This document shows positions 1 to 64,000 of a DNA stretch of 64,000 bases, one piece after another. The notes beneath the pieces were generated by a model. The model was given only the letters and a program-made list of their open reading frames with translations. It did no database searches and was not told the DNA's origin. Source of the stretch: Gilvimarinus sp. DA14 (GTDB lineage Bacteria; Pseudomonadota; Gammaproteobacteria; Pseudomonadales; Cellvibrionaceae). Made by a program: the position numbers and the translations under genes. Location of the stretch: positions 1,652,501 to 1,716,500 of the forward strand of contig NZ_CP100350.1 in assembly GCF_024204685.1 (NCBI RefSeq). Reading direction: 5' to 3'. Positions within the stretch are counted from its first letter, which is position 1. Each line of letters opens with the position of its first letter.

Positions 1-947
<947 letters not shown>

Positions 948-1013
948 TTAGGGTGAATAGAAAAATCCCGTGCAGTGTAGTGAATACATCGCGTTACGTA
1001 AAATGATATATTC

Positions 1014-1028
1014 GCAACTTAATGTTGC
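1014..1028. promoter_or_regulatory. Putative IlvY operator in the ilvC-ilvY intergenic region
   Basis: A perfect inverted repeat, GCAAC-TTAAT-GTTGC, lies 18 bases before the likely ilvY start and about 80 bases before ilvC. E. coli IlvY binds palindromes with GCAA/TTGC ends in the same intergenic position, so this is a good operator candidate. It partly overlaps an in-frame upstream ATG at 1022, which argues that ilvY starts at 1046 instead. Function is inferred from symmetry and position only. Confidence 0.55.
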
Positions 1029-1045
1029 AAAAACTAAAACACACT

Positions 1046-1909
1046 ATGGACATTTATAAGCTCAAACTGTTTACCGCCCTGGCCTCAGCGGGCCACTTTG
1101 GCCGCGCCGCCAGCGCCTGCCACGTCAGCCCCTCGACAATTAGTCGCAACTTAAAACAACTGGAAGAGGAGTTGGGCACCGAACTGGTACTGCGCGACAA
1201 CCGCTCGGTGGCGCTAACTGACCAGGGGCACCAGTTTTTGCAGTTTGCCCGCGAGACATTACAACAATGGGAAACTTTTCAGGAATCGCTGCTGGCAGGC
1301 AGCCAGGAGTTACGTGGCCAGCTCAGCATTTATTGCTCCGTGACCGCAAGCTACAGCTTCCTGTATGACATTCTCACCGAATTTCGCCGTCATCACCCGG
1401 GCATTCATATAAAGCTACACACGGGCGACCCCGCCCAGGCCATTGAACGAGTCACGGCAGGATTTGAAGATATCGCCATTGCCGCACGCCCCGACCGCCT
1501 ACCCGCCGGGCTGGACTTTAAGCCCATCGCCCGCTCTCCGCTGGTCTTTATCGCGCCGCAGCAACAGACAGTGGACGAGCATTGGTATCTGCAGCCGGTG
1601 ATTGTCTCGGAGGAAGGACTGGCTCGCGAAAGGTTTAACAGCTGGTGCAAAACCCAAGACCTGACCCCGAATATCTATGCAGAGGTAAAAGGTAATGAGG
1701 CGATCGTCAGCATGGTGAGCTTGGGGTTTGGCGTAGGGCTGGTACCACTCATTGTACTGGAGAATAGTCCACTTAAAGACAAAGTGCAGCGGATAAAAAA
1801 CCAGCCGGATCTAGGCCCGTTTGAGACCGGCATTTGTGTACTGGAAAAGCGACTAAAAAGCCCGATTGTATCGGCGCTTTGGCAGCAGATTGCCGACAAA
1901 GCGCCTTGA
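1046..1909 (+). CDS. ilvY: LysR-family transcriptional activator IlvY
   Basis: Regulator of ilvC; known IlvY proteins bind acetolactate or acetohydroxybutyrate and activate ilvC while repressing themselves. The N-terminus (MDIYKLKLFTALASAGHFGR) carries the LysR winged helix-turn-helix with the IlvY-typical segment HVSPSTISRNLKQLEEELG. The effector domain shows FCSVTA-like (YCSVTASYSFLYDILTEFR), KLHTGDPAQAIERV and GVGLVPLIVLENSP, all matching E. coli IlvY. The frame stays open up to an ATG at 1022, but that codon sits inside the operator-like palindrome, and the 1046 start aligns with the E. coli start, giving 287 residues. Divergent from ilvC. Confidence 0.93.
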   Translation: MDIYKLKLFTALASAGHFGRAASACHVSPSTISRNLKQLEEELGTELVLRDNRSVALTDQGHQFLQFARETLQQWETFQESLLAGSQELRGQLSIYCSVTASYSFLYDILTEFRRHHPGIHIKLHTGDPAQAIERVTAGFEDIAIAARPDRLPAGLDFKPIARSPLVFIAPQQQTVDEHWYLQPVIVSEEGLARERFNSWCKTQDLTPNIYAEVKGNEAIVSMVSLGFGVGLVPLIVLENSPLKDKVQRIKNQPDLGPFETGICVLEKRLKSPIVSALWQQIADKAP

Positions 1910-1914
1910 CGAGA

Positions 1915-1935
1915 GGGCGCAGCATGACTGCGCCC
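1915..1935. other. Stem-loop between convergent genes
   Basis: Perfect 8-bp stem GGGCGCAG / CTGCGCCC with a five-base loop, located between the stops of ilvY and the converging lipoprotein gene. No clear T-run follows on either strand, so it is only a possible bidirectional transcription end or mRNA-stabilising hairpin. Confidence 0.45.
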
Positions 1936-1942
1936 AGTGAAG

Positions 1943-4564
1943 TTACTCAAACATTACGGGAAAGGACGTCTCAGCGATACCATTTGCACCGTTCACGATT
2001 TCCTCACCGCGCTCGGTCAATACCTCGCCCTGCACGTCATCGGCAATGGTTAACGCACTCGTATCGAACCAAGTACTGGCGGTCCAGCCAAATGGCACTA
2101 CATGGTAGCCTGGTTTTTTCGCTGCCAGCATTGAGCCCGAGTCCAGCGCACCCTGAGTAAAATCTACAGCCAAGTCATCTATCGAACCCATGGTACTGAA
2201 ACCCTGCTCGTAGATAGGCTGCAAATCATCCACCACGCTATCACCGATGATTTCAATATCATCCAGCTTGAACTGACCTGCAAGAGTACCGCCGTACTGG
2301 AAGCCAAACATTTGTGGCGACAGAGTGCGTGAGAATCCCTCTGGGTAATCCTCATCCGTAATTTCGAATTGCAGATCATTCCACTCACCATAAGTGATGC
2401 CAGACATATCCACTTCCCCGAAGGGGAAATGTTGCCAACTACCGCTTTGGAAGAAGAACGTCATCCAGAATTCGGAGCCGGAGTACTCTTCTGGCAAAAA
2501 CAAACGAGCTTTCACCGTCAAGTTGCCGGCAAAGTTAATCTCTTGCACCGAGTTCACGTCAGCTTTGTTCACCGCTCCGCCGTCACCAGCCGGCACAGTC
2601 GCCACCAGTTCGCCGTCCACGTTCGATACCTCAACCTGACCGCCATCCCAGCCGGCATTAACAAAGCCTTCAGTGCCGCCGGTAAAAGTGGCTTTGTACT
2701 GAGTATCAGTAACAATTTTAGTTGGTCGTGCCGAGGGGTCTTCGATCACGATAGAGTCGATGAGGACTGACTGTGATTTAGGCAAGCTGATACCGCCCAA
2801 TTGCAAACCAAACGATTGTTTCGTATTAATGCAATTTGTGCCGCTAAAATCTACGTTAAATTTCAGCTCAGACCACTGGCCGGGAACTAGTTGTGCGACG
2901 GGCATTGACACCTGATTCCAAGCTGACCAATCGTCGCAGAACTGCGCAAATGCCTGCCCCCACAACCCGTCACCCGAATACTCCTCAGGCAAAAACATCC
3001 GCACAGTGACGTTTAAGACGCTGCTAAAGTCAATCAGCCCTAAGGTGCTTCCCCCAAGCTGGTAGTTTATCTGCTCACCTGTTGGCAATGCTTGCAAGCT
3101 ACCATCCGCTGTCGTGAAATCGGCACCGTTGCCTCCCCAACCCTCAGAGTCGCCATCAGTATTGAACTCAGCGGTATACATGGGCGGAACACCCGGGAAT
3201 AAATTCAAATTGTCGAACTTAATCTCGCCTTCAGCCAAATCAGATTTACCATTGGCAAGAATTTCTATTCCCACATGGGTGACGGCCGCCTGATCAAACT
3301 CAGTAGCACCATCCAATAAATTAGCCGGATCAATCTCAGCCGGAACATCAAAGCGCAATTTATTCCAGACGTTTTCACGCAGCTCGCGTGCTAATGACAT
3401 GCCCAAACGCAGGCGATTGCCGTTCTCGTCCATCAAATACATCGCAATGCCCGTGGTGCCGTTGGGCGCATAGTTAGAGCTACCGGGAGAGACTCGCATA
3501 AACTCCAGGTAACGACGATCCATAAATACATCCAGCGACGTGGCACCGCTGGTTAAATCCAAAGTTTCGCCAAAGGCGTTTAAATAACCCACGCCATCGT
3601 CACTGCCAACCCAGGGGGTATCCACCACCAGTGCGGTATCGCCCACAGCCTGGGCCATAAACTCAGTTTCATCCACAGGGAAATCGCCAGTTTCAGAACC
3701 GCCAAATGCATTCATAACAAAAGGCACATCTTGCTGCGCAAGCAACGTGTTAGCGGCAATGATTTTGTCCGCGCTGTCCCAACGCTGGCCGTCACCATCG
3801 GCGGCGAAAATTAGATTCTTTTCCGCGTCCGCCGCCAACAGTTCGTCACCACGCCCCACTAAGAAGGCGTTAAAGTCCTGACCGCAGTTAGCGCCATCAA
3901 TCATCAATGGCAGTTTAAAACCCGCTTCACGGAAACGACGAATCAACGCTTTATAAGTATCGATGTACTCTTTGTAGCCAAGACTTGAGGCGTTAAAGAC
4001 ACCCATGGGGCCCCAACCGTCGGCAATATTAATAATCACCCGGCCTTGATAACGATCTTGTGCCAGCACCGAAATCCACTGATCCAACCAAAGTGTGTTT
4101 ACCGCATCGACAATTGCGTCTGAACTTTCCTGACAGTGCAGCGCCGAGCCGTCATCGGTCAGGCTCACAACCGCCACCATATTGTTGTTGGCGATAGTGC
4201 TCAGCGCGCCGTCCAGCTGGTCTTCCGTCACGCTGCTATCAATCATCAAACGCACCGCGTTAGCGCCAGTTGCTGCGATGGGTTCAATAGCCTGAATCAT
4301 TTGCGCCGTGTCTTTGTAATACTCAAGCGTTACCCCGCGCAGAAAAACAGGATTGCCCGCGACATCCAACAAAAACTCATCGGTTGTTGTCATGGTGGGT
4401 TCACCTTCGGGGGGGCGCGGACGATCGGTCGGATCTTCTGTTCCCGCTTCGGGGTACATCATATCCACGTCATTGTCTTCACCCAGCAGGCCATCGCTGC
4501 CACCGCAGGCGGTTAGAGTTAACGCACCGGTCATAACGACCCATGGTAGTAATTTCATCTTCAT
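1943..4564 (-). CDS. Outer-membrane lipoprotein with catalytically dead GH5 (mannanase-like) module and beta-sandwich modules
   Basis: Predicted surface glycan-binding protein. Lipoprotein signal with lipobox LTAC (Cys20), no Asp at +2, so outer-membrane sorting is likely; then an acidic Pro-rich linker (about 21-62). Residues about 63-335 align by eye with GH5 subfamily 8 beta-mannanases (GNPVFLRGV, GANAVRLMI with Arg105, VIINI, LMIDGANCGQD, NLIF). However the acid/base motif NE reads D182-G183 (ADGW), the nucleophile in GEFGG reads Ala286 (NAFGG), and the His and Tyr of the HDxTG and IHMY motifs are also gone. Residues about 336-458, 462-610 and 623-775 look like carbohydrate-binding beta-sandwiches; the latter two share FLPEEYSG. 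The last 90 residues resemble the start of a further copy. It lies 69 bp downstream of a TBDR gene, presumably in one operon. Enzymatic activity is not expected; mannan binding is inference. Confidence 0.8.
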   Translation of the reverse strand: MKMKLLPWVVMTGALTLTACGGSDGLLGEDNDVDMMYPEAGTEDPTDRPRPPEGEPTMTTTDEFLLDVAGNPVFLRGVTLEYYKDTAQMIQAIEPIAATGANAVRLMIDSSVTEDQLDGALSTIANNNMVAVVSLTDDGSALHCQESSDAIVDAVNTLWLDQWISVLAQDRYQGRVIINIADGWGPMGVFNASSLGYKEYIDTYKALIRRFREAGFKLPLMIDGANCGQDFNAFLVGRGDELLAADAEKNLIFAADGDGQRWDSADKIIAANTLLAQQDVPFVMNAFGGSETGDFPVDETEFMAQAVGDTALVVDTPWVGSDDGVGYLNAFGETLDLTSGATSLDVFMDRRYLEFMRVSPGSSNYAPNGTTGIAMYLMDENGNRLRLGMSLARELRENVWNKLRFDVPAEIDPANLLDGATEFDQAAVTHVGIEILANGKSDLAEGEIKFDNLNLFPGVPPMYTAEFNTDGDSEGWGGNGADFTTADGSLQALPTGEQINYQLGGSTLGLIDFSSVLNVTVRMFLPEEYSGDGLWGQAFAQFCDDWSAWNQVSMPVAQLVPGQWSELKFNVDFSGTNCINTKQSFGLQLGGISLPKSQSVLIDSIVIEDPSARPTKIVTDTQYKATFTGGTEGFVNAGWDGGQVEVSNVDGELVATVPAGDGGAVNKADVNSVQEINFAGNLTVKARLFLPEEYSGSEFWMTFFFQSGSWQHFPFGEVDMSGITYGEWNDLQFEITDEDYPEGFSRTLSPQMFGFQYGGTLAGQFKLDDIEIIGDSVVDDLQPIYEQGFSTMGSIDDLAVDFTQGALDSGSMLAAKKPGYHVVPFGWTASTWFDTSALTIADDVQGEVLTERGEEIVNGANGIAETSFPVMFE

Positions 4565-4591
4565 ATCAAAACTCCGTCATTATTCTTTTGA

Positions 4592-4612
4592 CCTGCGCAC
4601 TCAGTGCGCAGG
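4592..4612 (-). other. Stem-loop between TBDR and lipoprotein genes
   Basis: Perfect 9-bp stem CCTGCGCAC / GTGCGCAGG with a TCA loop in the 69-bp gap between the TBDR stop and the lipoprotein start. There is no T-run after it in the direction of transcription, so it looks less like a terminator than an mRNA processing or stability element that could give different levels of the two proteins. Confidence 0.5.
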
Positions 4613-4633
4613 CGAGTACATGATTAGTCAGCC

Positions 4634-7600
4634 TTAAAAGGTCAGAGTAAAGCCCGCCGCGTACCGGCGCTCTTGCACATTGATGCTTTGCAACTGATCT
4701 TCGTACTGGGCGTAGTTTGTGCGATCGGTAGCGGTCAGGTTGGTACCGTTCAAGTACACACTGATATGCTCGTTAATCCAGTAGCTCATAGACACATCCA
4801 AATAGCCTGCTGGCTCGGCCCACGTCGCTAGATTAAGAGGTTCGCCGTTGGCGCTTCTGCCAACTGATTGCACATACTCATCACTACGCCAGTTGTAAGC
4901 GGCGCGAAGATTGAACCCGGCGTTGTCGTACCAGAGAATCAAGTTAGTTTGATGCTCGGAGTTTGAAGGAAGGGGTAAGGTATTACCTTCAAGATCTTTT
5001 TCGTCAGACTCACTCTGCGAATAGGTGTAGTTAAACTCGATACCCGTCGAACTTAAAAAGCTCGGCAAGAACGTGAACGGCTGGCGGTAACCAAACTCAA
5101 CACCATAAAGCGACGAGCCGCTGGCGTTTTCCGTGGTCCACACATTGGCGGTGTTGCCGCGGTCTACGTCATCGCCATCAACAAACGAGCGCTGCTCTTG
5201 AAAGCTTCTAACCGAAGTATCGACATCCATGTAGAAAAGGCCCACACCAAGAATGGCGTTATCGTCGAAATACCATTCGGCGGAGGTGTTATACACATCG
5301 GCAATCCACGGATCGATATTAATATCGCCGTTATCACTACCGCCACCTACACAGGTCACTTCTTCTCCCACCAAGTTACCCGAACTGTCGACGATCAGAA
5401 CACGATCACCATTCTCGTCGGTTTTTTCACACTGGCTGTACCACAGACTCAAGCCCGAGCCGACGTTTTGCAAATCGTTGCGCGAGGTTGTACGCGCCGC
5501 CGCAAAACGCACCACGACATCTTCAGCGGGGAACATGTTCATATTGAACGACGGCAGGTACTGCGTGAACGAGCGCTCTTTGGTTTCAATATCGTACACA
5601 AACGCTAACTGCTGATAGTCAACCGAACCGATAGAGTTAAAAATGTCCAGTACTTCAGGGACGGTATTACGCTCTACCGTGCGGTCCGTTTGCATAACTT
5701 TCAAACCAACGTTACCGCTGTAGGGTATGCCAAACAAACCCTCTTCTGAGCCGAAGTTAAGTTGAGCAAACACCTCAGCCGAAGCTTCTTCAACGTTATA
5801 AGCGTAAGCCGGGTCTTCTACCGTGCGTGTGCCTGGATAGAGCTGGTTCATGAAATCCAGCGGCGAATCCCACGCGGAAGGATCAAGCGAAGACACCCCG
5901 CCAGCAAACCCGGTAAAAGGACCAAAATCGGTAAACACGGACGTATCGGCAGCCGTAAAGCCATTGTTGTACAAGCCGGCGTCAATCAATGCCTGCGGCT
6001 CATCATCGTAGTTAAACAAACGCCAGTCCGGGTAACGCTGCCACACGCGGTTACCTTCATACAGCTGGTTTCGCTTATCAATGGGAATACGTTGATCGTC
6101 AGCGTAGCGCTGTGTAGGCGTTACATAGTAGTACTGCGCATAGTCAGCCTCGCGCACGCCGTAGCGAACACCAAAATCTACAGACTCAAAAAAACCGCCA
6201 TTATCGAACTCAAAATTCGCATCCACTCGGGCAACGTTCAGAACACCCTCGGTGTTATCGCCGGTGGCAATGGATTGATAGCGGCCCAGCAGGTTTGCAT
6301 CGGAAACATCTTTGTCGAACTGGAAAGACGGATAATCACCGGTGTAATCAACCGTGACAGCGTAGGGATCGATCGGGTCTTTACCGGGAATGCCATCAAC
6401 ATCTACCCACTCCCAAGCCGGAGTACCCTGCTGCAACGAGGCATTACGATGACGCTTTTCCGCCTCAGCGTAAATATACCGCGCCGTTACCGTTAAGTTA
6501 TCGTGGTTGGTGTAATCCAGCTGAATATTGGTGTTTAACGCAGCGGTTCTGTTGATGTCATTGGACGAAGTGGTGGTAAAGTCCGGCGCCAAGACATCGG
6601 CAACGCGCAAACTGTGAATGGTCGCGGTTTGCGACTGACCATTTTCATCGACATAAGAGTACTGCCCGCTTTCACTAAACACCGACCCTTCTTCCAGAGC
6701 GTTGAACAAATCCGACTCTGTACCCGGTGTGCCATTGACCTCGTAAGAGCTAACAGCGCTCCTGGCATTAAAGGCGACGCGCACACCGCGATCATACTGC
6801 TCCATCTCAGTGTAAAAGGCGTCACCGCGAAGGCTGAAGTTGTCATTGATTTGCCATTCGATACTGGCCGAACCGCCCTGACGCTCACGGGTGACAAAAC
6901 TGCTAGAAGCACCAAAGGTTTCAGGCACTAAGTACCAGTCGTTGACCAAGTCGCCATCGCCATCCAAATCCAATGGGTCGGTGGGCGTTCCGTTTTGACG
7001 ATCCAGAAAGCCGAAGTTGGCATCCTGAGTCATAGAATAGTTAGCGTTGTAAGACTCTGAGCTAAACAAGCCCATATTGAACGCCAGGTTGTCGTTAAAC
7101 TTGTAACCGAAAAAGCCACTCACGTTGTAATCAGGGTCGCGAGTGCCGGTACTGCCGTCTGCTTTCACCTCGTCTTTCGAGCGGTCACCCATGGAGCCTT
7201 CGGCGCGCAGGTTGGCGGTAACGCCATCTTCCATTGCCAGCGGTGACAGGGTTTTCAAGTCAACCACGCCGGAAATACCGCCGGCCACCATTGAGGCAGA
7301 CTGCGATTTATAAACATCTACACCACTAATCATACCGGCGGGAATGTCCGAGTAGTTAGCCCCGATGCCCGTAATACTCCAGGGGCTTAGGAACTGTTCG
7401 CCATTAAGGGTAGTAAGCACCTGGGGCATACCGCGAATGTTCAGAGAGGTACCCTCGTTCGCCTCGCGGTTAATCTGCACCCCGGTTACCCGCTGCAGAG
7501 AGTCAGTAATGGTTAAATCCGGCAGCTTGCCAATGTCTTCGGCGACGATTGAATCCACGATGCGGTCCGAGTCGCGTTTGATATCAATGGCTTTTGCCTG

Positions 7601-7762
7601 AGACTGACGCACCCCTCGAACAATCACTTCCTCTAAAAGCAGATCTTCTTCCGCCGTGGCGGCGCTGGAGTCTTGGGCATAACTGAACTGGCCTGTCGCG
7701 GCAACGCCTATGGCTAACGCCAGGGCACTCTTGCGCGCGAAAAGCATATGGCTTTTTCTCAT
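4634..7762 (-). CDS. TonB-dependent outer-membrane receptor, carbohydrate-locus type
   Basis: Imports an oligosaccharide or other large ligand through the outer membrane using TonB-ExbBD energy. Signal peptide (about 30 residues, ending FSYAQ), TonB box region LLLEEVIVRGV, then the plug domain (GKLPDLTITDSLQRVTGVQI, LNIRGMPQVLTTLNGEQ) and a 22-strand barrel ending with the aromatic C-terminus AAGFTLTF. At more than 1,000 residues it fits the large Xanthomonas/Caulobacter TBDR class (TIGR01782-like). An upstream ATG at 7771 abuts GAGG directly, so the ATG at 7762, with GAGG nine bases ahead, is the better start. The gene is followed by the pseudo-GH5 lipoprotein, suggesting a receptor plus surface binding protein pair. 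A LacI-type operator lies about 155 bp upstream. The ligand (mannan-derived?) is inferred from the neighbour only. Confidence 0.92.
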   Translation of the reverse strand: MRKSHMLFARKSALALAIGVAATGQFSYAQDSSAATAEEDLLLEEVIVRGVRQSQAKAIDIKRDSDRIVDSIVAEDIGKLPDLTITDSLQRVTGVQINREANEGTSLNIRGMPQVLTTLNGEQFLSPWSITGIGANYSDIPAGMISGVDVYKSQSASMVAGGISGVVDLKTLSPLAMEDGVTANLRAEGSMGDRSKDEVKADGSTGTRDPDYNVSGFFGYKFNDNLAFNMGLFSSESYNANYSMTQDANFGFLDRQNGTPTDPLDLDGDGDLVNDWYLVPETFGASSSFVTRERQGGSASIEWQINDNFSLRGDAFYTEMEQYDRGVRVAFNARSAVSSYEVNGTPGTESDLFNALEEGSVFSESGQYSYVDENGQSQTATIHSLRVADVLAPDFTTTSSNDINRTAALNTNIQLDYTNHDNLTVTARYIYAEAEKRHRNASLQQGTPAWEWVDVDGIPGKDPIDPYAVTVDYTGDYPSFQFDKDVSDANLLGRYQSIATGDNTEGVLNVARVDANFEFDNGGFFESVDFGVRYGVREADYAQYYYVTPTQRYADDQRIPIDKRNQLYEGNRVWQRYPDWRLFNYDDEPQALIDAGLYNNGFTAADTSVFTDFGPFTGFAGGVSSLDPSAWDSPLDFMNQLYPGTRTVEDPAYAYNVEEASAEVFAQLNFGSEEGLFGIPYSGNVGLKVMQTDRTVERNTVPEVLDIFNSIGSVDYQQLAFVYDIETKERSFTQYLPSFNMNMFPAEDVVVRFAAARTTSRNDLQNVGSGLSLWYSQCEKTDENGDRVLIVDSSGNLVGEEVTCVGGGSDNGDINIDPWIADVYNTSAEWYFDDNAILGVGLFYMDVDTSVRSFQEQRSFVDGDDVDRGNTANVWTTENASGSSLYGVEFGYRQPFTFLPSFLSSTGIEFNYTYSQSESDEKDLEGNTLPLPSNSEHQTNLILWYDNAGFNLRAAYNWRSDEYVQSVGRSANGEPLNLATWAEPAGYLDVSMSYWINEHISVYLNGTNLTATDRTNYAQYEDQLQSINVQERRYAAGFTLTF

Positions 7763-7917
7763 CTGGAACATCCTCGTGCGATTTTATTGTTAGTTATCGT
7801 CTACAGGGGTACAGCGCAGCGTGTACCGCTACTGCTATCACCAGCGCCTTAGAAACGCCTGTGCAAATTGTTATTTTCTGCCAAGCGGACACTACCCCTA
7901 AAAATCCGCCACCAAAC

Positions 7918-7931
7918 TGTAATCGATTACA
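7918..7931. promoter_or_regulatory. LacI-family-type operator upstream of TBDR
   Basis: Perfect 14-bp palindrome TGTAATCGATTACA with the central CG typical of LacI/GalR-family sites. It sits in a 348-bp non-coding stretch (7763-8110) between the TBDR and the HAD phosphatase genes; the rest of that stretch is AT- and purine-rich and shows only the stem-loop at 8060-8088. Two very similar sites precede the second TBDR at 19650. Regulation by a LacI-type repressor or activator is inferred from sequence; no such gene is in the window. Confidence 0.65.
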
Positions 7932-8059
7932 ATATGAGCAAGCAAGCACTATCTTCGTTTTATATAAAAACTTATTTTTTCATACAAAAAAACAAGAGCA
8001 ACAAAGAGAGAAGAGAGAATGGAAAAAAGTACTTAAAAATCAATCGGTCATAGAGAAGA

Positions 8060-8088
8060 GCTGCTTGGTATCGCTTTCACCAAGCAGC
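8060..8088 (-). terminator. Stem-loop downstream of HAD phosphatase gene
   Basis: Nine-base-pair stem GCTGCTTGG / CCAAGCAGC with an 11-base loop, 22 bases after the HAD gene stop. On the reverse strand it is followed by TCTTCTCT rather than a pure T-run, so it may be a weak terminator. Confidence 0.45.
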
Positions 8089-8110
8089 CTTACGGAAGGG
8101 ATACCAGCGC

Positions 8111-8710
8111 TTACAGAAAGTAATCGTTTTCAATGCCCAGCACTTCGAGTACATCAACACCCGTCATCCCGGCGCGCTCAGCGGCCTCCAGGCCGAGCTT
8201 TGAGTCTTCAAATACCACACAGTTTTGCGGCTGTACGCCCATCAGCTCGGCGCAGCGCAAAAAGGTATCCGGGGCCGGCTTGGGGTTAGCGACCAAGTCT
8301 GCGCCCACAATATGATCCAGCAAGTGACTGATACCACAGTGCTCGATAATTCCACGCGCCTCTTCGGTATAGGCGCCGGTGCCAACGCTCATGGGCTTGC
8401 TGCCTGCGTACTTCTCGGCCACCTGCAAAAGAGCGGTAGGTTTTACATACTGCTGCGCCACCCTGGCGACCACAGCCTCTTTATAGTCATTCATCTCATC
8501 CAGACTGGCGGGAGCCTGAAGGGAAAACTTATCCAGCAGAATTTCGATGGTTTTCTTGGTAGGCACTCCGGCCAGAGATCGCATTAAGGGGCGGTCAATG
8601 GGAATAGCATACTGGTTCAGGGTTTCGGTCCACGCCACCTCATGCAGCTGACCGCTGTCCACCAAGGTGCCATCCATATCAAAAATAATCGCTTCGTATT
8701 GATCGAACAA
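8111..8710 (-). CDS. HAD-superfamily phosphatase, beta-phosphoglucomutase/YqaB-like
   Basis: Probable sugar-phosphate phosphatase or phosphomutase of HAD subfamily IA, cytosolic. Motif I is FDMDGTLVDS with the nucleophilic and acid/base Asp pair; motif II is the SVGTG region (about residues 113-117); motif III is NPKPAPD; motif IV is VVFEDSKLGLEAA. A helical cap follows motif I (HEVAWTETLNQYAIP to about residue 80), as in YqaB and beta-phosphoglucomutase. At 199 residues it is slightly shorter than beta-phosphoglucomutases (about 220) and close to YqaB (188). It stands alone between the TBDR promoter region and a solute-binding-like gene. Substrate cannot be read from sequence; a hexose or pentitol phosphate is plausible. 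Confidence 0.85.
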   Translation of the reverse strand: MFDQYEAIIFDMDGTLVDSGQLHEVAWTETLNQYAIPIDRPLMRSLAGVPTKKTIEILLDKFSLQAPASLDEMNDYKEAVVARVAQQYVKPTALLQVAEKYAGSKPMSVGTGAYTEEARGIIEHCGISHLLDHIVGADLVANPKPAPDTFLRCAELMGVQPQNCVVFEDSKLGLEAAERAGMTGVDVLEVLGIENDYFL

Positions 8711-8763
8711 AAGAATATACCTACTACAACAAAGGAAGGGAGGCCTACTTTACCGCGCCCACC

Positions 8764-9648
8764 CTAAGGTTGGAACCATAGGTCGCTGTGTTCCAGAGGG
8801 GTTGAATCACTCAAATCGGGGTTATACAGCTGGTAAATACGCCGTTCACTCAAGCGCGAGCGCTCAATCACCTCGCCGTAATAACGCAAGAACAGCTGAT
8901 CAAAAGAACCATCCTCTAGCGCAGAATGGAGCCCCTGCCTCAATAAGTCAGCTAGCGCCTCATTGTCGCGAGCCGTAAACATATAAAAGGCACTGGGGTA
9001 GTGAATAGCCACACAGCAGGCTACCGCAAGGGGCATTTGCCGATAATGCTCCAATTCGTCCCACACTTCGATGACTGAACGCGACACATAGTCGATCCGA
9101 TCCCCGATCAACATATTGATAAGACTATCGCGATTGACCGAGGTAACCACCTCATAGCCATTGGCTTTCATGTAACGCACATCAGGCCAATCATGACCCA
9201 ACCCTGCGCGCAGGCGTTTAAACTCGCCTGGCGTCAACTTGCGATCGAACCGACTGGCATCGGTTTCGCGCACCAGCAACAAACGCCAACCCGCAAGGCC
9301 TTTAAACATAGGAAAATAAATAGGCCGCAAGGTTGTTTCACGATCCGGACTGGTATGCATAAAATTGACGTCATAAACGCCGCTATCCAGGTTCCGCATA
9401 GCGCGTCTGTCAGTAACGGCCTGCCCCGGCACAGGAACCAAATGGTAAGTTCGCCCGCTTTTGGCCAGGGCCAAATCCAGCAGGTCGGCGAAATAATCCG
9501 TCAGACGAGAAAAAACTGGGTCATCACCCACATATTCTGGGTACCTCACCTGCAGGGACTCCTTCGCGGAGGGCTCGGCGCCACAGAAGCCGGTGGCGGC
9601 AACCATAAACAAGGCAACGCCCGCCACGACAGACCGTAAATACAACAT
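8764..9648 (-). CDS. Periplasmic solute-binding-like protein (SBP family 3 fold)
   Basis: Secreted protein of 294 residues with a signal peptide (hydrophobic core VVAGVALFMVAATGFCGA). The remainder resembles the family-3 periplasmic binding-protein fold: LQVRYPEYVGDD at the start, two lobes, and a C-terminal lobe with FYMFTARDNEALADLLRQGL and a DGSFDQLFLRYYGEVI segment typical of the last helices of such domains. Proteins of this kind in marine gammaproteobacteria often act without a cognate ABC transporter, for example in sensing. No transporter gene is adjacent. The ligand is unknown. Preceded by an AT-rich gap leading to the tRNA promoter. Confidence 0.7.
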   Translation of the reverse strand: MLYLRSVVAGVALFMVAATGFCGAEPSAKESLQVRYPEYVGDDPVFSRLTDYFADLLDLALAKSGRTYHLVPVPGQAVTDRRAMRNLDSGVYDVNFMHTSPDRETTLRPIYFPMFKGLAGWRLLLVRETDASRFDRKLTPGEFKRLRAGLGHDWPDVRYMKANGYEVVTSVNRDSLINMLIGDRIDYVSRSVIEVWDELEHYRQMPLAVACCVAIHYPSAFYMFTARDNEALADLLRQGLHSALEDGSFDQLFLRYYGEVIERSRLSERRIYQLYNPDLSDSTPLEHSDLWFQP

Positions 9649-9813
9649 AGGTGGCCCTCCAAATTATTATTCTGGGCTCAGTATAGACCGCAGGCAGAAA
9701 TTCCCCAACCGTCGAAATCCCCCGCTAAACGCTGGCATCACTGGCAAAAATGCTCACAAAATCATCAAGTTGTACGTTTTAATCGTTTTTTTACAGTTTT
9801 CTTAATTTAGCCG

Positions 9814-9842
9814 TTGACAAGCAATTTCTCTCCCCCTATTAT
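9814..9842 (+). promoter_or_regulatory. Sigma-70 promoter of tRNA-Leu
   Basis: TTGACA (9814-9819) and TATTAT (9837-9842) are separated by exactly 17 bases and followed by a GC-rich discriminator (GCGCGTCC), the arrangement expected for a strong, stringently controlled stable-RNA promoter. The tRNA begins 36 bases further on. Confidence 0.85.
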
Positions 9843-9878
9843 GCGCGTCCTCAGTTCGAGGTCACCCCGAACTGATCC

Positions 9879-9965
9879 GCCCAGGTGGTGAAATTGGTAG
9901 ACACGCTAGCTTCAGGTGCTAGTGGCCTCACGGCCGTGGAGGTTCAAGTCCTCTCCTGGGCACCA
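9879..9965 (+). tRNA. tRNA-Leu (anticodon CAG)
   Basis: An 87-base class II tRNA. Acceptor arms GCCCAGG (9879-9885) and CCTGGGC pair perfectly and the CCA end is encoded. The D-loop has the A-G-G-type pattern (TGGTGAAATTGGTAGACA), the anticodon loop is TTCAGGT flanked by CTAGC/GCTAG arms, giving CAG, which reads CUG. A long variable arm (TGGCCTCACGGCCGT region) and the T-arm with GTTCAAGTC complete the leucine tRNA. A strong promoter precedes it and a terminator hairpin starts 7 bases after it. Confidence 0.97.
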
Positions 9966-9971
9966 TCTTCG

Positions 9972-10006
9972 AAAAAGGCTGAATCCTCAGGGTTCGGCCT
10001 TTTTTA
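9972..10006 (+). terminator. Rho-independent terminator after tRNA-Leu
   Basis: Hairpin with arms AAAAAGGCTGAATCC and GGTTCGGCCTTTTTT around a TCAG loop, ending in a T-run. It is part of repeat copy one. Confidence 0.85.
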
Positions 10007-10122
10007 TTGGCTGGACATACTTGTTACACAACGTCGAGGACTTTCGTCCTTCGTCGCTCCCGGCATCCTGCCTCCCGCGACACTTGCGCATCCCTGCGCA
10101 TCGTCCTGGGCACCATATTCGG

Positions 10123-10156
10123 AAAAAGGCTGAATCCTCTGGGTTCAGCCTTTTTT
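10123..10156 (+). terminator. Second terminator copy in the tRNA-tail repeat
   Basis: Same hairpin as after the tRNA: arms AAAAAGGCTGAATCC and GGTTCAGCCTTTTTT. The right arm reads TTCAGCC, restoring pairing where copy one has a G-T wobble. Its preservation suggests the repeat arose by recent duplication or that the hairpin is kept. Confidence 0.75.
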
Positions 10157-10249
10157 ATTGCCTGGAGTTGCGCGTTACACGACGTCGAGGACTTTCGTCC
10201 TTCGTCGCTCCCGGCATCCTGTCTCCCCGCGAGGTTTGTAGGTCCTGTT

Positions 10250-10351
10250 CGGTCGCTTTCAGCATCCTGCTTGTCGCGACACTTGTACATCCTTGTACAT
10301 CGGTCGCTTTCAGCATCCTGCTTATCGCGACACTTGTACATCCTTGTACAT
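10250..10351. repeat. Two tandem copies of a 51-bp repeat
   Basis: Copies at 10250-10300 and 10301-10351 differ at one base (CTTGTCG versus CTTATCG). Each contains TTTCAGCATCCTGCTT and the duplicated TGTACA word in CACTTGTACATCCTTGTACA. A diverged relative is in the tail of the 150-bp repeat (10053-10102, GCGCA replacing TGTACA). Being 51 bp, the unit keeps all reading frames, so antisense frames show a repeated 17-residue peptide; I do not regard it as a proven gene. Confidence 0.85.
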
Positions 10352-10757
10352 CGCCCAGGTGCATATAGGCTTCTCGAAAGCTCCTGCCAGGGCACGTATT
10401 CAATTTTGAATCAGGATATGACGCTTATATGTGAGCGTTGATTTGCATTTGGTACTGATTTAGAACTTGACCTGCGAGATTTCGAAAATGCCTGCTAACG
10501 TCTTGATGGCAGGCCGCTCTCGATTTCTTGAACAATTGACTTTGCCGCCCAATGCGTTAATTTACTCAAATCACGACACAGGTATCAGTATGCTTATTAT
10601 TCAGATCAACCGCTTTTTAATGTGGAGACTTGCTCCGATCTTCCCCGCCTAACCGGGCCGCCGTCAGGCGTCCCGTAGTCTCTATTACTTTTCATTTCGT
10701 GATTTTCGTTGCTACCCCGGCAAATGACTTGGCTGGGATTTCTTTATTGGAGTACGT
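10352..10757. other. Non-coding gap with possible tRNA-Leu relic
   Basis: No convincing gene. At 10353-10394 a GCCCAGGTG word identical to the tRNA-Leu 5' end and a CTCCTG...GGGCAC...TATTC pattern like its 3' end lie about 30 bases apart, possibly the eroded remains of a third copy. The rest, up to the rnk ribosome-binding site (TTGGAGTACGT), shows nothing I can assign. Confidence 0.4.
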
Positions 10758-11150
10758 ATGGCCGTTAAAAAACCAAAAATCGTGGTGTCTCAGGATGTGT
10801 ACGAGACCTTGTGTCGCATGATCGATGCCCGCGACGGTGACCCCGCTGCCGAACTGTTGTTGGATGAACTCGAGCGGGCTAAACGCGTTAAACCGGGCAA
10901 GCTGCCCCGTGATGTCGTTACGGTAAATTCCAAGGTCACATTTGTGGTGCAAAGCACCTCAAAAAGTTACACCTATCAACTGGTGTACCCACAGCATGTG
11001 AGCGGCAATGCTCAGGCGTTGTCGGTTTTCAGCCCGGCAGGCAGTGCGCTTTTGGGTCTGAGCCCTGGGCAAAGCATCGACTGGCCGGTAAAATCGGGCC
11101 AGTCGAGCGTGATAGAGGTGACTACGGTTGAGCCACCCGAGAAGGGATGA
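10758..11150 (+). CDS. rnk: Nucleoside diphosphate kinase regulator Rnk (GreA/GreB-fold)
   Basis: Rnk proteins bind RNA polymerase through a GreA-like C-terminal domain and affect nucleoside diphosphate kinase levels and, in Pseudomonas, alginate synthesis. The 130-residue protein has a short N-terminal helical arm (VSQDVYETLCRMID, residues 10-23) followed by a GreA/B C-terminal fold: SKVTFVV, YQLVYPQH, LSVFSPAGSALLGLSPGQ and IEV near the end. The N-terminal arm is shorter than the coiled coil of GreA, as expected for Rnk. The start has a GGAG ribosome-binding site. Its stop directly abuts the converging azurin stop, with no bases in between. Confidence 0.9.
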   Translation: MAVKKPKIVVSQDVYETLCRMIDARDGDPAAELLLDELERAKRVKPGKLPRDVVTVNSKVTFVVQSTSKSYTYQLVYPQHVSGNAQALSVFSPAGSALLGLSPGQSIDWPVKSGQSSVIEVTTVEPPEKG

Positions 11151-11603
11151 TTATTCGACGGTGACCGTGCCTTTCATTAAGGCATAGTGGCCAGCAAAAG
11201 AACAAAAGAAACTGTAATCACCGCCCACTTCAAGCACAGAGGGATCAAAAGTTACCGATGTGCTTTCACCACCACCAATAACGTCGGTGTGAGCTATCAC
11301 ACGCTCGTCGCCGGGCTTGATGTAGTTGTTGTCCAGACCTGCACTCATACCGTCCATGGCAATACCTTGCAGGTCGGATGTTTTAGACAACACCCAGTTA
11401 TGGCCCATAACATTTTTGGCCATACTGCCCGAGTGCGTGAGGTTGACGGTAAACTCTTCGCAAGATGAGGGAATTGTCATCGAGCCTGTATCAAAGCGCA
11501 TCTGGTCGGTGCTATCGATGGTAACAGAACACTCTTGCGCCTGAGCAGTAAAGCAGAGCGTGGCCAAGGCTGCGCCGGCAACAATGTTAGAGACAAGTTT
11601 CAT
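11151..11603 (-). CDS. azu: Azurin, type 1 blue copper protein
   Basis: Periplasmic one-electron carrier. The signal peptide ends TAQA at residue 22 and the mature protein begins QECSVTIDS, as in azurins, which have about 128 residues; here also 128. Copper ligands are visible: His68 in GHNW, Cys134 in FFCSF, His139 in GHYALM and Met143. The structural disulfide cysteines are Cys25 and Cys48. It probably delivers electrons to a peroxidase or reductase, none of which is adjacent. It lies just upstream of the ABC operon's last gene stop but reads in the same direction with 24 bp between, so it could be read through from the iron operon. Confidence 0.96.
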
Positions 11604-11627
11604 AGCGAACTCCTTTGAAGAAAGAAA

Positions 11628-12641
11628 TCATTTTCGATTAAATACGGCCAACGGATGAGTTGTGATCACTTCTAACTGTACTCTGGCGCCGATGGCGGCG
11701 TGCACTTCGTGACTGACGCGTACTTTTACTTCAGTGTTATCGTCTAAAGTTACCGCGAAAAGACGGCTGCCGCCCTCGTAGCGAACCCAAGTAACGACGC
11801 CATGACCGCCTTCCGCGGCAGGTGTCAGAGCTATATCGTCGGGCCGCAGGAGCAGGTCCACCTCCCCTGCTGCGCCATCCACAGGTGTTCCTGGGGCATT
11901 ACCTATTGCAGTAACGACCCGCCCCTGCTCCAGCTTACCCGGAATAAAACTCGCCTCGCCTAAAAAGCGGGCCACAAAACGACTGGAAGGCTCGCAAAAA
12001 CAGGTTTCGGGCGTGTCCAATTGTTCCAGTTTGCCGCCGTTTAAAATACCGACTCTGTCACCCACCGACAAAGCCTCTTCCTGATCATGGGTTACCCAAA
12101 TGGCGGGTACGCCGGCTTTTTTTAAAGCGTTGCGAATCTCCCAGCGCAAGCTGTCCTTGAGGGCGGCATCTAGGTTGGAAAGTGGCTCATCCAGTAGAAT
12201 AAACACGGGCTGGTGCGCCAGGGTTCGCGCCAGAGCGACCCTCTGTTTTTGACCACCAGATAGAGTAGCAGGTTTGGCATTGCGCAGTGCAGAGAGCCCC
12301 AAAAGGTCAATCCAATGATCGCCCAGCGCAGGGTCCTTGAGACGAAAACAAACGTTTTGCTGCACCGTCAAATGAGGGAAGAGCGCAAAGTCCTGAAACA
12401 CCATGCCAACGCTGCGTTTCTCAGGCGGTACGGGATTTTTTGCCGTGGCACTCCAGGCCCCCAGAGTGATCTCCCCTTCGGCAATGGGGATAAGCCCGGC
12501 AAGCGCCTGTAATATAGTGGTCTTACCGCAGCCGGTGGGCCCCACCAGCATCAGGATTTCATCGTCCGCCAGCGCCAGGTTCAGCTTATCCACTACTCGA
12601 GTGGGGCCGTAATCGACCGACAGATTGTTCACGCTCAGCAT
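11628..12641 (-). CDS. fbpC: Ferric-iron ABC transporter ATP-binding protein
   Basis: Cytosolic ATPase of an iron(III) importer. Walker A is GPTGCGKTT at residues 34-42, the Q-loop is in VFQDFALFPHLTV, the signature is LSGGQKQRVALARTL, Walker B is FILLDEP followed by the D-loop LSNLDAAL, and the switch His is in WVTHDQEEA. The C-terminal third has the TOBE-type regulatory domain found in FbpC/PotA/MalK-like ATPases. Its start overlaps the permease stop by one base (12641). It is the last gene of a four-gene set in the order periplasmic helical protein, binding protein, permease, ATPase. Confidence 0.92.
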   Translation of the reverse strand: MLSVNNLSVDYGPTRVVDKLNLALADDEILMLVGPTGCGKTTILQALAGLIPIAEGEITLGAWSATAKNPVPPEKRSVGMVFQDFALFPHLTVQQNVCFRLKDPALGDHWIDLLGLSALRNAKPATLSGGQKQRVALARTLAHQPVFILLDEPLSNLDAALKDSLRWEIRNALKKAGVPAIWVTHDQEEALSVGDRVGILNGGKLEQLDTPETCFCEPSSRFVARFLGEASFIPGKLEQGRVVTAIGNAPGTPVDGAAGEVDLLLRPDDIALTPAAEGGHGVVTWVRYEGGSRLFAVTLDDNTEVKVRVSHEVHAAIGARVQLEVITTHPLAVFNRK

Positions 12642-14161
12642 TAGCGGTTGGAATCCTCTGTTACATCAAATTCGCCTCGGCGCTCACCGGTAAGCATTAA
12701 CGCCAGCCCCAGGCCGGACATTAACACCAGCAGCAAACCGGGCACTGCAGCACGGCCAAAGTAGCCGGCCTCATAAACCCGCCACAAATAAGTGGCCAGA
12801 GTTTCAAAGCCGGTCGGCCCGAGCAATAAAGTGGCGGGCAGCTCGCGCATCGCCTCTAAAAATACCAAAGCGGCGCCGGCTATCATACCGCGCAACGTCA
12901 GCGGCAGGGTAATACGGGTAAACGCCTCTTTGGGGCTGGCACCCAACAGGCGTGCCGCTTTCACCAGACTCGGGTCCAAACTCTCGGCGGACGAGCGCAC
13001 CGAGCCTACCGCCAGAGGCAAAAAGCGCAACACGTAAGCAAGCACCAACAAACCCAACGTTTGATACAAAAACGGCAGTTTAAGCCCCACGTAGACCAGC
13101 GCCGTACCCATTACAATACCGGGCACACCAAACCCAAAGTACGTAACCCGCTCCATGATGCGGCCCGCCTTACCACTGATAGCGGCGTGGGCCACAGGCA
13201 CGGCCAACACCACCGCAACGACAGCGGCCAAAAAAGAGGCATAGGTCGAATTCCAGGCGTAACTAAACTGGAAGCCAGCGGTTCCTTCGCGCACCAGCCA
13301 AAGCCCAAAAATCGCCAAAGGCAAAACAATAGACAACAAAGACACAGGCAATGCTGCCGCTAATAGAGCATTCACTTGCCAGCGCGAGGGCCAGAGCATT
13401 AGGCGGCGGCCAGGACGCTCACGGGTGGCTTTTACCCGCGACTCCAAAAACAGCACCAGCCCTACAATAACCAACAATTGTAACGACAACATGGCAGCCT
13501 GGCTGAGGCCAAAAGCGTTGTACTCGACGTAAATCACCCGGGTAAAAGTATCCAGCCGCATGATCGCCGGCGTACCAAAATCCGACAAAGTGTAAAGCGC
13601 TGCGAGCAACGCACCGGCGGCAATGCCGTTAAACACGCGCGGCAGGACAACCCTCCACAAACTCATCCCCAAAGACATACCCAGGGTGCGCGCAGCGTTG
13701 ACCAGGCTGGCGTCCAGGCTCAACAAAGAGGCGCGGGTGGTGAGCAACACAAAAGGGTAGGTGTACAACGTCATCACCAGCGCGGCGCCGGGTAAGCCGT
13801 AAAACGCCGGGGTGGGCAATCCGGTGAGGTTATTAATTTCACCGCCCGGACCAAAGGCAGCATAGAGGGTAAAGGCGCCGATATAACTGGGCATTGCGAG
13901 AGGCGCGGCGAACAAAATCAACCACAGACGACGCCAGGGCAGATACACATAGGCCGTCAACAACGCCAGCGGAACCCCAATAAGCACTGAGCCCAGCACG
14001 GTTAACCCCATCAGCGCGAGGGTGTTACCTAACACTTTCAGGTTATGCGCATCGAACAGCTGGGCCGTGTCACTGGCCAGAGACACCAGCACCCCCACTG
14101 GCACCAGCGCAAACAGCGCTATCAGTAGCGCCAGGGGGTAAGAACCGGGCAGTCGGGTCAT
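12641..14161 (-). CDS. fbpB: Ferric-iron ABC transporter permease, fused double-domain type
   Basis: Inner-membrane permease of 506 residues with two homologous halves, each containing about six membrane segments and an EAA-type loop: NAARTLGMSLGMSLWRVVLP in the first half and KAARLLGASPKEAFTRITLP in the second. FbpB/HitB-type iron permeases have this duplicated build. It overlaps the binding-protein gene by four bases (14158-14161) and the ATPase gene by one, implying translational coupling. The Fur box at the operon head supports iron as substrate rather than thiamine or putrescine. Confidence 0.92.
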   Translation of the reverse strand: MTRLPGSYPLALLIALFALVPVGVLVSLASDTAQLFDAHNLKVLGNTLALMGLTVLGSVLIGVPLALLTAYVYLPWRRLWLILFAAPLAMPSYIGAFTLYAAFGPGGEINNLTGLPTPAFYGLPGAALVMTLYTYPFVLLTTRASLLSLDASLVNAARTLGMSLGMSLWRVVLPRVFNGIAAGALLAALYTLSDFGTPAIMRLDTFTRVIYVEYNAFGLSQAAMLSLQLLVIVGLVLFLESRVKATRERPGRRLMLWPSRWQVNALLAAALPVSLLSIVLPLAIFGLWLVREGTAGFQFSYAWNSTYASFLAAVVAVVLAVPVAHAAISGKAGRIMERVTYFGFGVPGIVMGTALVYVGLKLPFLYQTLGLLVLAYVLRFLPLAVGSVRSSAESLDPSLVKAARLLGASPKEAFTRITLPLTLRGMIAGAALVFLEAMRELPATLLLGPTGFETLATYLWRVYEAGYFGRAAVPGLLLVLMSGLGLALMLTGERRGEFDVTEDSNR

Positions 14162-15195
14162 AGCACTCCGACGCGACGCATCAAATCCAAGGTGGGGCGT
14201 AAATCTGCCAAGCGAGTCAAATCCATTTTAGGCGGCGAGACAGTACTCAGTGCCGGCAATCCCTCAGGCGGCGCAACGCCATCTACCAGCGGAATTTCGT
14301 AGGCCTCGCTGGCGAGATACGACTGCACCTCGCGGGTGAGCAGGTAGCGAATAAAATTAACCGGCAGCTCGCCTTCGCTTAACGCCAAAATACCCGATGC
14401 GTTTACCAGGCAGCCAGCATCGTTGTTGGTAAAGGCCAAATCCACAGCGGCGTCTGGCTTACCCGCTTTCAGGCGTAAGGTGTAATAGTGATTGGCAAAA
14501 CCCACATCCACCTCGCCACGCTCTACCGCCATAACCACGCCCAGCTCACCGGCGTAGTTTTTACCGCGTTTATTCATGGCCTTGAGCCATTCACCTGTGG
14601 CTTTTTCGCCCTCCAGTAAACGCATGGCGGTAATAAACGATTGAAACGAAGCGTAAGCTGGCGCCCAACCGATGGACAAACCGCTGTCCGGCAATGCCAT
14701 GACACTGTCGGGTATTTTATCGGCGCTGAGCTTATCGCTGTTAAAAGGCAGGGTGCGAATCCGGCCGGTAACCGGAGACCAGTTATCGTAGCGAAAGCCT
14801 TCCTTTAACTGGCCGGTTAAATCCGCCGGCAACGGGCGCGCAAGGCCTTCACCATTAACCAAGCCAATCGCCCCCGAATCCACCGCCCAAAACACATCGG
14901 CGCGACGCACTCCCGCTTTGGCCTCGGCAACAATGGTATTGGCCAAGGCCGCGGTAACGCCGCGGCGAATGTTCAAGGTAAAGTCAGGATTGCGCTTTTG
15001 AATCGCCTGCAACACATTTTCGTACAGGCCCCCTTCGCCGCGGCCCAGATAGAGCGTCAACTCGCCTTTGAGGGCGGGCAAGTCCTCGACCGATACGGCG
15101 CCGGCAGTAGCGGCCAATGCGCGTGCGGCCGACAGTGGCAGGCTGCCGAGCAAGCCGGCGCCCGCCAGGGCTTGTACAAAAGTTCTGCGTTGCAC
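14158..15195 (-). CDS. fbpA: Periplasmic iron(III)-binding protein with Tat-like signal
   Basis: Captures ferric iron for the adjacent permease. The signal sequence starts MQRRTFVQALAGAGLLGSLP: a twin arginine with Phe at the expected place, so Tat export is likely and unusual for the family. The mature part is a family-1 binding protein: LTLYLGRGEG, VFWAVDSGAIG, and ANHYYTLRL, whose Tyr237-Tyr238 pair corresponds to the iron-binding tyrosines of FbpA. The C-terminus carries LPVNFIRYLLTREVQSYLA, typical of the family. Its length of 345 fits. It begins one base after the stop of the preceding gene. Confidence 0.92.
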   Translation of the reverse strand: MQRRTFVQALAGAGLLGSLPLSAARALAATAGAVSVEDLPALKGELTLYLGRGEGGLYENVLQAIQKRNPDFTLNIRRGVTAALANTIVAEAKAGVRRADVFWAVDSGAIGLVNGEGLARPLPADLTGQLKEGFRYDNWSPVTGRIRTLPFNSDKLSADKIPDSVMALPDSGLSIGWAPAYASFQSFITAMRLLEGEKATGEWLKAMNKRGKNYAGELGVVMAVERGEVDVGFANHYYTLRLKAGKPDAAVDLAFTNNDAGCLVNASGILALSEGELPVNFIRYLLTREVQSYLASEAYEIPLVDGVAPPEGLPALSTVSPPKMDLTRLADLRPTLDLMRRVGVL

Positions 15196-16002
15196 TTAGA
15201 AAACGTCCTTACGTTCAGATTCGGCTTTTTCCAGCAGGTCTTTGGCGCTGTCGAGTTTGGTTTGCATATCCGTCACCACACCGCGCACCTCGTCTACACT
15301 GCCGCCGCCAGAGATGGCCTTGGGCAGAGTAACGTTAAAATCTTTTTCCAGACTCTCCACCAGCGCCGCGTCCTGCTCAATCAGCGCCCCCTCTACCCCT
15401 TCAAACAGGTTCAGGTAGGTGTCGTGCACAATGCCTGTGGCCTCATCGGGCAGCTGCTCGGCGTACTTGGCAACCACGCGATCCAGGCGGTGTTTTACCT
15501 CATCCAGGGTTGCTGTGGGAGTCGTCGGCGCGCTCGCGGTGGTTTTTACCTGATCCAGCAAACCGCGCTGCTGATACAGGGCCGCCAGTTTAACCGCACC
15601 CAGCGCCTGCCACAATGACTCTTCCAGGGCGGCTTGCTCGGCTCGAACTTCAGCCACGGGCTTTTCCGCATCAATCGCCTCTTTAACACCGTACAGCCCC
15701 TGCCAGATGCTGGCGTAAATAGGTACATAGTTCACTTCAATGGCAGAGTGAAAAAGTACCGACTCCCAGATATCCACAACCTTATCCGACTCGGCCGCCT
15801 CAGCGCCTTTTGCCTCATAGGTATCCACCATGGCGTCGATTCTCTCGTTAATCCAGTTCACCTCCTTGGTGTATTTGTCCAGATTATCCTGCAGGTGATT
15901 CACATGCTCGCCAATTTCGCCATTGGCCGATACCTGCACGGCGGCGAACAATAAAGAGGCCGCTACCAGGGCTTTGTGACAGTATCGCAATAAAACTTTC
16001 AT
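15196..16002 (-). CDS. Predicted Fur-controlled periplasmic helical protein of unknown function
   Basis: First gene of the iron operon. The open frame extends far upstream, but two facts favour the ATG at 16002: the Fur box at 16032-16050 lies inside the longer frame, and GGAA precedes it at good distance; an ATG at 16014 is the alternative. This gives MKVLLRYCHKALVAASLLFA, a signal peptide ending VQVSA, and about 245 mature residues, almost all helical, with a Thr/Pro/Ala linker (TTASAPTTPTAT) between two halves. Each half has a related feature: HSAIEVNYVPIYASIWQGLY and IVHDTYLNLFEGVEGALIEQ. The second recalls imelysin/EfeO-type iron-binding helices, but no GxHxxE motif is seen. I do not recognise the family. 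An iron-related periplasmic role is inferred from the operon. Confidence 0.7.
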   Translation of the reverse strand: MKVLLRYCHKALVAASLLFAAVQVSANGEIGEHVNHLQDNLDKYTKEVNWINERIDAMVDTYEAKGAEAAESDKVVDIWESVLFHSAIEVNYVPIYASIWQGLYGVKEAIDAEKPVAEVRAEQAALEESLWQALGAVKLAALYQQRGLLDQVKTTASAPTTPTATLDEVKHRLDRVVAKYAEQLPDEATGIVHDTYLNLFEGVEGALIEQDAALVESLEKDFNVTLPKAISGGGSVDEVRGVVTDMQTKLDSAKDLLEKAESERKDVF

Positions 16003-16031
16003 AAAAATTTCCATTATTAAGACTTGACCAC

Positions 16032-16050
16032 CTAAATGATACTTATTATC
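16032..16050. promoter_or_regulatory. Fur box controlling the iron operon
   Basis: Read on the reverse strand, GATAATAAGTATCATTTAG matches the 19-bp Fur consensus GATAATGATAATCATTATC at 13 positions, including both outer GATAAT and the ATCATT half. It lies 30 bases before the likely start of the first iron-operon gene and about 115 bases before the divergent CARF-nuclease gene, so it could affect both. Confidence 0.75.
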
Positions 16051-16165
16051 AGAAACCAGGTAAAGAAAAGCCGCGGTAAAGAAACGAAATCTGGCCAGCC
16101 CCCACCACTTGCCTCCATGGGTGAACACAGTAGACTGAGGCCTCAATGAAAGGATCCACAGCCCC

Positions 16166-17320
16166 ATGGACAGTCACTCTACACAGTTTCTGATTATTTC
16201 CGACCACCCCAACGGCAACTTAATGCCACTGACCGATTCGCGCCTTAAACCCGATGAAGTCGTCTTACTGACTCCCCCCGGTGAACACCTGGCCGATTAC
16301 CAGCACTGGCTGATACAAGTGTGCCAGCCCATGGGCATACGCTGCACCACCATAGAGCTGGCCCAACCATGGGATATTGAACAGTTGCGGCAAACTCTGG
16401 AAGAGCTAGTGGTCGCCAGACTGGCTCAAGGCGAAAACTTGATATTGAACAACAGCGGCACTAAAGGCCCCATCGGGATTATCGCGCACGAAGTGTTCTT
16501 CTATCGCAACCTACCCGCGTTTTATGTCCGCAACGATCAGGTGTACTGGCTTTGTAACCCCGATAACCGTTCCAGCTTTAACCTTGAAGACAAAATAAAG
16601 CTGCCCGCTTTTTTGCAAAGCCACGGCCTCAAGGTGACTCATTACTCTCGCGAGGGCATCGCCAGAGCGCAGCGCGATATTGCCGAACGCTGGTTGCTCG
16701 GTGCCACCAGCTACAGCAAAGCCATGGGCATTCTTAACTACTACGCCTCCAGAGCCGAATCCGGCCTAAGCACCCGGGTGGACCACAACCATTTGCGCGG
16801 CAATACACCGTTTAACCAACTGCTGGACGACCTGGCGCAACACCAACTTGTGCAACTAAAGGGCAACGAGTTGAGCTTCAGCAGCGAAGAGGCCCGCTTT
16901 TTTGCCAACGGCGGCTGGATGGAAGAGCTGGTGTTCAGCGAGCTACTCAAATTGCGCGGCGAATTTCCCCAGCTGCAAGACCTGGCGCGCAGCGTCCAGC
17001 TCAACTGGCTGGAAAGCCGCCGCCAACGCCCAGTGCGCAACGAACTGGATGTGCTCGCCCTCTACAACAACCGCCTGATTGCCATCGAATGCAAAACCAG
17101 CCGTTTTGAACAGGGCAACGGCAAGAAAGTTGTCTACAAGCTGGGCGCCATGCTAAAGCACCTAGGCGGCCCCAGCGCCCGCGGCTTGATCGTTAGCTTT
17201 CACCCCATTAAACAAATACACTGCGAGCGCGCCGAACTGTTCGATGTGCACGTATGCGAACGCAGCCAACTGGGCAACCTGACTCACCTTTTACGTACAC
17301 TTCTTAAGGAGCTGCAATGA
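16166..17320 (+). CDS. Card1/Can2-like CARF-domain PD-(D/E)XK nuclease (DUF1887 family)
   Basis: Predicted cyclic-oligoadenylate-gated nuclease. DUF1887 proteins (Vibrio VC1899, Card1, Can2) pair an N-terminal CARF domain with a restriction-like nuclease domain and cut nucleic acid when bound by cyclic tetra-adenylate in type III CRISPR defence. Here the CARF core has the ligand-loop motif NNSGTK (residues 95-100) after a strand LIL; the winged-helix linker spans about 175-245; the nuclease domain shows GGWMEE (249-254), NELDVLAL (292-299) and AIECKTS (306-312), giving Glu254, Asp295, Glu308 and Lys310 as metal and catalytic residues. The length of 384 matches the family. No CRISPR array or type III genes are in the window. 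It overlaps the following amidotransferase gene by four bases and is divergent from the Fur-controlled operon. Confidence 0.85.
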   Translation: MDSHSTQFLIISDHPNGNLMPLTDSRLKPDEVVLLTPPGEHLADYQHWLIQVCQPMGIRCTTIELAQPWDIEQLRQTLEELVVARLAQGENLILNNSGTKGPIGIIAHEVFFYRNLPAFYVRNDQVYWLCNPDNRSSFNLEDKIKLPAFLQSHGLKVTHYSREGIARAQRDIAERWLLGATSYSKAMGILNYYASRAESGLSTRVDHNHLRGNTPFNQLLDDLAQHQLVQLKGNELSFSSEEARFFANGGWMEELVFSELLKLRGEFPQLQDLARSVQLNWLESRRQRPVRNELDVLALYNNRLIAIECKTSRFEQGNGKKVVYKLGAMLKHLGGPSARGLIVSFHPIKQIHCERAELFDVHVCERSQLGNLTHLLRTLLKELQ

Positions 17321-18024
17321 ACACCGCCCTCGCTCTCTACCATATTGATTTTGAGAAACTCGGTACGCTTGAGCCCGTACTGACCGAGCAGAATTACCGG
17401 TTGCAATACCTCAATGCCTGCACAAATGATTTGCAAGCGGTGGATGCCAATGAGGTAGACCTGCTGGTTGTGCTAGGAGGGCCGGTGGGGGCTGAAGATG
17501 GACACTTGTACCCGTTTATTAGCGACGAACTGGAGTTAATTAAACGGCGTATCGCCAGCGGCAAGCCGTTGCTGGGTATTTGTCTGGGAGCGCAGTTTAT
17601 TGCCAAGGCTCTGAACGCAGACGTATCGCCCACTGGCGGCAAAGAAATTGGCTTTGCTCCGCTCAACTTTACCCCTGAAGGACAAGACTCTGTTCTGGCG
17701 TTGCTGCAAGATACTCCTGTACTGCACTGGCACGGCGATGCATTTGCCATACCCGAGGGTGCACAGCACTTGGCCAGCACAAACGTTTGCGCCACCCAGG
17801 CTTTTAGCCTGGGCAACAATATTCTGGCGCTGCAGTTTCACTTAGAGGCAGACCCGGATGAGATTGAGCGCTGGCTGGTGGGCCACAACTGCGAGATAAG
17901 CGCGGCCGGGATAGACCCGCGCGAGATTCGCACCCAGGCCCAGCAGGCCGGAGCTCTGGCCGACAAGGCTCGCCAAGTTTTTAGCGCTTGGTTGCGTCAG
18001 TTGAACCATTTTCCCGGCAATTAA
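17317..18024 (+). CDS. Class I glutamine amidotransferase (GuaA-like stand-alone domain)
   Basis: Hydrolyses glutamine or a gamma-glutamyl substrate. The triad is visible: Cys89 in the nucleophile elbow GICLGAQ, His175 and Glu177 in FHLEAD. LLVVLGGPVGAEDG forms the oxyanion-side loop. At 235 residues it matches stand-alone amidotransferases related to GMP synthase's N-terminal domain, such as YfeJ and PuuD-like hydrolases. The start codon is embedded in the upstream CARF-nuclease stop (ATGA), so the two are translationally coupled; this pairing is the notable point. An AAGGAG ribosome-binding site lies just before the ATG. The physiological substrate is unknown. Confidence 0.88.
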   Translation: MNTALALYHIDFEKLGTLEPVLTEQNYRLQYLNACTNDLQAVDANEVDLLVVLGGPVGAEDGHLYPFISDELELIKRRIASGKPLLGICLGAQFIAKALNADVSPTGGKEIGFAPLNFTPEGQDSVLALLQDTPVLHWHGDAFAIPEGAQHLASTNVCATQAFSLGNNILALQFHLEADPDEIERWLVGHNCEISAAGIDPREIRTQAQQAGALADKARQVFSAWLRQLNHFPGN

Positions 18025-18129
18025 CATTGCCGGACCAGGGCCTGTTAACACTAATTAGAACCGCCTGCTGGAAGCCAGCGCGAGCCCTTGACCTACCAGC
18101 ACGCCCGCGTGCGCCAGAATTTTAAGGGC

Positions 18130-18166
18130 GGCAATCAAATAGATCAGGACGATTTATTTGATTGCC
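18130..18166 (-). terminator. Long inverted repeat across the ada stop codon
   Basis: Perfect 12-bp arms GGCAATCAAATA (18130-18141) and TATTTGATTGCC (18155-18166) around a 13-base loop. The right arm contains the last ada codons and part of its stop. On the reverse strand the hairpin is followed by CGCCCTTAAAATTC, not a T-run. A transcription end or mRNA 3' stabiliser is likely. Confidence 0.5.
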
Positions 18167-19257
18167 AGGTTAATAGCGGCGCCTTCGCGCTGTAGCAGTT
18201 CGCGTTTGCGCTCGACGCCCCAGCGGTAGCCGGACAATCCACCGTCGCGGCGCACGACGCGGTGGCAGGGCACAGCCACTGCCAAAGGGTTGGCCGCACA
18301 AGCATTGGCCACGGCGCGCGCCGCGCCGGGCAGGTTCATGGCCTTGGCAAGCTCACTGTAGCTAAGAGTTTTTCCGGGCTGAATACGCCCTAAAGCGTCC
18401 CATACTTTGCACTGAAACGCCGTACCGCGCATATCTAATGGCAGAGCATGCCCCTGGGCGGGCGACTCAATTAACCCAAGCACCTGGGACACCGTCTGCT
18501 CAAACGACGCATCGGCACCTTTCAACTCGGCCCGGGGAAAACGGCTCTGCAAGTCATCCAGTAGCTCTTGAGGATCGTCGCCCAGCAAAATAGCGCACAC
18601 GCCCTTAGCCGTTTGCGCCACCAATACCTGGCCCAAGGAGCAGTTTGCCAGGGCAAAATAAATAGTCACGGTGTCTCCTTGCGCCCGGTATTGGCGCGGT
18701 GTCATACCCAATATGTGTTCTGCCTCGGCGTAAAAACGGCTGCTGTCCGAATAACCCGCGCCATAGACAGCAGCGGTGACACTCGCCCCGTGCTGAAGTT
18801 GCTCGCGCAAGCGGGCGGCACGCAATTGCCGCGCATACTGTGCGGGACTAACCCCCACCACCTGACAAAACTGGCGCTGTAAATACGACGCGCTAATTCC
18901 CTCGGCCGCGGCGAGCTGAGCCAACGAGGGGATGGAGTCTGCATTTTGCAGGTGGCGGCATACTCGCACGGCCCGCGCCAGCGAGCCATTCAATGATGTT
19001 AGCGCATGGGGCTGGCAGCGCCGGCACGGTCGCAGACCGTCTGCTTCTGCCTGTACAGAGTCTGCGTAAAAGCGGACGTTTTTAGCCAGCGGTTTACGCG
19101 CGGGGCACGAGGGGCGACAGTAGATCCCGGTCGTGACCACGCCGTACAAAAACTGGCCATCGGCCGCCGGATCGCGCTGGCAAAGGGCTCGCCAGCGCAA
19201 GTCTTGCTCATTAACCGGTGCGGTGAGCGGGGCTCGGGTGCAGACTGATATACTCAT
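18154..19257 (-). CDS. ada: Bifunctional Ada: methylphosphotriester/O6-methylguanine-DNA methyltransferase and AraC-type activator
   Basis: Repairs alkylated DNA by transferring methyl groups to its own cysteines and, when methylated, activates the adaptive response. The longer open frame begins at 19347, but ATG 19257 (MSISVCTRAP) fits E. coli Ada. The N-terminal zinc site is Cys47, Cys51, Cys78 and Cys81, with Cys47 in GIYCRPSC the methyl acceptor from phosphotriesters. The middle is an AraC-type helix-turn-helix pair (LAAAEGISASYLQRQFCQVV and AVYGAGYSDSSRFY). The C-terminal methyltransferase has AVPCHRVVRRDGG with acceptor Cys331. All 367 residues are present, so the protein is complete. 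It is transcribed toward the amidotransferase gene. Confidence 0.95.
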   Translation of the reverse strand: MSISVCTRAPLTAPVNEQDLRWRALCQRDPAADGQFLYGVVTTGIYCRPSCPARKPLAKNVRFYADSVQAEADGLRPCRRCQPHALTSLNGSLARAVRVCRHLQNADSIPSLAQLAAAEGISASYLQRQFCQVVGVSPAQYARQLRAARLREQLQHGASVTAAVYGAGYSDSSRFYAEAEHILGMTPRQYRAQGDTVTIYFALANCSLGQVLVAQTAKGVCAILLGDDPQELLDDLQSRFPRAELKGADASFEQTVSQVLGLIESPAQGHALPLDMRGTAFQCKVWDALGRIQPGKTLSYSELAKAMNLPGAARAVANACAANPLAVAVPCHRVVRRDGGLSGYRWGVERKRELLQREGAAINLAIK

Positions 19258-19420
19258 GGTGCTATGGTGCCGAGAAAACTTGGCGACGTCATCCCGAATC
19301 TTGCACTCAAATTTCCGCCCGCGACGCACTAAAAAAGGGCTTTTCAAGCCGCTGGCGCCAGCGACTGGTGCAAGCTTGCACTTTTTTACTTGAACGCCTG
19401 TTCATTCTGCCATACCCTTC

Positions 19421-19434
19421 TGTAACCGTTTACA
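19421..19434. promoter_or_regulatory. LacI-family-type operator, distal, upstream of second TBDR
   Basis: TGTAACCGTTTACA, a near-perfect palindrome with central CG, 216 bp before the TBDR start. It matches the site at 7918 in 12 of 14 positions. It lies in the 392-bp non-coding region between ada and the TBDR gene (19258-19649), which otherwise contains only the second operator and AT-rich promoter-like sequence. Confidence 0.6.
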
Positions 19435-19560
19435 AAATAGCCTCTGACTAATCTGATTATGCTCAGATTGTTTACTCGCTAAACTCACAATAACTCCAAT
19501 AAAAAGCCTCGTTGAATGTTCGAATCATCTCGAACAAGGGCATGGTTTTATCTGTGAGAC

Positions 19561-19574
19561 TGTAACCGGTTACT
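19561..19574. promoter_or_regulatory. LacI-family-type operator, proximal, upstream of second TBDR
   Basis: TGTAACCGGTTACT: 12 of 14 positions form a palindrome around CCGG; only the outermost pair is broken. It is 76 bp before the TBDR start and 140 bp (centre to centre) from the distal site, a distance that would allow looping by a tetrameric LacI-type protein. Confidence 0.6.
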
Positions 19575-19649
19575 AAACTGGCCATTATTGCACTACAAAA
19601 CTCCAAATAGCAGTAACGGCCATGCCTATAAAAATGGAGACCCTGATCG

Positions 19650-22600
19650 ATGAAAGTTAGCCATGTACTCAGCAAAAAACGTCTTGCAGCCTGCGTATCT
19701 GCCATTGCGGTAGGGGGTACTGCCCTGCCCGCACTGGCCCAACTGGACAGCCCTGCGCTTGAAGAAGTAGTGGTAACCGGTGTGCGCGCCGCCCAGGAAA
19801 ATTCGGTAAACATTAAACGCGACGCCGACTCGGTGGTGGATGCGATTTCCGCCGAAGATATCGGCAAATTACCCGATGTCACCATCACCGACTCACTGCA
19901 GCGCATCAGCGGTGTGCAAATCCGCCGCAGCGCCGGTGAAGGCACCGCCCTGAACATTCGCGGTCTGCCCCAAGTGTTGACCACTTTAAACGGTGAGTCT
20001 TACCTGGGCGCGAACTCGCTGACCACCGTACAGCCCAACTACAGCGACATTCCCTCGCAGTTATTCTCCGGTGCCGAAGTGGCCAAATCGCAAACGGCTA
20101 GCATGAACGCCGGCGGCATTACCGGTATTGTCGATCTGAACACCTATCGTCCGTTTGATTTCGATGAGGGCTTTACCATTTCCGGCGCCGTTAACGGCAC
20201 CTATGGCTTAGAAACCGAAGAGACAGATCCCTCGGCCAACCTGCTGCTGAACTGGAACAGCGAGCGCATTGGCGTAATGGCAGCCGTGAGCCACCAAGAA
20301 GCGACTCTCGCCAACTATTACTCGGGTGTTATGGGAGACGGCGGCTGGACCGGTTTTACCAACGAGACCGACTACGGCTGGGTAAGCCCTGATAACGCTC
20401 AGTTTGCCGACCGCTACAGCGACGGCGGTGTCGACATTAACAATGACGGAGATCTTGACGATCGCTACTGGGCTTACGTAGGCCACACCGCCTACAACCG
20501 TCAAACCGAACGCGAGCGCACCGGTGCCAACCTGGCGGTTCAGGTAGACCTCGGCGCGGGCTTTGAGCTGATCGCCGAAGCACTGGTGACCGACCTGGAA
20601 GACAATGACTTTCAGGCAGGTATCGCCAACTCTGACAAGTGGCAGAGCTGGAGCTGGTACGACGCCACCCAATCTACCGACCATGGCAGCGTCAATACCG
20701 TGCAGGAATACACCACCTCTGGCCGCCGCATTAAGTCTTATTCTTCTGTCCAGGCGCAAACCGCCGAGTCGCAGAATTACAACCTGGAACTGAACTACGA
20801 CAACGGCGGCGAATTTACCGGCTCATTCCGCTACATTCACGGCGAAGCCGAGCAAGAGCGCCTTAACAGCTACACCGATGTGGATCTGGCCAACGGCAGC
20901 CAGTGGGGTGTTGAGTGTCAGTACTACCCCGACGGCACCGCCGGTGAGCAGGGTGACTGCGCCGACGGCCAACTGCAAACCAACCCTGGGGGCTACCTGG
21001 GCTACCCGCAGCTGACTATTGATTACACCGGTGACGACCCGCGCTGGAGCGGCTTTGATAACAACGCCAACCTCAGCATTAACGGTGAATCACTGGGCGA
21101 GGCGCGCACTATTGCCGACTACCTGGGCGATGTAAACAGCTACGCGCTTGGTGCTTTTGCCAGTGAGAATAACTTCTCTCGTGAAGGCGAGCTGGACGTA
21201 GGGCGTTTTGACGGCGAGTATCGCTTTGACACCAACTTCCTTACCTCGGTGGAGTTTGGCGTGCGCCTGAGCGAACGCAGCGTAGACAATTTCGAATTTG
21301 ATTTACTGTCTCCGGTAAACGGCTGCGACGTTAAATGGAAAGCCACAGACGTAGTGCTCGATGGCGGCGGCGTTGAGGGTGCCTGTGTTGCGGGCGATGG
21401 AGAAAACTTCTACACCGCAGGCATACCTACGCCTCTGGCCGATCTGAATCCGATTCAAATCAGCGACTTTGGCAGTGCATCTGGCATTCCCGCAATTTGG
21501 GGCGTAGACCCTCGCGCAATGGCTGATGTAGAGGCCTATCACGAAGCCTTGTACCCAGGCACCTATCGCTCTATTTTCCCGGGCCGCTCCTACGAGGTTG
21601 AGCTGGAAGAGCTGAGCTACTACGCCAAAGCCAATTTTGAAACCGGCATTATGAGCGGTAACTTTGGCCTGCGCGCGGTAGATTCGGACCTGACCGTGGT
21701 CCAAAACCAAGTGGGCGCTGCCCAGGCTTACGGGGCCGCCGCGGTAGATGCTGGCGATATCACCACCGAGCGTTCACTGGATTACCTGCTGCCTTCTTTG
21801 AACCTGCGCTTTGACTTAAGCGAAGACTTGATTCTGCGAGCCTCTTACGCACAAACCATGGCGCCGCTGGATCTGGCGCAGTGGGGCGGCGGCTTAGCCC
21901 CCAACTATGTAATCGACAGCAACCCAGAAAGCGACACCTACAACCAGTTTATCGTCAGCGGCGGTAACGCCAACGGCAACCCCGAGCTGGACCCCTGGGA
22001 GGCCACCAACTACGACTTGTCGGTGGAGTACTACATGGGTGGTGCCAGCAGTGTATCTGTGGGTTGGTTCTACATTGATGTCGAGAGCTTTATCGAAAGC
22101 GGTAGCGTACAAATGGAGCTGCCCGATCAGGATGGCGTTGTGCGCCGTAGCGTACCCATTTCTACCAGCATTCAAGGCGAAGGCGGCGTGTTGAAGGGTG
22201 TTGAGCTGGCAGCCAAGCTGGCTTTTGACGACTTCCTCGACTTACCCATGCTAAGCGGCTTTGGTATGGACGCCAACTACACCTACTCGCCCAGTGAGTC
22301 GGGCAACCAGGGTATGGACGGTCAGGAGCTGCCTTTCCAGGACAACTCAGAAGACGTTGTTAACCTGGTCGGTTGGTATGAAAACGGCCCGCTGCAGGCG
22401 CGTATCGCCTACAACTATCGCAGCGAGCGCGTGGTTGGCTTTAACCAAACCTGGGGCGAAGGCACCTTGTGGCAAGAGCCCACCGCGTATGTGGATGCGT
22501 CAGTCAGCTACGACATCAACGACTATGTCAGCGTGTTCTTGAACGCCTCTAACATTACCGAAGAGAAAGAGACTTACTACCTGGAGTACGAAGACCAGTT

Positions 22601-22658
22601 CGCCTGGCAGAACGAGTACGAAGCTCGCTACACCATGGGCGTAAGAGCTACTTTCTAA
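19650..22658 (+). CDS. TonB-dependent outer-membrane receptor, solitary, carbohydrate type
   Basis: Outer-membrane importer of 1,002 residues. The signal peptide ends ALPALAQ; the TonB-box region is ALEEVVVTGVRAAQ; the plug has GKLPDVTITDSLQRISGVQI and LNIRGLPQVLTTLNGES; the last strand ends YTMGVRATF with a C-terminal Phe. The plug is strikingly like that of the TBDR at 4634-7762 (same GKLPD, TITDSLQR, LPQVLTTLNGE), so the two are paralogues of the Xanthomonas/Caulobacter TBDR class. GGAGA lies nine bases before the ATG. No binding lipoprotein or enzyme follows: a strong terminator comes about 75 bp downstream, so it is monocistronic. Two LacI-type operators upstream suggest sugar control. 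Ligand unknown. Confidence 0.92.
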   Translation: MKVSHVLSKKRLAACVSAIAVGGTALPALAQLDSPALEEVVVTGVRAAQENSVNIKRDADSVVDAISAEDIGKLPDVTITDSLQRISGVQIRRSAGEGTALNIRGLPQVLTTLNGESYLGANSLTTVQPNYSDIPSQLFSGAEVAKSQTASMNAGGITGIVDLNTYRPFDFDEGFTISGAVNGTYGLETEETDPSANLLLNWNSERIGVMAAVSHQEATLANYYSGVMGDGGWTGFTNETDYGWVSPDNAQFADRYSDGGVDINNDGDLDDRYWAYVGHTAYNRQTERERTGANLAVQVDLGAGFELIAEALVTDLEDNDFQAGIANSDKWQSWSWYDATQSTDHGSVNTVQEYTTSGRRIKSYSSVQAQTAESQNYNLELNYDNGGEFTGSFRYIHGEAEQERLNSYTDVDLANGSQWGVECQYYPDGTAGEQGDCADGQLQTNPGGYLGYPQLTIDYTGDDPRWSGFDNNANLSINGESLGEARTIADYLGDVNSYALGAFASENNFSREGELDVGRFDGEYRFDTNFLTSVEFGVRLSERSVDNFEFDLLSPVNGCDVKWKATDVVLDGGGVEGACVAGDGENFYTAGIPTPLADLNPIQISDFGSASGIPAIWGVDPRAMADVEAYHEALYPGTYRSIFPGRSYEVELEELSYYAKANFETGIMSGNFGLRAVDSDLTVVQNQVGAAQAYGAAAVDAGDITTERSLDYLLPSLNLRFDLSEDLILRASYAQTMAPLDLAQWGGGLAPNYVIDSNPESDTYNQFIVSGGNANGNPELDPWEATNYDLSVEYYMGGASSVSVGWFYIDVESFIESGSVQMELPDQDGVVRRSVPISTSIQGEGGVLKGVELAAKLAFDDFLDLPMLSGFGMDANYTYSPSESGNQGMDGQELPFQDNSEDVVNLVGWYENGPLQARIAYNYRSERVVGFNQTWGEGTLWQEPTAYVDASVSYDINDYVSVFLNASNITEEKETYYLEYEDQFAWQNEYEARYTMGVRATF

Positions 22659-22731
22659 GCTCCATTCGGGGCACCTTGTGCCCCTCCTTACTGTCGTGGA
22701 GTTAGGGGTTCAACCCTAAGCTCTCCTGTTT

Positions 22732-22760
22732 GGCGCTCGGGCAACCGAGCGCCTTTTTTA
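22732..22760 (+). terminator. Rho-independent terminator after second TBDR gene
   Basis: Perfect 9-bp stem GGCGCTCGG / CCGAGCGCC with a stable GCAA tetraloop, followed by TTTTTT. Confidence 0.93.
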
Positions 22761-22877
22761 TATCCCTCTTAGGCCTGCCCTCACTGCAACCACAGACAAT
22801 CCTGAAAATCTTTCCGCGCAGGATTTTTCTCGCCTCATGCATCAGGTAAGATGCCGGTATCGATCAAGGAGATACAA

Positions 22878-23612
22878 GTGCCGGTGACCGCATACGACTG
22901 GATTAACATTGGCGCAGCCATATGGCTGTTTGCAGCCTGGACTGGTTACGCTCGCTTTGCCCGCCATCGGGCACGTACCGATCACTGCTTGGCATCGGTA
23001 CTGCACATCTATCGCAAAAGCTGGATGATCGAAATGCTCGGACGGCAGAACCGCATTGCCGACACCGCGCTCATTGCCAGCCTGGAGCGCAACGTTTCTT
23101 TTCTAGCCTCTACCGCCATTCTTATTATTGCCGGTTTAATCACGATAATGGCGTCCATTGACAAAGTGTATCTGACCATCAGTGCCCTGCCCTTTGCCAA
23201 CGAATCCATGTCGCCGCGGCAATTGCAGCTCAAAGTGATTTTGCTGTTGCTTATTTATGTATACGCCTTTTTTACCCTGACCTGGGCTATGCGACAGTAC
23301 GGCTTTTGCGCCATTTTATTTGGCGCTGCACCGGCTCACGACGCGCAAATAGACGATGAAGACCGTCGTCGCTACGCCATCAGCACGGCAAAAATTATTG
23401 ACCAGGCGGGCCACAGCTATAACTACGGCCTGCGTGCCTACTATTTTTCGCTGGCGGTATTGCCGTGGTTTTTTAACACCTGGCTGTTTATTTCGGCAGT
23501 CGCGATTGTGGTTGGCGTGTTGTATCGGCGGGAATTTCGCAGCTCAACTCTGCAGGCGTTGCTGCGGGAGATTAAACAGCGCGAGACCACAGAAACTCAC
23601 GCTGATTCTTAA
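22878..23612 (+). CDS. DUF599 family inner-membrane protein
   Basis: Membrane protein with four predicted transmembrane segments (about INIGAAIWLFAAWTGY, FLASTAILIIAGLITIMAS, VILLLLIYVYAFFTLTWAM and LPWFFNTWLFISAVAIVVGV). The hallmark HIYRKSWM after the first segment and the YGLRAYYFSLAVLPWF region near the end fit the DUF599 family; function unknown. The frame is open from an ATG at 22851, but AAGGAG at 22866-22871 is six bases before a GTG at 22878, so I choose that start (244 residues). It stands alone between the TBDR terminator and a converging glycosyltransferase gene. Confidence 0.8.
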   Translation: MPVTAYDWINIGAAIWLFAAWTGYARFARHRARTDHCLASVLHIYRKSWMIEMLGRQNRIADTALIASLERNVSFLASTAILIIAGLITIMASIDKVYLTISALPFANESMSPRQLQLKVILLLLIYVYAFFTLTWAMRQYGFCAILFGAAPAHDAQIDDEDRRRYAISTAKIIDQAGHSYNYGLRAYYFSLAVLPWFFNTWLFISAVAIVVGVLYRREFRSSTLQALLREIKQRETTETHADS

Positions 23613-23615
23613 CCA

Positions 23616-24503
23616 TCAATGCTTAAAATATTGATGGACTTTGTTGGGAAACAAGGTCTCAGCCAATCCCTTTAAGCGGCGGTTAGAGGAAGACACCCTG
23701 CAATGCAGTGCAATGCTGTCGTAAGCAAACTCACTAGCCGCAGCTATGTCTTCTTGCAGATTTCGATTATACAGTTTTGAGTGCAAATAAAACTCGGCAA
23801 TGGCCGCGTTCCACTGCTCTTTATTGCCCCAGTAGTGCCCGATCCAAGTATCCGCAGGTTGCAAGGCTACGGCATGATTTAGCGCTAGAGAAAAAGCAAA
23901 CTGTTCCAATAATTTCCGGGGCGCCTTAGTCGCACACAGGCTGTCGCAAACGGCCACGGTATGCTCTGCCACCGCGCTGGCGATTGGGCCGGGCAGCGCA
24001 ACCACACCGGCGTTCCACATGGCAGAACCCTTGTCGATCGTTATGCCCTCGTGGCAGCTCCCCGCCAGCACTTGCCACATGTTACGTGTGGTTTTCGTAT
24101 CCAGCTGCGCCAATTTTCCCTCGTTCAGGTGCATTAATGTCTGCCCCTGATCAAGGTGCTGGATCACGTCTTGTAGCCCTCCGCCTAAAAAGGTATCGGA
24201 GTCCACATACATAATGTGCTGGCCCGGGTGGCGCAGCACCATGTCCTCTACCGCTTTACATTTGATCCTCCAGAAAAAATCAGCCTCACCCCGCCACGCC
24301 TGCAACTGCACCTGATCAACTACCACAAGATCGACTTGGCCTTCAAAGCATCGGTAAAACTCGGGGCGATCGGTATAAACCGTCACCGCAGGTTTAAGAG
24401 GATCTTTTAAAAATGAAAGAATGCAAAAACAGGCTTGGTAGTGGTTTTTAATATTCGGCCCAAAGGTGAGCAACATTAGTTGTAATGATTGATTCTGGTT
24501 CAT
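23616..24503 (-). CDS. Putative glycosyltransferase, GT-A fold
   Basis: Probable nucleotide-sugar-dependent transferase, cytosolic. Counting from the ATG at 24503, the metal- and sugar-nucleotide-binding DxD motif is at residues 101-103 in IMYVDSDTFLGG, preceded by the RIKCKAVEDM helix; FGPNIKNHYQACFCILSFLK near the start and MWNAGVVALPG in the middle fit GT8-like or capsule-type families. The C-terminal part has IGHYWGNKEQW, also typical of such enzymes, where His is used in donor binding. The acceptor is unknown. An in-frame ATG six codons earlier (24521) is possible. It converges on DUF599 with a 3-bp gap. Confidence 0.72.
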   Translation of the reverse strand: MNQNQSLQLMLLTFGPNIKNHYQACFCILSFLKDPLKPAVTVYTDRPEFYRCFEGQVDLVVVDQVQLQAWRGEADFFWRIKCKAVEDMVLRHPGQHIMYVDSDTFLGGGLQDVIQHLDQGQTLMHLNEGKLAQLDTKTTRNMWQVLAGSCHEGITIDKGSAMWNAGVVALPGPIASAVAEHTVAVCDSLCATKAPRKLLEQFAFSLALNHAVALQPADTWIGHYWGNKEQWNAAIAEFYLHSKLYNRNLQEDIAAASEFAYDSIALHCRVSSSNRRLKGLAETLFPNKVHQYFKH

Positions 24504-24547
24504 CTGTGACCCTGTGGACAATGTTAATCAATATCTAGCGCTGAAGT

Positions 24548-25039
24548 TTAAACAGCTTCTACTAACTGAGCCAAACGGGCAATACGCTCATTACTTAACT
24601 GACGATAATCCAGGTAAGGTGAGACAACCAGCCTGTCTGCTCGATTGATGGCAAAGTGTGCATCCAGCCAGTCCAGCCCCTGTAAACCCAGCTCGGTGGC
24701 GTGGGTTTTACCTGCCACAATGTGGATGCGCGTTTTAGCAATCGGCGGGGGACTGAACAACAAAGCCGTTTGGCTGTTGGCTTGTAACAAATAGTTATCG
24801 CGGTAATCCTGCCAGCGCACTGGCCACCCGGCGCGGGGGCCAAGCTGGTATAAAAACTTGGCATAAACACTGAACAGCTTGCGCCAGTGATTGCTGGTGT
24901 TGGCGACAATGTGCGTGAGCTCGCCCGGTGCCAGCGCCTGTAGAGTGTCCAACGCAGGATAGTGATCGAGCGCCGGCCTGTTAGCGACACAAAAGGCGAT
25001 GCAATAATCCGCATCGCCCAAGCCCACAGGCCCTACCAA
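24548..25039 (-). CDS. Conserved hypothetical protein
   Basis: A 163-residue protein that I do not firmly recognise (it may belong to one of the small gammaproteobacterial DUF families). Visible features are a start-proximal GDADYCIAFCVANRP, a middle LAPGELTHIVANTSNHWRKL, and IHIVAGKTHATELGL, then a short helical tail. No signal peptide or membrane segment. The start overlaps the end of the upstream SDR gene by seven bases, which suggests translational coupling and a shared transcript with it. Function not predicted. Confidence 0.6.
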   Translation of the reverse strand: MVGPVGLGDADYCIAFCVANRPALDHYPALDTLQALAPGELTHIVANTSNHWRKLFSVYAKFLYQLGPRAGWPVRWQDYRDNYLLQANSQTALLFSPPPIAKTRIHIVAGKTHATELGLQGLDWLDAHFAINRADRLVVSPYLDYRQLSNERIARLAQLVEAV

Positions 25040-25698
25040 GGCAGCTGCTGGCCGTTGGAGTGCCAGAAGGTGCCACTGTTACCCAGATTGAGCTCGTCAA
25101 TACGCGCCACCAAGCGCTCGGCCGCCTCATCTGGCGTGATATCTCCATGGCCGCCAATCATCTCGGTACCCACCAAGCCCGGGTGCAAAATCGCCACAGC
25201 AATACCACGGTCTTTTAAATCACAGGCCAGCGACCTACCCGCCGCATTTAAAGCCGCCTTAGACATACGGTAACCATAGCGACCGCCACTGGTGTTATCG
25301 GCAATAGAACCCATACGACTGGTGATTAAGCCGATTTTAGCATCGTCGCTTAACTGCGCCATTAACGCTTCGGTTACCCGCAAAGGCGCCAGGGCGTTTA
25401 CTTCAAACTGCTCGCGAATGGTTTTTATATCCAGCTGACCTAAACGCTCATCGCGCAGAATTCCGGCGTTATTAATCAGCAAATCAATTGTCACGCCATC
25501 AAGCGCTTTTACCAAGGTTTTCAGACCTTCATCTGTACCCACATCAACACCGTCAACGATGCGCGCACCTGAGCCTTCCAGCTCGGGTGAGGCGCTGCGA
25601 CAGGCGGCATAAACGGTGTAGCCGCGCTGTAAATAAAGCTTGGTAAACGACAACCCAATTCCGCGATTGGCTCCGGTAATTACGACAGTCTTAGACAT
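25033..25698 (-). CDS. Short-chain dehydrogenase/reductase, C-factor-like
   Basis: NAD(P)-dependent oxidoreductase, cytosolic. The cofactor motif is TGANRGIG near the N-terminus, the structural motif is LLINNAGIL, the catalytic Ser is in LITSRMGS, and the active-site pair is in YGYRMSKAA (Tyr and Lys). The ATG at 25698 has AGAGG five bases before it, while the frame's earlier GTG lacks a site, so translation starts MSKTVVITGANRG. The family includes C-factor (CsgA)-like and sniffer-type reductases; the substrate is unknown. Divergent from the NAD(P)-binding gene at 25757 with a shared 58-bp promoter region. Confidence 0.88.
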   Translation of the reverse strand: MSKTVVITGANRGIGLSFTKLYLQRGYTVYAACRSASPELEGSGARIVDGVDVGTDEGLKTLVKALDGVTIDLLINNAGILRDERLGQLDIKTIREQFEVNALAPLRVTEALMAQLSDDAKIGLITSRMGSIADNTSGGRYGYRMSKAALNAAGRSLACDLKDRGIAVAILHPGLVGTEMIGGHGDITPDEAAERLVARIDELNLGNSGTFWHSNGQQLPW

Positions 25699-25756
25699 AT
25701 TCACCTCTTAAATGCGTTACAGTGGCGCTACTTTAACACAGCCTATAGGAGCGATT

Positions 25757-26383
25757 ATGACCACATTAGTAATCGGCGCAGGCGGGCAAATCGGCCGCAT
25801 GATTGTGCGCAAATTGCATGAAAGCGGAAAACCGGTGATCGCCATGCTAAGAAAACCCGATGCCGAGCTGGAATCACTGGGAATCGATATTCGTTTTGCC
25901 GATTTAGAAGAGGATTTTAGCCACGCGTTAACAGGCTGCGACCAAGTAATCTTTACCGCCGGATCTGGCGCTAAAACCGGCGCCGATAAGACCATTCTGG
26001 TGGATATGTGGGGCGCTATAAAAGCAATAGATGCCGCAAATAAGGCGGGAATAAAACACTTTGTTATGGTCAGCTCGCGCGGAGCAGAAGATCCGGACAA
26101 TGGCCCTGCCGCTATTAAACACTATTCGGTGTGCAAAAAAATGGCCGATGACCATTTGCTGGCTAGCGGCTTAAACTACACTATTTTGCGCCCGGGGCGC
26201 CTGTTGAACGAACCAGCTACCGGTGGCTTTAGCAGCGCCATGCCCGAAGCAAAAGAAGCGCAGATAATCACCCGTGAAGACGTCGCCGACGCCTGCATTT
26301 ATTGTCTGCAAACGTCGGGCACTGTGAATAAAATCTACCCACTGGTAAACGGCAACCAGCCCTTAGCCAACGCCCTGAATTAA
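25757..26383 (+). CDS. NAD(P)-binding atypical SDR (NmrA/YwnB-like)
   Basis: Atypical short-chain dehydrogenase of about 208 residues. The cofactor loop is VIGAGGQIGRMIV at the N-terminus, followed by the VIFTAGSGAKTGAD and HFVMVSSRGAEDP motifs and YTILRPGRLLNEPATG, all characteristic of YwnB/YtfG-like NAD(P)H-binding proteins that may act in oxidative stress or as quinone reductases. The frame is open from 25712, but the ATG at 25757 has a GGAG ribosome-binding site and begins exactly at the Rossmann strand (MTTLVIGAGG). Divergent from the SDR gene. The gap to the next gene (26384-26496) holds nothing I can identify. Confidence 0.85.
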   Translation: MTTLVIGAGGQIGRMIVRKLHESGKPVIAMLRKPDAELESLGIDIRFADLEEDFSHALTGCDQVIFTAGSGAKTGADKTILVDMWGAIKAIDAANKAGIKHFVMVSSRGAEDPDNGPAAIKHYSVCKKMADDHLLASGLNYTILRPGRLLNEPATGGFSSAMPEAKEAQIITREDVADACIYCLQTSGTVNKIYPLVNGNQPLANALN

Positions 26384-26496
26384 TCCAACCCCAGCGACGG
26401 GCACCACCACGTTGCCCGTATCCCGTCCAACATGCTCCGCTGTGCGTACCGGCCCCTAGCATCAGACTTCAGACATCCGGCGTCGGACGTTAAAAC

Positions 26497-27939
26497 CTAA
26501 ATCAACGGACTAAACAGATGCGTGATGTTCTCAAAAAAGCGCGACATCACACTGCGCTGGCGCCAACTTTCGGCACTGACACGATCGGCCTCGGCGCGGT
26601 AGGCGTCTAACAGCTTGGAGAGCTCGCAGGCGGTTGGCTGGTCATAGATAATCATGGTCATTTCAAAGTTCAGCCATAGGGAGCGCAAGTCCAGATTCAC
26701 CGTACCAAAAAACGCCAGGCTCTGATCTACCACTATGGCCTTGGTATGCAGCAGACCGGCACGATAAGTGTAAATTTCCACTCCGGCGGCCAGTAAACCA
26801 TCAAAATACGAATGGCTGGCATGGCGCACCAAGAACGAATCTACTTTTTCTGGCACCAATAGCCGCACCACCACACCGCGCCGTGCAGCGATGCGCAAAG
26901 CCTGCTCTAAGGCTTCCCCGGGCACGAAATAAGGGGTGACAATATCCACCGAGGTCTCGGCAGAAAAAATTGCCTGCAGCAGTGCACTGAGAATACTCTC
27001 CTTGGCGGCATCTGGGCCCGACGGTGCCAACTGCAAGAGCGCGGGACTGGGATCGGCAGCGAGCTTTTCCTGCAACAGAGGTAAGTCCTCACCCGTTTCG
27101 ATATTCCAATACCAGCGAAACACCGAGTCGAATACCGTTACTGCCGGACCTTCAATGCGCGCCATCATGTCCACCCACTGGCCCACACCGGCATCCACTT
27201 TAAAGTGGGCCGGATCCACCAGATTAAAACTGCCCATATAAGCCACACGATTGTCCACCACTACCGTTTTACGGTGGTTGCGCAGGTCGTATCTGGCCAA
27301 TTGCCAGGGCGTCATGTTTATGGGGCAGGCCTTTACCATCTGTACACCGGCCGTTTTTAAGCGGTGATACTCGGAGGTGGAGAAAAATGGCGAGCTACCG
27401 ACAGCATCGAGCATTAGGCGACACTCGACGCCTCGTGTCGCAGCGTCCAGCAGCTCTGCCACCACCCGGTCAACCTGTCCACCCGCCTGGCAAATGTAAA
27501 ACTCCAGATGACAGAATTCCCGCGCCTGGCGAATGTCGGCAACCAAGGCATCGATGATGTCATGGGTGTGACCGAGAAATGCCAAGCGATTCCCACCCAC
27601 GGGCGGGATGCCCGAGGTGCGATACTCCAAGCGCGACAACGCCCTGCCGGCGGTGTGGTATTCGCGCCAATCAATTACCGACTCGTTTTGCTGGCGTGTG
27701 TGCAGGTAAGCCTGGCGCAAACGCACACTGCGCTGGGAGCGTTTAACGCCTAAAAAGCGCTCGCCAAACAACAGATATAGGCCCACCCCTACGTAGGGCA
27801 AAAGCACCAGTACCAGCAGCCACGCCAGCGACACCCCTACCGGCAAACGCTTCATAATCACCCGCACGGCGAATGTAATCACCAGTAGCAAGTGCCCCCA
27901 GATTAACAATTGCTGCAATACACTGAGCACTAAGGACAA
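26497..27939 (-). CDS. cls: Cardiolipin synthase, ClsA-type
   Basis: Makes cardiolipin from phosphatidylglycerol at the inner membrane. The N-terminus has two membrane helices (LLIWGHLLLVITFAVRVI and VSLAWLLVLVLLPYVGVGLY) and the PLDc_N motif FGERFLG. Two phospholipase D catalytic motifs follow: HRKTVVVDNRVAYMGSFN and HTKAIVVDQSLAFFGTVN, each supplying His, Lys and Asp. The C-terminus is hydrophobic (FFENITHLFSPLI). At 480 residues it agrees with bacterial ClsA. It is the first of two PLD-family enzymes in this region; a small secreted protein gene lies between them. Confidence 0.93.
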   Translation of the reverse strand: MSLVLSVLQQLLIWGHLLLVITFAVRVIMKRLPVGVSLAWLLVLVLLPYVGVGLYLLFGERFLGVKRSQRSVRLRQAYLHTRQQNESVIDWREYHTAGRALSRLEYRTSGIPPVGGNRLAFLGHTHDIIDALVADIRQAREFCHLEFYICQAGGQVDRVVAELLDAATRGVECRLMLDAVGSSPFFSTSEYHRLKTAGVQMVKACPINMTPWQLARYDLRNHRKTVVVDNRVAYMGSFNLVDPAHFKVDAGVGQWVDMMARIEGPAVTVFDSVFRWYWNIETGEDLPLLQEKLAADPSPALLQLAPSGPDAAKESILSALLQAIFSAETSVDIVTPYFVPGEALEQALRIAARRGVVVRLLVPEKVDSFLVRHASHSYFDGLLAAGVEIYTYRAGLLHTKAIVVDQSLAFFGTVNLDLRSLWLNFEMTMIIYDQPTACELSKLLDAYRAEADRVSAESWRQRSVMSRFFENITHLFSPLI

Positions 27940-28058
27940 GCAAAACCTCCATGGCGCCGCGCGAGCGCGGCAAAACCTACTAGATAAGGTATTATACGGT
28001 CATATCCCGTCATGGATGCAATCAACCACTTATGCGCGTAAATGCGATAGGAGATCAG

Positions 28059-28685
28059 ATGTTAAACCGTACCGCCTGTGGCTTACTGCTAACAGCCCTA
28101 CTTGCCAGCCCTGTATGCCAGGCTGCGAATTTACAGTTTATGGGTCGCAGTGTGGCCAGTGAAATGACGCCCTCTGAAGTAACCGACTTTAAGCGCAGCA
28201 TAGCCCAAGCCCTGAACGAGGCGCCCGATTTACGCACTATTAACTGGCAGTCTGAAACCTCTTCGCGCCACGGTAGGGTAAAGATTAAATACAGCTACAA
28301 AAATAACGACCAGGAGTGTCGCAAAGCAATTTTCGATTTGCGCAACGAAGAACAGAGGCGCGATTTTTTCCATTTTGATGCGTGTAAACAAGATAGTGGC
28401 AAATGGGCCGTGAGCGAAACCGCGGCGACAGAATTTAGCAAAGAAGAGTGGAGCCAACTTAAGGCAATCTTTGTTGATGCCATTGAGCACAACCGCGACG
28501 GCGAAACAGCCGAATGGGCCAACAATGGTAACAGCGCCAGCATTACTCCACGCAGCACGCTTAAAAACGCCGACAGCCACTGCCGGGTTATGGACATATC
28601 CCTGGAGGACCAATCAGGGGACACCGCCGTTGGGATTTACACCTTTTGCAAAGATGAGTACCAGTGGCGCCGCCAGGCACCTTAA
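28059..28685 (+). CDS. Secreted protein with RT0821/Lpp0805-like surface antigen domain
   Basis: A 208-residue protein with an N-terminal signal peptide (LNRTACGLLLTALLASPVCQA). The frame opens at 28032, but AGGAGATCAG precedes the ATG at 28059. The C-terminal part (TAEWANNGNSASITPRSTL, followed by CRVMDISLED and a terminal YTFCKDEYQWRR) resembles the 17-kDa surface antigen/RT0821-Lpp0805 fold, in which the pattern W-N-x-x-S-G-S-x-T-P is typical and two Cys flank the strands. Middle part is unassigned. Function unknown; periplasmic or outer-membrane location is inferred. It lies between two converging PLD-family genes on the opposite strand. Confidence 0.65.
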   Translation: MLNRTACGLLLTALLASPVCQAANLQFMGRSVASEMTPSEVTDFKRSIAQALNEAPDLRTINWQSETSSRHGRVKIKYSYKNNDQECRKAIFDLRNEEQRRDFFHFDACKQDSGKWAVSETAATEFSKEEWSQLKAIFVDAIEHNRDGETAEWANNGNSASITPRSTLKNADSHCRVMDISLEDQSGDTAVGIYTFCKDEYQWRRQAP

Positions 28686-28697
28686 CCCCCCGTCTAA

Positions 28698-30254
28698 CTA
28701 CAACTGAGACTCCACCGGCATTATTTTTAAGACATTAGCCATTGCCCGACGCCACCAGCTGGCGTTGGGCTCTGTGTTGTAGACTTCGCCGCTGTAAGTA
28801 TCCAGCCAAGCAATATCTTCGTCCTGCCACTGCACTTCATAGGCTATATTTTGCAATAGCGCGTCTACGCCCTCGAGCAGTTTGCGAGCCAGATCGGGGG
28901 AGTCGATCAACACACCCATTTCAGAATTCAGCCAAGCCGAGCGCGGGTCCAGGTTAAACGAACCGACAAATACCCAGCGCTGATCAACGACAAAAGTTTT
29001 GGCGTGTAAGCTCGATGATGATGAAATGCTCCAGGCTTTCGGATCTACATTCGGCCTGGCTTTTACCTCGTAGAGCTTTACCCCCGCCCGCAGCAAATCA
29101 TCGCGCTTTTTCGCATAACCACTGTGCACGGCTACTACATCGGTGGCGGCCAGAGCGTTGGTGATAACCGTCACCGACAATCCCTCGCTGGCTTTGCGTG
29201 TGAGAAGTTCGGTGCCGCTATCGCGGGGTACAAAATAAGGTGAAACTAAAAACAGCTCTTGCTCGGCCGAGCTAAACATTTGCATCAGCCGATTAATCAC
29301 TAATGCGTCGCCCGAGTCTTTAGCATCCATCAGCGCCAAATCCGGAGTATCAGCCCAAATTTGCACTGGGGCCCAAATCATGGGCAAGCTGCCATCTTTA
29401 ATTTTCTCGCCAACTGCCGTTTCCACCAGGGCGTCGCTGTAGCTGCTATTTTCCAGGTGCTCAAGCGCAGTCTCAACCGATGCATCGGCGCGGCGTTTAT
29501 CACCAGAGCTTTGACTATCCTCGTGTAACAATGCCAGTGGATAAACTAGCTCACTGTTCCAGTAGGCATCAAACTGATTTGACACTTTAACCACCGCCGG
29601 GCCAAACAGGAGCGCATCCATATCGCCAAAATTCACTACCTGATTCGCTGCAAAATATTCATCCCCCACATTGCGCCCCCCAACTATGGTGGCAATATTA
29701 TCTGCAGTGAGAGACTTGTTGTGCATGCGGTGATTCAGGCGGCCAAAATCAGTCATCAATTGCCAACCCCGCCCGCCGCGCCAATAAAACGGGTTGTACA
29801 TTCGCACGGTAATATTCGGATGCGCATCCAGATAAGTCAGCGGAAAGTCGTGCGGGCGTTTTTCCATATCGTCTAATAACAAACGAACTCTCACACCGCG
29901 CTCTGCCGCCTGCCACAGAGCCCAGGATAAAATATTCCCCGTATCATCCTGATGAAACAGATAATACTGTACATCCAGAGTCTGGGTAGCGTTGGCAACC
30001 AATGCCAAGCGCGCAGCAAACGCCTGAGTCCCCTCGCTAAGAAGATGTACCCCAGAGTGCTCGGCCGCCGCTTGTGCATGCTGGCGCAACTTTCGCTCTG
30101 CCTCAACCAAGGGCGCTTGCTCGGGCGCGGGCTGACTTAACTGTACCTCCACTTCGGACCTATCCGGCGCCGAGGCACAGCCCCACAGCCCGGAACCCAA
30201 ACACATAAGACTGGCAAGGCGAAGAAATTTTTTACGAAAGCCGATGAGCTGCAT
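28698..30254 (-). CDS. Phospholipase D-family lipoprotein, ClsC/YmdC-like
   Basis: Membrane-anchored phosphatidyl transferase or phospholipase of 518 residues. The N-terminus has a lipoprotein signal (LASLMCLGSGLWGC, Cys26). Two HxK motifs: HNKSLTADNIATIVGGRNVG in the first half and HAKTFVVDQRWVFVGSFN with NLDPRSAWLNSEMG in the second; ClsC makes cardiolipin from PG and PE, so this could be a third-type cardiolipin synthase. The segment LALVANATQTLDVQYYLFH is shared with this family. It converges on the small antigen-like gene with a 12-bp gap. It has no two-helix N-terminal anchor, unlike the Cls at 26497. Confidence 0.86.
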   Translation of the reverse strand: MQLIGFRKKFLRLASLMCLGSGLWGCASAPDRSEVEVQLSQPAPEQAPLVEAERKLRQHAQAAAEHSGVHLLSEGTQAFAARLALVANATQTLDVQYYLFHQDDTGNILSWALWQAAERGVRVRLLLDDMEKRPHDFPLTYLDAHPNITVRMYNPFYWRGGRGWQLMTDFGRLNHRMHNKSLTADNIATIVGGRNVGDEYFAANQVVNFGDMDALLFGPAVVKVSNQFDAYWNSELVYPLALLHEDSQSSGDKRRADASVETALEHLENSSYSDALVETAVGEKIKDGSLPMIWAPVQIWADTPDLALMDAKDSGDALVINRLMQMFSSAEQELFLVSPYFVPRDSGTELLTRKASEGLSVTVITNALAATDVVAVHSGYAKKRDDLLRAGVKLYEVKARPNVDPKAWSISSSSSLHAKTFVVDQRWVFVGSFNLDPRSAWLNSEMGVLIDSPDLARKLLEGVDALLQNIAYEVQWQDEDIAWLDTYSGEVYNTEPNASWWRRAMANVLKIMPVESQL

Positions 30255-30560
30255 GAAAAGGTCCGTTTATTCTGTGCAAATTATTACTGTCAGTGTAGCA
30301 ACAACCCCGAGAACACTGTAGTCAGCGTGCCCTTGTATGCCGATGCTGGTAAATGAATCAGGGGCAGGGCCAGTAAAGAGCCGCATTTTAATATCAGCGC
30401 AGGGCAAGCCAATATTTCGGCTTCTTCTTACTTTTCCACTCATCGACGGCAGACCGCTATGCAGTGAATATATGGTCAAGCGCTGGCTTAGGCAAACACC
30501 CCCTTAGCGATCGGGTGAAATTTTGCTGTGTAAAACCACCAGTACCATAATGCGACAGCT
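30255..30560. other. Non-coding gap between purA terminator and PLD gene
   Basis: 306 bases with no supported gene on either strand; one 70-codon open frame on the reverse strand lacks a ribosome-binding site and similarity to anything I know. It probably contains the PLD-gene promoter. Confidence 0.5.
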
Positions 30561-30590
30561 AAAAAAAACGCCACATCAATGTGGCGTTTT
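30561..30590 (-). terminator. Rho-independent terminator of hisZ-purA
   Basis: Arms AACGCCACA and TGTGGCGTT around TCAA; on the reverse strand this is followed by a run of eight Ts. It lies 25 bp after the purA stop. Confidence 0.9.
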
Positions 30591-30614
30591 AATACAACAC
30601 ACCTTCGCGTTACA

Positions 30615-33130
<2,516 letters not shown>

Positions 33131-33202
33131 AGCAGACTCTATCGGTTTGAATCTTGGTTGAAACTGTGCGGCAGCGCCAAGCGGTACCTATCGATGCGAC
33201 AC

Positions 33203-33262
33203 AAAAAAGCCGGGCTTTAGTTCGCCCGTCACGGTATTGGTGACGGGCGAGCTCACCCGGCT
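33203..33262 (-). terminator. Double-stem terminator after hflC
   Basis: Outer stem AGCCGGG/CCCGGCT encloses an inner 11-bp stem TCGCCCGTCAC/GTGACGGGCGA; on the reverse strand a T-run (TTTTTT) follows the outer stem. It separates the hfl operon from hisZ-purA. Confidence 0.88.
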
Positions 33263-33309
33263 GGGGGATTCTACCACCTTTGAGCGGCAAATGTTGAGCG
33301 AAAAATCGC

Positions 33310-34185
33310 CTATTTTTGCCCGTTTGCGTCCTTCAAGAAGCGGAAGAAATCGCTTTCGGGGTCCACTACCATCAGGTCTTCCTTGCTGGCGAACGACTTT
33401 CTGTAAGCCGTCAGCGAGCGCACGAAAGCGTAGAAATCCCGGTTCTGATTGTAGGCCTCGGCGAAAGTGGCCGCCGCAGTGGCATCGCCCTCACCGCGAA
33501 TCTTTTCCGCATCGCGATAGGCGTTAGCTTCCAACACTGCCACCTGACGGTCAGCATCTGCACGAATCACTTCAGCCTGCTCGGCACCCTTGGAGCGATA
33601 CTCGCGAGCTTCTTTTTCCCGGTCGGCCGACATACGGTCAAATACGGATTCACTCACGTCTTCAGGCAAGTCGATACGCTTAACACGAATATCCAGCACA
33701 TCGATACCCAACAGCTCATTGGCTGACTCGTTCAGGCTCAGCGTCAGCTCGTGCATCAATTCATCGCGTTTACCGGAGACCACTTCGTGCAAGGTACGGC
33801 TACCAATCTGGTTACGAAGCTCATCGGCAACACGGCTGGCCAAACGACTGGCCGCCACCGCTTCATCGCCACCGGTAGCTTTGTAATACTCATCGACATT
33901 TTCGATGCGCCACTTCGCGTAGGAATCCACGATCAAACGCTTATTCTCGATGGTATAAAAACTTTCCGGGCGCGCGTCGGTAGTCATAATGCGACCGTCG
34001 AACTTGCGCAGTTTATCGGCAAACGGAATTTTAACGTGCAGGCCGGGCTCGACATCGGGATTGATCAGGCGGCCAAAGCGCAACACCACCGCACGCTCAT
34101 ACTCGGAAACGATATAGAGACTGTTAGCTGCCACCAGCACCACGAGGGCAATGGCTGCCAAACCAAAAAAGGATTTGTTAGACAT
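33310..34185 (-). CDS. hflC: FtsH protease modulator HflC
   Basis: Inner-membrane SPFH/stomatin-family protein forming a cage with HflK around FtsH. The N-terminal membrane segment is FFGLAAIALVVLVAANSLYIV, followed by the SPFH domain (YERAVVLRFGRL, ALNESANELLGIDVLDIRVK). The HflC-typical helix AEQAEVIRADADRQVAVLEA and the C-terminal PESDFFRFLKDANGQ are visible. At 291 residues it is of normal size. It overlaps hflK by one base. Confidence 0.95.
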   Translation of the reverse strand: MSNKSFFGLAAIALVVLVAANSLYIVSEYERAVVLRFGRLINPDVEPGLHVKIPFADKLRKFDGRIMTTDARPESFYTIENKRLIVDSYAKWRIENVDEYYKATGGDEAVAASRLASRVADELRNQIGSRTLHEVVSGKRDELMHELTLSLNESANELLGIDVLDIRVKRIDLPEDVSESVFDRMSADREKEAREYRSKGAEQAEVIRADADRQVAVLEANAYRDAEKIRGEGDATAAATFAEAYNQNRDFYAFVRSLTAYRKSFASKEDLMVVDPESDFFRFLKDANGQK

Positions 34186-35330
34186 TAGCGGCCCTCCCGA
34201 TAGTTGCTGGTGCTATTGGTACGACCCAGCTGGCGTGCCACATAATCGCTGATTTGACGCAGCTGATCCTGAGTCAGGGTGGCACTGCGATTCTGACTTT
34301 CGCTCGCCGCCATCAGTTTATCCAGAGGCAGATACATCATGTTATTGCCCCCTTCTACGTCCACCAGTACTTTGGAAGCTGCGCCCATTACTTCCTCAAC
34401 AGTTTCAATGTACAAACGCTCGCGGGTAACTTCCGGCGCTTTTTCGTACTCGGCCAGCAAATTCAAAAAGCGTTCGGTTTCACCTTCGGCGCGGCTGGTC
34501 ACCTCGGCCTTGTAGGCCTCAGCTTCTTCCAGCATACGCTGAGCGCGACCACGGGCTGCGGGCACTACCGCATTGGCGTAGGCCTGGGCTTCGTTCTTCA
34601 GGCGCTCTTCGTCTTCTTTCGCTTTAATTACATCATCGAAAGCGGCGCGAACTTCTTCCGGCGGACGACCTTCCTGAATATTCACATCGCGCACCAAAAT
34701 ACCTGTGCCGTAGCTGTCCAGGTACTGCTGCAAACGCACTTCAACTTCGTCGGCTATTTTGCCGCGGCCTTCTGACAGCACCTGTTCCAGCTCGGTGGAG
34801 CCCACTACGTGGCGCAAAGCAGAGTCGGCGGCATGGCGCAGGCTGACTTCCGGCTCACGCACATTCAGCACATAAGCTTTTACGTCGTTAACATTGTACT
34901 GCACGGTAATGGGCAACTCGACGATGCTCTCGTCTTCGGTCAGCATCAATCCGCGGCTGGGGTACTGGCGCTCCTCGGTGACGTTTTCCACGAACACTTC
35001 GGTAACCAGAGGCGCATTCCAGCGCAAACCTGGCTGCTTGATCTCTTTAAACGCACCCAGCTGCAAAACGACCGCACGCTCTTTTTCATCTACCTGATAA
35101 AAGCCGGTAAACGCGTACAACAACGCTGCAACAATACCAGCGCCGACCAGCAGCGAGCCGAAGCCTTTGCCGCCACTACCACTGCCGTCGCCTCCGCCGG
35201 ATTTACCGCCAAAGATACCGCCCAGCTTTTCCTGCAGTTTTTTCAGCGCTTCATCCAGATCTGGCGGGCCGTCGTTGTTGCGATTGCCCCAGGGGTCCTT
35301 ACCCCCGCCTCCCGGTTCATTCCAGGCCAT
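34185..35330 (-). CDS. hflK: FtsH protease modulator HflK
   Basis: Partner of HflC. The N-terminus is Gly-rich (MAWNEPGGGGKDPWG and a GGKSGGGDGSGSGGKGFG stretch), as in HflK, followed by a membrane segment at about 57-76 (GSLLVGAGIVAALLYAFTGF) and the SPFH domain (EKERAVVLQLGAFK, VLNVREPEVSLRHAADSALR). The LDSYGTGILVRDVNIQEGRPPE segment is typical of the family. It starts 60 bases after the hflX end and overlaps hflC by one base, so co-translation is likely. Confidence 0.95.
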   Translation of the reverse strand: MAWNEPGGGGKDPWGNRNNDGPPDLDEALKKLQEKLGGIFGGKSGGGDGSGSGGKGFGSLLVGAGIVAALLYAFTGFYQVDEKERAVVLQLGAFKEIKQPGLRWNAPLVTEVFVENVTEERQYPSRGLMLTEDESIVELPITVQYNVNDVKAYVLNVREPEVSLRHAADSALRHVVGSTELEQVLSEGRGKIADEVEVRLQQYLDSYGTGILVRDVNIQEGRPPEEVRAAFDDVIKAKEDEERLKNEAQAYANAVVPAARGRAQRMLEEAEAYKAEVTSRAEGETERFLNLLAEYEKAPEVTRERLYIETVEEVMGAASKVLVDVEGGNNMMYLPLDKLMAASESQNRSATLTQDQLRQISDYVARQLGRTNSTSNYREGR

Positions 35331-35441
35331 AGGTTAACTCCGTTGCATGTTAAGTGTGGCGAGCACCGGACGGTACTCGCCTGTTATTTTTGCTGGCGCA
35401 ATTCTAGCATTGGGTGGAAGAGGTTAACACCAAGGCCGGAC

Positions 35442-36767
35442 TTAAAAATTGCCCGCTGCCTGATGGTCTACAGGTGCCTCACCGTGCCAATGCAACTGAT
35501 CAAACCGCAGCCCCAGACTACTGAGAATACGCATAAGATCGCTATGGGGAATACGCAGAGCCACGGTGCTGCAGCCATCTTCGCGATAGGTTTCAGCGCC
35601 TATAGCGTGCTGCTCAAATAAGCGCGCACGCAAACGGCCGTCGGTAGGGGCCAGGATCAGATCGCCCTCGATCATCTCTTCGCCCACCAGCTCGGTAACC
35701 GCCTGGTAAAGCAATTCGACGCCTGCACCGGTTTGCGCCGATAGCCACACGGCCACAGGGCTGCCGTCGTCATCGCGATCGATACGCGGCTCCATATTCA
35801 GCAGATCAATTTTATTAAATACCCGCAGCTGCGGCAGCTCGCCCGCGCCGATTTCCACCAGCACTTCGTCTACCTGCTCAATATAGTGCAGCCGCTCGTC
35901 CGCCGCCGCGTCTATCACGTGCAACAGCAAACTTGCATTTGCGGCCTCTTCCAAGGTCGCGCGAAAGGCCTCCACCAGCTTATGCGGCAAATGACTGATA
36001 AAACCTACGGTATCGGCCAGAATTACCGCGCCAATATCGTCGAGCTCGACACGGCGCATGGTCGGGTCGAGAGTCGCAAACAGCTGGTCCTCGGCGTAAA
36101 CGTCCTCACCAGTAATCTGATTGAACAAGGTAGACTTACCGGCGTTGGTGTAACCCACCAGCGACACCGTGGGGATAGAGGCACGCTGACGCGACCGCCT
36201 GCCCTGTTCGCGCTGGGTGCGGACCTTGGACAAGCGCTTCTCGATACTGGAAATACGCCCGCGCAGCAGACGGCGGTCCGTTTCAAGCTGGGTTTCACCC
36301 GGCCCGCGTAAACCAATACCGCCTTTTTGCCGCTCCAAGTGGGTCCAGCCCCGCACCAGGCGGGTGGACATATGACGCAGCTGCGCCAGCTCTACCTGGA
36401 GCTTACCCTCGAAGGTACGAGCGCGCTGGGCAAAAATATCCAGAATCAAACCGGTGCGATCGAGCACCCGGCACTTGAGCGCTTTTTCAAGGTTGCGTTC
36501 CTGAGACGGACTGAGGTTGTGATTAAAAATAACCAGTTCTGCCCGGTGCTCTTCCACCAAGGCCTGCAGCTCTTGCAGCTTGCCTGTACCGACAAAGTAT
36601 TTGGCGTGAGGCGCGTCGCGATGACCACCCACAAACGCCACCGGGTCGCCACCGGCAGACAAAACGAGTTCTTCAAATTCTCGGGGGTCTTCGGGCTCTT
36701 GCCCGCTGGAGAGGTCCAGATGAACCAGCACCGCTAGCTCACCTGAATCAGGTCGATCAAAAAACAA
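35442..36767 (-). CDS. hflX: GTPase HflX
   Basis: Ribosome-associated GTPase that splits stalled 70S ribosomes. The N-terminal HflX domain contains DPVAFVGGHRDAPHAKYFVG and VIFNHNLSPSQERNLEKALK, followed by a linker with LRHMSTRLVRGWTHLERQKG and the coiled RRLLRGRISSIEKRLSKVRT. The G domain has G1 GYTNAGKST, G3 DTVGF and G4 NKIDLL. It is 441 residues long, usual for the family. It lies in the conserved miaA-hfq-hflX-hflK-hflC order, 17 bp after hfq. Confidence 0.96.
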   Translation of the reverse strand: MFFDRPDSGELAVLVHLDLSSGQEPEDPREFEELVLSAGGDPVAFVGGHRDAPHAKYFVGTGKLQELQALVEEHRAELVIFNHNLSPSQERNLEKALKCRVLDRTGLILDIFAQRARTFEGKLQVELAQLRHMSTRLVRGWTHLERQKGGIGLRGPGETQLETDRRLLRGRISSIEKRLSKVRTQREQGRRSRQRASIPTVSLVGYTNAGKSTLFNQITGEDVYAEDQLFATLDPTMRRVELDDIGAVILADTVGFISHLPHKLVEAFRATLEEAANASLLLHVIDAAADERLHYIEQVDEVLVEIGAGELPQLRVFNKIDLLNMEPRIDRDDDGSPVAVWLSAQTGAGVELLYQAVTELVGEEMIEGDLILAPTDGRLRARLFEQHAIGAETYREDGCSTVALRIPHSDLMRILSSLGLRFDQLHWHGEAPVDHQAAGNF

Positions 36768-36784
36768 TGATTTACCTCGTGGAA

Positions 36785-37051
36785 TTACTCGCCCTGAGCA
36801 TCGCCACCGTCTTCACCCTCAGCAGCAGGGTTCAACAGCGGAACGCGAACAGCGCGCGAAGGTACCACAGTAGAAATGGCGTGTTTATAAACCATTTGAC
36901 TGACAGTGTTTTTCAGCAGCACCACAAACTGGTCGAAGGACTCGACCTGGCCCTGCAGCTTAATACCATTTACCAGGTAAATGGATACCGGAACGCGCTC
37001 TTTACGCAGCACATTCAAGTAAGGGTCTTGTAAGCTGTGCCCTTTTGACAT
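36785..37051 (-). CDS. hfq: RNA chaperone Hfq
   Basis: Sm-like hexameric RNA chaperone. The frame is open to 37138, but the ATG at 37051 starts [20 protein letters not shown], with AAAAGGAG just upstream, and matches Hfq. Sm1 motif region [20 protein letters not shown] and Sm2 [12 protein letters not shown] are complete. The C-terminal tail ([15 protein letters not shown]) is acidic and short. At 88 residues it is between the 82 of Pseudomonas and the 102 of E. coli. Confidence 0.97.
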
Positions 37052-37180
37052 CTTTTTTCTCCTTTTGATAATAAAAATACGCCTAAGTCTTTCAAAAACC
37101 GGAAGCATTTCGGCCCGAAAGGGGGCGATGACAAGCATGAAAAACTGACTAGGATTTTCACAGTTGTATTATATGGCCCC

Positions 37181-38170
37181 CTATGGCAGATAATTCAAGC
37201 TATATCGCACAATTTCTTTGATTTTTAATGCCTCACCGGCCTCATTTTCGGTATAAACCCAATTTAAGTCCGGCCAACCGCGCAACCAGGTAAATTGTCG
37301 CTTGGCTAATTGACGTGTCGCTATGATACCGCGCTCCACAGCTTCATTAAGGTTTGTGCGCCCGGCCAGGTAATCCCATATCTGCCGATACCCCACCGCG
37401 CGAATGGCCGGCAGGTTCTCGTCAAGATCGCCACGCTGATAGAGCGCTTCCACCTCCGCTACCAGGCCCGATTCGACCATAGCGTGAAACCTCTGTTCTA
37501 TACGCCGGTGTAATATTTTTCGATCACGGGGCGCAATTGCGAGCTGAGTCACGTTAAAACGCTCGCTAAAGGCCGGGCCCTCCTCGCGCTTTTGCCGCGC
37601 GCGCAGCTCGGTCATGGTTTCGCCCGAACTCAAATAAACCTCCAGCGCCCGCGACAGGCGCTGAGAATGGTTGGGGTGAATTTCGGCGGCGCACTGAGGG
37701 TCGACTTTCTGCAACTGTGCATGAATATACGGCCAGCCATGCTCGAGGGCATCGCGCTCAATGCGCTCGCGCACCGCCGGGTCGGCCGCAGGCATGGGCG
37801 CCAGGCCGTCCAGCAGAGCTTTAAAGTAAAGCATGGTGCCGCCTACCAGCAGGGGGGTGCGCCCGGCCGCATGAATATCGGCAATTTCTCGCTCGGCATC
37901 GGCGACAAAGTCGGCCGCCGAATAGGGCTCTGCCGGATCGCGAATATCCAGTAGGCGATGCGGCGCTCGCGCAAGCTCGGCGGCCGAGGGCTTGGCGGTG
38001 CCGATATCCATGCCGCGATACACTAAAGTGGAATCTACACTGATCAAATCCACCGGCAACTGCTGATACAGTTCGCAGGCAAGATTGGTTTTGCCCGAGG
38101 CCGTGGGCCCCAGCAAAAAGATAACCCGGGGCTTGGTATCCAGCGCCGCTGAACTCAATTTACTGGCCAC
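37181..38170 (-). CDS. miaA: tRNA dimethylallyltransferase MiaA
   Basis: Adds the isopentenyl group to A37 of UNN-reading tRNAs; the P-loop is GPTASGKTN and the catalytic [17 protein letters not shown] and [16 protein letters not shown] motifs are clear, as is the C-terminal [13 protein letters not shown]. The reading frame is open up to 38266 but that part overlaps mutL by about 100 bases and looks unlike the family. A GTG at 38170 or a TTG at 38158, one base after the mutL stop, are the likely starts; both give an N-terminus similar in length to E. coli MiaA. I used the GTG; neither has a strong ribosome-binding site, so the start is uncertain. Translational coupling to mutL is likely. Confidence 0.92.
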
Positions 38171-40016
38171 GCATAAAGAGCTTGTCCAACTCATCCAGCG
38201 ACTGCAAAGTCCAGGTTGGGCGGCCGTGATTGCACTGACCACTGCGTTCGGTGGCCTCCATATCACGCAACAGAGCGTTCATTTCGGCGATCGTCAGCTT
38301 GCGATTGGCCCGCACCGAACCGTGGCAAGCCATGGTAGAGAGGATTTCATTGACATGATGCGCCAAGCGCTCACTACTGCCGTGCTCGATAATATCTGAC
38401 AACACATCGCGCACCAGTTGGTCCACCTTGGCGCCGTGCAAAATTGAAGGAATCTGACGAATCAGCAGCGATTCGGGCCCCGCGCGCTGAAGCTCAAAGC
38501 CCAGGGCCGCAAAGGTCTCCGGGTGCTCTTCAGCGCAATAGGCTTCTTTTTCGCTCACCGCCAGAGTCACCGGCACCAAAAGCGGCTGCGCCTGGATGCG
38601 GCCTCCGGCAAAGGCGGTTTTCATGCGCTCGTAAGTAATGCGCTCGTGGGCCGCATGCATATCTACAATAATGAGTCCCTGAGCATTTTCAGCAAGTATA
38701 TAAATACCCTTCAGCTGCGCTATGGCAAACCCCAGCGGTGGAATTTCTCCTTCGGCAGAAGACAACTCATCCATCACCGGATGCGCTGATGCCGTGGCCG
38801 AAGGGTAGCTAGGTGTCGGGGCCTCGGCAATAGCGGTATCAGCCTGCTCACCACCGGCCGCCTGCATTGCGGCGGGAAAATAGTTTTGCCGCCAGTCCCC
38901 CACGGGACGCGCCGAACCCGCCAGCGGCATGGGGGCTTGCTGCGACATCTGCCCCGGGTCATCGGCGCGCGGGCGCTGATACTGCTGCGCCTGATGATCC
39001 AAGCGCTCGCCGGGCGATACCTCTGCCAGGGCGTGATGCAGAGAGCTGAAAATAAAATTGTGCACCGTGCGGCCATCACGAAAGCGCACTTCGTGCTTGG
39101 TGGGGTGCACATTGACATCCACAGTGGCTGGGTCCACCTCCAGGTACAAGACAAATGCCGGATGGCGACCGTGGTAGAGCACATCTTGATAAGCCTGACG
39201 CACCGCATGGCTCACCAGCTTGTCGCGAATTGAGCGGCCATTGACGTAAAAGTGCTGCAAATCCGCCTGCGAGCGGGAGAAGGTTGGCAGTGCCACCCAC
39301 CCCCACAAACGCAACCCAGCGCGTTCGATATCCAGATGCACCGCATTATCCATAAATGCCGGGCCGCACACCTGGGCCACGCGGCGTTCACGCTCGGGCT
39401 GGCTGGCACCGCCGCGCCAGTTGTGAATTGCGCGGCCGTTATGGCGCAAAGTAAAAGAGACATCATAGCGCGACAGCGCTAAACGCTTTACCACATCCTC
39501 AAGATGATTGAATTCGGTTTTTTCGGTGCGCAAAAATTTACGTCGCGCCGGGGTATTAAAAAATAAATCCCGCACCTCTACCGTGGCACCCTGCGGGTGC
39601 GGGGCGGGCGCCAGTTCGGTTTCCATGTCGCGGCCCGCAGCGGTCACCTGCCAACCGGCCCCCGATTCATCGGTGGCACTGGTGAGCGCTAAACGCGCCA
39701 CCGAACTGATACTGGCCAGCGCCTCGCCGCGAAACCCCAGGGTAGCGACCGCCTCCAGGTCTTCCAAGTCGGTAATCTTACTGGTGGCGTGACGCGATAA
39801 CGCCAAGGCAAGATCTTCGCGATCAATACCCGAGCCATTATCGCGCACCCGCATCAGCTTCACACCGCCGTCTTCGACCTCGACATCCAGGCGCGTGGCT
39901 CCGGCGTCCAGACTGTTTTCCAACAACTCTTTGATCACCGACGAGGGGCGCTCGACCACCTCACCGGCAGCAATCTGGTTGGCAAGGCGAGGGCTTAACA
40001 GCTTGATTTTTGACAT
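38160..40016 (-). CDS. mutL: DNA mismatch repair protein MutL, endonuclease-type
   Basis: Mismatch-repair matchmaker. The GHKL ATPase motifs are [16 protein letters not shown] and [12 protein letters not shown], with [11 protein letters not shown] further on. A linker rich in Ala, Gln and Pro (about 335-415) leads to the C-terminal dimerisation domain. That domain has [12 protein letters not shown] (around residue 452), the DQHA(X)2E(X)4E-type metal motif, plus [12 protein letters not shown] and QCNHGRPTW. These are the marks of a nicking MutL, as in Pseudomonas aeruginosa and unlike E. coli, and imply that the cell does not rely on MutH. The length of 618 is normal. It sits in the conserved amiB-mutL-miaA order. 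Confidence 0.96.
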
Positions 40017-40026
40017 GAAAACTTCT

Positions 40027-41379
40027 TTAGGAGGTTGGTATTCGCAGCACCTGACCGACTTGAATCACGTGATTATCCAAACCATTGTGCTGCTGCAAGC
40101 GACTGACGCTGATGTTAAAACGCTTGGCGATCTCGCTCAAGGTATCACCACTGCCGATGGTGTATTCCGTCTCACCGCCGCCATTTTGCTTTTGCCAGGC
40201 GATATAACTGCCCGCGGGCGGGTACTGATAAAAATACTGTTTGACCCCGGCCACCAACTGATTGGCGAGCTTATTGCGATAGTTACGACTGCCGAGGTTT
40301 TTCGCCTCGGTGGGGTTAGAGATAAACCCGGTCTCCACCAAAATGGACGGTACATCCGGCGATTTTAAAACCGCAAAACCCGCCTGTTCTACCTGATGCT
40401 TGTGAAGGTGTGCCATCTGCCCCATGGATTTGAGCACATAGTCGCCTACCTGCAAGCTGGCGCCTAAGGTGGCTGTCATGGACAAGTCCACTAACACGCC
40501 GGCGAGCACTTCGTCTTTATCTTCCAGGCTGACACTGCCCACTCCGCCGATTAAATCAGACTCATTTTCCCGCTGCGCGAGAAAGCGGGCCATCTCACTG
40601 GTAGCGCCGGAGCGTGACAGTGCAAATACCGAAGCGCCGCGTGCGGAGGGTTTAGTAAACGCATCGGCGTGAATGGACATAAACAAATCCGCCTGCATTC
40701 GCCGCGCGATGTTGCGCCGCTCGCGCAGAGGCACATAGTAGTCGCCGGTGCGCACCAGTTTGGCGGTATAGCCGGGCTCGGCATTGAGTTTATCCACCAG
40801 CGCTTTAGAAATTGCCATAACCACGTCTTTTTCGCGCAACCCGTTGGGGCCCAACGCACCCGGATCCTCACCACCGTGACCGGCGTCTATTGCGATAATA
40901 ATATCCCGCTTACTAGTCTCCACTTCGGGTACGCTAACCGGTGGCGGCCCCTTCTTGCTGGGCACCAGGTCTTTTAAATCCACCACCAGGCGGTCACCGG
41001 CGCCGGCCTGACGCTCGAGAAAAAAGCTATTGGGCTTTACCTTGACGGACAAATCCAATACCACGCGCAAATCAGAACCATTGCGTGGGGCATGGCGAAT
41101 CGATTTGATCGGTGTCTCGTTTAAATTAAGTGATGCAAAGTCGGCCTTGAAGCGGGTATTGCTGACATCAATAACAACCCGATCCGGGCCATCGAGCGTG
41201 AACAGGTCGTGTGAAACCGGAGCGGATAAATCGAACACCAGGCGGGTGTGATCTGGGGCGCGCCACAGCCTAACCCCTTCGACTTCGGTGGCAGCGCGAG
41301 CCAGGCCAGCCAGCATTAACACGCCGAACAACATAAAGGTAATGCAGGCTTTTACTCTGACTGGGGCCATACAAGTCAT
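40027..41379 (-). CDS. amiB: N-acetylmuramoyl-L-alanine amidase AmiB-like with LysM domain
   Basis: Periplasmic amidase that splits septal peptidoglycan during cell separation, activated by an EnvC/NlpD-type factor. It has a signal peptide ([21 protein letters not shown]), an AMIN domain ([20 protein letters not shown], about residues 32-130), the amidase_3 zinc domain starting [23 protein letters not shown] split over 160-190, with SIHADA and the catalytic VETGFISN, and a C-terminal LysM ([19 protein letters not shown]). The first ATG at 41379 is used; an ATG three codons later is possible. At 450 residues it matches Pseudomonas AmiB. It is part of the tsaE-amiB-mutL order. Confidence 0.95.
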
Positions 41380-41434
41380 GGGCTCTTCGTAAGGGTGTTA
41401 TTATCCGGCGCAGGACGACTGGCTTAAGCCCTCG

Positions 41435-41911
41435 CTATGGATGCTCGGGCAAGCGCGCAATCAGCGCCGCGCCTCGATCAGAACTGGCCTCTAGCTTAAC
41501 AATTCGCCCGCCATCTTGCACCTTAAGGGTGGCAATCACATCGGGCGCGGGCAACACACCTTCACCTCGGCTGGGCCACTCAATCAAGCTAATGCTGTCT
41601 GTAGCGAAGTAATCGCGAATCCCCATGTATTCCAACTCTTCCGGCTCACCCAAGCGATACAGATCAAAATGGTAGAGATCGCGCTCGGGCAGCTGATACA
41701 CCTCTACTAGCGTATAAGTGGGGCTCTTAACCGCGCCTGAATGTCCAAAATGCCGCAACACACCGCGAGTTAAAGTGGTTTTACCGGCTCCCAGGTCGCC
41801 CTGCAAATGCACCGTAATCAGCCCTTTCACTTGCGCCATGGCGCCACCAATAAGCTCACCCGCCGCAACGGTGGCGGCTTCATCGGGAAGAAACTCTGAC
41901 CACTCAGTCAC
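41435..41911 (-). CDS. tsaE: tRNA threonylcarbamoyladenosine biosynthesis ATPase TsaE
   Basis: Required with TsaB and TsaD for t6A37 modification of tRNAs reading ANN codons. The Walker A loop is GDLGAGKTTLTRGVL; the segment YTLVEVYQLPERDLYHFDLY and the motif LIEWPSRGEG are typical of the YjeE family. It is 158 residues long and normal. Its first codons overlap the end of nnr by eight bases, so the two are probably co-translated. Confidence 0.95.
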   Translation of the reverse strand: MTEWSEFLPDEAATVAAGELIGGAMAQVKGLITVHLQGDLGAGKTTLTRGVLRHFGHSGAVKSPTYTLVEVYQLPERDLYHFDLYRLGEPEELEYMGIRDYFATDSISLIEWPSRGEGVLPAPDVIATLKVQDGGRIVKLEASSDRGAALIARLPEHP

Positions 41912-43385
41912 CCAGCAAGGCCCCCAGATAATCGAACAAATCGGTCGCGAGAAGACTGATTTGACCGCGATCTTCCGCGGCCAAATCGGCGCAGTGCGCG
42001 TGCAAACTCACGCCCAGGGCCGCGGCATCGGCAACCTCCATACCCTGCGCTAGCAGCGCCCCGAGAATACCGCTGAGCACATCGCCCATACCGCCACTGG
42101 CCATCCCAGGGTTACCGGCGGTGATAAGCTGCACCGGAGCGTCAGCCGCCGCAATCAACGAGCCAGCACCTTTGAGAACCACCGCACCACCGTAGTTTTG
42201 TTGCAGCGCCTCAACTGCGGCGAAACGATCCGATTGAACCGCGGCGGTATCTGATTGCAATAAGCGCGAGGCCTCACCTGGATGAGGCGTTAAAATCCAG
42301 TTTGTGCGAGTTTTTCCAGCGGGCCAGAGGTTACCCCCAGCAATCAAATTTAAGGCATCGGCATCCAGCACCAAAGGTAAATCCGTCGCCAACGCCTGTT
42401 GCAGCATTTGCTCGGACCAGGGCGAATCCCCCAAACCGGGCCCAACCACTAAAACGCTGGGGCGATCCAGCCAGGGCTCTAACTCCTGCCCCGAAATAAC
42501 ACCGCAGGTCATCACCTCGGGGCGGCGTGCCAGAGCCGCAGAGACATGCTCAGGCCGGGTTGCCAGGCTCACCAGCCCAGCACCCGAGCGCGCCGCCGCC
42601 TCGGCCGCCATTAAAGCTGCACCGCCACGACCAGTATCACCCCCAATCACCATCACATGGCCGAAACTTCCCTTGTGGGCATCGGCCTCGCGCTCACCCA
42701 ACAGGGCCCGCAGCTCAGAGTACTCGGGCACCAACACCTGAGATTCAGCCTGCTGGTAGATCGCCTCCGGCGCGCCCAAACTTTCAAACAAAAGCTCGCC
42801 AATCAGGGCCGGACCGCGGCCGGTAAGCAGGCCGCGCTTCAGACCGATAAAGCTCACCGTCAACTGCGCCTTAACCGCCACGCCGCATTCGGCGCCGGTA
42901 TCAGCGCTGAGGCCGGAGGGGATATCCAGAGCCACAACAGGCAGGTTACTGGCATTAATCTGCTCTATCACCTGGCGGTACTCGGGTCGCACCTCACCGC
43001 TGATGCCTGTACCCAGCAGCGCATCGACAATCACACCGGTGCTGGGCGCTGGGCCGGGCGGCATCATAATTACGCCCTCCTGCCGAGCATACTCGTAGGC
43101 GGCGCGGGCTGCATCGCTAAGCTTTTCTACGTCCCCCACCAACACTACATTCACTGGTATGCGCTGCGCCGCGGCTAAGGCTGCCACCACAAAACCGTCA
43201 CCACCGTTGTTACCGCTGCCGCAGTAAATAGTCAGCTCCTCGGGCTCGGGCCAGCGCGCCAGAATTGCCTCAAAGGCGGCGCGACCGGCGCGCTTCATCA
43301 GCTGCGTAGCGGGCACCCCGGTGGCGATAAAAGCATTGTCGAGGGCACGCACCTGCGCGGCGGTGTACAAACGGGTGGCAGTCAT
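41904..43385 (-). CDS. nnr: Bifunctional NAD(P)H-hydrate repair enzyme Nnr
   Basis: N-terminal epimerase (YjeF_N) and C-terminal ADP-dependent dehydratase that repair damaged NAD(P)H hydrates. The epimerase half has GNNGGDGFVVA, DALLGTGISG and ALDIPSGLSADTG; the dehydratase half has VIGGDTGRGGAALMAAEAAA, VLDADALNLI, LTPHPGEASRL and GNPGMASGGMGDVLSGI. Length 493, complete. First of the nnr-tsaE-amiB-mutL series and divergent from queG. Confidence 0.96.
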   Translation of the reverse strand: MTATRLYTAAQVRALDNAFIATGVPATQLMKRAGRAAFEAILARWPEPEELTIYCGSGNNGGDGFVVAALAAAQRIPVNVVLVGDVEKLSDAARAAYEYARQEGVIMMPPGPAPSTGVIVDALLGTGISGEVRPEYRQVIEQINASNLPVVALDIPSGLSADTGAECGVAVKAQLTVSFIGLKRGLLTGRGPALIGELLFESLGAPEAIYQQAESQVLVPEYSELRALLGEREADAHKGSFGHVMVIGGDTGRGGAALMAAEAAARSGAGLVSLATRPEHVSAALARRPEVMTCGVISGQELEPWLDRPSVLVVGPGLGDSPWSEQMLQQALATDLPLVLDADALNLIAGGNLWPAGKTRTNWILTPHPGEASRLLQSDTAAVQSDRFAAVEALQQNYGGAVVLKGAGSLIAAADAPVQLITAGNPGMASGGMGDVLSGILGALLAQGMEVADAAALGVSLHAHCADLAAEDRGQISLLATDLFDYLGALLGD

Positions 43386-43465
43386 AAAGTTTTCCGCTGT
43401 CTCTTCGGGTTAGAATGGCCGGTATTATAAGGATTTTCTCCCATCACACCCAACCGGAGTTACGC

Positions 43466-44593
43466 TTGAGCAGCTTTGATTTTCATCAACTGGCCCGCGA
43501 TATTAAACGCTGGGGCCGAGAGCTGGGTTTTCAGCAGGTGGGAATAACCGACGTAGAGCTATCTGAACAAGAACAAAAGCTTAAGCAATGGCTGGCAAAA
43601 GGCTATCACGGAGAGATGCTGTGGCTAGGCGAACACGGCAACAAGCGCTCGCGCCCCACAGAACTAGTGCCCGGCACCGCGCGAGTGATTTCGGTGCGAA
43701 TGGATTATTTGCCCGGCGACACAGCGCAAATTAAAGTGCTCAAAGACGCCGACAAAGCTTATGTGTCACGCTACGCCCTGGGGCGCGATTACCACAAACT
43801 TATCCGCAAACGCCTGGCGGCACTTGCCAAACAGATCGAGGCAGTCCTGCCAGAGGAGTTCAAACCCAAAGGCGAGCGACAAATGCGCCCCTTTGTGGAC
43901 AGCGCCCCGGTAATGGAGCGCCCGCTGGCGGACAAGGCAGGCCTGGGCTGGACTGGCAAGCATACGTTGATTCTTAACGACAGCGCTGGCAGCTGGTTTT
44001 TTTTGGGCGAGCTGTTCACCTACTTACCTCTGCCGATCGATAAAAGCGAGCAACCCAACCGCTGCGGTGAATGTACGGCCTGTTTAAAGGTGTGCCCCAC
44101 TGACGCATTCCCAGAACCCTACACCCTGGATGCGCGGCGCTGCATCTCCTACCTGACCATTGAACTCAAAGGCGCCATCCCCGAGGAGTTTCGCGAGCCC
44201 ATAGGCAATCGGGTGTTCGGCTGCGACGACTGCCAGGCGATCTGTCCCTGGAATAAATACGCCAAACCCACCTGCGAGACAGATTTTTTACCTCGCCACG
44301 GGCTGGACAACAGCGACTTGCTAACCCTTTTTAAGTGGAGCGAGGCGGAATTTCTCAAGAACACCGAGGGCTCGGCCATCCGGCGGGTTGGTTATGAGCG
44401 CTGGCTGCGCAACCTGGCAATAGGCCTAGGCAATGCCCCCAGCCGACCGGATATTATCGATGCCCTGCAACAGCGCCTGGGCCAACACGGCGAGCTGGTG
44501 GACGAACATATTGAGTGGGCCCTGGCGCAGCAGGCGCACCCCAACAGACGCCGCAAGCGCAAGATTAAGCACCGCGAAGCTAACACTCGTTAG
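43466..44593 (+). CDS. queG: Epoxyqueuosine reductase QueG
   Basis: Cobalamin-dependent reductase that makes queuosine in tRNA from epoxyqueuosine. Two 4Fe-4S motifs are clear: CGECTACLKVCPTDAF and CDDCQAICPWNKYAKP. Before them YLPLPIDKSEQPNRCGECTA and PFVDSAPVMERPLADKAGLG are typical of the family. The frame is open from an ATG at 43415, but GGAG at 43456-43459 lies six bases before a TTG at 43466, which gives LSSFDFHQLARDIKRWGRELGF, matching QueG N-termini; so TTG is my start (375 residues). Divergent from nnr, as in E. coli. Confidence 0.93.
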   Translation: MSSFDFHQLARDIKRWGRELGFQQVGITDVELSEQEQKLKQWLAKGYHGEMLWLGEHGNKRSRPTELVPGTARVISVRMDYLPGDTAQIKVLKDADKAYVSRYALGRDYHKLIRKRLAALAKQIEAVLPEEFKPKGERQMRPFVDSAPVMERPLADKAGLGWTGKHTLILNDSAGSWFFLGELFTYLPLPIDKSEQPNRCGECTACLKVCPTDAFPEPYTLDARRCISYLTIELKGAIPEEFREPIGNRVFGCDDCQAICPWNKYAKPTCETDFLPRHGLDNSDLLTLFKWSEAEFLKNTEGSAIRRVGYERWLRNLAIGLGNAPSRPDIIDALQQRLGQHGELVDEHIEWALAQQAHPNRRRKRKIKHREANTR

Positions 44594-44782
44594 CAGCGCT
44601 ATCGGCCCAATTGAGAATAAAAATCACCTTATCGCGCGCAAAAAAGGCCAGTTTCGGGTACAATGCCCGCCCGCTGAAGCCGGACACCGCCAATGCCCAG
44701 AAAGAATGAAGCGGTGATTATCGGTTACACGAGCTCCAAAAACAGCTTCCTCTCAAATCACTGACAAAAAGTACGGTTTGCT

Positions 44783-46237
44783 ATGAAAACACTGTCTGAT
44801 ATCGGTTTGGTCGGTCTCGCCGTTATGGGTGAGAACCTTATCCTCAACATGGAAAGCAAAGGCTTCACAGTAACGGCGTATAACCGCTCTGTGGAAAAGG
44901 TCACCAACTTTATTGAGGGCCGCGCGAAAGGTAAAAACATTCGCGGCGCCGAGTCGATTGAAGAGCTGGTGAACTCGCTGGAAAAACCTCGCAAAATTAT
45001 GCTGATGGTTAAAGCCGGTGCCCCGGTTGATGCTTTTATCGAGCAGCTGATTCCGCACCTGGACAAAGGCGACATCATCATCGACGGTGGTAACACCCAC
45101 TTCCCCGACACCAACCGCCGCGTAGAGTACCTGCGCGAGAAAGGCATTCACTTTATCGGTGCCGGTGTATCCGGTGGTGAAGAAGGCGCCCTGATCGGCC
45201 CATCTATTATGCCCGGCGGCGCCCCCGAAGCCTGGGAATACGTTAAGCCTATTTTCCAAGGCATTGCGGCAAAAGTTGAAGACGGCTCGCCCTGCTGTGA
45301 CTGGGTAGGCGAAAACGGCGCCGGCCACTTTGTAAAAATGGTGCACAACGGCATCGAGTACGGCGACATGCAGCTTTTGTGTGAAGCCTACCAGATCATG
45401 AAAGAACTGCTGGGCATGAGCGCCGACGAAATCCACAAGGTCTTCGCCGACTGGAACAACACCGAGCTGGACTCCTACCTGGTAGAAATCAGCCGCGACA
45501 TCATGGCGTTTAAAGACGAAGACGGCGAGCCGCTGGTTGAGAAAATCCTGGATACCGCCGGACAAAAAGGTACCGGCAAGTGGACCGGCGTAGTCGCCCT
45601 GGACTTTGGCGTACCCCTGACGCTGATCGCTGAATCGGTATTTGCGCGCTGCATCTCGGCGCTGAAAGACGAGCGTGTAGAGGCCTCCAAAGTGCTGAGC
45701 GGCCCGGCGAAAAGCTTCACCGGCGACAAAGAAGCCTTTATTGAAGATCTGCGTCAAGCGGTACTGGCCGCCAAAATCGTTTCTTACGCCCAGGGCTATA
45801 CCCTAATGCGCGAAGCGGCAAAAGAGTTTGGCTGGAACCTGAACTACGGCGGCATCGCCCTGATGTGGCGCGGCGGCTGCATTATCCGCTCAGCCTTCTT
45901 GGGTGACATTAAAGCGGCCTTCGATAAAAACCCAGACCTGAACAACCTGCTGCTGGACGACTACTTCAAAGAAGTTGTGGTTAATTCACAGCAAGGCTGG
46001 CGCAATGTTGCAGCCACTGCCATCACCAACGGTGTACCAGTGCCCTGCTTAACCGCCGCCCTTAACTACTTTGACGGCTACCGCACCGAGCGTTTGCCCG
46101 CCAACCTGCTGCAGGCGCAGCGCGACTACTTCGGCGCCCACACTTACGAGCGCTTAGACAAACCACGCGGTGAGTTCTTCCACACCAACTGGACCGGTCG
46201 GGGTGGGGATACGGCGTCTACGACCTACGATGTCTGA
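44783..46237 (+). CDS. gnd: 6-phosphogluconate dehydrogenase (decarboxylating)
   Basis: Oxidises 6-phosphogluconate to ribulose 5-phosphate, CO2 and NADPH in the pentose-phosphate pathway. The NADP motif GLAVMGENLILNMESKGF, the substrate motifs FIGAGVSGGEEGALIGPSIM and GAGHFVKMVHNGIEYGDMQL, and the late LTAALNYFDGYRTERLP are present. Length 484, long form. The ATG has a weak ribosome-binding site; the 189-bp leader upstream (44594-44782) has a TACAAT box at 44659-44664 but no obvious -35. A strong terminator follows. Confidence 0.96.
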   Translation: MKTLSDIGLVGLAVMGENLILNMESKGFTVTAYNRSVEKVTNFIEGRAKGKNIRGAESIEELVNSLEKPRKIMLMVKAGAPVDAFIEQLIPHLDKGDIIIDGGNTHFPDTNRRVEYLREKGIHFIGAGVSGGEEGALIGPSIMPGGAPEAWEYVKPIFQGIAAKVEDGSPCCDWVGENGAGHFVKMVHNGIEYGDMQLLCEAYQIMKELLGMSADEIHKVFADWNNTELDSYLVEISRDIMAFKDEDGEPLVEKILDTAGQKGTGKWTGVVALDFGVPLTLIAESVFARCISALKDERVEASKVLSGPAKSFTGDKEAFIEDLRQAVLAAKIVSYAQGYTLMREAAKEFGWNLNYGGIALMWRGGCIIRSAFLGDIKAAFDKNPDLNNLLLDDYFKEVVVNSQQGWRNVAATAITNGVPVPCLTAALNYFDGYRTERLPANLLQAQRDYFGAHTYERLDKPRGEFFHTNWTGRGGDTASTTYDV

Positions 46238-46267
46238 GGACTGATGCTGAACGCTGAACAGCGAACA

Positions 46268-46303
46268 TAAAAAACGGGGAGCAGCTTGCTCCCCGTTTTT
46301 TAT
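46268..46303 (+). terminator. Rho-independent terminator after gnd
   Basis: Arms AAAAACGGGGAGC and GCTCCCCGTTTTT around the loop AGCTT, followed by T's. Confidence 0.93.
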
Positions 46304-46408
46304 TGCCTTAAAGAAACATTTGGGGCATTTTATTCTGGCTTGAACTTAAGCGTTGTGCTTCACCAACAATAAGCTTACAGCTCAATAACACAATCAAGGA
46401 AAGATCAT

Positions 46409-47296
46409 TTGAAAACACGACTGCTATCGCTGCCCTTACTTCTTCTTGGACTCTTTACGGGACATTTGGCCAGCGTCGCCCAAGCCAAGGGCTTTATTAT
46501 CCCAGACTCGTCGACGCACACAATTACCTCGGACACCCTGGGAAGAACCTACGACATTTACGTTAAAGTGCCGAAGGAGTATCACTCCGTCTACGCAGCC
46601 CAAAAGCGCTATCCCGTTATCTACTTAAACGATGGTCCCTATACGTTTCAAGTCGCATCGGGGGTGACGCACCTACCGATGAATATTGGCAAGCTGGAAA
46701 AAGCCATTGTGGTCGGCCTGTCTTTTGCGGAGGGAGAAAACGGCATGGATAGCCGAGTGCGCGACTTAACGCCGACGGAGGATAAAGGCTGGACTCGCTA
46801 CCAGACAGGGGGTGCACCCGAGTATTTAACGTTTCTGGAAAAAGAAGTAATCCCCTATGTGGAAAAACATTATCGAGCCGATAGCAGCAACCGAACCTTA
46901 GCGGGGCAATCATTGGGCGGATCTTTTGGCGCCTGGGTTCTGTTAACGCGCCCCGATTTATTTAATAACTACATCCTGACCAGTGGTTCTTACTGGTATC
47001 ACGACCGCGTTATATTTGCCATGGAAGAGCGCTATGCCGAGCAGCACAACGACCTAAAAGCGCGTGTTTATTTTGCAGTCGGCGAACATGAAGATTTGGA
47101 ACACCGCAACACGCGCAACGATATGGTCGGCGACCAGCAAGCGCTGGTGGCCAAGCTTCGCTCTCGCGGCTACCCAAGCCTTGTGATCAAGGATGACATT
47201 ATTAGCGAGGGGCTGCACGAAACCACCTTCCCGATTGGCTTTACTCGGGGTGTACGTTGGCTTTTCGATAAACCACAGGAGTCGCACAAGCCTTAA
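46409..47296 (+). CDS. Secreted alpha/beta-hydrolase, Fes/IroE-like esterase family
   Basis: Predicted periplasmic or exported esterase of 295 residues. Starts with TTG (a AAGGAAAG ribosome-binding site is 5-12 bases ahead), followed by a signal peptide (LLSLPLLLLGLFTGHLASVAQA). The esterase-D/enterochelin-esterase fold is shown by GQSLGGSFGAW (Ser nucleophile elbow), PVIYLNDGPYTF, and the C-terminal EGLHETTFPIGFTRGVRWLF with the catalytic His. Members cleave ester bonds in siderophores or in acylated sugars; COG2819. The substrate is not known. No adjacent partner; the upstream gnd is separated by its terminator. Confidence 0.82.
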   Translation: MKTRLLSLPLLLLGLFTGHLASVAQAKGFIIPDSSTHTITSDTLGRTYDIYVKVPKEYHSVYAAQKRYPVIYLNDGPYTFQVASGVTHLPMNIGKLEKAIVVGLSFAEGENGMDSRVRDLTPTEDKGWTRYQTGGAPEYLTFLEKEVIPYVEKHYRADSSNRTLAGQSLGGSFGAWVLLTRPDLFNNYILTSGSYWYHDRVIFAMEERYAEQHNDLKARVYFAVGEHEDLEHRNTRNDMVGDQQALVAKLRSRGYPSLVIKDDIISEGLHETTFPIGFTRGVRWLFDKPQESHKP

Positions 47297-47320
47297 CCCG
47301 CCGATACAGTAAAGTCCAGA

Positions 47321-47656
47321 CTAGGCTTTCTTCACAAACTCACTTTTAAGCATCATATCGCCGCCTTTGGCGAGCTTGCAGTCGATGTTGTGGTCGCCAT
47401 CGACAATGCGCTTAATGGTAATTTTGGTTCCGACTTTTAGCACGTCCGACGTACCTTTCACTTTCAGGTCTTTTGCCAGAGTGGCATTGTCGCCCTCTAA
47501 TAATTTATTGCCGTTAGCGTCGCGCACAAAGTTTTCTTCTTCAGATTCACTTTCGGCATTGGCGGACCACTCGTGGCCGCATTCGGGGCAAACCAATAGG
47601 GCTTGATCTTGGTAGACAAATTCGGAGTTGCACTGAGGACAGGGCGGGAAAGACAT
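47321..47656 (-). CDS. yjdM: YjdM/PhnA family zinc-ribbon protein
   Basis: A small protein (111 residues from the ATG at 47656) with a four-cysteine zinc ribbon, CPQCNSEFVYQDQALLVCPE followed by CGHEW, and a C-terminal SH3-like domain (FVRDANGNKLLEGDNATLAK, then VKGTSDVLKVGTKITIKRI). This is the YjdM/PhnA family, once linked to phosphonate use but with no proven enzymatic role. The frame is open up to 47713 but the 19 extra residues do not look conserved. It converges on the esterase gene, 24 bp apart. Confidence 0.93.
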   Translation of the reverse strand: MSFPPCPQCNSEFVYQDQALLVCPECGHEWSANAESESEEENFVRDANGNKLLEGDNATLAKDLKVKGTSDVLKVGTKITIKRIVDGDHNIDCKLAKGGDMMLKSEFVKKA

Positions 47657-47797
47657 AGCATTATCTCGGCGTAAATTCGGCGCCATTATCCGCGGTGAAC
47701 CTGATGTTGGCAAACGCCTCTGCGGAATACCAGCCGGAGATCAGGCCACATTTAACGCCGCAACGGCAACACAGGCAGTTTTTCCATAGCCGATCAA

Positions 47798-48736
47798 TTA
47801 CTCAACCATAGATTCCACGATATCCGCCAGCAGGGTAACATCCATAAAAAGTGGATCAATCAGATCAAAATGATCCGCACCAGTTATCAGCAAATGCTCA
47901 CTGGTATCGCCAGCTTTTGTTGCGGCTTCTACGTACGCCTCAGAAATAGACGAGACCACAATGCCGTCACGTGTGCCACTAAACAACACCGTGGGAATGC
48001 CTGTCGGCAACATCTTTATGGGCGATGTGTTGCTCAATCGGTACTGCAAGGTAGTGGGAGTAAGCGCTTGCGCATCTATTAATCGCTGGGCATTGTCGCC
48101 ACAGGCGTTCGCCTCCAGATCGGCCACACCCGCGAGGCTGATTGCTCCCGCTAAAAGCTGAGGATTTGAACGGAAAAGGGGACTGCCGGCATCGATATTT
48201 CGGCGGCTGGCGAGCCAAAGGGCCAAGTGCCCACCGGCGCTATGCCCCATACTCACCACCTTGGAGGTATCTAACGGATACTTGAGAGCAAGCTGCGGTA
48301 CATAGTCTATGGCATTGGCGACATCATCAAACAGCGCGGGCCATTCGCCACCGCCGCCCAACCGGCGATACTCGATATTCCACACGGCTAAACCACGCGC
48401 CGCTAAAGCGCGGGATAATGCATCCTGTAACACCAGTCCATAGGGCTCACTCCAGCAACCGCCATGAATCATCACTACGACCGGCAAGAATGTACGCTCA
48501 GTTTTTTGCGGTAAATACAGATTGCCAAACTGGGAGTTTCCATCCCCCCAAGAGATTTGCTCAACCGTCAGATCAGGCTCCTCTGGCGGGGTGACTGGCA
48601 ACGACGAGACCGACGACGAGGACATTGACGTAAGGCTGAAGCTCGAGCTTGTTACAGGCTCAGAACTGGACGATTGACCACCGCATCCACTCAATAAAAC
48701 CGCACCACAAATACCCCATAAACACGCTTTTAACAT
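47798..48736 (-). CDS. Lipoprotein alpha/beta-hydrolase with polyserine linker
   Basis: Predicted outer-membrane-attached esterase or lipase. From the ATG at 48736: signal MLKACLWGICGAVLLSGC with lipobox LSGC, then a Ser-rich linker (SSSSEPVTSSS, SSSSVSS) typical of secreted enzymes in Saccharophagus and Cellvibrio. The hydrolase domain has the oxyanion segment VVMIHGGCW (HGG), the nucleophile elbow GHSAGGHLAL, and the C-terminal catalytic region ADHFDLIDP, plus FSGTRDGIV. Resembles BD-FAE/kynurenine-formamidase-like hydrolases; feruloyl or acetyl esterase activity on plant polymers is a fair guess. An ATG eight codons earlier (48760) is the alternative start. Confidence 0.85.
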   Translation of the reverse strand: MLKACLWGICGAVLLSGCGGQSSSSEPVTSSSFSLTSMSSSSVSSLPVTPPEEPDLTVEQISWGDGNSQFGNLYLPQKTERTFLPVVVMIHGGCWSEPYGLVLQDALSRALAARGLAVWNIEYRRLGGGGEWPALFDDVANAIDYVPQLALKYPLDTSKVVSMGHSAGGHLALWLASRRNIDAGSPLFRSNPQLLAGAISLAGVADLEANACGDNAQRLIDAQALTPTTLQYRLSNTSPIKMLPTGIPTVLFSGTRDGIVVSSISEAYVEAATKAGDTSEHLLITGADHFDLIDPLFMDVTLLADIVESMVE

Positions 48737-48931
48737 AAGCCGCTCCCAACCTCTGAACACCTATGGGCTACGACAGAGACCGTGATTTGGATGCAGCGAG
48801 GAGGCTTAGCGGTCCAACTGAGACAACGGCAGCATTGTATCTGGGCGCCATGAGTGCATAATGCGCGCACCCGGCGCAAAGCCCAAGCGCCTCCGTTCAC
48901 CACGCCCCAAGCGTTATCAGAGATTTTCACT

Positions 48932-49141
48932 ATGGCAACAGGCAAAAAGTTTGACTACCGCGTCAGCGAGTCCAATGGTAACTGGAGCGCGGAGATTACC
49001 CGCCGCGCCAGCGCCCGCAACACCGTCACCACCAAAGCCCAAGATGGGTTTGCCAGCGAAGCCGAGGCCGTGCAATGGGCCGAGAATGAACTGAAAACCA
49101 TCATAGAGAATGTGCGCGCCCGCCAGGACGCTAAGCGGTGA
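48932..49141 (+). CDS. DUF3622 family small protein
   Basis: A 69-residue cytosolic protein, MATGKKFDYRVSESNGNWSA at the start, with TVTTKAQDGFASEAEAVQWA in the middle and a helical end. This matches the DUF3622 family of small gammaproteobacterial proteins, of unknown function. The frame opens at 48854, but the ATG at 48932 agrees with family starts. The gene is followed by a converging carboxylesterase gene after 15 bp. Confidence 0.82.
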   Translation: MATGKKFDYRVSESNGNWSAEITRRASARNTVTTKAQDGFASEAEAVQWAENELKTIIENVRARQDAKR

Positions 49142-49156
49142 CAAGATAACCGCCCG

Positions 49157-49843
49157 TTAATCCGCCAGCGGCAGACATCGATTGATAAACGCGCTGATAT
49201 CCACAATCTGCTCGCGACACACCTCGTGGGCCATGGGATAGCGATGGGCATCGAAGCGATAACCCTGCTCTGACAGCACCGATTCAGCGCGATCGGCCAA
49301 CTCGGGCGGCACCACATTATCCTGAGTGCCATGCTGAATCGAAACGGGGATATCTTTATTCTCTGCCGTAAAGTTGCAGCTATCGCTTGTGGCAAAATAC
49401 GTGGATAAAGCCATCAGCCCCGCCAGGGGCTTGGTATTATTCAAAGCGACATCATAGGCGACCGCCCCGCCCTGGGAAAAACCCGCGATTAAAATTCGCT
49501 GGCTCTCGATACCCGACTCGATTTGCTCATTAATAATCTCATCAATCGCAGCACTCGCCTGCTTTAAATGCTCAGCGTTAAATTTGCGGTCCACATCCAA
49601 ACTTAACAAATCGTACCAAGCGGGCATTTGGTAGCCATTATTCACGCTGACCGGCATGGTAGGCGCTTGGGGAAACACAAACCGAATCCGCGCCCCCGGC
49701 GTCAGGTTAAGCTCGGGCAGTAGATTGGCAAAATCGTTACAACTGGCCCCCAAACCGTGCAGCCAAATTACGCAGGCATCGCTCTCGCCGGCATTGGGAT
49801 TCTCCAAGGTTAAGCATTCTAGATTTTCAAATGGGTTGGGCAT
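49157..49843 (-). CDS. Carboxylesterase/acyl-protein thioesterase family (EstB-like)
   Basis: Cytosolic serine hydrolase of 228 residues. CVIWLHGLGASCNDFANLLP carries the oxyanion loop, PQAPTMPVSVNNGYQMPAWYD is the family signature of bacterial carboxylesterase II/acyl-protein thioesterase-like enzymes, and the nucleophile elbow is GFSQGGAVAYD. GTQDNVVP supplies the Asp and YPMAHEVC the His. Family members hydrolyse short-chain esters or lysophospholipids. It is alone; the gap to orn (49844-50065) shows nothing I can identify. Confidence 0.93.
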   Translation of the reverse strand: MPNPFENLECLTLENPNAGESDACVIWLHGLGASCNDFANLLPELNLTPGARIRFVFPQAPTMPVSVNNGYQMPAWYDLLSLDVDRKFNAEHLKQASAAIDEIINEQIESGIESQRILIAGFSQGGAVAYDVALNNTKPLAGLMALSTYFATSDSCNFTAENKDIPVSIQHGTQDNVVPPELADRAESVLSEQGYRFDAHRYPMAHEVCREQIVDISAFINRCLPLAD

Positions 49844-50065
49844 TGTTGCTCGCCTTTTGGGTTAAAAAGTTTTGACCGCCAGTGGCGGACTCGTTTTAAG
49901 CTCGTATCATCCACGCTGCGATTTACTTTTTCGGGGCATAGTAACGCAGTGGTTCATCTGCACTTGGTATAAATGATTTGCTTCACGTCAATAACCTCGC
50001 CCTTGGGTTATGCATGCACTGCAACCGATTTGAGGGCGCCGTTCAGCATTCACCGCTCTCCCTCT

Positions 50066-50623
50066 CTACTCACCCAGATCAATAAACGTCTCGCGATAAT
50101 GCACCAACTCGGCAATTGAGTCCTTGATATCATCCAAAGCCAAATGCGCACCGGATTTTTTAAAACCTTCCAGCGCCTCTGGCTTCCAGCGGCGGGCGAG
50201 TTCTTTTAAGGTGCTTACATCCAGGTTGCGGTAGTGAAAATAGCGCTCCAGCGCGGGCATGCCGCGCGCGAGGAAGCGACGATCCTGGCAGATGGAGTTG
50301 CCGCAAATGGGGGATTTTCCGGCGGGCACCCACTGTTCTAAAAAGGCGATAGTCTCCGCCTCAGCCTGGGCCAAGGTGACGTTGGATTCTTTAACCCGCT
50401 GGGTAAGACCGGATTTGCCGTGCTGGTTGGTATTCCATTCGTCCATACCGTCTAGTATCGAGTCTGGCTGATGAATCGCCATAACCGGCCCCTCGGCAAG
50501 AATATTGAGGTGTGCATCGGTGACGATGGTGGCAATCTCAATAATCACGTCATTGTCCGGATCGAGACCTGTCATTTCCAAATCAATCCAGATTAAATTA
50601 TCGGCATTTACACTAGGGCTCAT
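50066..50623 (-). CDS. orn: Oligoribonuclease
   Basis: 3'-5' exoribonuclease that degrades 2-5-nt RNAs and pGpG in c-di-GMP breakdown. DEDDh motifs: [18 protein letters not shown]-like [20 protein letters not shown], and [11 protein letters not shown] with the His and Asp. Length 185, normal. The frame is open far upstream (to 51337) only because it runs antisense to rsgA; the ATG at 50623 with AAAGGA upstream is the right start. Divergent from rsgA, as in many Pseudomonas relatives. Confidence 0.96.
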
Positions 50624-50695
50624 GGGGCGTTTTTCCTTTACAATGCGGGTTGAGTTTCTAACCCACATGTTAACACCGCAGACCGGGGCCTGCCT

Positions 50696-51712
50696 TTGAG
50701 CAAACGCAAGCTGACGCGCCGCCAGGCGTGGCGCATTGAAAAAATCCAGAAGGAGCGCGAAGAGCGTGCAGCCAAGCGCGACCAGCGAGCCGACGACAAG
50801 TTGGGCGAGAGCAATCTGGGCCCGGAGCAGTCGGGCCTGATTGTGACCCACTATGGCACCCAGGTGATGGTGGAAGATACCGCCACCGGAGAGGCCAAGC
50901 GGTGCCACTTTCGCAGTAACCTGGGCGGCCTTGTCACCGGAGATAGAGTCGCCTGGCGCGACGGCAACCCCTATGGGGTGGTGGTCGCCAGAAGTGAGCG
51001 CGAGACCGCGCTGATGCGCCCCGATCCTTATGGGGCAATGAAAACCGTGGCGGCTAATATAGACCGGATTGTGATCGTGATTGCTCCCTACCCCGAGCCT
51101 CATTTCAACCTGATTGATCGCTATCTCGTTGCTGCCGAGGCCATTGGCATTGAACCGGCGCTGGTGATCAACAAGATTGATCTTATCGATGACAACCAGC
51201 GCGCCAAGGTAGAGTCCATCCACACTTTGTACCAAGAACTGGGCTACCAAGTGATTCTCGCTGCCGCCAAAGAGGACCAGGGGCTGAAACCTCTGCGCGA
51301 GTATTTGGCCCACTTTACCAGCGTATTTGTGGGGCAATCCGGGGTGGGTAAATCGTCACTGGTCAATGCCCTGCTGCCCGAGGTGAACTCGCGCGTGGGC
51401 GACCTGAGTGAGAGATTAACCGGCACCCACACCACCACCAGTGCCCAGTTGTACCACATCCTTACAGGCGGAGAGTTGATCGACTCCCCCGGTATTCGCG
51501 AATTTGGTCTGTGGCATATAGAGCCCGACGACGTGCTGGCGGGATTTAAAGAGTTTCGCCCTTTTATCGGCGCGTGCAAATTTCGCGATTGCTCACATAC
51601 CGTAGAGCCCGGCTGTGCTATTTTACAGGCGCTCGAAGACGGAAAAATCAGCCCGGGACGGCTTGCGAGCTACCGCCATATTCTGGCAGATTTGCACCCC
51701 GGCCGAGCCTGA
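50696..51712 (+). CDS. rsgA: Ribosome small-subunit biogenesis GTPase RsgA
   Basis: Circularly permuted GTPase that helps late 30S assembly. Starts with TTG ([20 protein letters not shown]), the usual arrangement of basic residues. An OB domain precedes the G domain with motif order G4 NKIDLI, G1 [11 protein letters not shown]3 DSPGIREF; the zinc-binding C-terminus has [14 protein letters not shown]. Length 338, normal. Divergent from orn across a short intergenic region; followed by the rhodanese gene 27 bp later. Confidence 0.95.
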
Positions 51713-51739
51713 TAGAATTTTTAACGAAAGGATTGCTGT

Positions 51740-52546
51740 ATGTCCGATTTGCCCCTAATCCTCGAACCCGCTGAGCTTTTACCCCTATTGGGTAGCCCAG
51801 ATGCGCCGTTAATTGTGGATTTGTCCAGCGAAGACAATTACCGCCGGGGGCACATTCCCGGGGCCGCCCATGTACCGCCGCAAATGCTGCTGTGCAATCG
51901 ACCGCCAGCACCGGGGCGTATTGCCCCGGTAGAACAACTGAACCGGCTGTTTACCTATTTAGGTCTTACACCTGAGACTCACGTGGTGGTCTACGACGAC
52001 GAAGGCGGCGGTTGGGCGGGCCGTTTTATCTGGACGCTGGATACCATTGGCCATAAAAACTACAGCTACCTGAACGGTGGCCTGCACGCCTGGCTGGGAG
52101 AAGAGCTGCCCGTGACGCAGGATGTGGAGGACCCGAATACCCGCGAAGTGGAGGTGGAAATTAACCCCCAACACCTGGTGGAAATTCCGGACATTCTGCA
52201 GGGCCTGGAAACCGACAGCCTGCAAATATGGGATGCTCGCGGCCCGCAGGAATACCGCGGCGAAAAAATACTCGCACAAAAAGCCGGACATATTCCCGGT
52301 GCCATCAACGCCGAGTGGACCGAACTGATGGACAGACACAATGGCCTGCGCATTCGCAAAGATGCGCGTGAATATTTGGCAGCCAAAGGCATCACTGGCG
52401 ATAAGCCAATTGTCACCCACTGTCAGAGCCATCATCGTTCGGGCTTTACCTATTTAGTCGGCAAGTCGCTGGGGTTCGACATCAAGGGTTACCATGGCTC
52501 CTGGTCTGAATGGGGCAATCACCCCGACACCCCGGTGGAGGTGTGA
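51740..52546 (+). CDS. Thiosulfate sulfurtransferase, two-domain rhodanese
   Basis: Transfers sulfane sulfur, with the active-site Cys228 in HCQSHHRSG in the second domain. The first domain (LIVDLSSEDNYRRGHIPGA, VVVYDDEGGGWAGRFIWTL) lacks an active Cys, as usual in such tandem rhodaneses; the second has IWDARGPQEYRG and KAGHIPGAINAEW. Length 268. It lies between rsgA and the MscS-like channel, 3 bases before the latter, so they are likely in one transcript. Confidence 0.92.
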   Translation: MSDLPLILEPAELLPLLGSPDAPLIVDLSSEDNYRRGHIPGAAHVPPQMLLCNRPPAPGRIAPVEQLNRLFTYLGLTPETHVVVYDDEGGGWAGRFIWTLDTIGHKNYSYLNGGLHAWLGEELPVTQDVEDPNTREVEVEINPQHLVEIPDILQGLETDSLQIWDARGPQEYRGEKILAQKAGHIPGAINAEWTELMDRHNGLRIRKDAREYLAAKGITGDKPIVTHCQSHHRSGFTYLVGKSLGFDIKGYHGSWSEWGNHPDTPVEV

Positions 52547-52549
52547 GTC

Positions 52550-53428
52550 TTGCTGGCCTGGCTGGATATTACGCTTGTAAAAGTAGGTGAATATACGCTA
52601 ACCACAGGTGCACTGTGCGCGGCTATTTTGGTGGTGGTTGCCACTTTTATTATTGCCGGGCTTATCAGCCGCGCCATCAATCGCCTGGCGCTTTATCGTC
52701 ACCCCACGGTTAGCCATCAAATTTATACCGTCAACAAAATTGTCTATTACTTTTTAATTGTATTAGGGTTTATCGGGGCTTTATCGGTACTTGGGTTTCA
52801 GCTCGATAAGCTGGTAATCGTCGGCGGCGCCCTGGGTATCGGTATCGGCCTGGGGCTGCAATCCATTGTTAACAACTTTGTTTCTGGCATTATTATTTTG
52901 CTGGAAAAATCCATCAAGGTGGGAGACTTTCTAGAGTTGGACTCGGGGTTAATGGGCGAGGTCAAAGCCATTCGCCTACGCTCAACGCTTATTCGTACCA
53001 ACGACAATATTGATATTCTGGTACCCAGCTCCGAGTTTATCAGCGGCCGAGTGATTAACTGGACGCTGGAAGAAAATGTACGTCGCTTTCGCATTCCTTT
53101 TGGCGTGGCCTACGGCTCAGACAAACAAAAAGTGAAAGACGCAGTACTCGCAGCGGCGAAAAAAATCAGTTACACCCTGGATGATGACAAACACAAACCC
53201 CTGGTATGGATGACCGGCTTTGGCGACAGTAGCCTTAATTTTACCCTGGGTGTTTGGGTCGCTCCGGATGCGGTCAAGCGTCCCAGCCAAGTTACCTCAG
53301 ACTACGTGTGGGCCATTGATGATGCTCTGCGCGAAGCAGGCGTAGAAATACCCTTTCCACAGCGTGATCTACATTTGCGCTCTAGCAGTATTGAGTTGGC
53401 TAACAGAACGCCAGACGCTGAACGCTGA
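52550..53428 (+). CDS. MscS-family mechanosensitive channel
   Basis: Small-conductance mechanosensitive channel of the inner membrane. TTG start with GGAGG seven bases upstream; three predicted membrane helices (LCAAILVVVATFIIAGLI, YYFLIVLGFIGALSVLGF, VIVGGALGIGIGLGLQSIVN), the last being the pore helix with Gly/Ala packing. The beta domain has DNIDILVPSSEFISGRVINW and GVAYGSDKQKVKDA. The C-terminal codons, DAER and the stop, are encoded by the first copies of the heptamer array, so the true end could have been altered by repeat growth. 292 residues. Confidence 0.92.
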   Translation: MLAWLDITLVKVGEYTLTTGALCAAILVVVATFIIAGLISRAINRLALYRHPTVSHQIYTVNKIVYYFLIVLGFIGALSVLGFQLDKLVIVGGALGIGIGLGLQSIVNNFVSGIIILLEKSIKVGDFLELDSGLMGEVKAIRLRSTLIRTNDNIDILVPSSEFISGRVINWTLEENVRRFRIPFGVAYGSDKQKVKDAVLAAAKKISYTLDDDKHKPLVWMTGFGDSSLNFTLGVWVAPDAVKRPSQVTSDYVWAIDDALREAGVEIPFPQRDLHLRSSSIELANRTPDAER

Positions 53429-53730
53429 ACGCTGAACGCTGAACGCTGAACGCTGAACGCTGAACGCTGAACGCTGAACGCTGAACGCTGAACGCTGAAC
53501 GCTGAACGCTGAACGCTGAACGCTGAACGCTGAACGCTGAACGCTGAACGCTGAACGCTGAACGCTGAACGCTGAACGCTGAACGCTGAACGCTGAACGC
53601 TGAACGCTGAACGCTGAACGCTGAACGCTGAACGCTGAACGCTGAACGCTGAACGCTGAACGCTGAACGCTGAACGCTGAACGCTGAACGCTGAACGCTG
53701 AACGCTGAACGCTGAACGCTGAACGCTGAA
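53416..53730. repeat. 45 perfect tandem copies of the heptamer CGCTGAA
   Basis: 315 bp of uninterrupted CGCTGAA units; I checked the phase on each line and found no interruption. It begins inside the MscS gene's last codons and ends with CAGAAATATT. On the plus strand each frame meets TGA every 21 bases; on the minus strand (TTCAGCG) all frames are open and code FSVQRSA repeats. Slippage would be expected to make copy number vary between strains. It lies in the 500-bp non-coding stretch 53429-53928. Confidence 0.98.
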
Positions 53731-53837
53731 CAGAAATATTTTGGTTTTGGCACAGCCGCTGTCAAGTTTATTGTTCGCATCTAAGGCATAATTCTCAGAG
53801 TAAAAAAGGGCAAGCCGCTAGGTCTTTCTCTTTTTTT

Positions 53838-53865
53838 GCGTTCCGCGTATCGCGTTCTGCGTTCC
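53838..53865. repeat. Four degenerate heptamer copies (GCGTTCC type)
   Basis: GCGTTCC, GCGTATC, GCGTTCT, GCGTTCC in a row, 108 bp after the large array. Period is again seven but the unit is different. Could be the relic of an older array. Confidence 0.6.
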
Positions 53866-53928
53866 AGCTAAAGCTCTCTGGGCAACAAAGCGCTTCGCCC
53901 CCGTAAACCTTTCCCCGCACTCCCACTA

Positions 53929-54921
53929 TCAAACTCCCTTCATTACCTCGGCAACTATTTCCAAGGACCGCAATCGGTCACTCTGCTCATAAAAGCTACT
54001 GGCGAAAATAAACTCATCGGCGCCTGTTTCAGCTTTAAGTTCGATTAAGTGGTCCTTAATTGTCTCGGGGCTTCCTACCGCGGCAATACCATTAAATTCA
54101 TTAATGTGCATTTGCTCTTGGGGTGTCCACAAGTTATCCATACTTTCAACTGGAGGGCGCAAACGCAAGTGCTCGCCCCGCAGCAGGGCCAAGACACTTT
54201 GTTGCGCGGTGGTATGTAGGTAACGGGCGCGGGCGTCTGTGTCGGCGGCGCACACAGGCACGCCGATAGCGGCGTAGGGCTTATCCAGTACAGCTGAAGG
54301 CTGAAAGCCCGAGCGGTACACGTGCAGCGCCTCCATCAACAAACGCGGCGCAAAATGGGAGGCAAAAGCAAACGGCAGACCACGCTTTGCCGCCAGCTGA
54401 GCGCTGTATAGACTGGAGCCCAGCAGCCAAATGGGAATGTCAGAATTCATCCCTGGGGCCGCGAACACTTTCTGCCCCGGTTGTTTGTCGCCTAAAAAGT
54501 ACTGCAGCTCGGCCAGCTGCTCGGGAAAGTCATCCACCCCGCTGTTAAAATCGCGGCGCAGTGCGCGCATGGTGGCGCCATCGCTACCGGGCGCTCGCCC
54601 CAAACCCAAATCAATGCGTTGCGGGTACAGCTCCGCTAGCGTACCAAAGTGTTCGGCAATAATAATAGGTGCATGGTTGGGCAGCATAATACCGCCGGCG
54701 CCCACGCGGATTGACTCTGTCGCCCCAGCAATGTGACCGATCAGTACACTGGTTGCCGAGCTGCCAATCCCTTCCATGCTGTGATGTTCGGCGAGCCAGA
54801 AACGGGTATACCCAAGTCGTTCGGCGTACTGCGCCGCCTCAACCACGCGCTGATAGGCGTCGCGATAACTAGCATCCAATTTGGCATGGGCGAGATCGAG
54901 AATGGAGTAGGCAGTAGACAT
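53929..54921 (-). CDS. LLM-class flavin-dependent oxidoreductase (luciferase-like)
   Basis: A flavin-dependent monooxygenase of the bacterial luciferase family, YhbW-like, 330 residues, cytosolic. FWLAEHHSMEGIGSSATSVL, IRVGAGGIMLPNHAPIIIAE, and RIDLGLGRAPGSDGATMRAL are the family motifs for this group. The C-terminal VGSPETIKDHLIELKAETGAD is typical. Substrate unknown; the redox partner is probably a general flavin reductase. It reads away from the repeat array and is 80 bp from the chitinase gene. Confidence 0.93.
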   Translation of the reverse strand: MSTAYSILDLAHAKLDASYRDAYQRVVEAAQYAERLGYTRFWLAEHHSMEGIGSSATSVLIGHIAGATESIRVGAGGIMLPNHAPIIIAEHFGTLAELYPQRIDLGLGRAPGSDGATMRALRRDFNSGVDDFPEQLAELQYFLGDKQPGQKVFAAPGMNSDIPIWLLGSSLYSAQLAAKRGLPFAFASHFAPRLLMEALHVYRSGFQPSAVLDKPYAAIGVPVCAADTDARARYLHTTAQQSVLALLRGEHLRLRPPVESMDNLWTPQEQMHINEFNGIAAVGSPETIKDHLIELKAETGADEFIFASSFYEQSDRLRSLEIVAEVMKGV

Positions 54922-55001
54922 AGCAAATACCTCGGGAGCAAAACACGGCTTATGCTAACGCGTCCTTTGCTCCCGGGGTGACAAGAATGGTTAATTTTCC
55001 C

Positions 55002-56153
55002 TCAGCGCCACCCTAACGCCTTATTGATTGTGTTGAGCAGCTCATTATTGTAATCGGAGGTATATTGCCAAAACATAACCCCACCCAAGTCCTGCTGACG
55101 GATGTACTTTACCTTGGCGGCGATGGACTGCGGATCATCGTAACTGACAAAAGTTTGTTCTTTTTCGCTCCACAACCAAGGGGCTTGGGCTACCTCGTCC
55201 CAATAGCGCCGATAACCCTTTTTACCGATGACATTGGGGCGTAAATTATCGTAACGGGCACTGCCAAAACTGGCCTCGCCAGCATCCGCTGATTGATTTA
55301 AACCAGAGTTTTTCGGGCTAACATTCACCCAAGTGCGACCGTAAAATGCCACCCCTACCACCAATTTGTGTGCGGGCACCCCAGCGGCCATATGGTTTTT
55401 AACTGCAGCATCGGCGGATTGGCCAGAAGCATCATCTGGGTGTGAATAGAGCGCGGTATGATGGCCAGTGACACCATCCTCGCGAGGGAAGTTATAGTCG
55501 TAAGCCATGATATTGATGTAGTCCAAATACTTCTGCCAATTACCTATATCACTCTTTGCCAGGTAATCTGGAAAACCGCCGCTGGCGATTGTAATTAATA
55601 AGGGGCGCTCTAACTCCTGCGCCAAAGAATCAAAGGCGGTGCGCAAACCCTTTAACACCAACGTAAAGTTGCGACCATCTTCCGGCCTGTGAGTATTGCC
55701 CGCGCCGACCAGGCCCGGGTACTCCCAGTCGATATCAATGCCGTCCAGCTGATGGCGGCGTACAAACTCTACCGCGCTATCAATAAATACCTGACGCGAC
55801 TGCTCCGTTAGAGCCATATCCGAAAAACCGCCGGACCAGGTCCAGCCGCCTACCGATGAGAGTATTTTTAACTTAGGGTTACGCTCTTTTAAAGTCTGCA
55901 ATAAGCGGTAGTTTTGATCGTCAAAATCAAACCCATTTACAATTCGCCCGCTCTCAATATTGGAAAAAGCGTAGTTAATATGGGTGAGTTTTTCCGCGGC
56001 AATGCTGTCGGGCTTGAGTGGTTTATCCGGACTAAACACATAGCCAATAATCGCGGGCTCTGTCGTGTGCGGGTGATGCTCAGCATGAGCATTACAAACA
56101 ATGGCTTGAGCGGCAAACACTAGGCCGCTGAACCAGGCAAATAGGACTTTCAT
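55002..56153 (-). CDS. GH18 chitinase
   Basis: Secreted glycoside hydrolase family 18 chitinase, 383 residues. From the ATG at 56153 (GGAG eight bases ahead) a signal peptide (FAWFSGLVFAAQAIVCNAHA) is followed directly by the catalytic barrel: SSVGGWTWSGGFSDM, the catalytic DGIDIDWEYPG with Glu, INIMAYDYNFP, and VGVAFYGRTW. The late GVMFWQYTSD is the typical final strand. No chitin-binding module is present, so it may act on soluble chitin oligosaccharides or in the periplasm. It is not adjacent to either TBDR gene. Confidence 0.95.
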   Translation of the reverse strand: MKVLFAWFSGLVFAAQAIVCNAHAEHHPHTTEPAIIGYVFSPDKPLKPDSIAAEKLTHINYAFSNIESGRIVNGFDFDDQNYRLLQTLKERNPKLKILSSVGGWTWSGGFSDMALTEQSRQVFIDSAVEFVRRHQLDGIDIDWEYPGLVGAGNTHRPEDGRNFTLVLKGLRTAFDSLAQELERPLLITIASGGFPDYLAKSDIGNWQKYLDYINIMAYDYNFPREDGVTGHHTALYSHPDDASGQSADAAVKNHMAAGVPAHKLVVGVAFYGRTWVNVSPKNSGLNQSADAGEASFGSARYDNLRPNVIGKKGYRRYWDEVAQAPWLWSEKEQTFVSYDDPQSIAAKVKYIRQQDLGGVMFWQYTSDYNNELLNTINKALGWR

Positions 56154-56216
56154 TGGATGTCTCCACAATTATGTGGCCCCCGGCTTAGCTCCGGGGGCGT
56201 GAGATCATCTATTGGC

Positions 56217-57818
56217 TCAATCGTTTTTTATCGGTAAGACTCTATCGCCCTTCCATACCATTCGGTACAAGTCGTGACGGCGGTCTTTTAGGTTCTGCAC
56301 TGTACCACTGTTGCGCGCCATAATCAGCGATTCGGGGCGTAAGTCGGCAAAGGCCACGGTTTCAACATTTGGGTCGGTATCGGCGGCAATGCCATCGCGG
56401 GCAAAGGCAAAGTCGCAGGGCGTGAGAATACAGCTTTGCGCGTACTGAATATCCATATTGGCAACGTTGGGCAAGTTGCCCACATTGCCCGACATAATAA
56501 CGTAAAACTGGTTTTCCACCGCACGGGCCTGGCACGAGTAACGCACCCGCAAATAACTTTGGCGCTCATCCGTACAGAAGGGAACAAATAAAAAGTGGAT
56601 GCCCTGATCGGCCAAATGTCGGGCCAGCTCTGGGAATTCCGAATCGTAACAAATTAATACCCCAATAGGGCCGCAGTCGGTATCGATGGCTTGTAAACTG
56701 CTGCCGCCCTCTATATCCCACCAGTAAACCTCGTTGGGCGTAGGGTGAATTTTGGGCTGCTCGAACATTCGGCCATCGCGCAGAAAAATATAGGCAATGT
56801 TTTCGATACGGCCATTTTCCATCCGAGTTGGATGAGAGCCTGCAATAATATTGACGTTATATTGCAGCGCCATATTGCGAAACGCCTCTTTGAGGCGCGG
56901 AGTGTATTTGGTGAGTGCTTCAATGGATTCGTAGGGCGTTAACTCTTGGTCTTCAATCGATAAAAGCTGCAAAGTAAACAACTCGGGGAAGACCACAAAA
57001 TCGCTTTTATAGTCGGCCACTACATCGACAAAATATTCGATGTATTTTAAAAACTCACTAAACGAATTAATTTTACGCTGCATGTACTGTACAGTTGCCA
57101 CGCGTACCACCTCAGGGGTGCGCACCCCATAAGTTTTGCGCGGCTTGTCATCTTTTTTAATGACCTTGGGGTTTTCCCACTTCATGTGTGCGGCATAGCC
57201 TAAAGACTGTTTGTCTTCATCCAAATAGTCTTTGAGAATGCCGATAATTTCAAAACCGTTGCGCAACTGAAAAGACAGCACCGGGTCTTTAGCTTTTTTG
57301 TGGATCACCTGGTCCACGTAATTTTCCACGGTTTTAAATTTCTTGATCCGGCGGGCCAGGTTAGGCATTCGCCCGGCAAACACCACGCCTTTTAAGCTTA
57401 AAGATTCACACAGCTTTTTGCGTTCGTTGTACAAGCGCTGCCCGATTCGGTAACCGCGATAGGCGTCGTCGATGCACACTTCCATGCCGTACAACCACTC
57501 GCCGTTAATATCGTGGCGCGATGCGTAGCCGTTGCCGGTGATCTCGACCCAATTGTGGGGCTTAAGAGCCACTTTGCCCGAGATACGAAAGGTAGCACAG
57601 TAACCCACCAGCACGTCTCCCACCATGACGACAAACTGCCCCTGGGGAAAGGTATTGATCTGACCGACAATCGCCGAACGTACATAGGCTTCCATACCCA
57701 CCGGGGTATAAACACGATCCGATAAATCCACAATGGCATCCACATCGCCCAAGGTAGCGTTGCGCACAATCAAATGCGATTTGGGATCGGCGAGCTTATT
57801 GTCTGCGGACGTAACCAT
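56217..57818 (-). CDS. GNAT acetyltransferase fused to nitrilase-family amidohydrolase
   Basis: Two-domain enzyme of 533 residues. Residues about 15-200 are a GNAT N-acetyltransferase (VVMVGDVLVGYCATFRIS, GMEVCIDDAYRGYRIGQRLY, an A-motif RGYRIGQ binding acetyl-CoA). Residues about 235-515 form a carbon-nitrogen hydrolase with the triad Glu279 (VVFPELFTL), Lys356 (EQPKIHPTP) and Cys390 (VLICYDSEFPE). This fusion is known in many proteobacteria as a bifunctional protein of uncertain function. Complete. Divergent from cti with 78 bp between. Confidence 0.93.
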   Translation of the reverse strand: MVTSADNKLADPKSHLIVRNATLGDVDAIVDLSDRVYTPVGMEAYVRSAIVGQINTFPQGQFVVMVGDVLVGYCATFRISGKVALKPHNWVEITGNGYASRHDINGEWLYGMEVCIDDAYRGYRIGQRLYNERKKLCESLSLKGVVFAGRMPNLARRIKKFKTVENYVDQVIHKKAKDPVLSFQLRNGFEIIGILKDYLDEDKQSLGYAAHMKWENPKVIKKDDKPRKTYGVRTPEVVRVATVQYMQRKINSFSEFLKYIEYFVDVVADYKSDFVVFPELFTLQLLSIEDQELTPYESIEALTKYTPRLKEAFRNMALQYNVNIIAGSHPTRMENGRIENIAYIFLRDGRMFEQPKIHPTPNEVYWWDIEGGSSLQAIDTDCGPIGVLICYDSEFPELARHLADQGIHFLFVPFCTDERQSYLRVRYSCQARAVENQFYVIMSGNVGNLPNVANMDIQYAQSCILTPCDFAFARDGIAADTDPNVETVAFADLRPESLIMARNSGTVQNLKDRRHDLYRMVWKGDRVLPIKND

Positions 57819-57896
57819 AAATTGCCTCGTTCAGTTTAAGCGATCACTTTATAGCAAAACCCCTGTGGTATGCTACGGCGTCTGGAGGATAGCCGA

Positions 57897-60221
57897 ATGA
57901 AAAAACGTACCACCGCCCTGCTGCTTTTTATTTTAACCGGTTGTGCCGTTATTGGAGCCTCCTCGATCGATATCGAATTCGGTAAACCCAGCCCTCGTGA
58001 ATTGAGCGCCGGTGGCGACGCGAGCCATTACCAACAAGCCGTCAAACCGATTATCGAAACCCGCTGCACCGTTTGCCACGGCTGCTACGACGCCCCCTGC
58101 CAGCTAAAGCTGGACGCCGATATAGGACTGCTGCGCGGCGCCAGCAAAGAGAAAGTCTACAATGGCACCCGCCTGCTGGGCGCCGAGCTGACCCGTCTGT
58201 TTACCGATGCACAATCCACGGCCGAGTGGCGAGACAAAGGTTTCTACCCTGTACTTAATGAACGCGAAGACAGCGCCAAAGCCAATCTGCAAGCCAGCGC
58301 GATGGCGCGCATACTTAAGCTAAAGCAAGCCCATCCACTACCCACCCAAGCGGTGCTTCCCGACAGCTTCGACTTCTCAACAGACAGAGAGCAATATTGC
58401 CCCAGCATTGAAGAGTTTGATGATTTTGCCGAGGAAAAGCCGCTTTGGGGTATGCCCTATGGCCTGCCGGGGCTTGAACAAACTGAATATGAAACCCTGT
58501 TGACCTGGCTGCGCCAGGGGGCCGCACTGGGCGCTCAACCGGCCATTAGCGCAGGCCTGCTGGACAAAATAGCCCGCTGGGAAGATTTTTTTAACGGCCC
58601 ATCGCTCAAGGCGCAGCTGGTTAACCGCTACTTGTACGAGCATTTATTCCTCGCCAGCCTGCATTTTGAAGCCTCCCCAGAGACAACCTTTAAACTGGTG
58701 CGCTCCAGCACTCCACCGGGCGAACCAATTGAGCGTATTGCCACGCGCCGCCCCTTTGACGATCCAAAAACCGAGCGGGTTTACTATCGCCTGTGGCACG
58801 ACCCCAGCAGCCGCTTAGCGAAAACCTACATGCCCTACACCCTCAGTGAGGCGCGTATGGCTAACTGGCAAAAATGGTTCTACAAAGAGCCCTACCAGGT
58901 AAGCAAACTGCCCGGCTACCAACCCGAAACCGCCGCCAACCCCTTTGACAGTTTTGCCCAGCTGCCAGTGGATGCGCGCTACCGGTTTTTGCTGGATGAA
59001 GCACAGTTCACCATCATGAACTTTATTAAGGGGCCAGTCTGTCGCGGTCAGGTAGCGCTGAACGTTATTGAAGATCACTTTTGGGTGTTTTTTGTCAGCC
59101 CCGATACCATTGACCCCGCCACCGACAATGCCTTTTTTCAAAGCAATGCCGAGCATTTACGCCTGCCCGCCGAAGCGGGGAATACCTTTCGCCCGCTATC
59201 GCGCTGGCTGGAATACGCCCATCTGCAAGAGGATTACCTAAAGGCAAAAGCGCAATATGTGCGAAAGCGTGTCGGCACCTACAAGGAAATCAACCTGGAG
59301 TTAATTTGGGATGGCGAACAGAGCAATGACAACTCGGCACTGACGATATTTCGGCACAACGACAGCGCCTCTGTTGTTCGTGGCCTGGTAGGCCCCGAGC
59401 CCAAAACCAGCTGGCTAATAGACTACCCACTGCTCGAGCGTATCCACTATTTGCTGGTGGCAGGCTTTGATGTCTATGGCAACGCCTCGCATCAGCTTTT
59501 AAGCCGCTTGTACATGGACTTTTTGCGTATTGAAGGTGAGATGAACTTTGTCGCCCTGCTACCCAAGCAGGCCCAGGACCCGCAAATCAAAAGCTGGTAC
59601 CGCGGCGCCGAAGACGATATCAACACCTACTTAAACCGCTACCTGGATAATTTGCCCGAGGTAGGTCTGATTGACTACCGCACAGAGGAGCCCAAAACCG
59701 AGCTTTTACAGGCCCTGCAAAAGCACGTAAAACCGAGCCAGCGAGACAGCAAAGCGATTCAGGCACTGACCTGGCCACAGGAGCTGAAAAGTGAACTGGC
59801 CCAACTGCAAGCCACCCAGGGCACCCCGGCAAGCATTATGCCCGAGGCCAGCTTGCTGTTAATTCCCCAGCAGGGCGTTTTTAGCCTGCTGCGCACCAGC
59901 GCCCACAGTAATGTCGCCTCACTGCTCGACGAGCAAGATCGACGCCGCCCCAATGAGGACCGACTGGTAGTAACCGCTGGCGTAGTGGGCGCTTACCCAA
60001 ACACATTTTGGCTCGTGGACCAGAACCAATTACCGGACTTTGCCAGAGTCATGGCCCAACTCGGCAGCGAGGCTGACTACCGCAAGCTAAAAGCCAAGTA
60101 CGGCATCAGCCGCGCCGATCCCAACTTCTGGCAGATCAGCGATCAAATACTGACTGCATACCGCCAGCAGCAACCTCGCTCGGCAGGTTTGCTGGACTAC
60201 AACCGGCTGGAAAATCGCTGA
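57897..60221 (+). CDS. cti: Fatty acid cis/trans isomerase Cti
   Basis: Periplasmic heme enzyme that converts cis to trans unsaturated membrane fatty acids under solvent or heat stress. ATG at 57897 (GGAGGAT upstream; the frame is open from 57870) gives 774 residues. The signal sequence MKKRTTALLLFILTGCAV resembles a lipoprotein signal (LTGC, Cys16). The heme c motif is CTVCH (Cys57, Cys60, His61), as in Pseudomonas Cti, followed by CYDAPCQL. The long C-terminal region has LSRLYMDFLRIEGEMNFVAL, typical of the family. Divergent from the GNAT-nitrilase gene. Confidence 0.93.
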   Translation: MKKRTTALLLFILTGCAVIGASSIDIEFGKPSPRELSAGGDASHYQQAVKPIIETRCTVCHGCYDAPCQLKLDADIGLLRGASKEKVYNGTRLLGAELTRLFTDAQSTAEWRDKGFYPVLNEREDSAKANLQASAMARILKLKQAHPLPTQAVLPDSFDFSTDREQYCPSIEEFDDFAEEKPLWGMPYGLPGLEQTEYETLLTWLRQGAALGAQPAISAGLLDKIARWEDFFNGPSLKAQLVNRYLYEHLFLASLHFEASPETTFKLVRSSTPPGEPIERIATRRPFDDPKTERVYYRLWHDPSSRLAKTYMPYTLSEARMANWQKWFYKEPYQVSKLPGYQPETAANPFDSFAQLPVDARYRFLLDEAQFTIMNFIKGPVCRGQVALNVIEDHFWVFFVSPDTIDPATDNAFFQSNAEHLRLPAEAGNTFRPLSRWLEYAHLQEDYLKAKAQYVRKRVGTYKEINLELIWDGEQSNDNSALTIFRHNDSASVVRGLVGPEPKTSWLIDYPLLERIHYLLVAGFDVYGNASHQLLSRLYMDFLRIEGEMNFVALLPKQAQDPQIKSWYRGAEDDINTYLNRYLDNLPEVGLIDYRTEEPKTELLQALQKHVKPSQRDSKAIQALTWPQELKSELAQLQATQGTPASIMPEASLLLIPQQGVFSLLRTSAHSNVASLLDEQDRRRPNEDRLVVTAGVVGAYPNTFWLVDQNQLPDFARVMAQLGSEADYRKLKAKYGISRADPNFWQISDQILTAYRQQQPRSAGLLDYNRLENR

Positions 60222-60306
60222 TTTGCGCGGTGTGGACGGAAAAAGCACTGACAGGGCGAAGTGATACACCTACAATCGGCCCCCCGTTCAATGCTAAAGT
60301 GCGCCC

Positions 60307-61410
60307 ATGACCGCTTCTCTGCTGCCTGAAAAACCGTTGCTTATCTCCCCTTCGCTGGCCGCCACCATAGGCCTTGAGGAGGCTCTGTTGCTGAGTGTTA
60401 TGGCAGAAGCAGAACACAGCTGTCAGCTATCACAGCCGATGCTAACCGAGCGCCTGCCATTTTGGCCCGCCGAGGATATCCAGCGTATTGCCAAAAACCT
60501 GCAGGAAAAGGGGCTGATTCAAATAACCAGCGCCCCCTACACCCAGAGCGCAATGCTCGCTTGGCGATTTAGTCCCGGGGTGATCGCGCGCGAACCACAG
60601 GCCTCTGCCCCTGCCAGCGCGCCCCCAGCGCCGCCTGTTAGAGCGCGCCAGAGCAATCAAATTGGCCCCCATTGGCAGCCGGACAACGAATTAAAAGCAC
60701 AGCTGGCGCAGTACAACATTCCCGACTATTTTATTCGCCAGCAAGTACCGGAGTTTGTCACATATTGGCGCGAGCGGGGCGAAGCCCACCACAGCTGGGG
60801 GTCAAAGTTTCTCAAGCAGGTAGTGCGCCGCTGGCGCGAGCACGAAGCGGGGATGTTCCAGCGCGAGCAAGACACCCCCATGAGCGCCGAATGGCGACCA
60901 TCGCGCGATGCCATGGTGCTGCTGGTGCGCCACGCCGGCATTAATCAGGCCTTTGTCGAGGATGCCATTCCCGAGTTTGTGCTTTACTGGCGCGAGCGCG
61001 GTGATGTCGGCCGTACCTGGAACACTCGCTTTATTCAGCATGTAAAACGCCAGTGGGCCAAATACACCAGCGCTTTGGAGCACGACCCCGACCCCAAGCG
61101 TATTCCCGACAACTGGCAGCCAGGGCAAGATGTATTCGATGTGCTGGCGCTGGCAAACATAGACTTAGACTTCGCGCGTCAGCAAATTCCTGAATTTGTG
61201 CTTTTCTGGCGCGAGAGCAACCGGGTGCACAGCTCCTGGAACACAAAATTTTTACAACATGTAAAATTCCACTGGGCGCGCCAGCATGCGCTCAGCCAAG
61301 TATCACCACAGGGTAATAACCATGTCCGACAGCAACCAGTTGCTGGATCAAGTACAACGCGAGATAGAAGCCTCGTCGAAGACCTCACCGACCGCAGCTG
61401 GGCAAGCTGA
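60307..61410 (+). CDS. Protein with three DnaT-like ssDNA-binding domains
   Basis: Probable primosome or helicase-loading accessory protein of 367 residues. The N-terminal ~90 residues look like a winged helix (EEALLLSVMAEAEHSCQLSQ) and are followed by an Ala/Pro linker (about 97-113). Three DnaT-like modules follow at about 121-178, 196-252 and 269-325, each with the pattern W-P...I...F....PEFV.YWRERG....W...F..HV...W, e.g. PEFVLYWRERGDVGRTWNTR. DnaT is an E. coli primosomal protein that binds single strands. Its 3' end overlaps the start of the lambda-P-like gene by 89 bp in another frame. A triple-domain version is notable. Confidence 0.82.
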   Translation: MTASLLPEKPLLISPSLAATIGLEEALLLSVMAEAEHSCQLSQPMLTERLPFWPAEDIQRIAKNLQEKGLIQITSAPYTQSAMLAWRFSPGVIAREPQASAPASAPPAPPVRARQSNQIGPHWQPDNELKAQLAQYNIPDYFIRQQVPEFVTYWRERGEAHHSWGSKFLKQVVRRWREHEAGMFQREQDTPMSAEWRPSRDAMVLLVRHAGINQAFVEDAIPEFVLYWRERGDVGRTWNTRFIQHVKRQWAKYTSALEHDPDPKRIPDNWQPGQDVFDVLALANIDLDFARQQIPEFVLFWRESNRVHSSWNTKFLQHVKFHWARQHALSQVSPQGNNHVRQQPVAGSSTTRDRSLVEDLTDRSWAS

Positions 61411-61999
61411 GCAGACAGAGCCCCGCCGGCAGGTAACCGACGCCCACATTGACGCGCTCAATGAGGTGTTTGCGCTGTTTCGTATCAATTACCACAACCA
61501 ATATTACAAGGCCTATAGCGACGCAGCGGTACTGGGGCAAATCAAAAAACTATGGCTGGATTCGCTGCTGCGCTTTGAGCCTGAAACGATTCGCCGCGGC
61601 GCCCGCGAGGTTATTGAAACCAGCGAGTTTTTGCCCACACTGAACAAAATGATTAACGCCTGCCAGGGCGATCCCAAGAAACATGGGCTTAAAGATTCCC
61701 ACGCAGCCTATGTTGAAGCCTGCCAGGCGCCCTCACCTAAAGCGGCATTTAAGTGGAGCCACCCTGCAGTTTATTATGCGGGCAAAGCCGCCGACTGGTA
61801 TTTTCTTGCCAGCTCCAGCGAGCGCCAGGCATTCCCGGTATTTGAACAACATTACAAACGCTACTGTGAGCGCGTCATGAACGGCGAAACACTCACCCCG
61901 CCAGACACCCCGGCCCTCCCCGAATCTGTCGAGGTACCCCTTTCAAAAGAAGAGAATAAAAAACGTCTGGATGCGCTGCGCAAAGAGCTGGATCTGTAA
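61322..61999 (+). CDS. Replication protein P-like helicase loader
   Basis: A 225-residue protein resembling phage lambda P, which loads DnaB at origins. The conserved helicase-interaction region contains VTDAHIDALNEVFALFRINY, IKKLWLDSLLRFEPETIRRG and FLPTLNKMINACQ (compare FLPSPGQFVAWCR in lambda P), and later FKWSHPAVYYAGKAADWYFL. The end (SKEENKKRLDALRKELDL) is a basic helix as in P. The ATG at 61322 lies within the DnaT-like gene and has AGGGTAATAACC before it; an in-frame ATG at 61286 is less likely. Together with the preceding gene it resembles the dnaT-dnaC pair of E. coli in layout. No phage genes are nearby. Confidence 0.8.
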   Translation: MSDSNQLLDQVQREIEASSKTSPTAAGQAEQTEPRRQVTDAHIDALNEVFALFRINYHNQYYKAYSDAAVLGQIKKLWLDSLLRFEPETIRRGAREVIETSEFLPTLNKMINACQGDPKKHGLKDSHAAYVEACQAPSPKAAFKWSHPAVYYAGKAADWYFLASSSERQAFPVFEQHYKRYCERVMNGETLTPPDTPALPESVEVPLSKEENKKRLDALRKELDL

Positions 62000-62016
62000 T
62001 TAGAGTTAGTATTGTT

Positions 62017-62838
62017 ATGACATTTCAACAAAAATTTTACGCCCTAGCCGCTGCGCTAGTCCTCTACAGCATCGGCACCCTGGGCCTGACCATCTATCTC
62101 AGCCAGCATAGCTACCAACCCGCAGGCGTTGCGTTATTACACGGCAAAACCCCATTGCCGAACCTGAAAGCCATCAGTGATATTCCCCAGCGCAAACAAA
62201 CTTTCGTCGCACTGCTCGAACCCTTAATTGCCGAGAAGAACCAAGCGCTTCTGGGGCTGCGCAGAGAAGTGCTGGCGCTGCATAAGAAGCTAAATGAGGG
62301 TTCTGCGTTAACTCGGGTGGAGCAGGAGCGGCTCGAGCGATTAGCCAGACGCTACAATATCCGCGTCGAAGGCCTGACCCCACTTGAGACCAGCAGCCTG
62401 CTGCTAAAACGCGTGGACATTATTCCGCCGTCTATGGTGGTAGCTCAAGCGGCTAAAGAATCCGGTTGGGGCACATCGCGCTTCGCCCGCGAGGGCAACA
62501 ACTTATTTGGCCAGTGGTGCTACACCAAAGGTTGCGGCATAGTGCCGGGCCGGCGCAGTGCCGGAGCGCGCCACGAGGTGCAGAAATTCCCCGGTATTGA
62601 AGATGCCATCAACGCTTATTACCACAACATCAACACACACAAAACTTATCGCGAACTGCGCAATATTCGCGCACGGGCACGTCAATCGCACAGCCAGCTA
62701 AGCGGTTTAAACCTGATTCAGGGATTAAACGGCTACTCCAGCCGCGGAGAGGTTTATGTTCAAGAACTCGCCGAACTGATTCGCTACAACCAGTTCGCCA
62801 AGCTGGACATATCAACGGCAGAACTTACCGACAGTTAA
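62017..62838 (+). CDS. Bax-like glucosaminidase-domain protein
   Basis: Predicted cell-envelope hydrolase of 273 residues with an N-terminal membrane anchor or signal (FYALAAALVLYSIGTLGLTI). The C-terminal half is a mannosyl-glycoprotein endo-beta-N-acetylglucosaminidase-type (Bax/FlgJ) domain: PSMVVAQAAKESGWGTSRFA with the catalytic Glu, NNLFGQWCYTKGCGIVPG, AINAYYHNINTHKTYRELR and LNGYSSRGEVYV. This pattern is typical of E. coli Bax. Starts 17 bp after the P-like gene, so read-through is possible; overlaps the converging DUF924 gene at the stop codons. Confidence 0.9.
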   Translation: MTFQQKFYALAAALVLYSIGTLGLTIYLSQHSYQPAGVALLHGKTPLPNLKAISDIPQRKQTFVALLEPLIAEKNQALLGLRREVLALHKKLNEGSALTRVEQERLERLARRYNIRVEGLTPLETSSLLLKRVDIIPPSMVVAQAAKESGWGTSRFAREGNNLFGQWCYTKGCGIVPGRRSAGARHEVQKFPGIEDAINAYYHNINTHKTYRELRNIRARARQSHSQLSGLNLIQGLNGYSSRGEVYVQELAELIRYNQFAKLDISTAELTDS

Positions 62839-63377
62839 AAAGACGACCCCGGCAGCTGTAAGAAAGCGAGTTCTTCCGCCGTACTTTTACGCCCGAGCAC
62901 TTGATTGCGATGAGGGTAGCGGCCAAAGCGGTCAATAATGGCTTTGTGCTGACGCTCAAATTTTAAATTAATGGCGTTTCCCAGACGAGCAAAAAGATCC
63001 AACGCCGTCTTATGCACCTGCGGGCTTTCACTGTGCATATACGGCATGTAGAGAAAACTACGCTCCTCAGCTGTCAACTTGTTATCCCAGCCCCGCTTAA
63101 CCGCAAACACAGCCAACGCCAGAGCCTGGTCGTCATAAGCAAACGCCTTAGCGGTATCGCGAAACATATTGCGACTAAACTGATCCAGTACGATAACCTT
63201 AGCCAGTAATGATCTAGGTGTATCTTTATCGCTGGGTGCGACATTTTCGCAGACAATGCTATGCAGCTCAGCAAAGCGCGCGCTAATGGTACGATCCAAA
63301 CGATCACTTTTTTTAAACCAGTCTTGTGGCTTGAGCTCTACAAACCAAAACTTTAGCACCTCTTCCAGGTCACTCAT
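62835..63377 (-). CDS. DUF924 family protein
   Basis: A 180-residue helical protein of the DUF924 family (tetratricopeptide-like fold, function unknown). The start at 63377 gives MSDLEEVLKFWFVELKPQDW; RSLLAKVIVLDQFSRNMFRD, FLYMPYMHSESPQVH and FGRYPHRNQVLGRKSTAEE are characteristic. It overlaps the bax stop by four bases in convergent orientation and starts 11 bases after the stop of the deacetylase gene, so it may be in the same transcript as the latter. Confidence 0.92.
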   Translation of the reverse strand: MSDLEEVLKFWFVELKPQDWFKKSDRLDRTISARFAELHSIVCENVAPSDKDTPRSLLAKVIVLDQFSRNMFRDTAKAFAYDDQALALAVFAVKRGWDNKLTAEERSFLYMPYMHSESPQVHKTALDLFARLGNAINLKFERQHKAIIDRFGRYPHRNQVLGRKSTAEELAFLQLPGSSF

Positions 63378-63388
63378 GGCCATTCCCT

Positions 63389-64000
63389 TTAGTCTGTGTG
63401 CTGCCAATCGCCATTACTATCGGTGACAAACCAGGGCTGTGAAAACCAGAAGAAGCGGTCAGAACCGGAAATAGAAGCGGTACAATTATAGCGAGAACGC
63501 CCTGGCTTTAGACCTGCATCGCTTCGCACAGAAATTATCGCCCTATCTCGCATTACCTCCATTGGTTTGCCATTCCAGAAGCACTGCACTCGGGCCGCTA
63601 AGGAGTCATTCTCGAGCTCCAACTCAAGCATCGGACGGCTACCCCCCCTTACAATTGGCTCGTCGAGTTTATTATTGCTGTCGTCACGCAAAATCCTATT
63701 GGCCAGCGGCAAGGGCTGTGACATGACCTTGTCAGGGAAAGTATCCATATTGCCGTAAGAGCTGCCCATGGGAAAACGCGGCAGGGCCAAGAAGTCACTG
63801 TCCGGCCCCACTGCACCCGAGTGCTGCGCAAAGCCCACGTACCCCATACCTTCAACCAGCGCCAATAAAGGAGCACTGTACTCCCCGTAGGGGTAGGCGA
63901 GATATTTCTCAGAGCCTCCTAGCGCCTCTTCAATAATTTGCTGGGAAGACTCAATCTCGTCGCGCATTCTTTCACGCCACTGCTTTTGCGTTTCGCCTTT
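63389..64000 (-). CDS. Polysaccharide deacetylase family protein, 5' end outside window
   Basis: C-terminal 203 codons of a larger protein; the frame is open through 64000 (KGETQKQWRERMRDEIESSQ), so the start lies beyond the window. The part visible has the NodB-like C-terminal motif YLAYPYGEYSAPLLALVEGM and GYVGFAQHSGAVG, DFLALPRFPMGSS, typical of carbohydrate esterase family 4. The last ~110 residues form a beta-rich extension (LEDDSLAAR-like LELENDSLAARVQCFWNG). Catalytic His/Asp motifs of the N-terminal half are not in view. Substrate not known. Confidence 0.82.
   Translation of the reverse strand, partial: KGETQKQWRERMRDEIESSQQIIEEALGGSEKYLAYPYGEYSAPLLALVEGMGYVGFAQHSGAVGPDSDFLALPRFPMGSSYGNMDTFPDKVMSQPLPLANRILRDDSNNKLDEPIVRGGSRPMLELELENDSLAARVQCFWNGKPMEVMRDRAIISVRSDAGLKPGRSRYNCTASISGSDRFFWFSQPWFVTDSNGDWQHTD

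Follow-up and report, generated by a model that had tools for sequence, protein, structure and literature searches.

A lipoprotein gene in Gilvimarinus sp. DA14 raises the question of what a mannanase-like protein that has lost its catalytic residues does beside a TonB-dependent receptor. To our knowledge, polysaccharide capture by such receptors outside the Bacteroidota, without SusD, is poorly understood. The stretch of DNA analysed here (the window; 64,000 nucleotides of a genome of 3,956,837 bases) carries on its minus strand, at 1943..4564, an open reading frame that starts with ATG and encodes a predicted lipoprotein of 873 aa. The protein combines a split GH5_8-like barrel with three inserted beta-sandwiches, as judged from PDB matches and from 32 relatives with 29-81% identity. 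This number of relatives shows that the reading frame is real and did not arise by chance. Pfam and NCBIfam profiles gave no match to the window protein up to E 1.

The N-terminus (residues 1-20; 4505..4564, minus strand) is a signal peptide with the lipobox LTAC, in which Cys20 is followed by Gly at +2. Cys20 is present in all 32 alignment rows that cover this column, and the +2 residue is Gly in 31 of them and Asp in locus L060. Lipobox, Cys20 and Gly, inspected by eye on the alignment and read by the +2 residue sorting rule for lipoproteins, make up an outer-membrane lipoprotein signal. The signal is followed by an acidic, proline-rich tether, seen in the translation (residues 21-60; 4385..4504, minus strand).

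A sequence-only reading of the gene had proposed a GH5 subfamily 8 framework, and this was borne out. A phmmer search of PDB with the window protein found mannanase 1wky (E 4e-16), and a profile built from 31 members found the same structure at E 1.4e-38. We take 1wky, 2whl and 1bqc to be GH5 subfamily 8 beta-mannanases. Barrel part 1 (residues 61-308; 3641..4384, minus strand) comprises strands 1-7 and helix 7, with profile positions 54-306 matching 1wky 2-244. Barrel part 2 (residues 816-873; 1946..2119, minus strand) comprises strand 8, at about residues 825-832 near the C-terminus, and helix 8; here profile positions 816-869 align to 1wky 246-299 (i-E 4e-9). Because the two halves are contiguous on 1wky, the eight-stranded barrel is split by an insert, which separates helix 7 from strand 8 by about 500 residues. 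With both profile segments placed on 1wky, kinship extends over the whole barrel, and by this measure the window lipoprotein is a GH5 subfamily 8 mannanase barrel. An AlphaFold2 model made from 2 sequences, the window protein and L003, had a mean pLDDT of 36 and carries no weight in what follows.

The GH5 signature is a list of eight residues, and six of them are replaced in the window protein. Alignment to 1wky and to the relatives places Asp182-Gly183 (4016..4021) at the Asn-Glu pair that contains the acid/base, Ala286 (3707..3709) at the nucleophile Glu, Asp256 and Asp258 (3791..3799) at the His and Tyr of IHMY, and Thr136 (4157..4159) at the His of HDxTG, all on the minus strand. The substitutions named in the sequence-only reading were thus confirmed, and its statement that every catalytic position is lost was too broad: the GH5 subsite arginine of strand 2, Arg105 (4250..4252, minus strand), and Trp832 of strand 8 are kept. 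The former is Arg in 31 of 32 covering rows (Lys in L054), and the latter is Trp in all 32. Cys144 and Cys227 are, like Cys20 and Trp832, invariant in every covering row. With Gly183 and Ala286 in the two key columns, both catalytic Glu of GH5_8 are absent, and with them the active site expected of a SusG-like enzyme with an internal carbohydrate-binding module (CBM). A sequencing error was set aside, as L045, L046 and L047 also have D182, G183 and A286. Relocation of the catalytic Glu was set aside as well; members with ANEW and EFGG align column for column with the window protein, and no sign of an intact Glu elsewhere was seen in that alignment.

Catalytic states were counted over 33 sequences, the window protein and its 32 relatives. 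Both Glu are present in 7, only the nucleophile in 13 and neither in 13; one or both are therefore missing in 26 of the 33. Since 20 relatives keep the nucleophile, either alone (13) or with the acid/base (7), loss of catalysis does not extend to the whole family. The acid/base column holds Gly in 20 of 33. Where both Glu are lost, the nucleophile column is variable (G in 5, A in 4, S in 3, D in 1), which looks like released constraint. A single selected substitution was set aside on the same grounds. The His of HDxTG is lost even in all seven members with both Glu.

The insert consists of three domains on the minus strand: sandwich 1 (residues ~310-457; 3194..3637), sandwich 2 (residues ~462-612; 2729..3181) and sandwich 3 (residues ~618-778; 2231..2713). 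They are mutually homologous in hhalign comparisons, with E 3e-39 between sandwiches 2 and 3, E 9e-14 between 1 and 3, and E 1e-12 between 1 and 2; none of the three matched barrel part 1. Two binding-domain families, SGBP_B_XBD (6 of 31 members, best E 2e-11) and Mann_GBD_bact (3 of 31), were matched at E up to 0.1 in some relatives and not in the window protein itself. For sandwich 1, SGBP_B_XBD was over the cut-off in L072 (mapping to window residues 341-455) and just under it in L058 (279-457). Sandwich 3 was covered by SGBP_B_XBD in L073 (653-773) and by Mann_GBD_bact in L058 (663-717), both over the cut-off, and gave a weak match to 1pmh (E 0.035). Sandwich 2 was matched weakly by CBM_17_28 in L073, under the cut-off, and by a profile comparison to the SGBP-B structure 7k44 (E 0.55); a resemblance to the C-terminal domain of 1wky was set aside, the match being too weak (7.6 bits). 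The relatives' matches and the mutual homology suggest that the inserted domains are of beta-sandwich type. By kinship, then, binding-type sandwiches appear to be intercalated in the barrel, as in SusG-like internal-CBM enzymes. The presence of sandwiches had been recognized earlier, but not their position inside the barrel, which is broken by them after helix 7 and before strand 8. A SusD domain was found neither in the window protein (Pfam up to E 1) nor among the 11 families matched in 31 members (E up to 0.1).

The gene directly upstream on the same strand (4634..7771) encodes a TonB-dependent receptor of 1045 aa (TIGR01782, E 6e-155), which ends 69 bp before the lipoprotein start. The same arrangement was found in all 31 relatives with upstream sequence (L053 starts at a contig edge), although the receptor of L060 is in two frames, and the pairing spans 8 genera. 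The gene thus adjoins a TonB-dependent transporter, as genes for surface glycan-binding proteins (SGBPs) do. A search for homologues with the same losses beside receptor genes had been proposed as a check: the receptor was there at every evaluable locus and catalytic loss is widespread, but the exact set of D182, G183 and A286 is common only to the window protein and L045-L047. A receptor tree (32 rows and 4 control receptors) and the lipoprotein tree share groups of ten, eleven, six and three members (the last being L056, L057 and L059), together with the window clade of four. In the receptor tree L056, L057 and L059 fall outside the eleven, L051 is placed elsewhere within the eleven, branching inside the group of ten differs, and the six- and eleven-member groups are without full support. 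Genome G130 has two pairs, which belong to different clades; both halves of each pair sort together in both trees. Based on the matching groups and on this sorting, the pair behaves largely as one inherited unit.

Full-length or near-full loci number 33, in 32 of 144 genomes of Cellvibrionaceae; L053 lacks its N-terminus at the contig edge and L059 has a damaged C-terminus. Searches at E up to 1e-40 matched 4 of 293 order-level genomes and 1 of 369 class-level genomes, all of them Cellvibrionaceae; these searches scored at most three and at most two candidates per genome, respectively, so absence outside the family is provisional. Scans of viral contigs for relatives gave GH5-like proteins at 7 loci in 6 places. 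Trees were built from 32 rows, with L053 left out, and alignment A2 was made without L053 and L059. L060 forms a long branch in the lipoprotein tree. L058 and a supported six-member clade retain the acid/base Glu, which L060, a ten-member clade and a fourteen-member clade have lost; across the fourteen, A, G, S and D occupy the nucleophile position, apart from E in L049. Unrooted parsimony requires 2 changes for acid/base presence and 2 for the nucleophile. With Glu taken as ancestral, as GH5 implies, the simplest reading is three acid/base losses; regain of the acid/base Glu may have occurred instead of repeated loss.

The reading frames of the window gene and of its three nearest relatives are intact. 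Values of dN per segment were 0.05-0.31 between the window and these relatives and 0.04-0.32 over all six pairs, whereas dS was >1 or saturated in each segment. Low dN against such dS indicates that the lipoprotein is constrained, with dN/dS ratios indicative only because dS is saturated. The ratio of barrel distance to mean sandwich distance averaged 0.72 in both-Glu pairs (20), 0.81 in nucleophile-only pairs (66) and 0.91 in neither-Glu pairs (78); the ranges overlap, and the pairs are not independent of one another. In the window clade the ratio was 0.64-1.81. These protein distances fit some easing of barrel constraint after catalytic loss and are no proof of it.

The surroundings of the pair offer hints to its ligand. 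In the window the neighbours are ilvC, ilvY, a HAD-family gene and unrelated genes, with no mannan genes. Mannan genes occur near 5 of 32 relative loci, a lower bound, since each locus was surveyed over no more than 20 kb and only selected neighbours were scanned. At L069, as in G002, the pair is flanked by ilvH and ilvY; at L069 it is followed by GH26 and alpha-galactosidase (Melibiase_2) genes. GH130, an epimerase, an SSF transporter and a LacI regulator are found at L054, an epimerase and (by clustering) GH130 at both L061 and L050, and an alpha-galactosidase at L058. We take GH26, GH130, alpha-galactosidase, epimerase and the like near these loci to be families that serve mannan use. A GH18 chitinase is near L048, L055 (by clustering) and L057, and GH10 xylanases are near L073 and L077; from these five loci, either the ligand may vary or those genes are bystanders. 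Elsewhere, the window genome encodes two GH26 proteins, one GH130 and a GH5 paralogue with both Glu motifs.

The pair is not a fixed feature of the genus, in which 3 of 8 genomes have a full-length copy and 4 of 8 have no copy at the ilv site. In G001 and G004 ilvH adjoins ilvY with no pair between them, in G003 ilvY sits directly beside the HAD gene, and the 1.3-kb gap at this site in G006 gave no match. In G005, ilvH is followed immediately by all that is left of the lipoprotein gene, a 49-codon remnant (codons 825-873). The receptor-lipoprotein pair comes and goes, like a nutritional locus.

Based on these results, we think it likely that the two genes form an outer-membrane unit for glycan uptake, with the window protein as its surface lipoprotein, and that this protein descends from an anchored mannanase. 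Its forerunner was probably an endo-mannanase of the GH5_8 type, held by a lipid anchor and carrying three sandwiches of carbohydrate-binding type within its barrel, encoded beside a TonB-dependent receptor in a partnership that may be likened to that of SusG and other inserted-CBM enzymes beside SusCD. Anchor, sandwiches and receptor are shared by the seven members with both Glu, so these features probably preceded catalytic loss; the earlier view that anchor and sandwiches were gained along with that loss does not hold. In the window branch the barrel has lost its catalytic residues and would be retained as a binding scaffold. The lost Glu together with the kinship of the sandwiches suggest glycan binding without catalysis: we infer that the protein is exposed at the cell surface, inactive and in contact with the receptor, and that its cleft, its sandwiches or both hold a chain of beta-mannan type. 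Other enzymes (the two GH26, the GH130 and the GH5 paralogue of the genome) would cut this chain to oligosaccharides, which the lipoprotein would hand to the receptor for TonB-driven import. Loading a receptor in this way would resemble the part described for SGBPs and SusD in Bacteroidota utilisomes (PMC7618045). The idea of glycan capture put forward earlier gains from the relatives' SGBP_B_XBD matches and from the mannan genes at some loci, while its contiguous barrel has to be given up. For the Cellvibrionaceae at large we suggest, more tentatively, that conversion of a receptor-linked anchored mannanase to its transporter's substrate receptor may have happened repeatedly, present-day members being frozen at successive stages: both Glu, nucleophile only, none.

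Three other explanations were weighed against this one. The lipoprotein could be a surface adhesin to plant or algal material, with a neighbouring receptor that imports something unrelated. A tethered lipoprotein with binding-type sandwiches would suit such a role, but receptor pairing in 8 genera, the largely matching trees and the mannan catabolic genes at several loci point to uptake, and we regard adhesion as unlikely. It is rather improbable, too, that the window protein is still an enzyme with residual, altered or different chemistry carried by other pocket residues. Retention of Arg105 and Trp832, a barrel that is slow to change at the protein level and both Glu in seven relatives speak for persisting activity; six of the eight signature residues are gone, however, and a nucleophile column that varies among A, G, S and D in the 13 neither-Glu members is unlike a re-purposed catalytic site.

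We give very little credence to the view that the protein is a functionless pseudo-enzyme decaying towards loss. The scattered presence of the pair in the genus and the remnant in G005 speak for decay, as does a barrel distance larger than the mean over the sandwiches in four of the six pairs of the window clade. Against this, the frames of the window gene and its three nearest relatives are open, dN is low in each segment against saturated dS, Cys20, Cys144, Cys227 and Trp832 do not change in any covering row, and the receptor has been retained beside the lipoprotein gene. Low dN in the window clade argues against decay, in agreement with the sequence-only reading.

An uptake partner built from an enzyme barrel can be compared with several known systems. 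The GH5_8 mannanases 1wky, 2whl and 1bqc share with the window protein the barrel framework (by sequence profile), the strand-8 Trp and the strand-2 Arg; unlike them, the window protein has lost six of eight signature residues, has sandwiches between helix 7 and strand 8, and is a lipoprotein paired with a receptor. Non-catalytic glycosidase barrels can bind glycans, as in GH18-type lectins. These too are an enzyme fold turned binder, although not GH5, and we know of none that is a lipid-anchored partner of a TonB-dependent receptor. Closer to home is Cellvibrio, which we presume to be kin of Gilvimarinus. The Cellvibrio japonicus xyloglucan locus is likewise a receptor-linked polysaccharide locus, with three glycosidases and a TonB-dependent receptor, which its authors contrast with a B. 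ovatus locus with two surface carbohydrate-binding proteins; the accessible part of that paper mentions no lipoprotein of the present type (PMC4285296). For S. degradans, one lipobox mannanase is reported among the lipoproteins (PMC2386152).

Among Bacteroidota, CBMs inside the barrel of surface endo-enzymes are described for SusG/CBM58 and for Xyn10C-like GH10/CBM4 (PMC7848910), and the authors of work on BcWH2_GH26/CBM112 discuss its CBM within the barrel in terms of adaptation to the outer-membrane complex (PMC13357471). These proteins resemble the window family in having a surface endo-glycanase domain interrupted by binding-type sandwiches at loci with outer-membrane transporters, and differ in being described as active, with SusD-type partners. 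The window family, by contrast, is GH5_8 and gammaproteobacterial, has another insertion point and no SusD domain, and has lost one or both Glu in 26 of 33 members. With the SGBPs and SusD of Bacteroidota (PMC7618045) it shares the proposed role and, in 6 of 31 members, SGBP_B_XBD; unlike them, the window protein is without a SusD domain, has an enzyme-barrel base and is paired with a TIGR01782 receptor of TonB-Xanth-Caul type. Inactive enzymes that serve as binders, barrels with internal CBMs, and SGBPs are each known already; in the open-access literature, with subscription papers mostly outside, we found no description of all three together in a receptor pair of Gammaproteobacteria whose members show graded catalytic loss. 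A receptor-partner lipoprotein family that includes members with and without catalytic Glu makes both enzyme-to-binder evolution and receptor partnering directly testable. The family likewise carries the 'CBM inside barrel' layout, familiar from surface enzymes of Bacteroidota, over to GH5_8 and into a different phylum; if the proposed role is true, the window protein would be a home-made gammaproteobacterial counterpart of SusD/SGBP.

The barrel of the mannanase-like lipoprotein carries two cysteines, Cys144 (codon at 4133-4135, minus strand) and Cys227 (codon at 3884-3886, minus strand), both of them invariant in the family: Cys144 in all 32 alignment rows that reach this position, and Cys227 in all 33. 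These residues may form a family-specific disulfide.

Two loci of relatives hold a reduced or irregular copy. In G005, a genome of the same genus, the lipoprotein is reduced to codons 825-873 (L063, 3403-3549), which abut the end of ilvH; a receptor match was looked for at this ilvH site, and none is left. The fragment is a deletion remnant. In genome G140 (L060), the paired receptor falls into two frames (14700-17745), and the lipoprotein forms a long branch in the tree and has Asp at lipobox position +2; either an assembly error or decay would account for these features.

A second TonB-dependent receptor is encoded in the window (19650-22658, plus strand), with about 32% identity to the first, paired receptor, and is followed by a DUF599 gene. 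Second receptors were also identified upstream of the paired receptor, and on its strand, at L052 (15497-18514) and L078 (15548-18547). These two show 45-46% identity to the window receptor and make up a separate branch of the receptor tree.

Among other features of the window, ORFs of several frames at about 9900-10450 contain a repeat, with YKCRDKQDAESDR occurring twice within one frame; this is probably a non-coding repeat element. A GH18 family gene (55002-56168, minus strand; PF00704, E 1e-84) lies distant from the lipoprotein-receptor pair.

Two kinds of genes recur near the pairs of relatives. A small exported protein, resembling glutathione peroxidase by eye, is encoded upstream of the receptor in 12 loci (L048, L049, L050, L051, L052, L054, L055, L056, L059, L068, L070, and L074). 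Another protein cluster was found in eight loci, and its L050 member is a tryptophan-halogenase-family protein.
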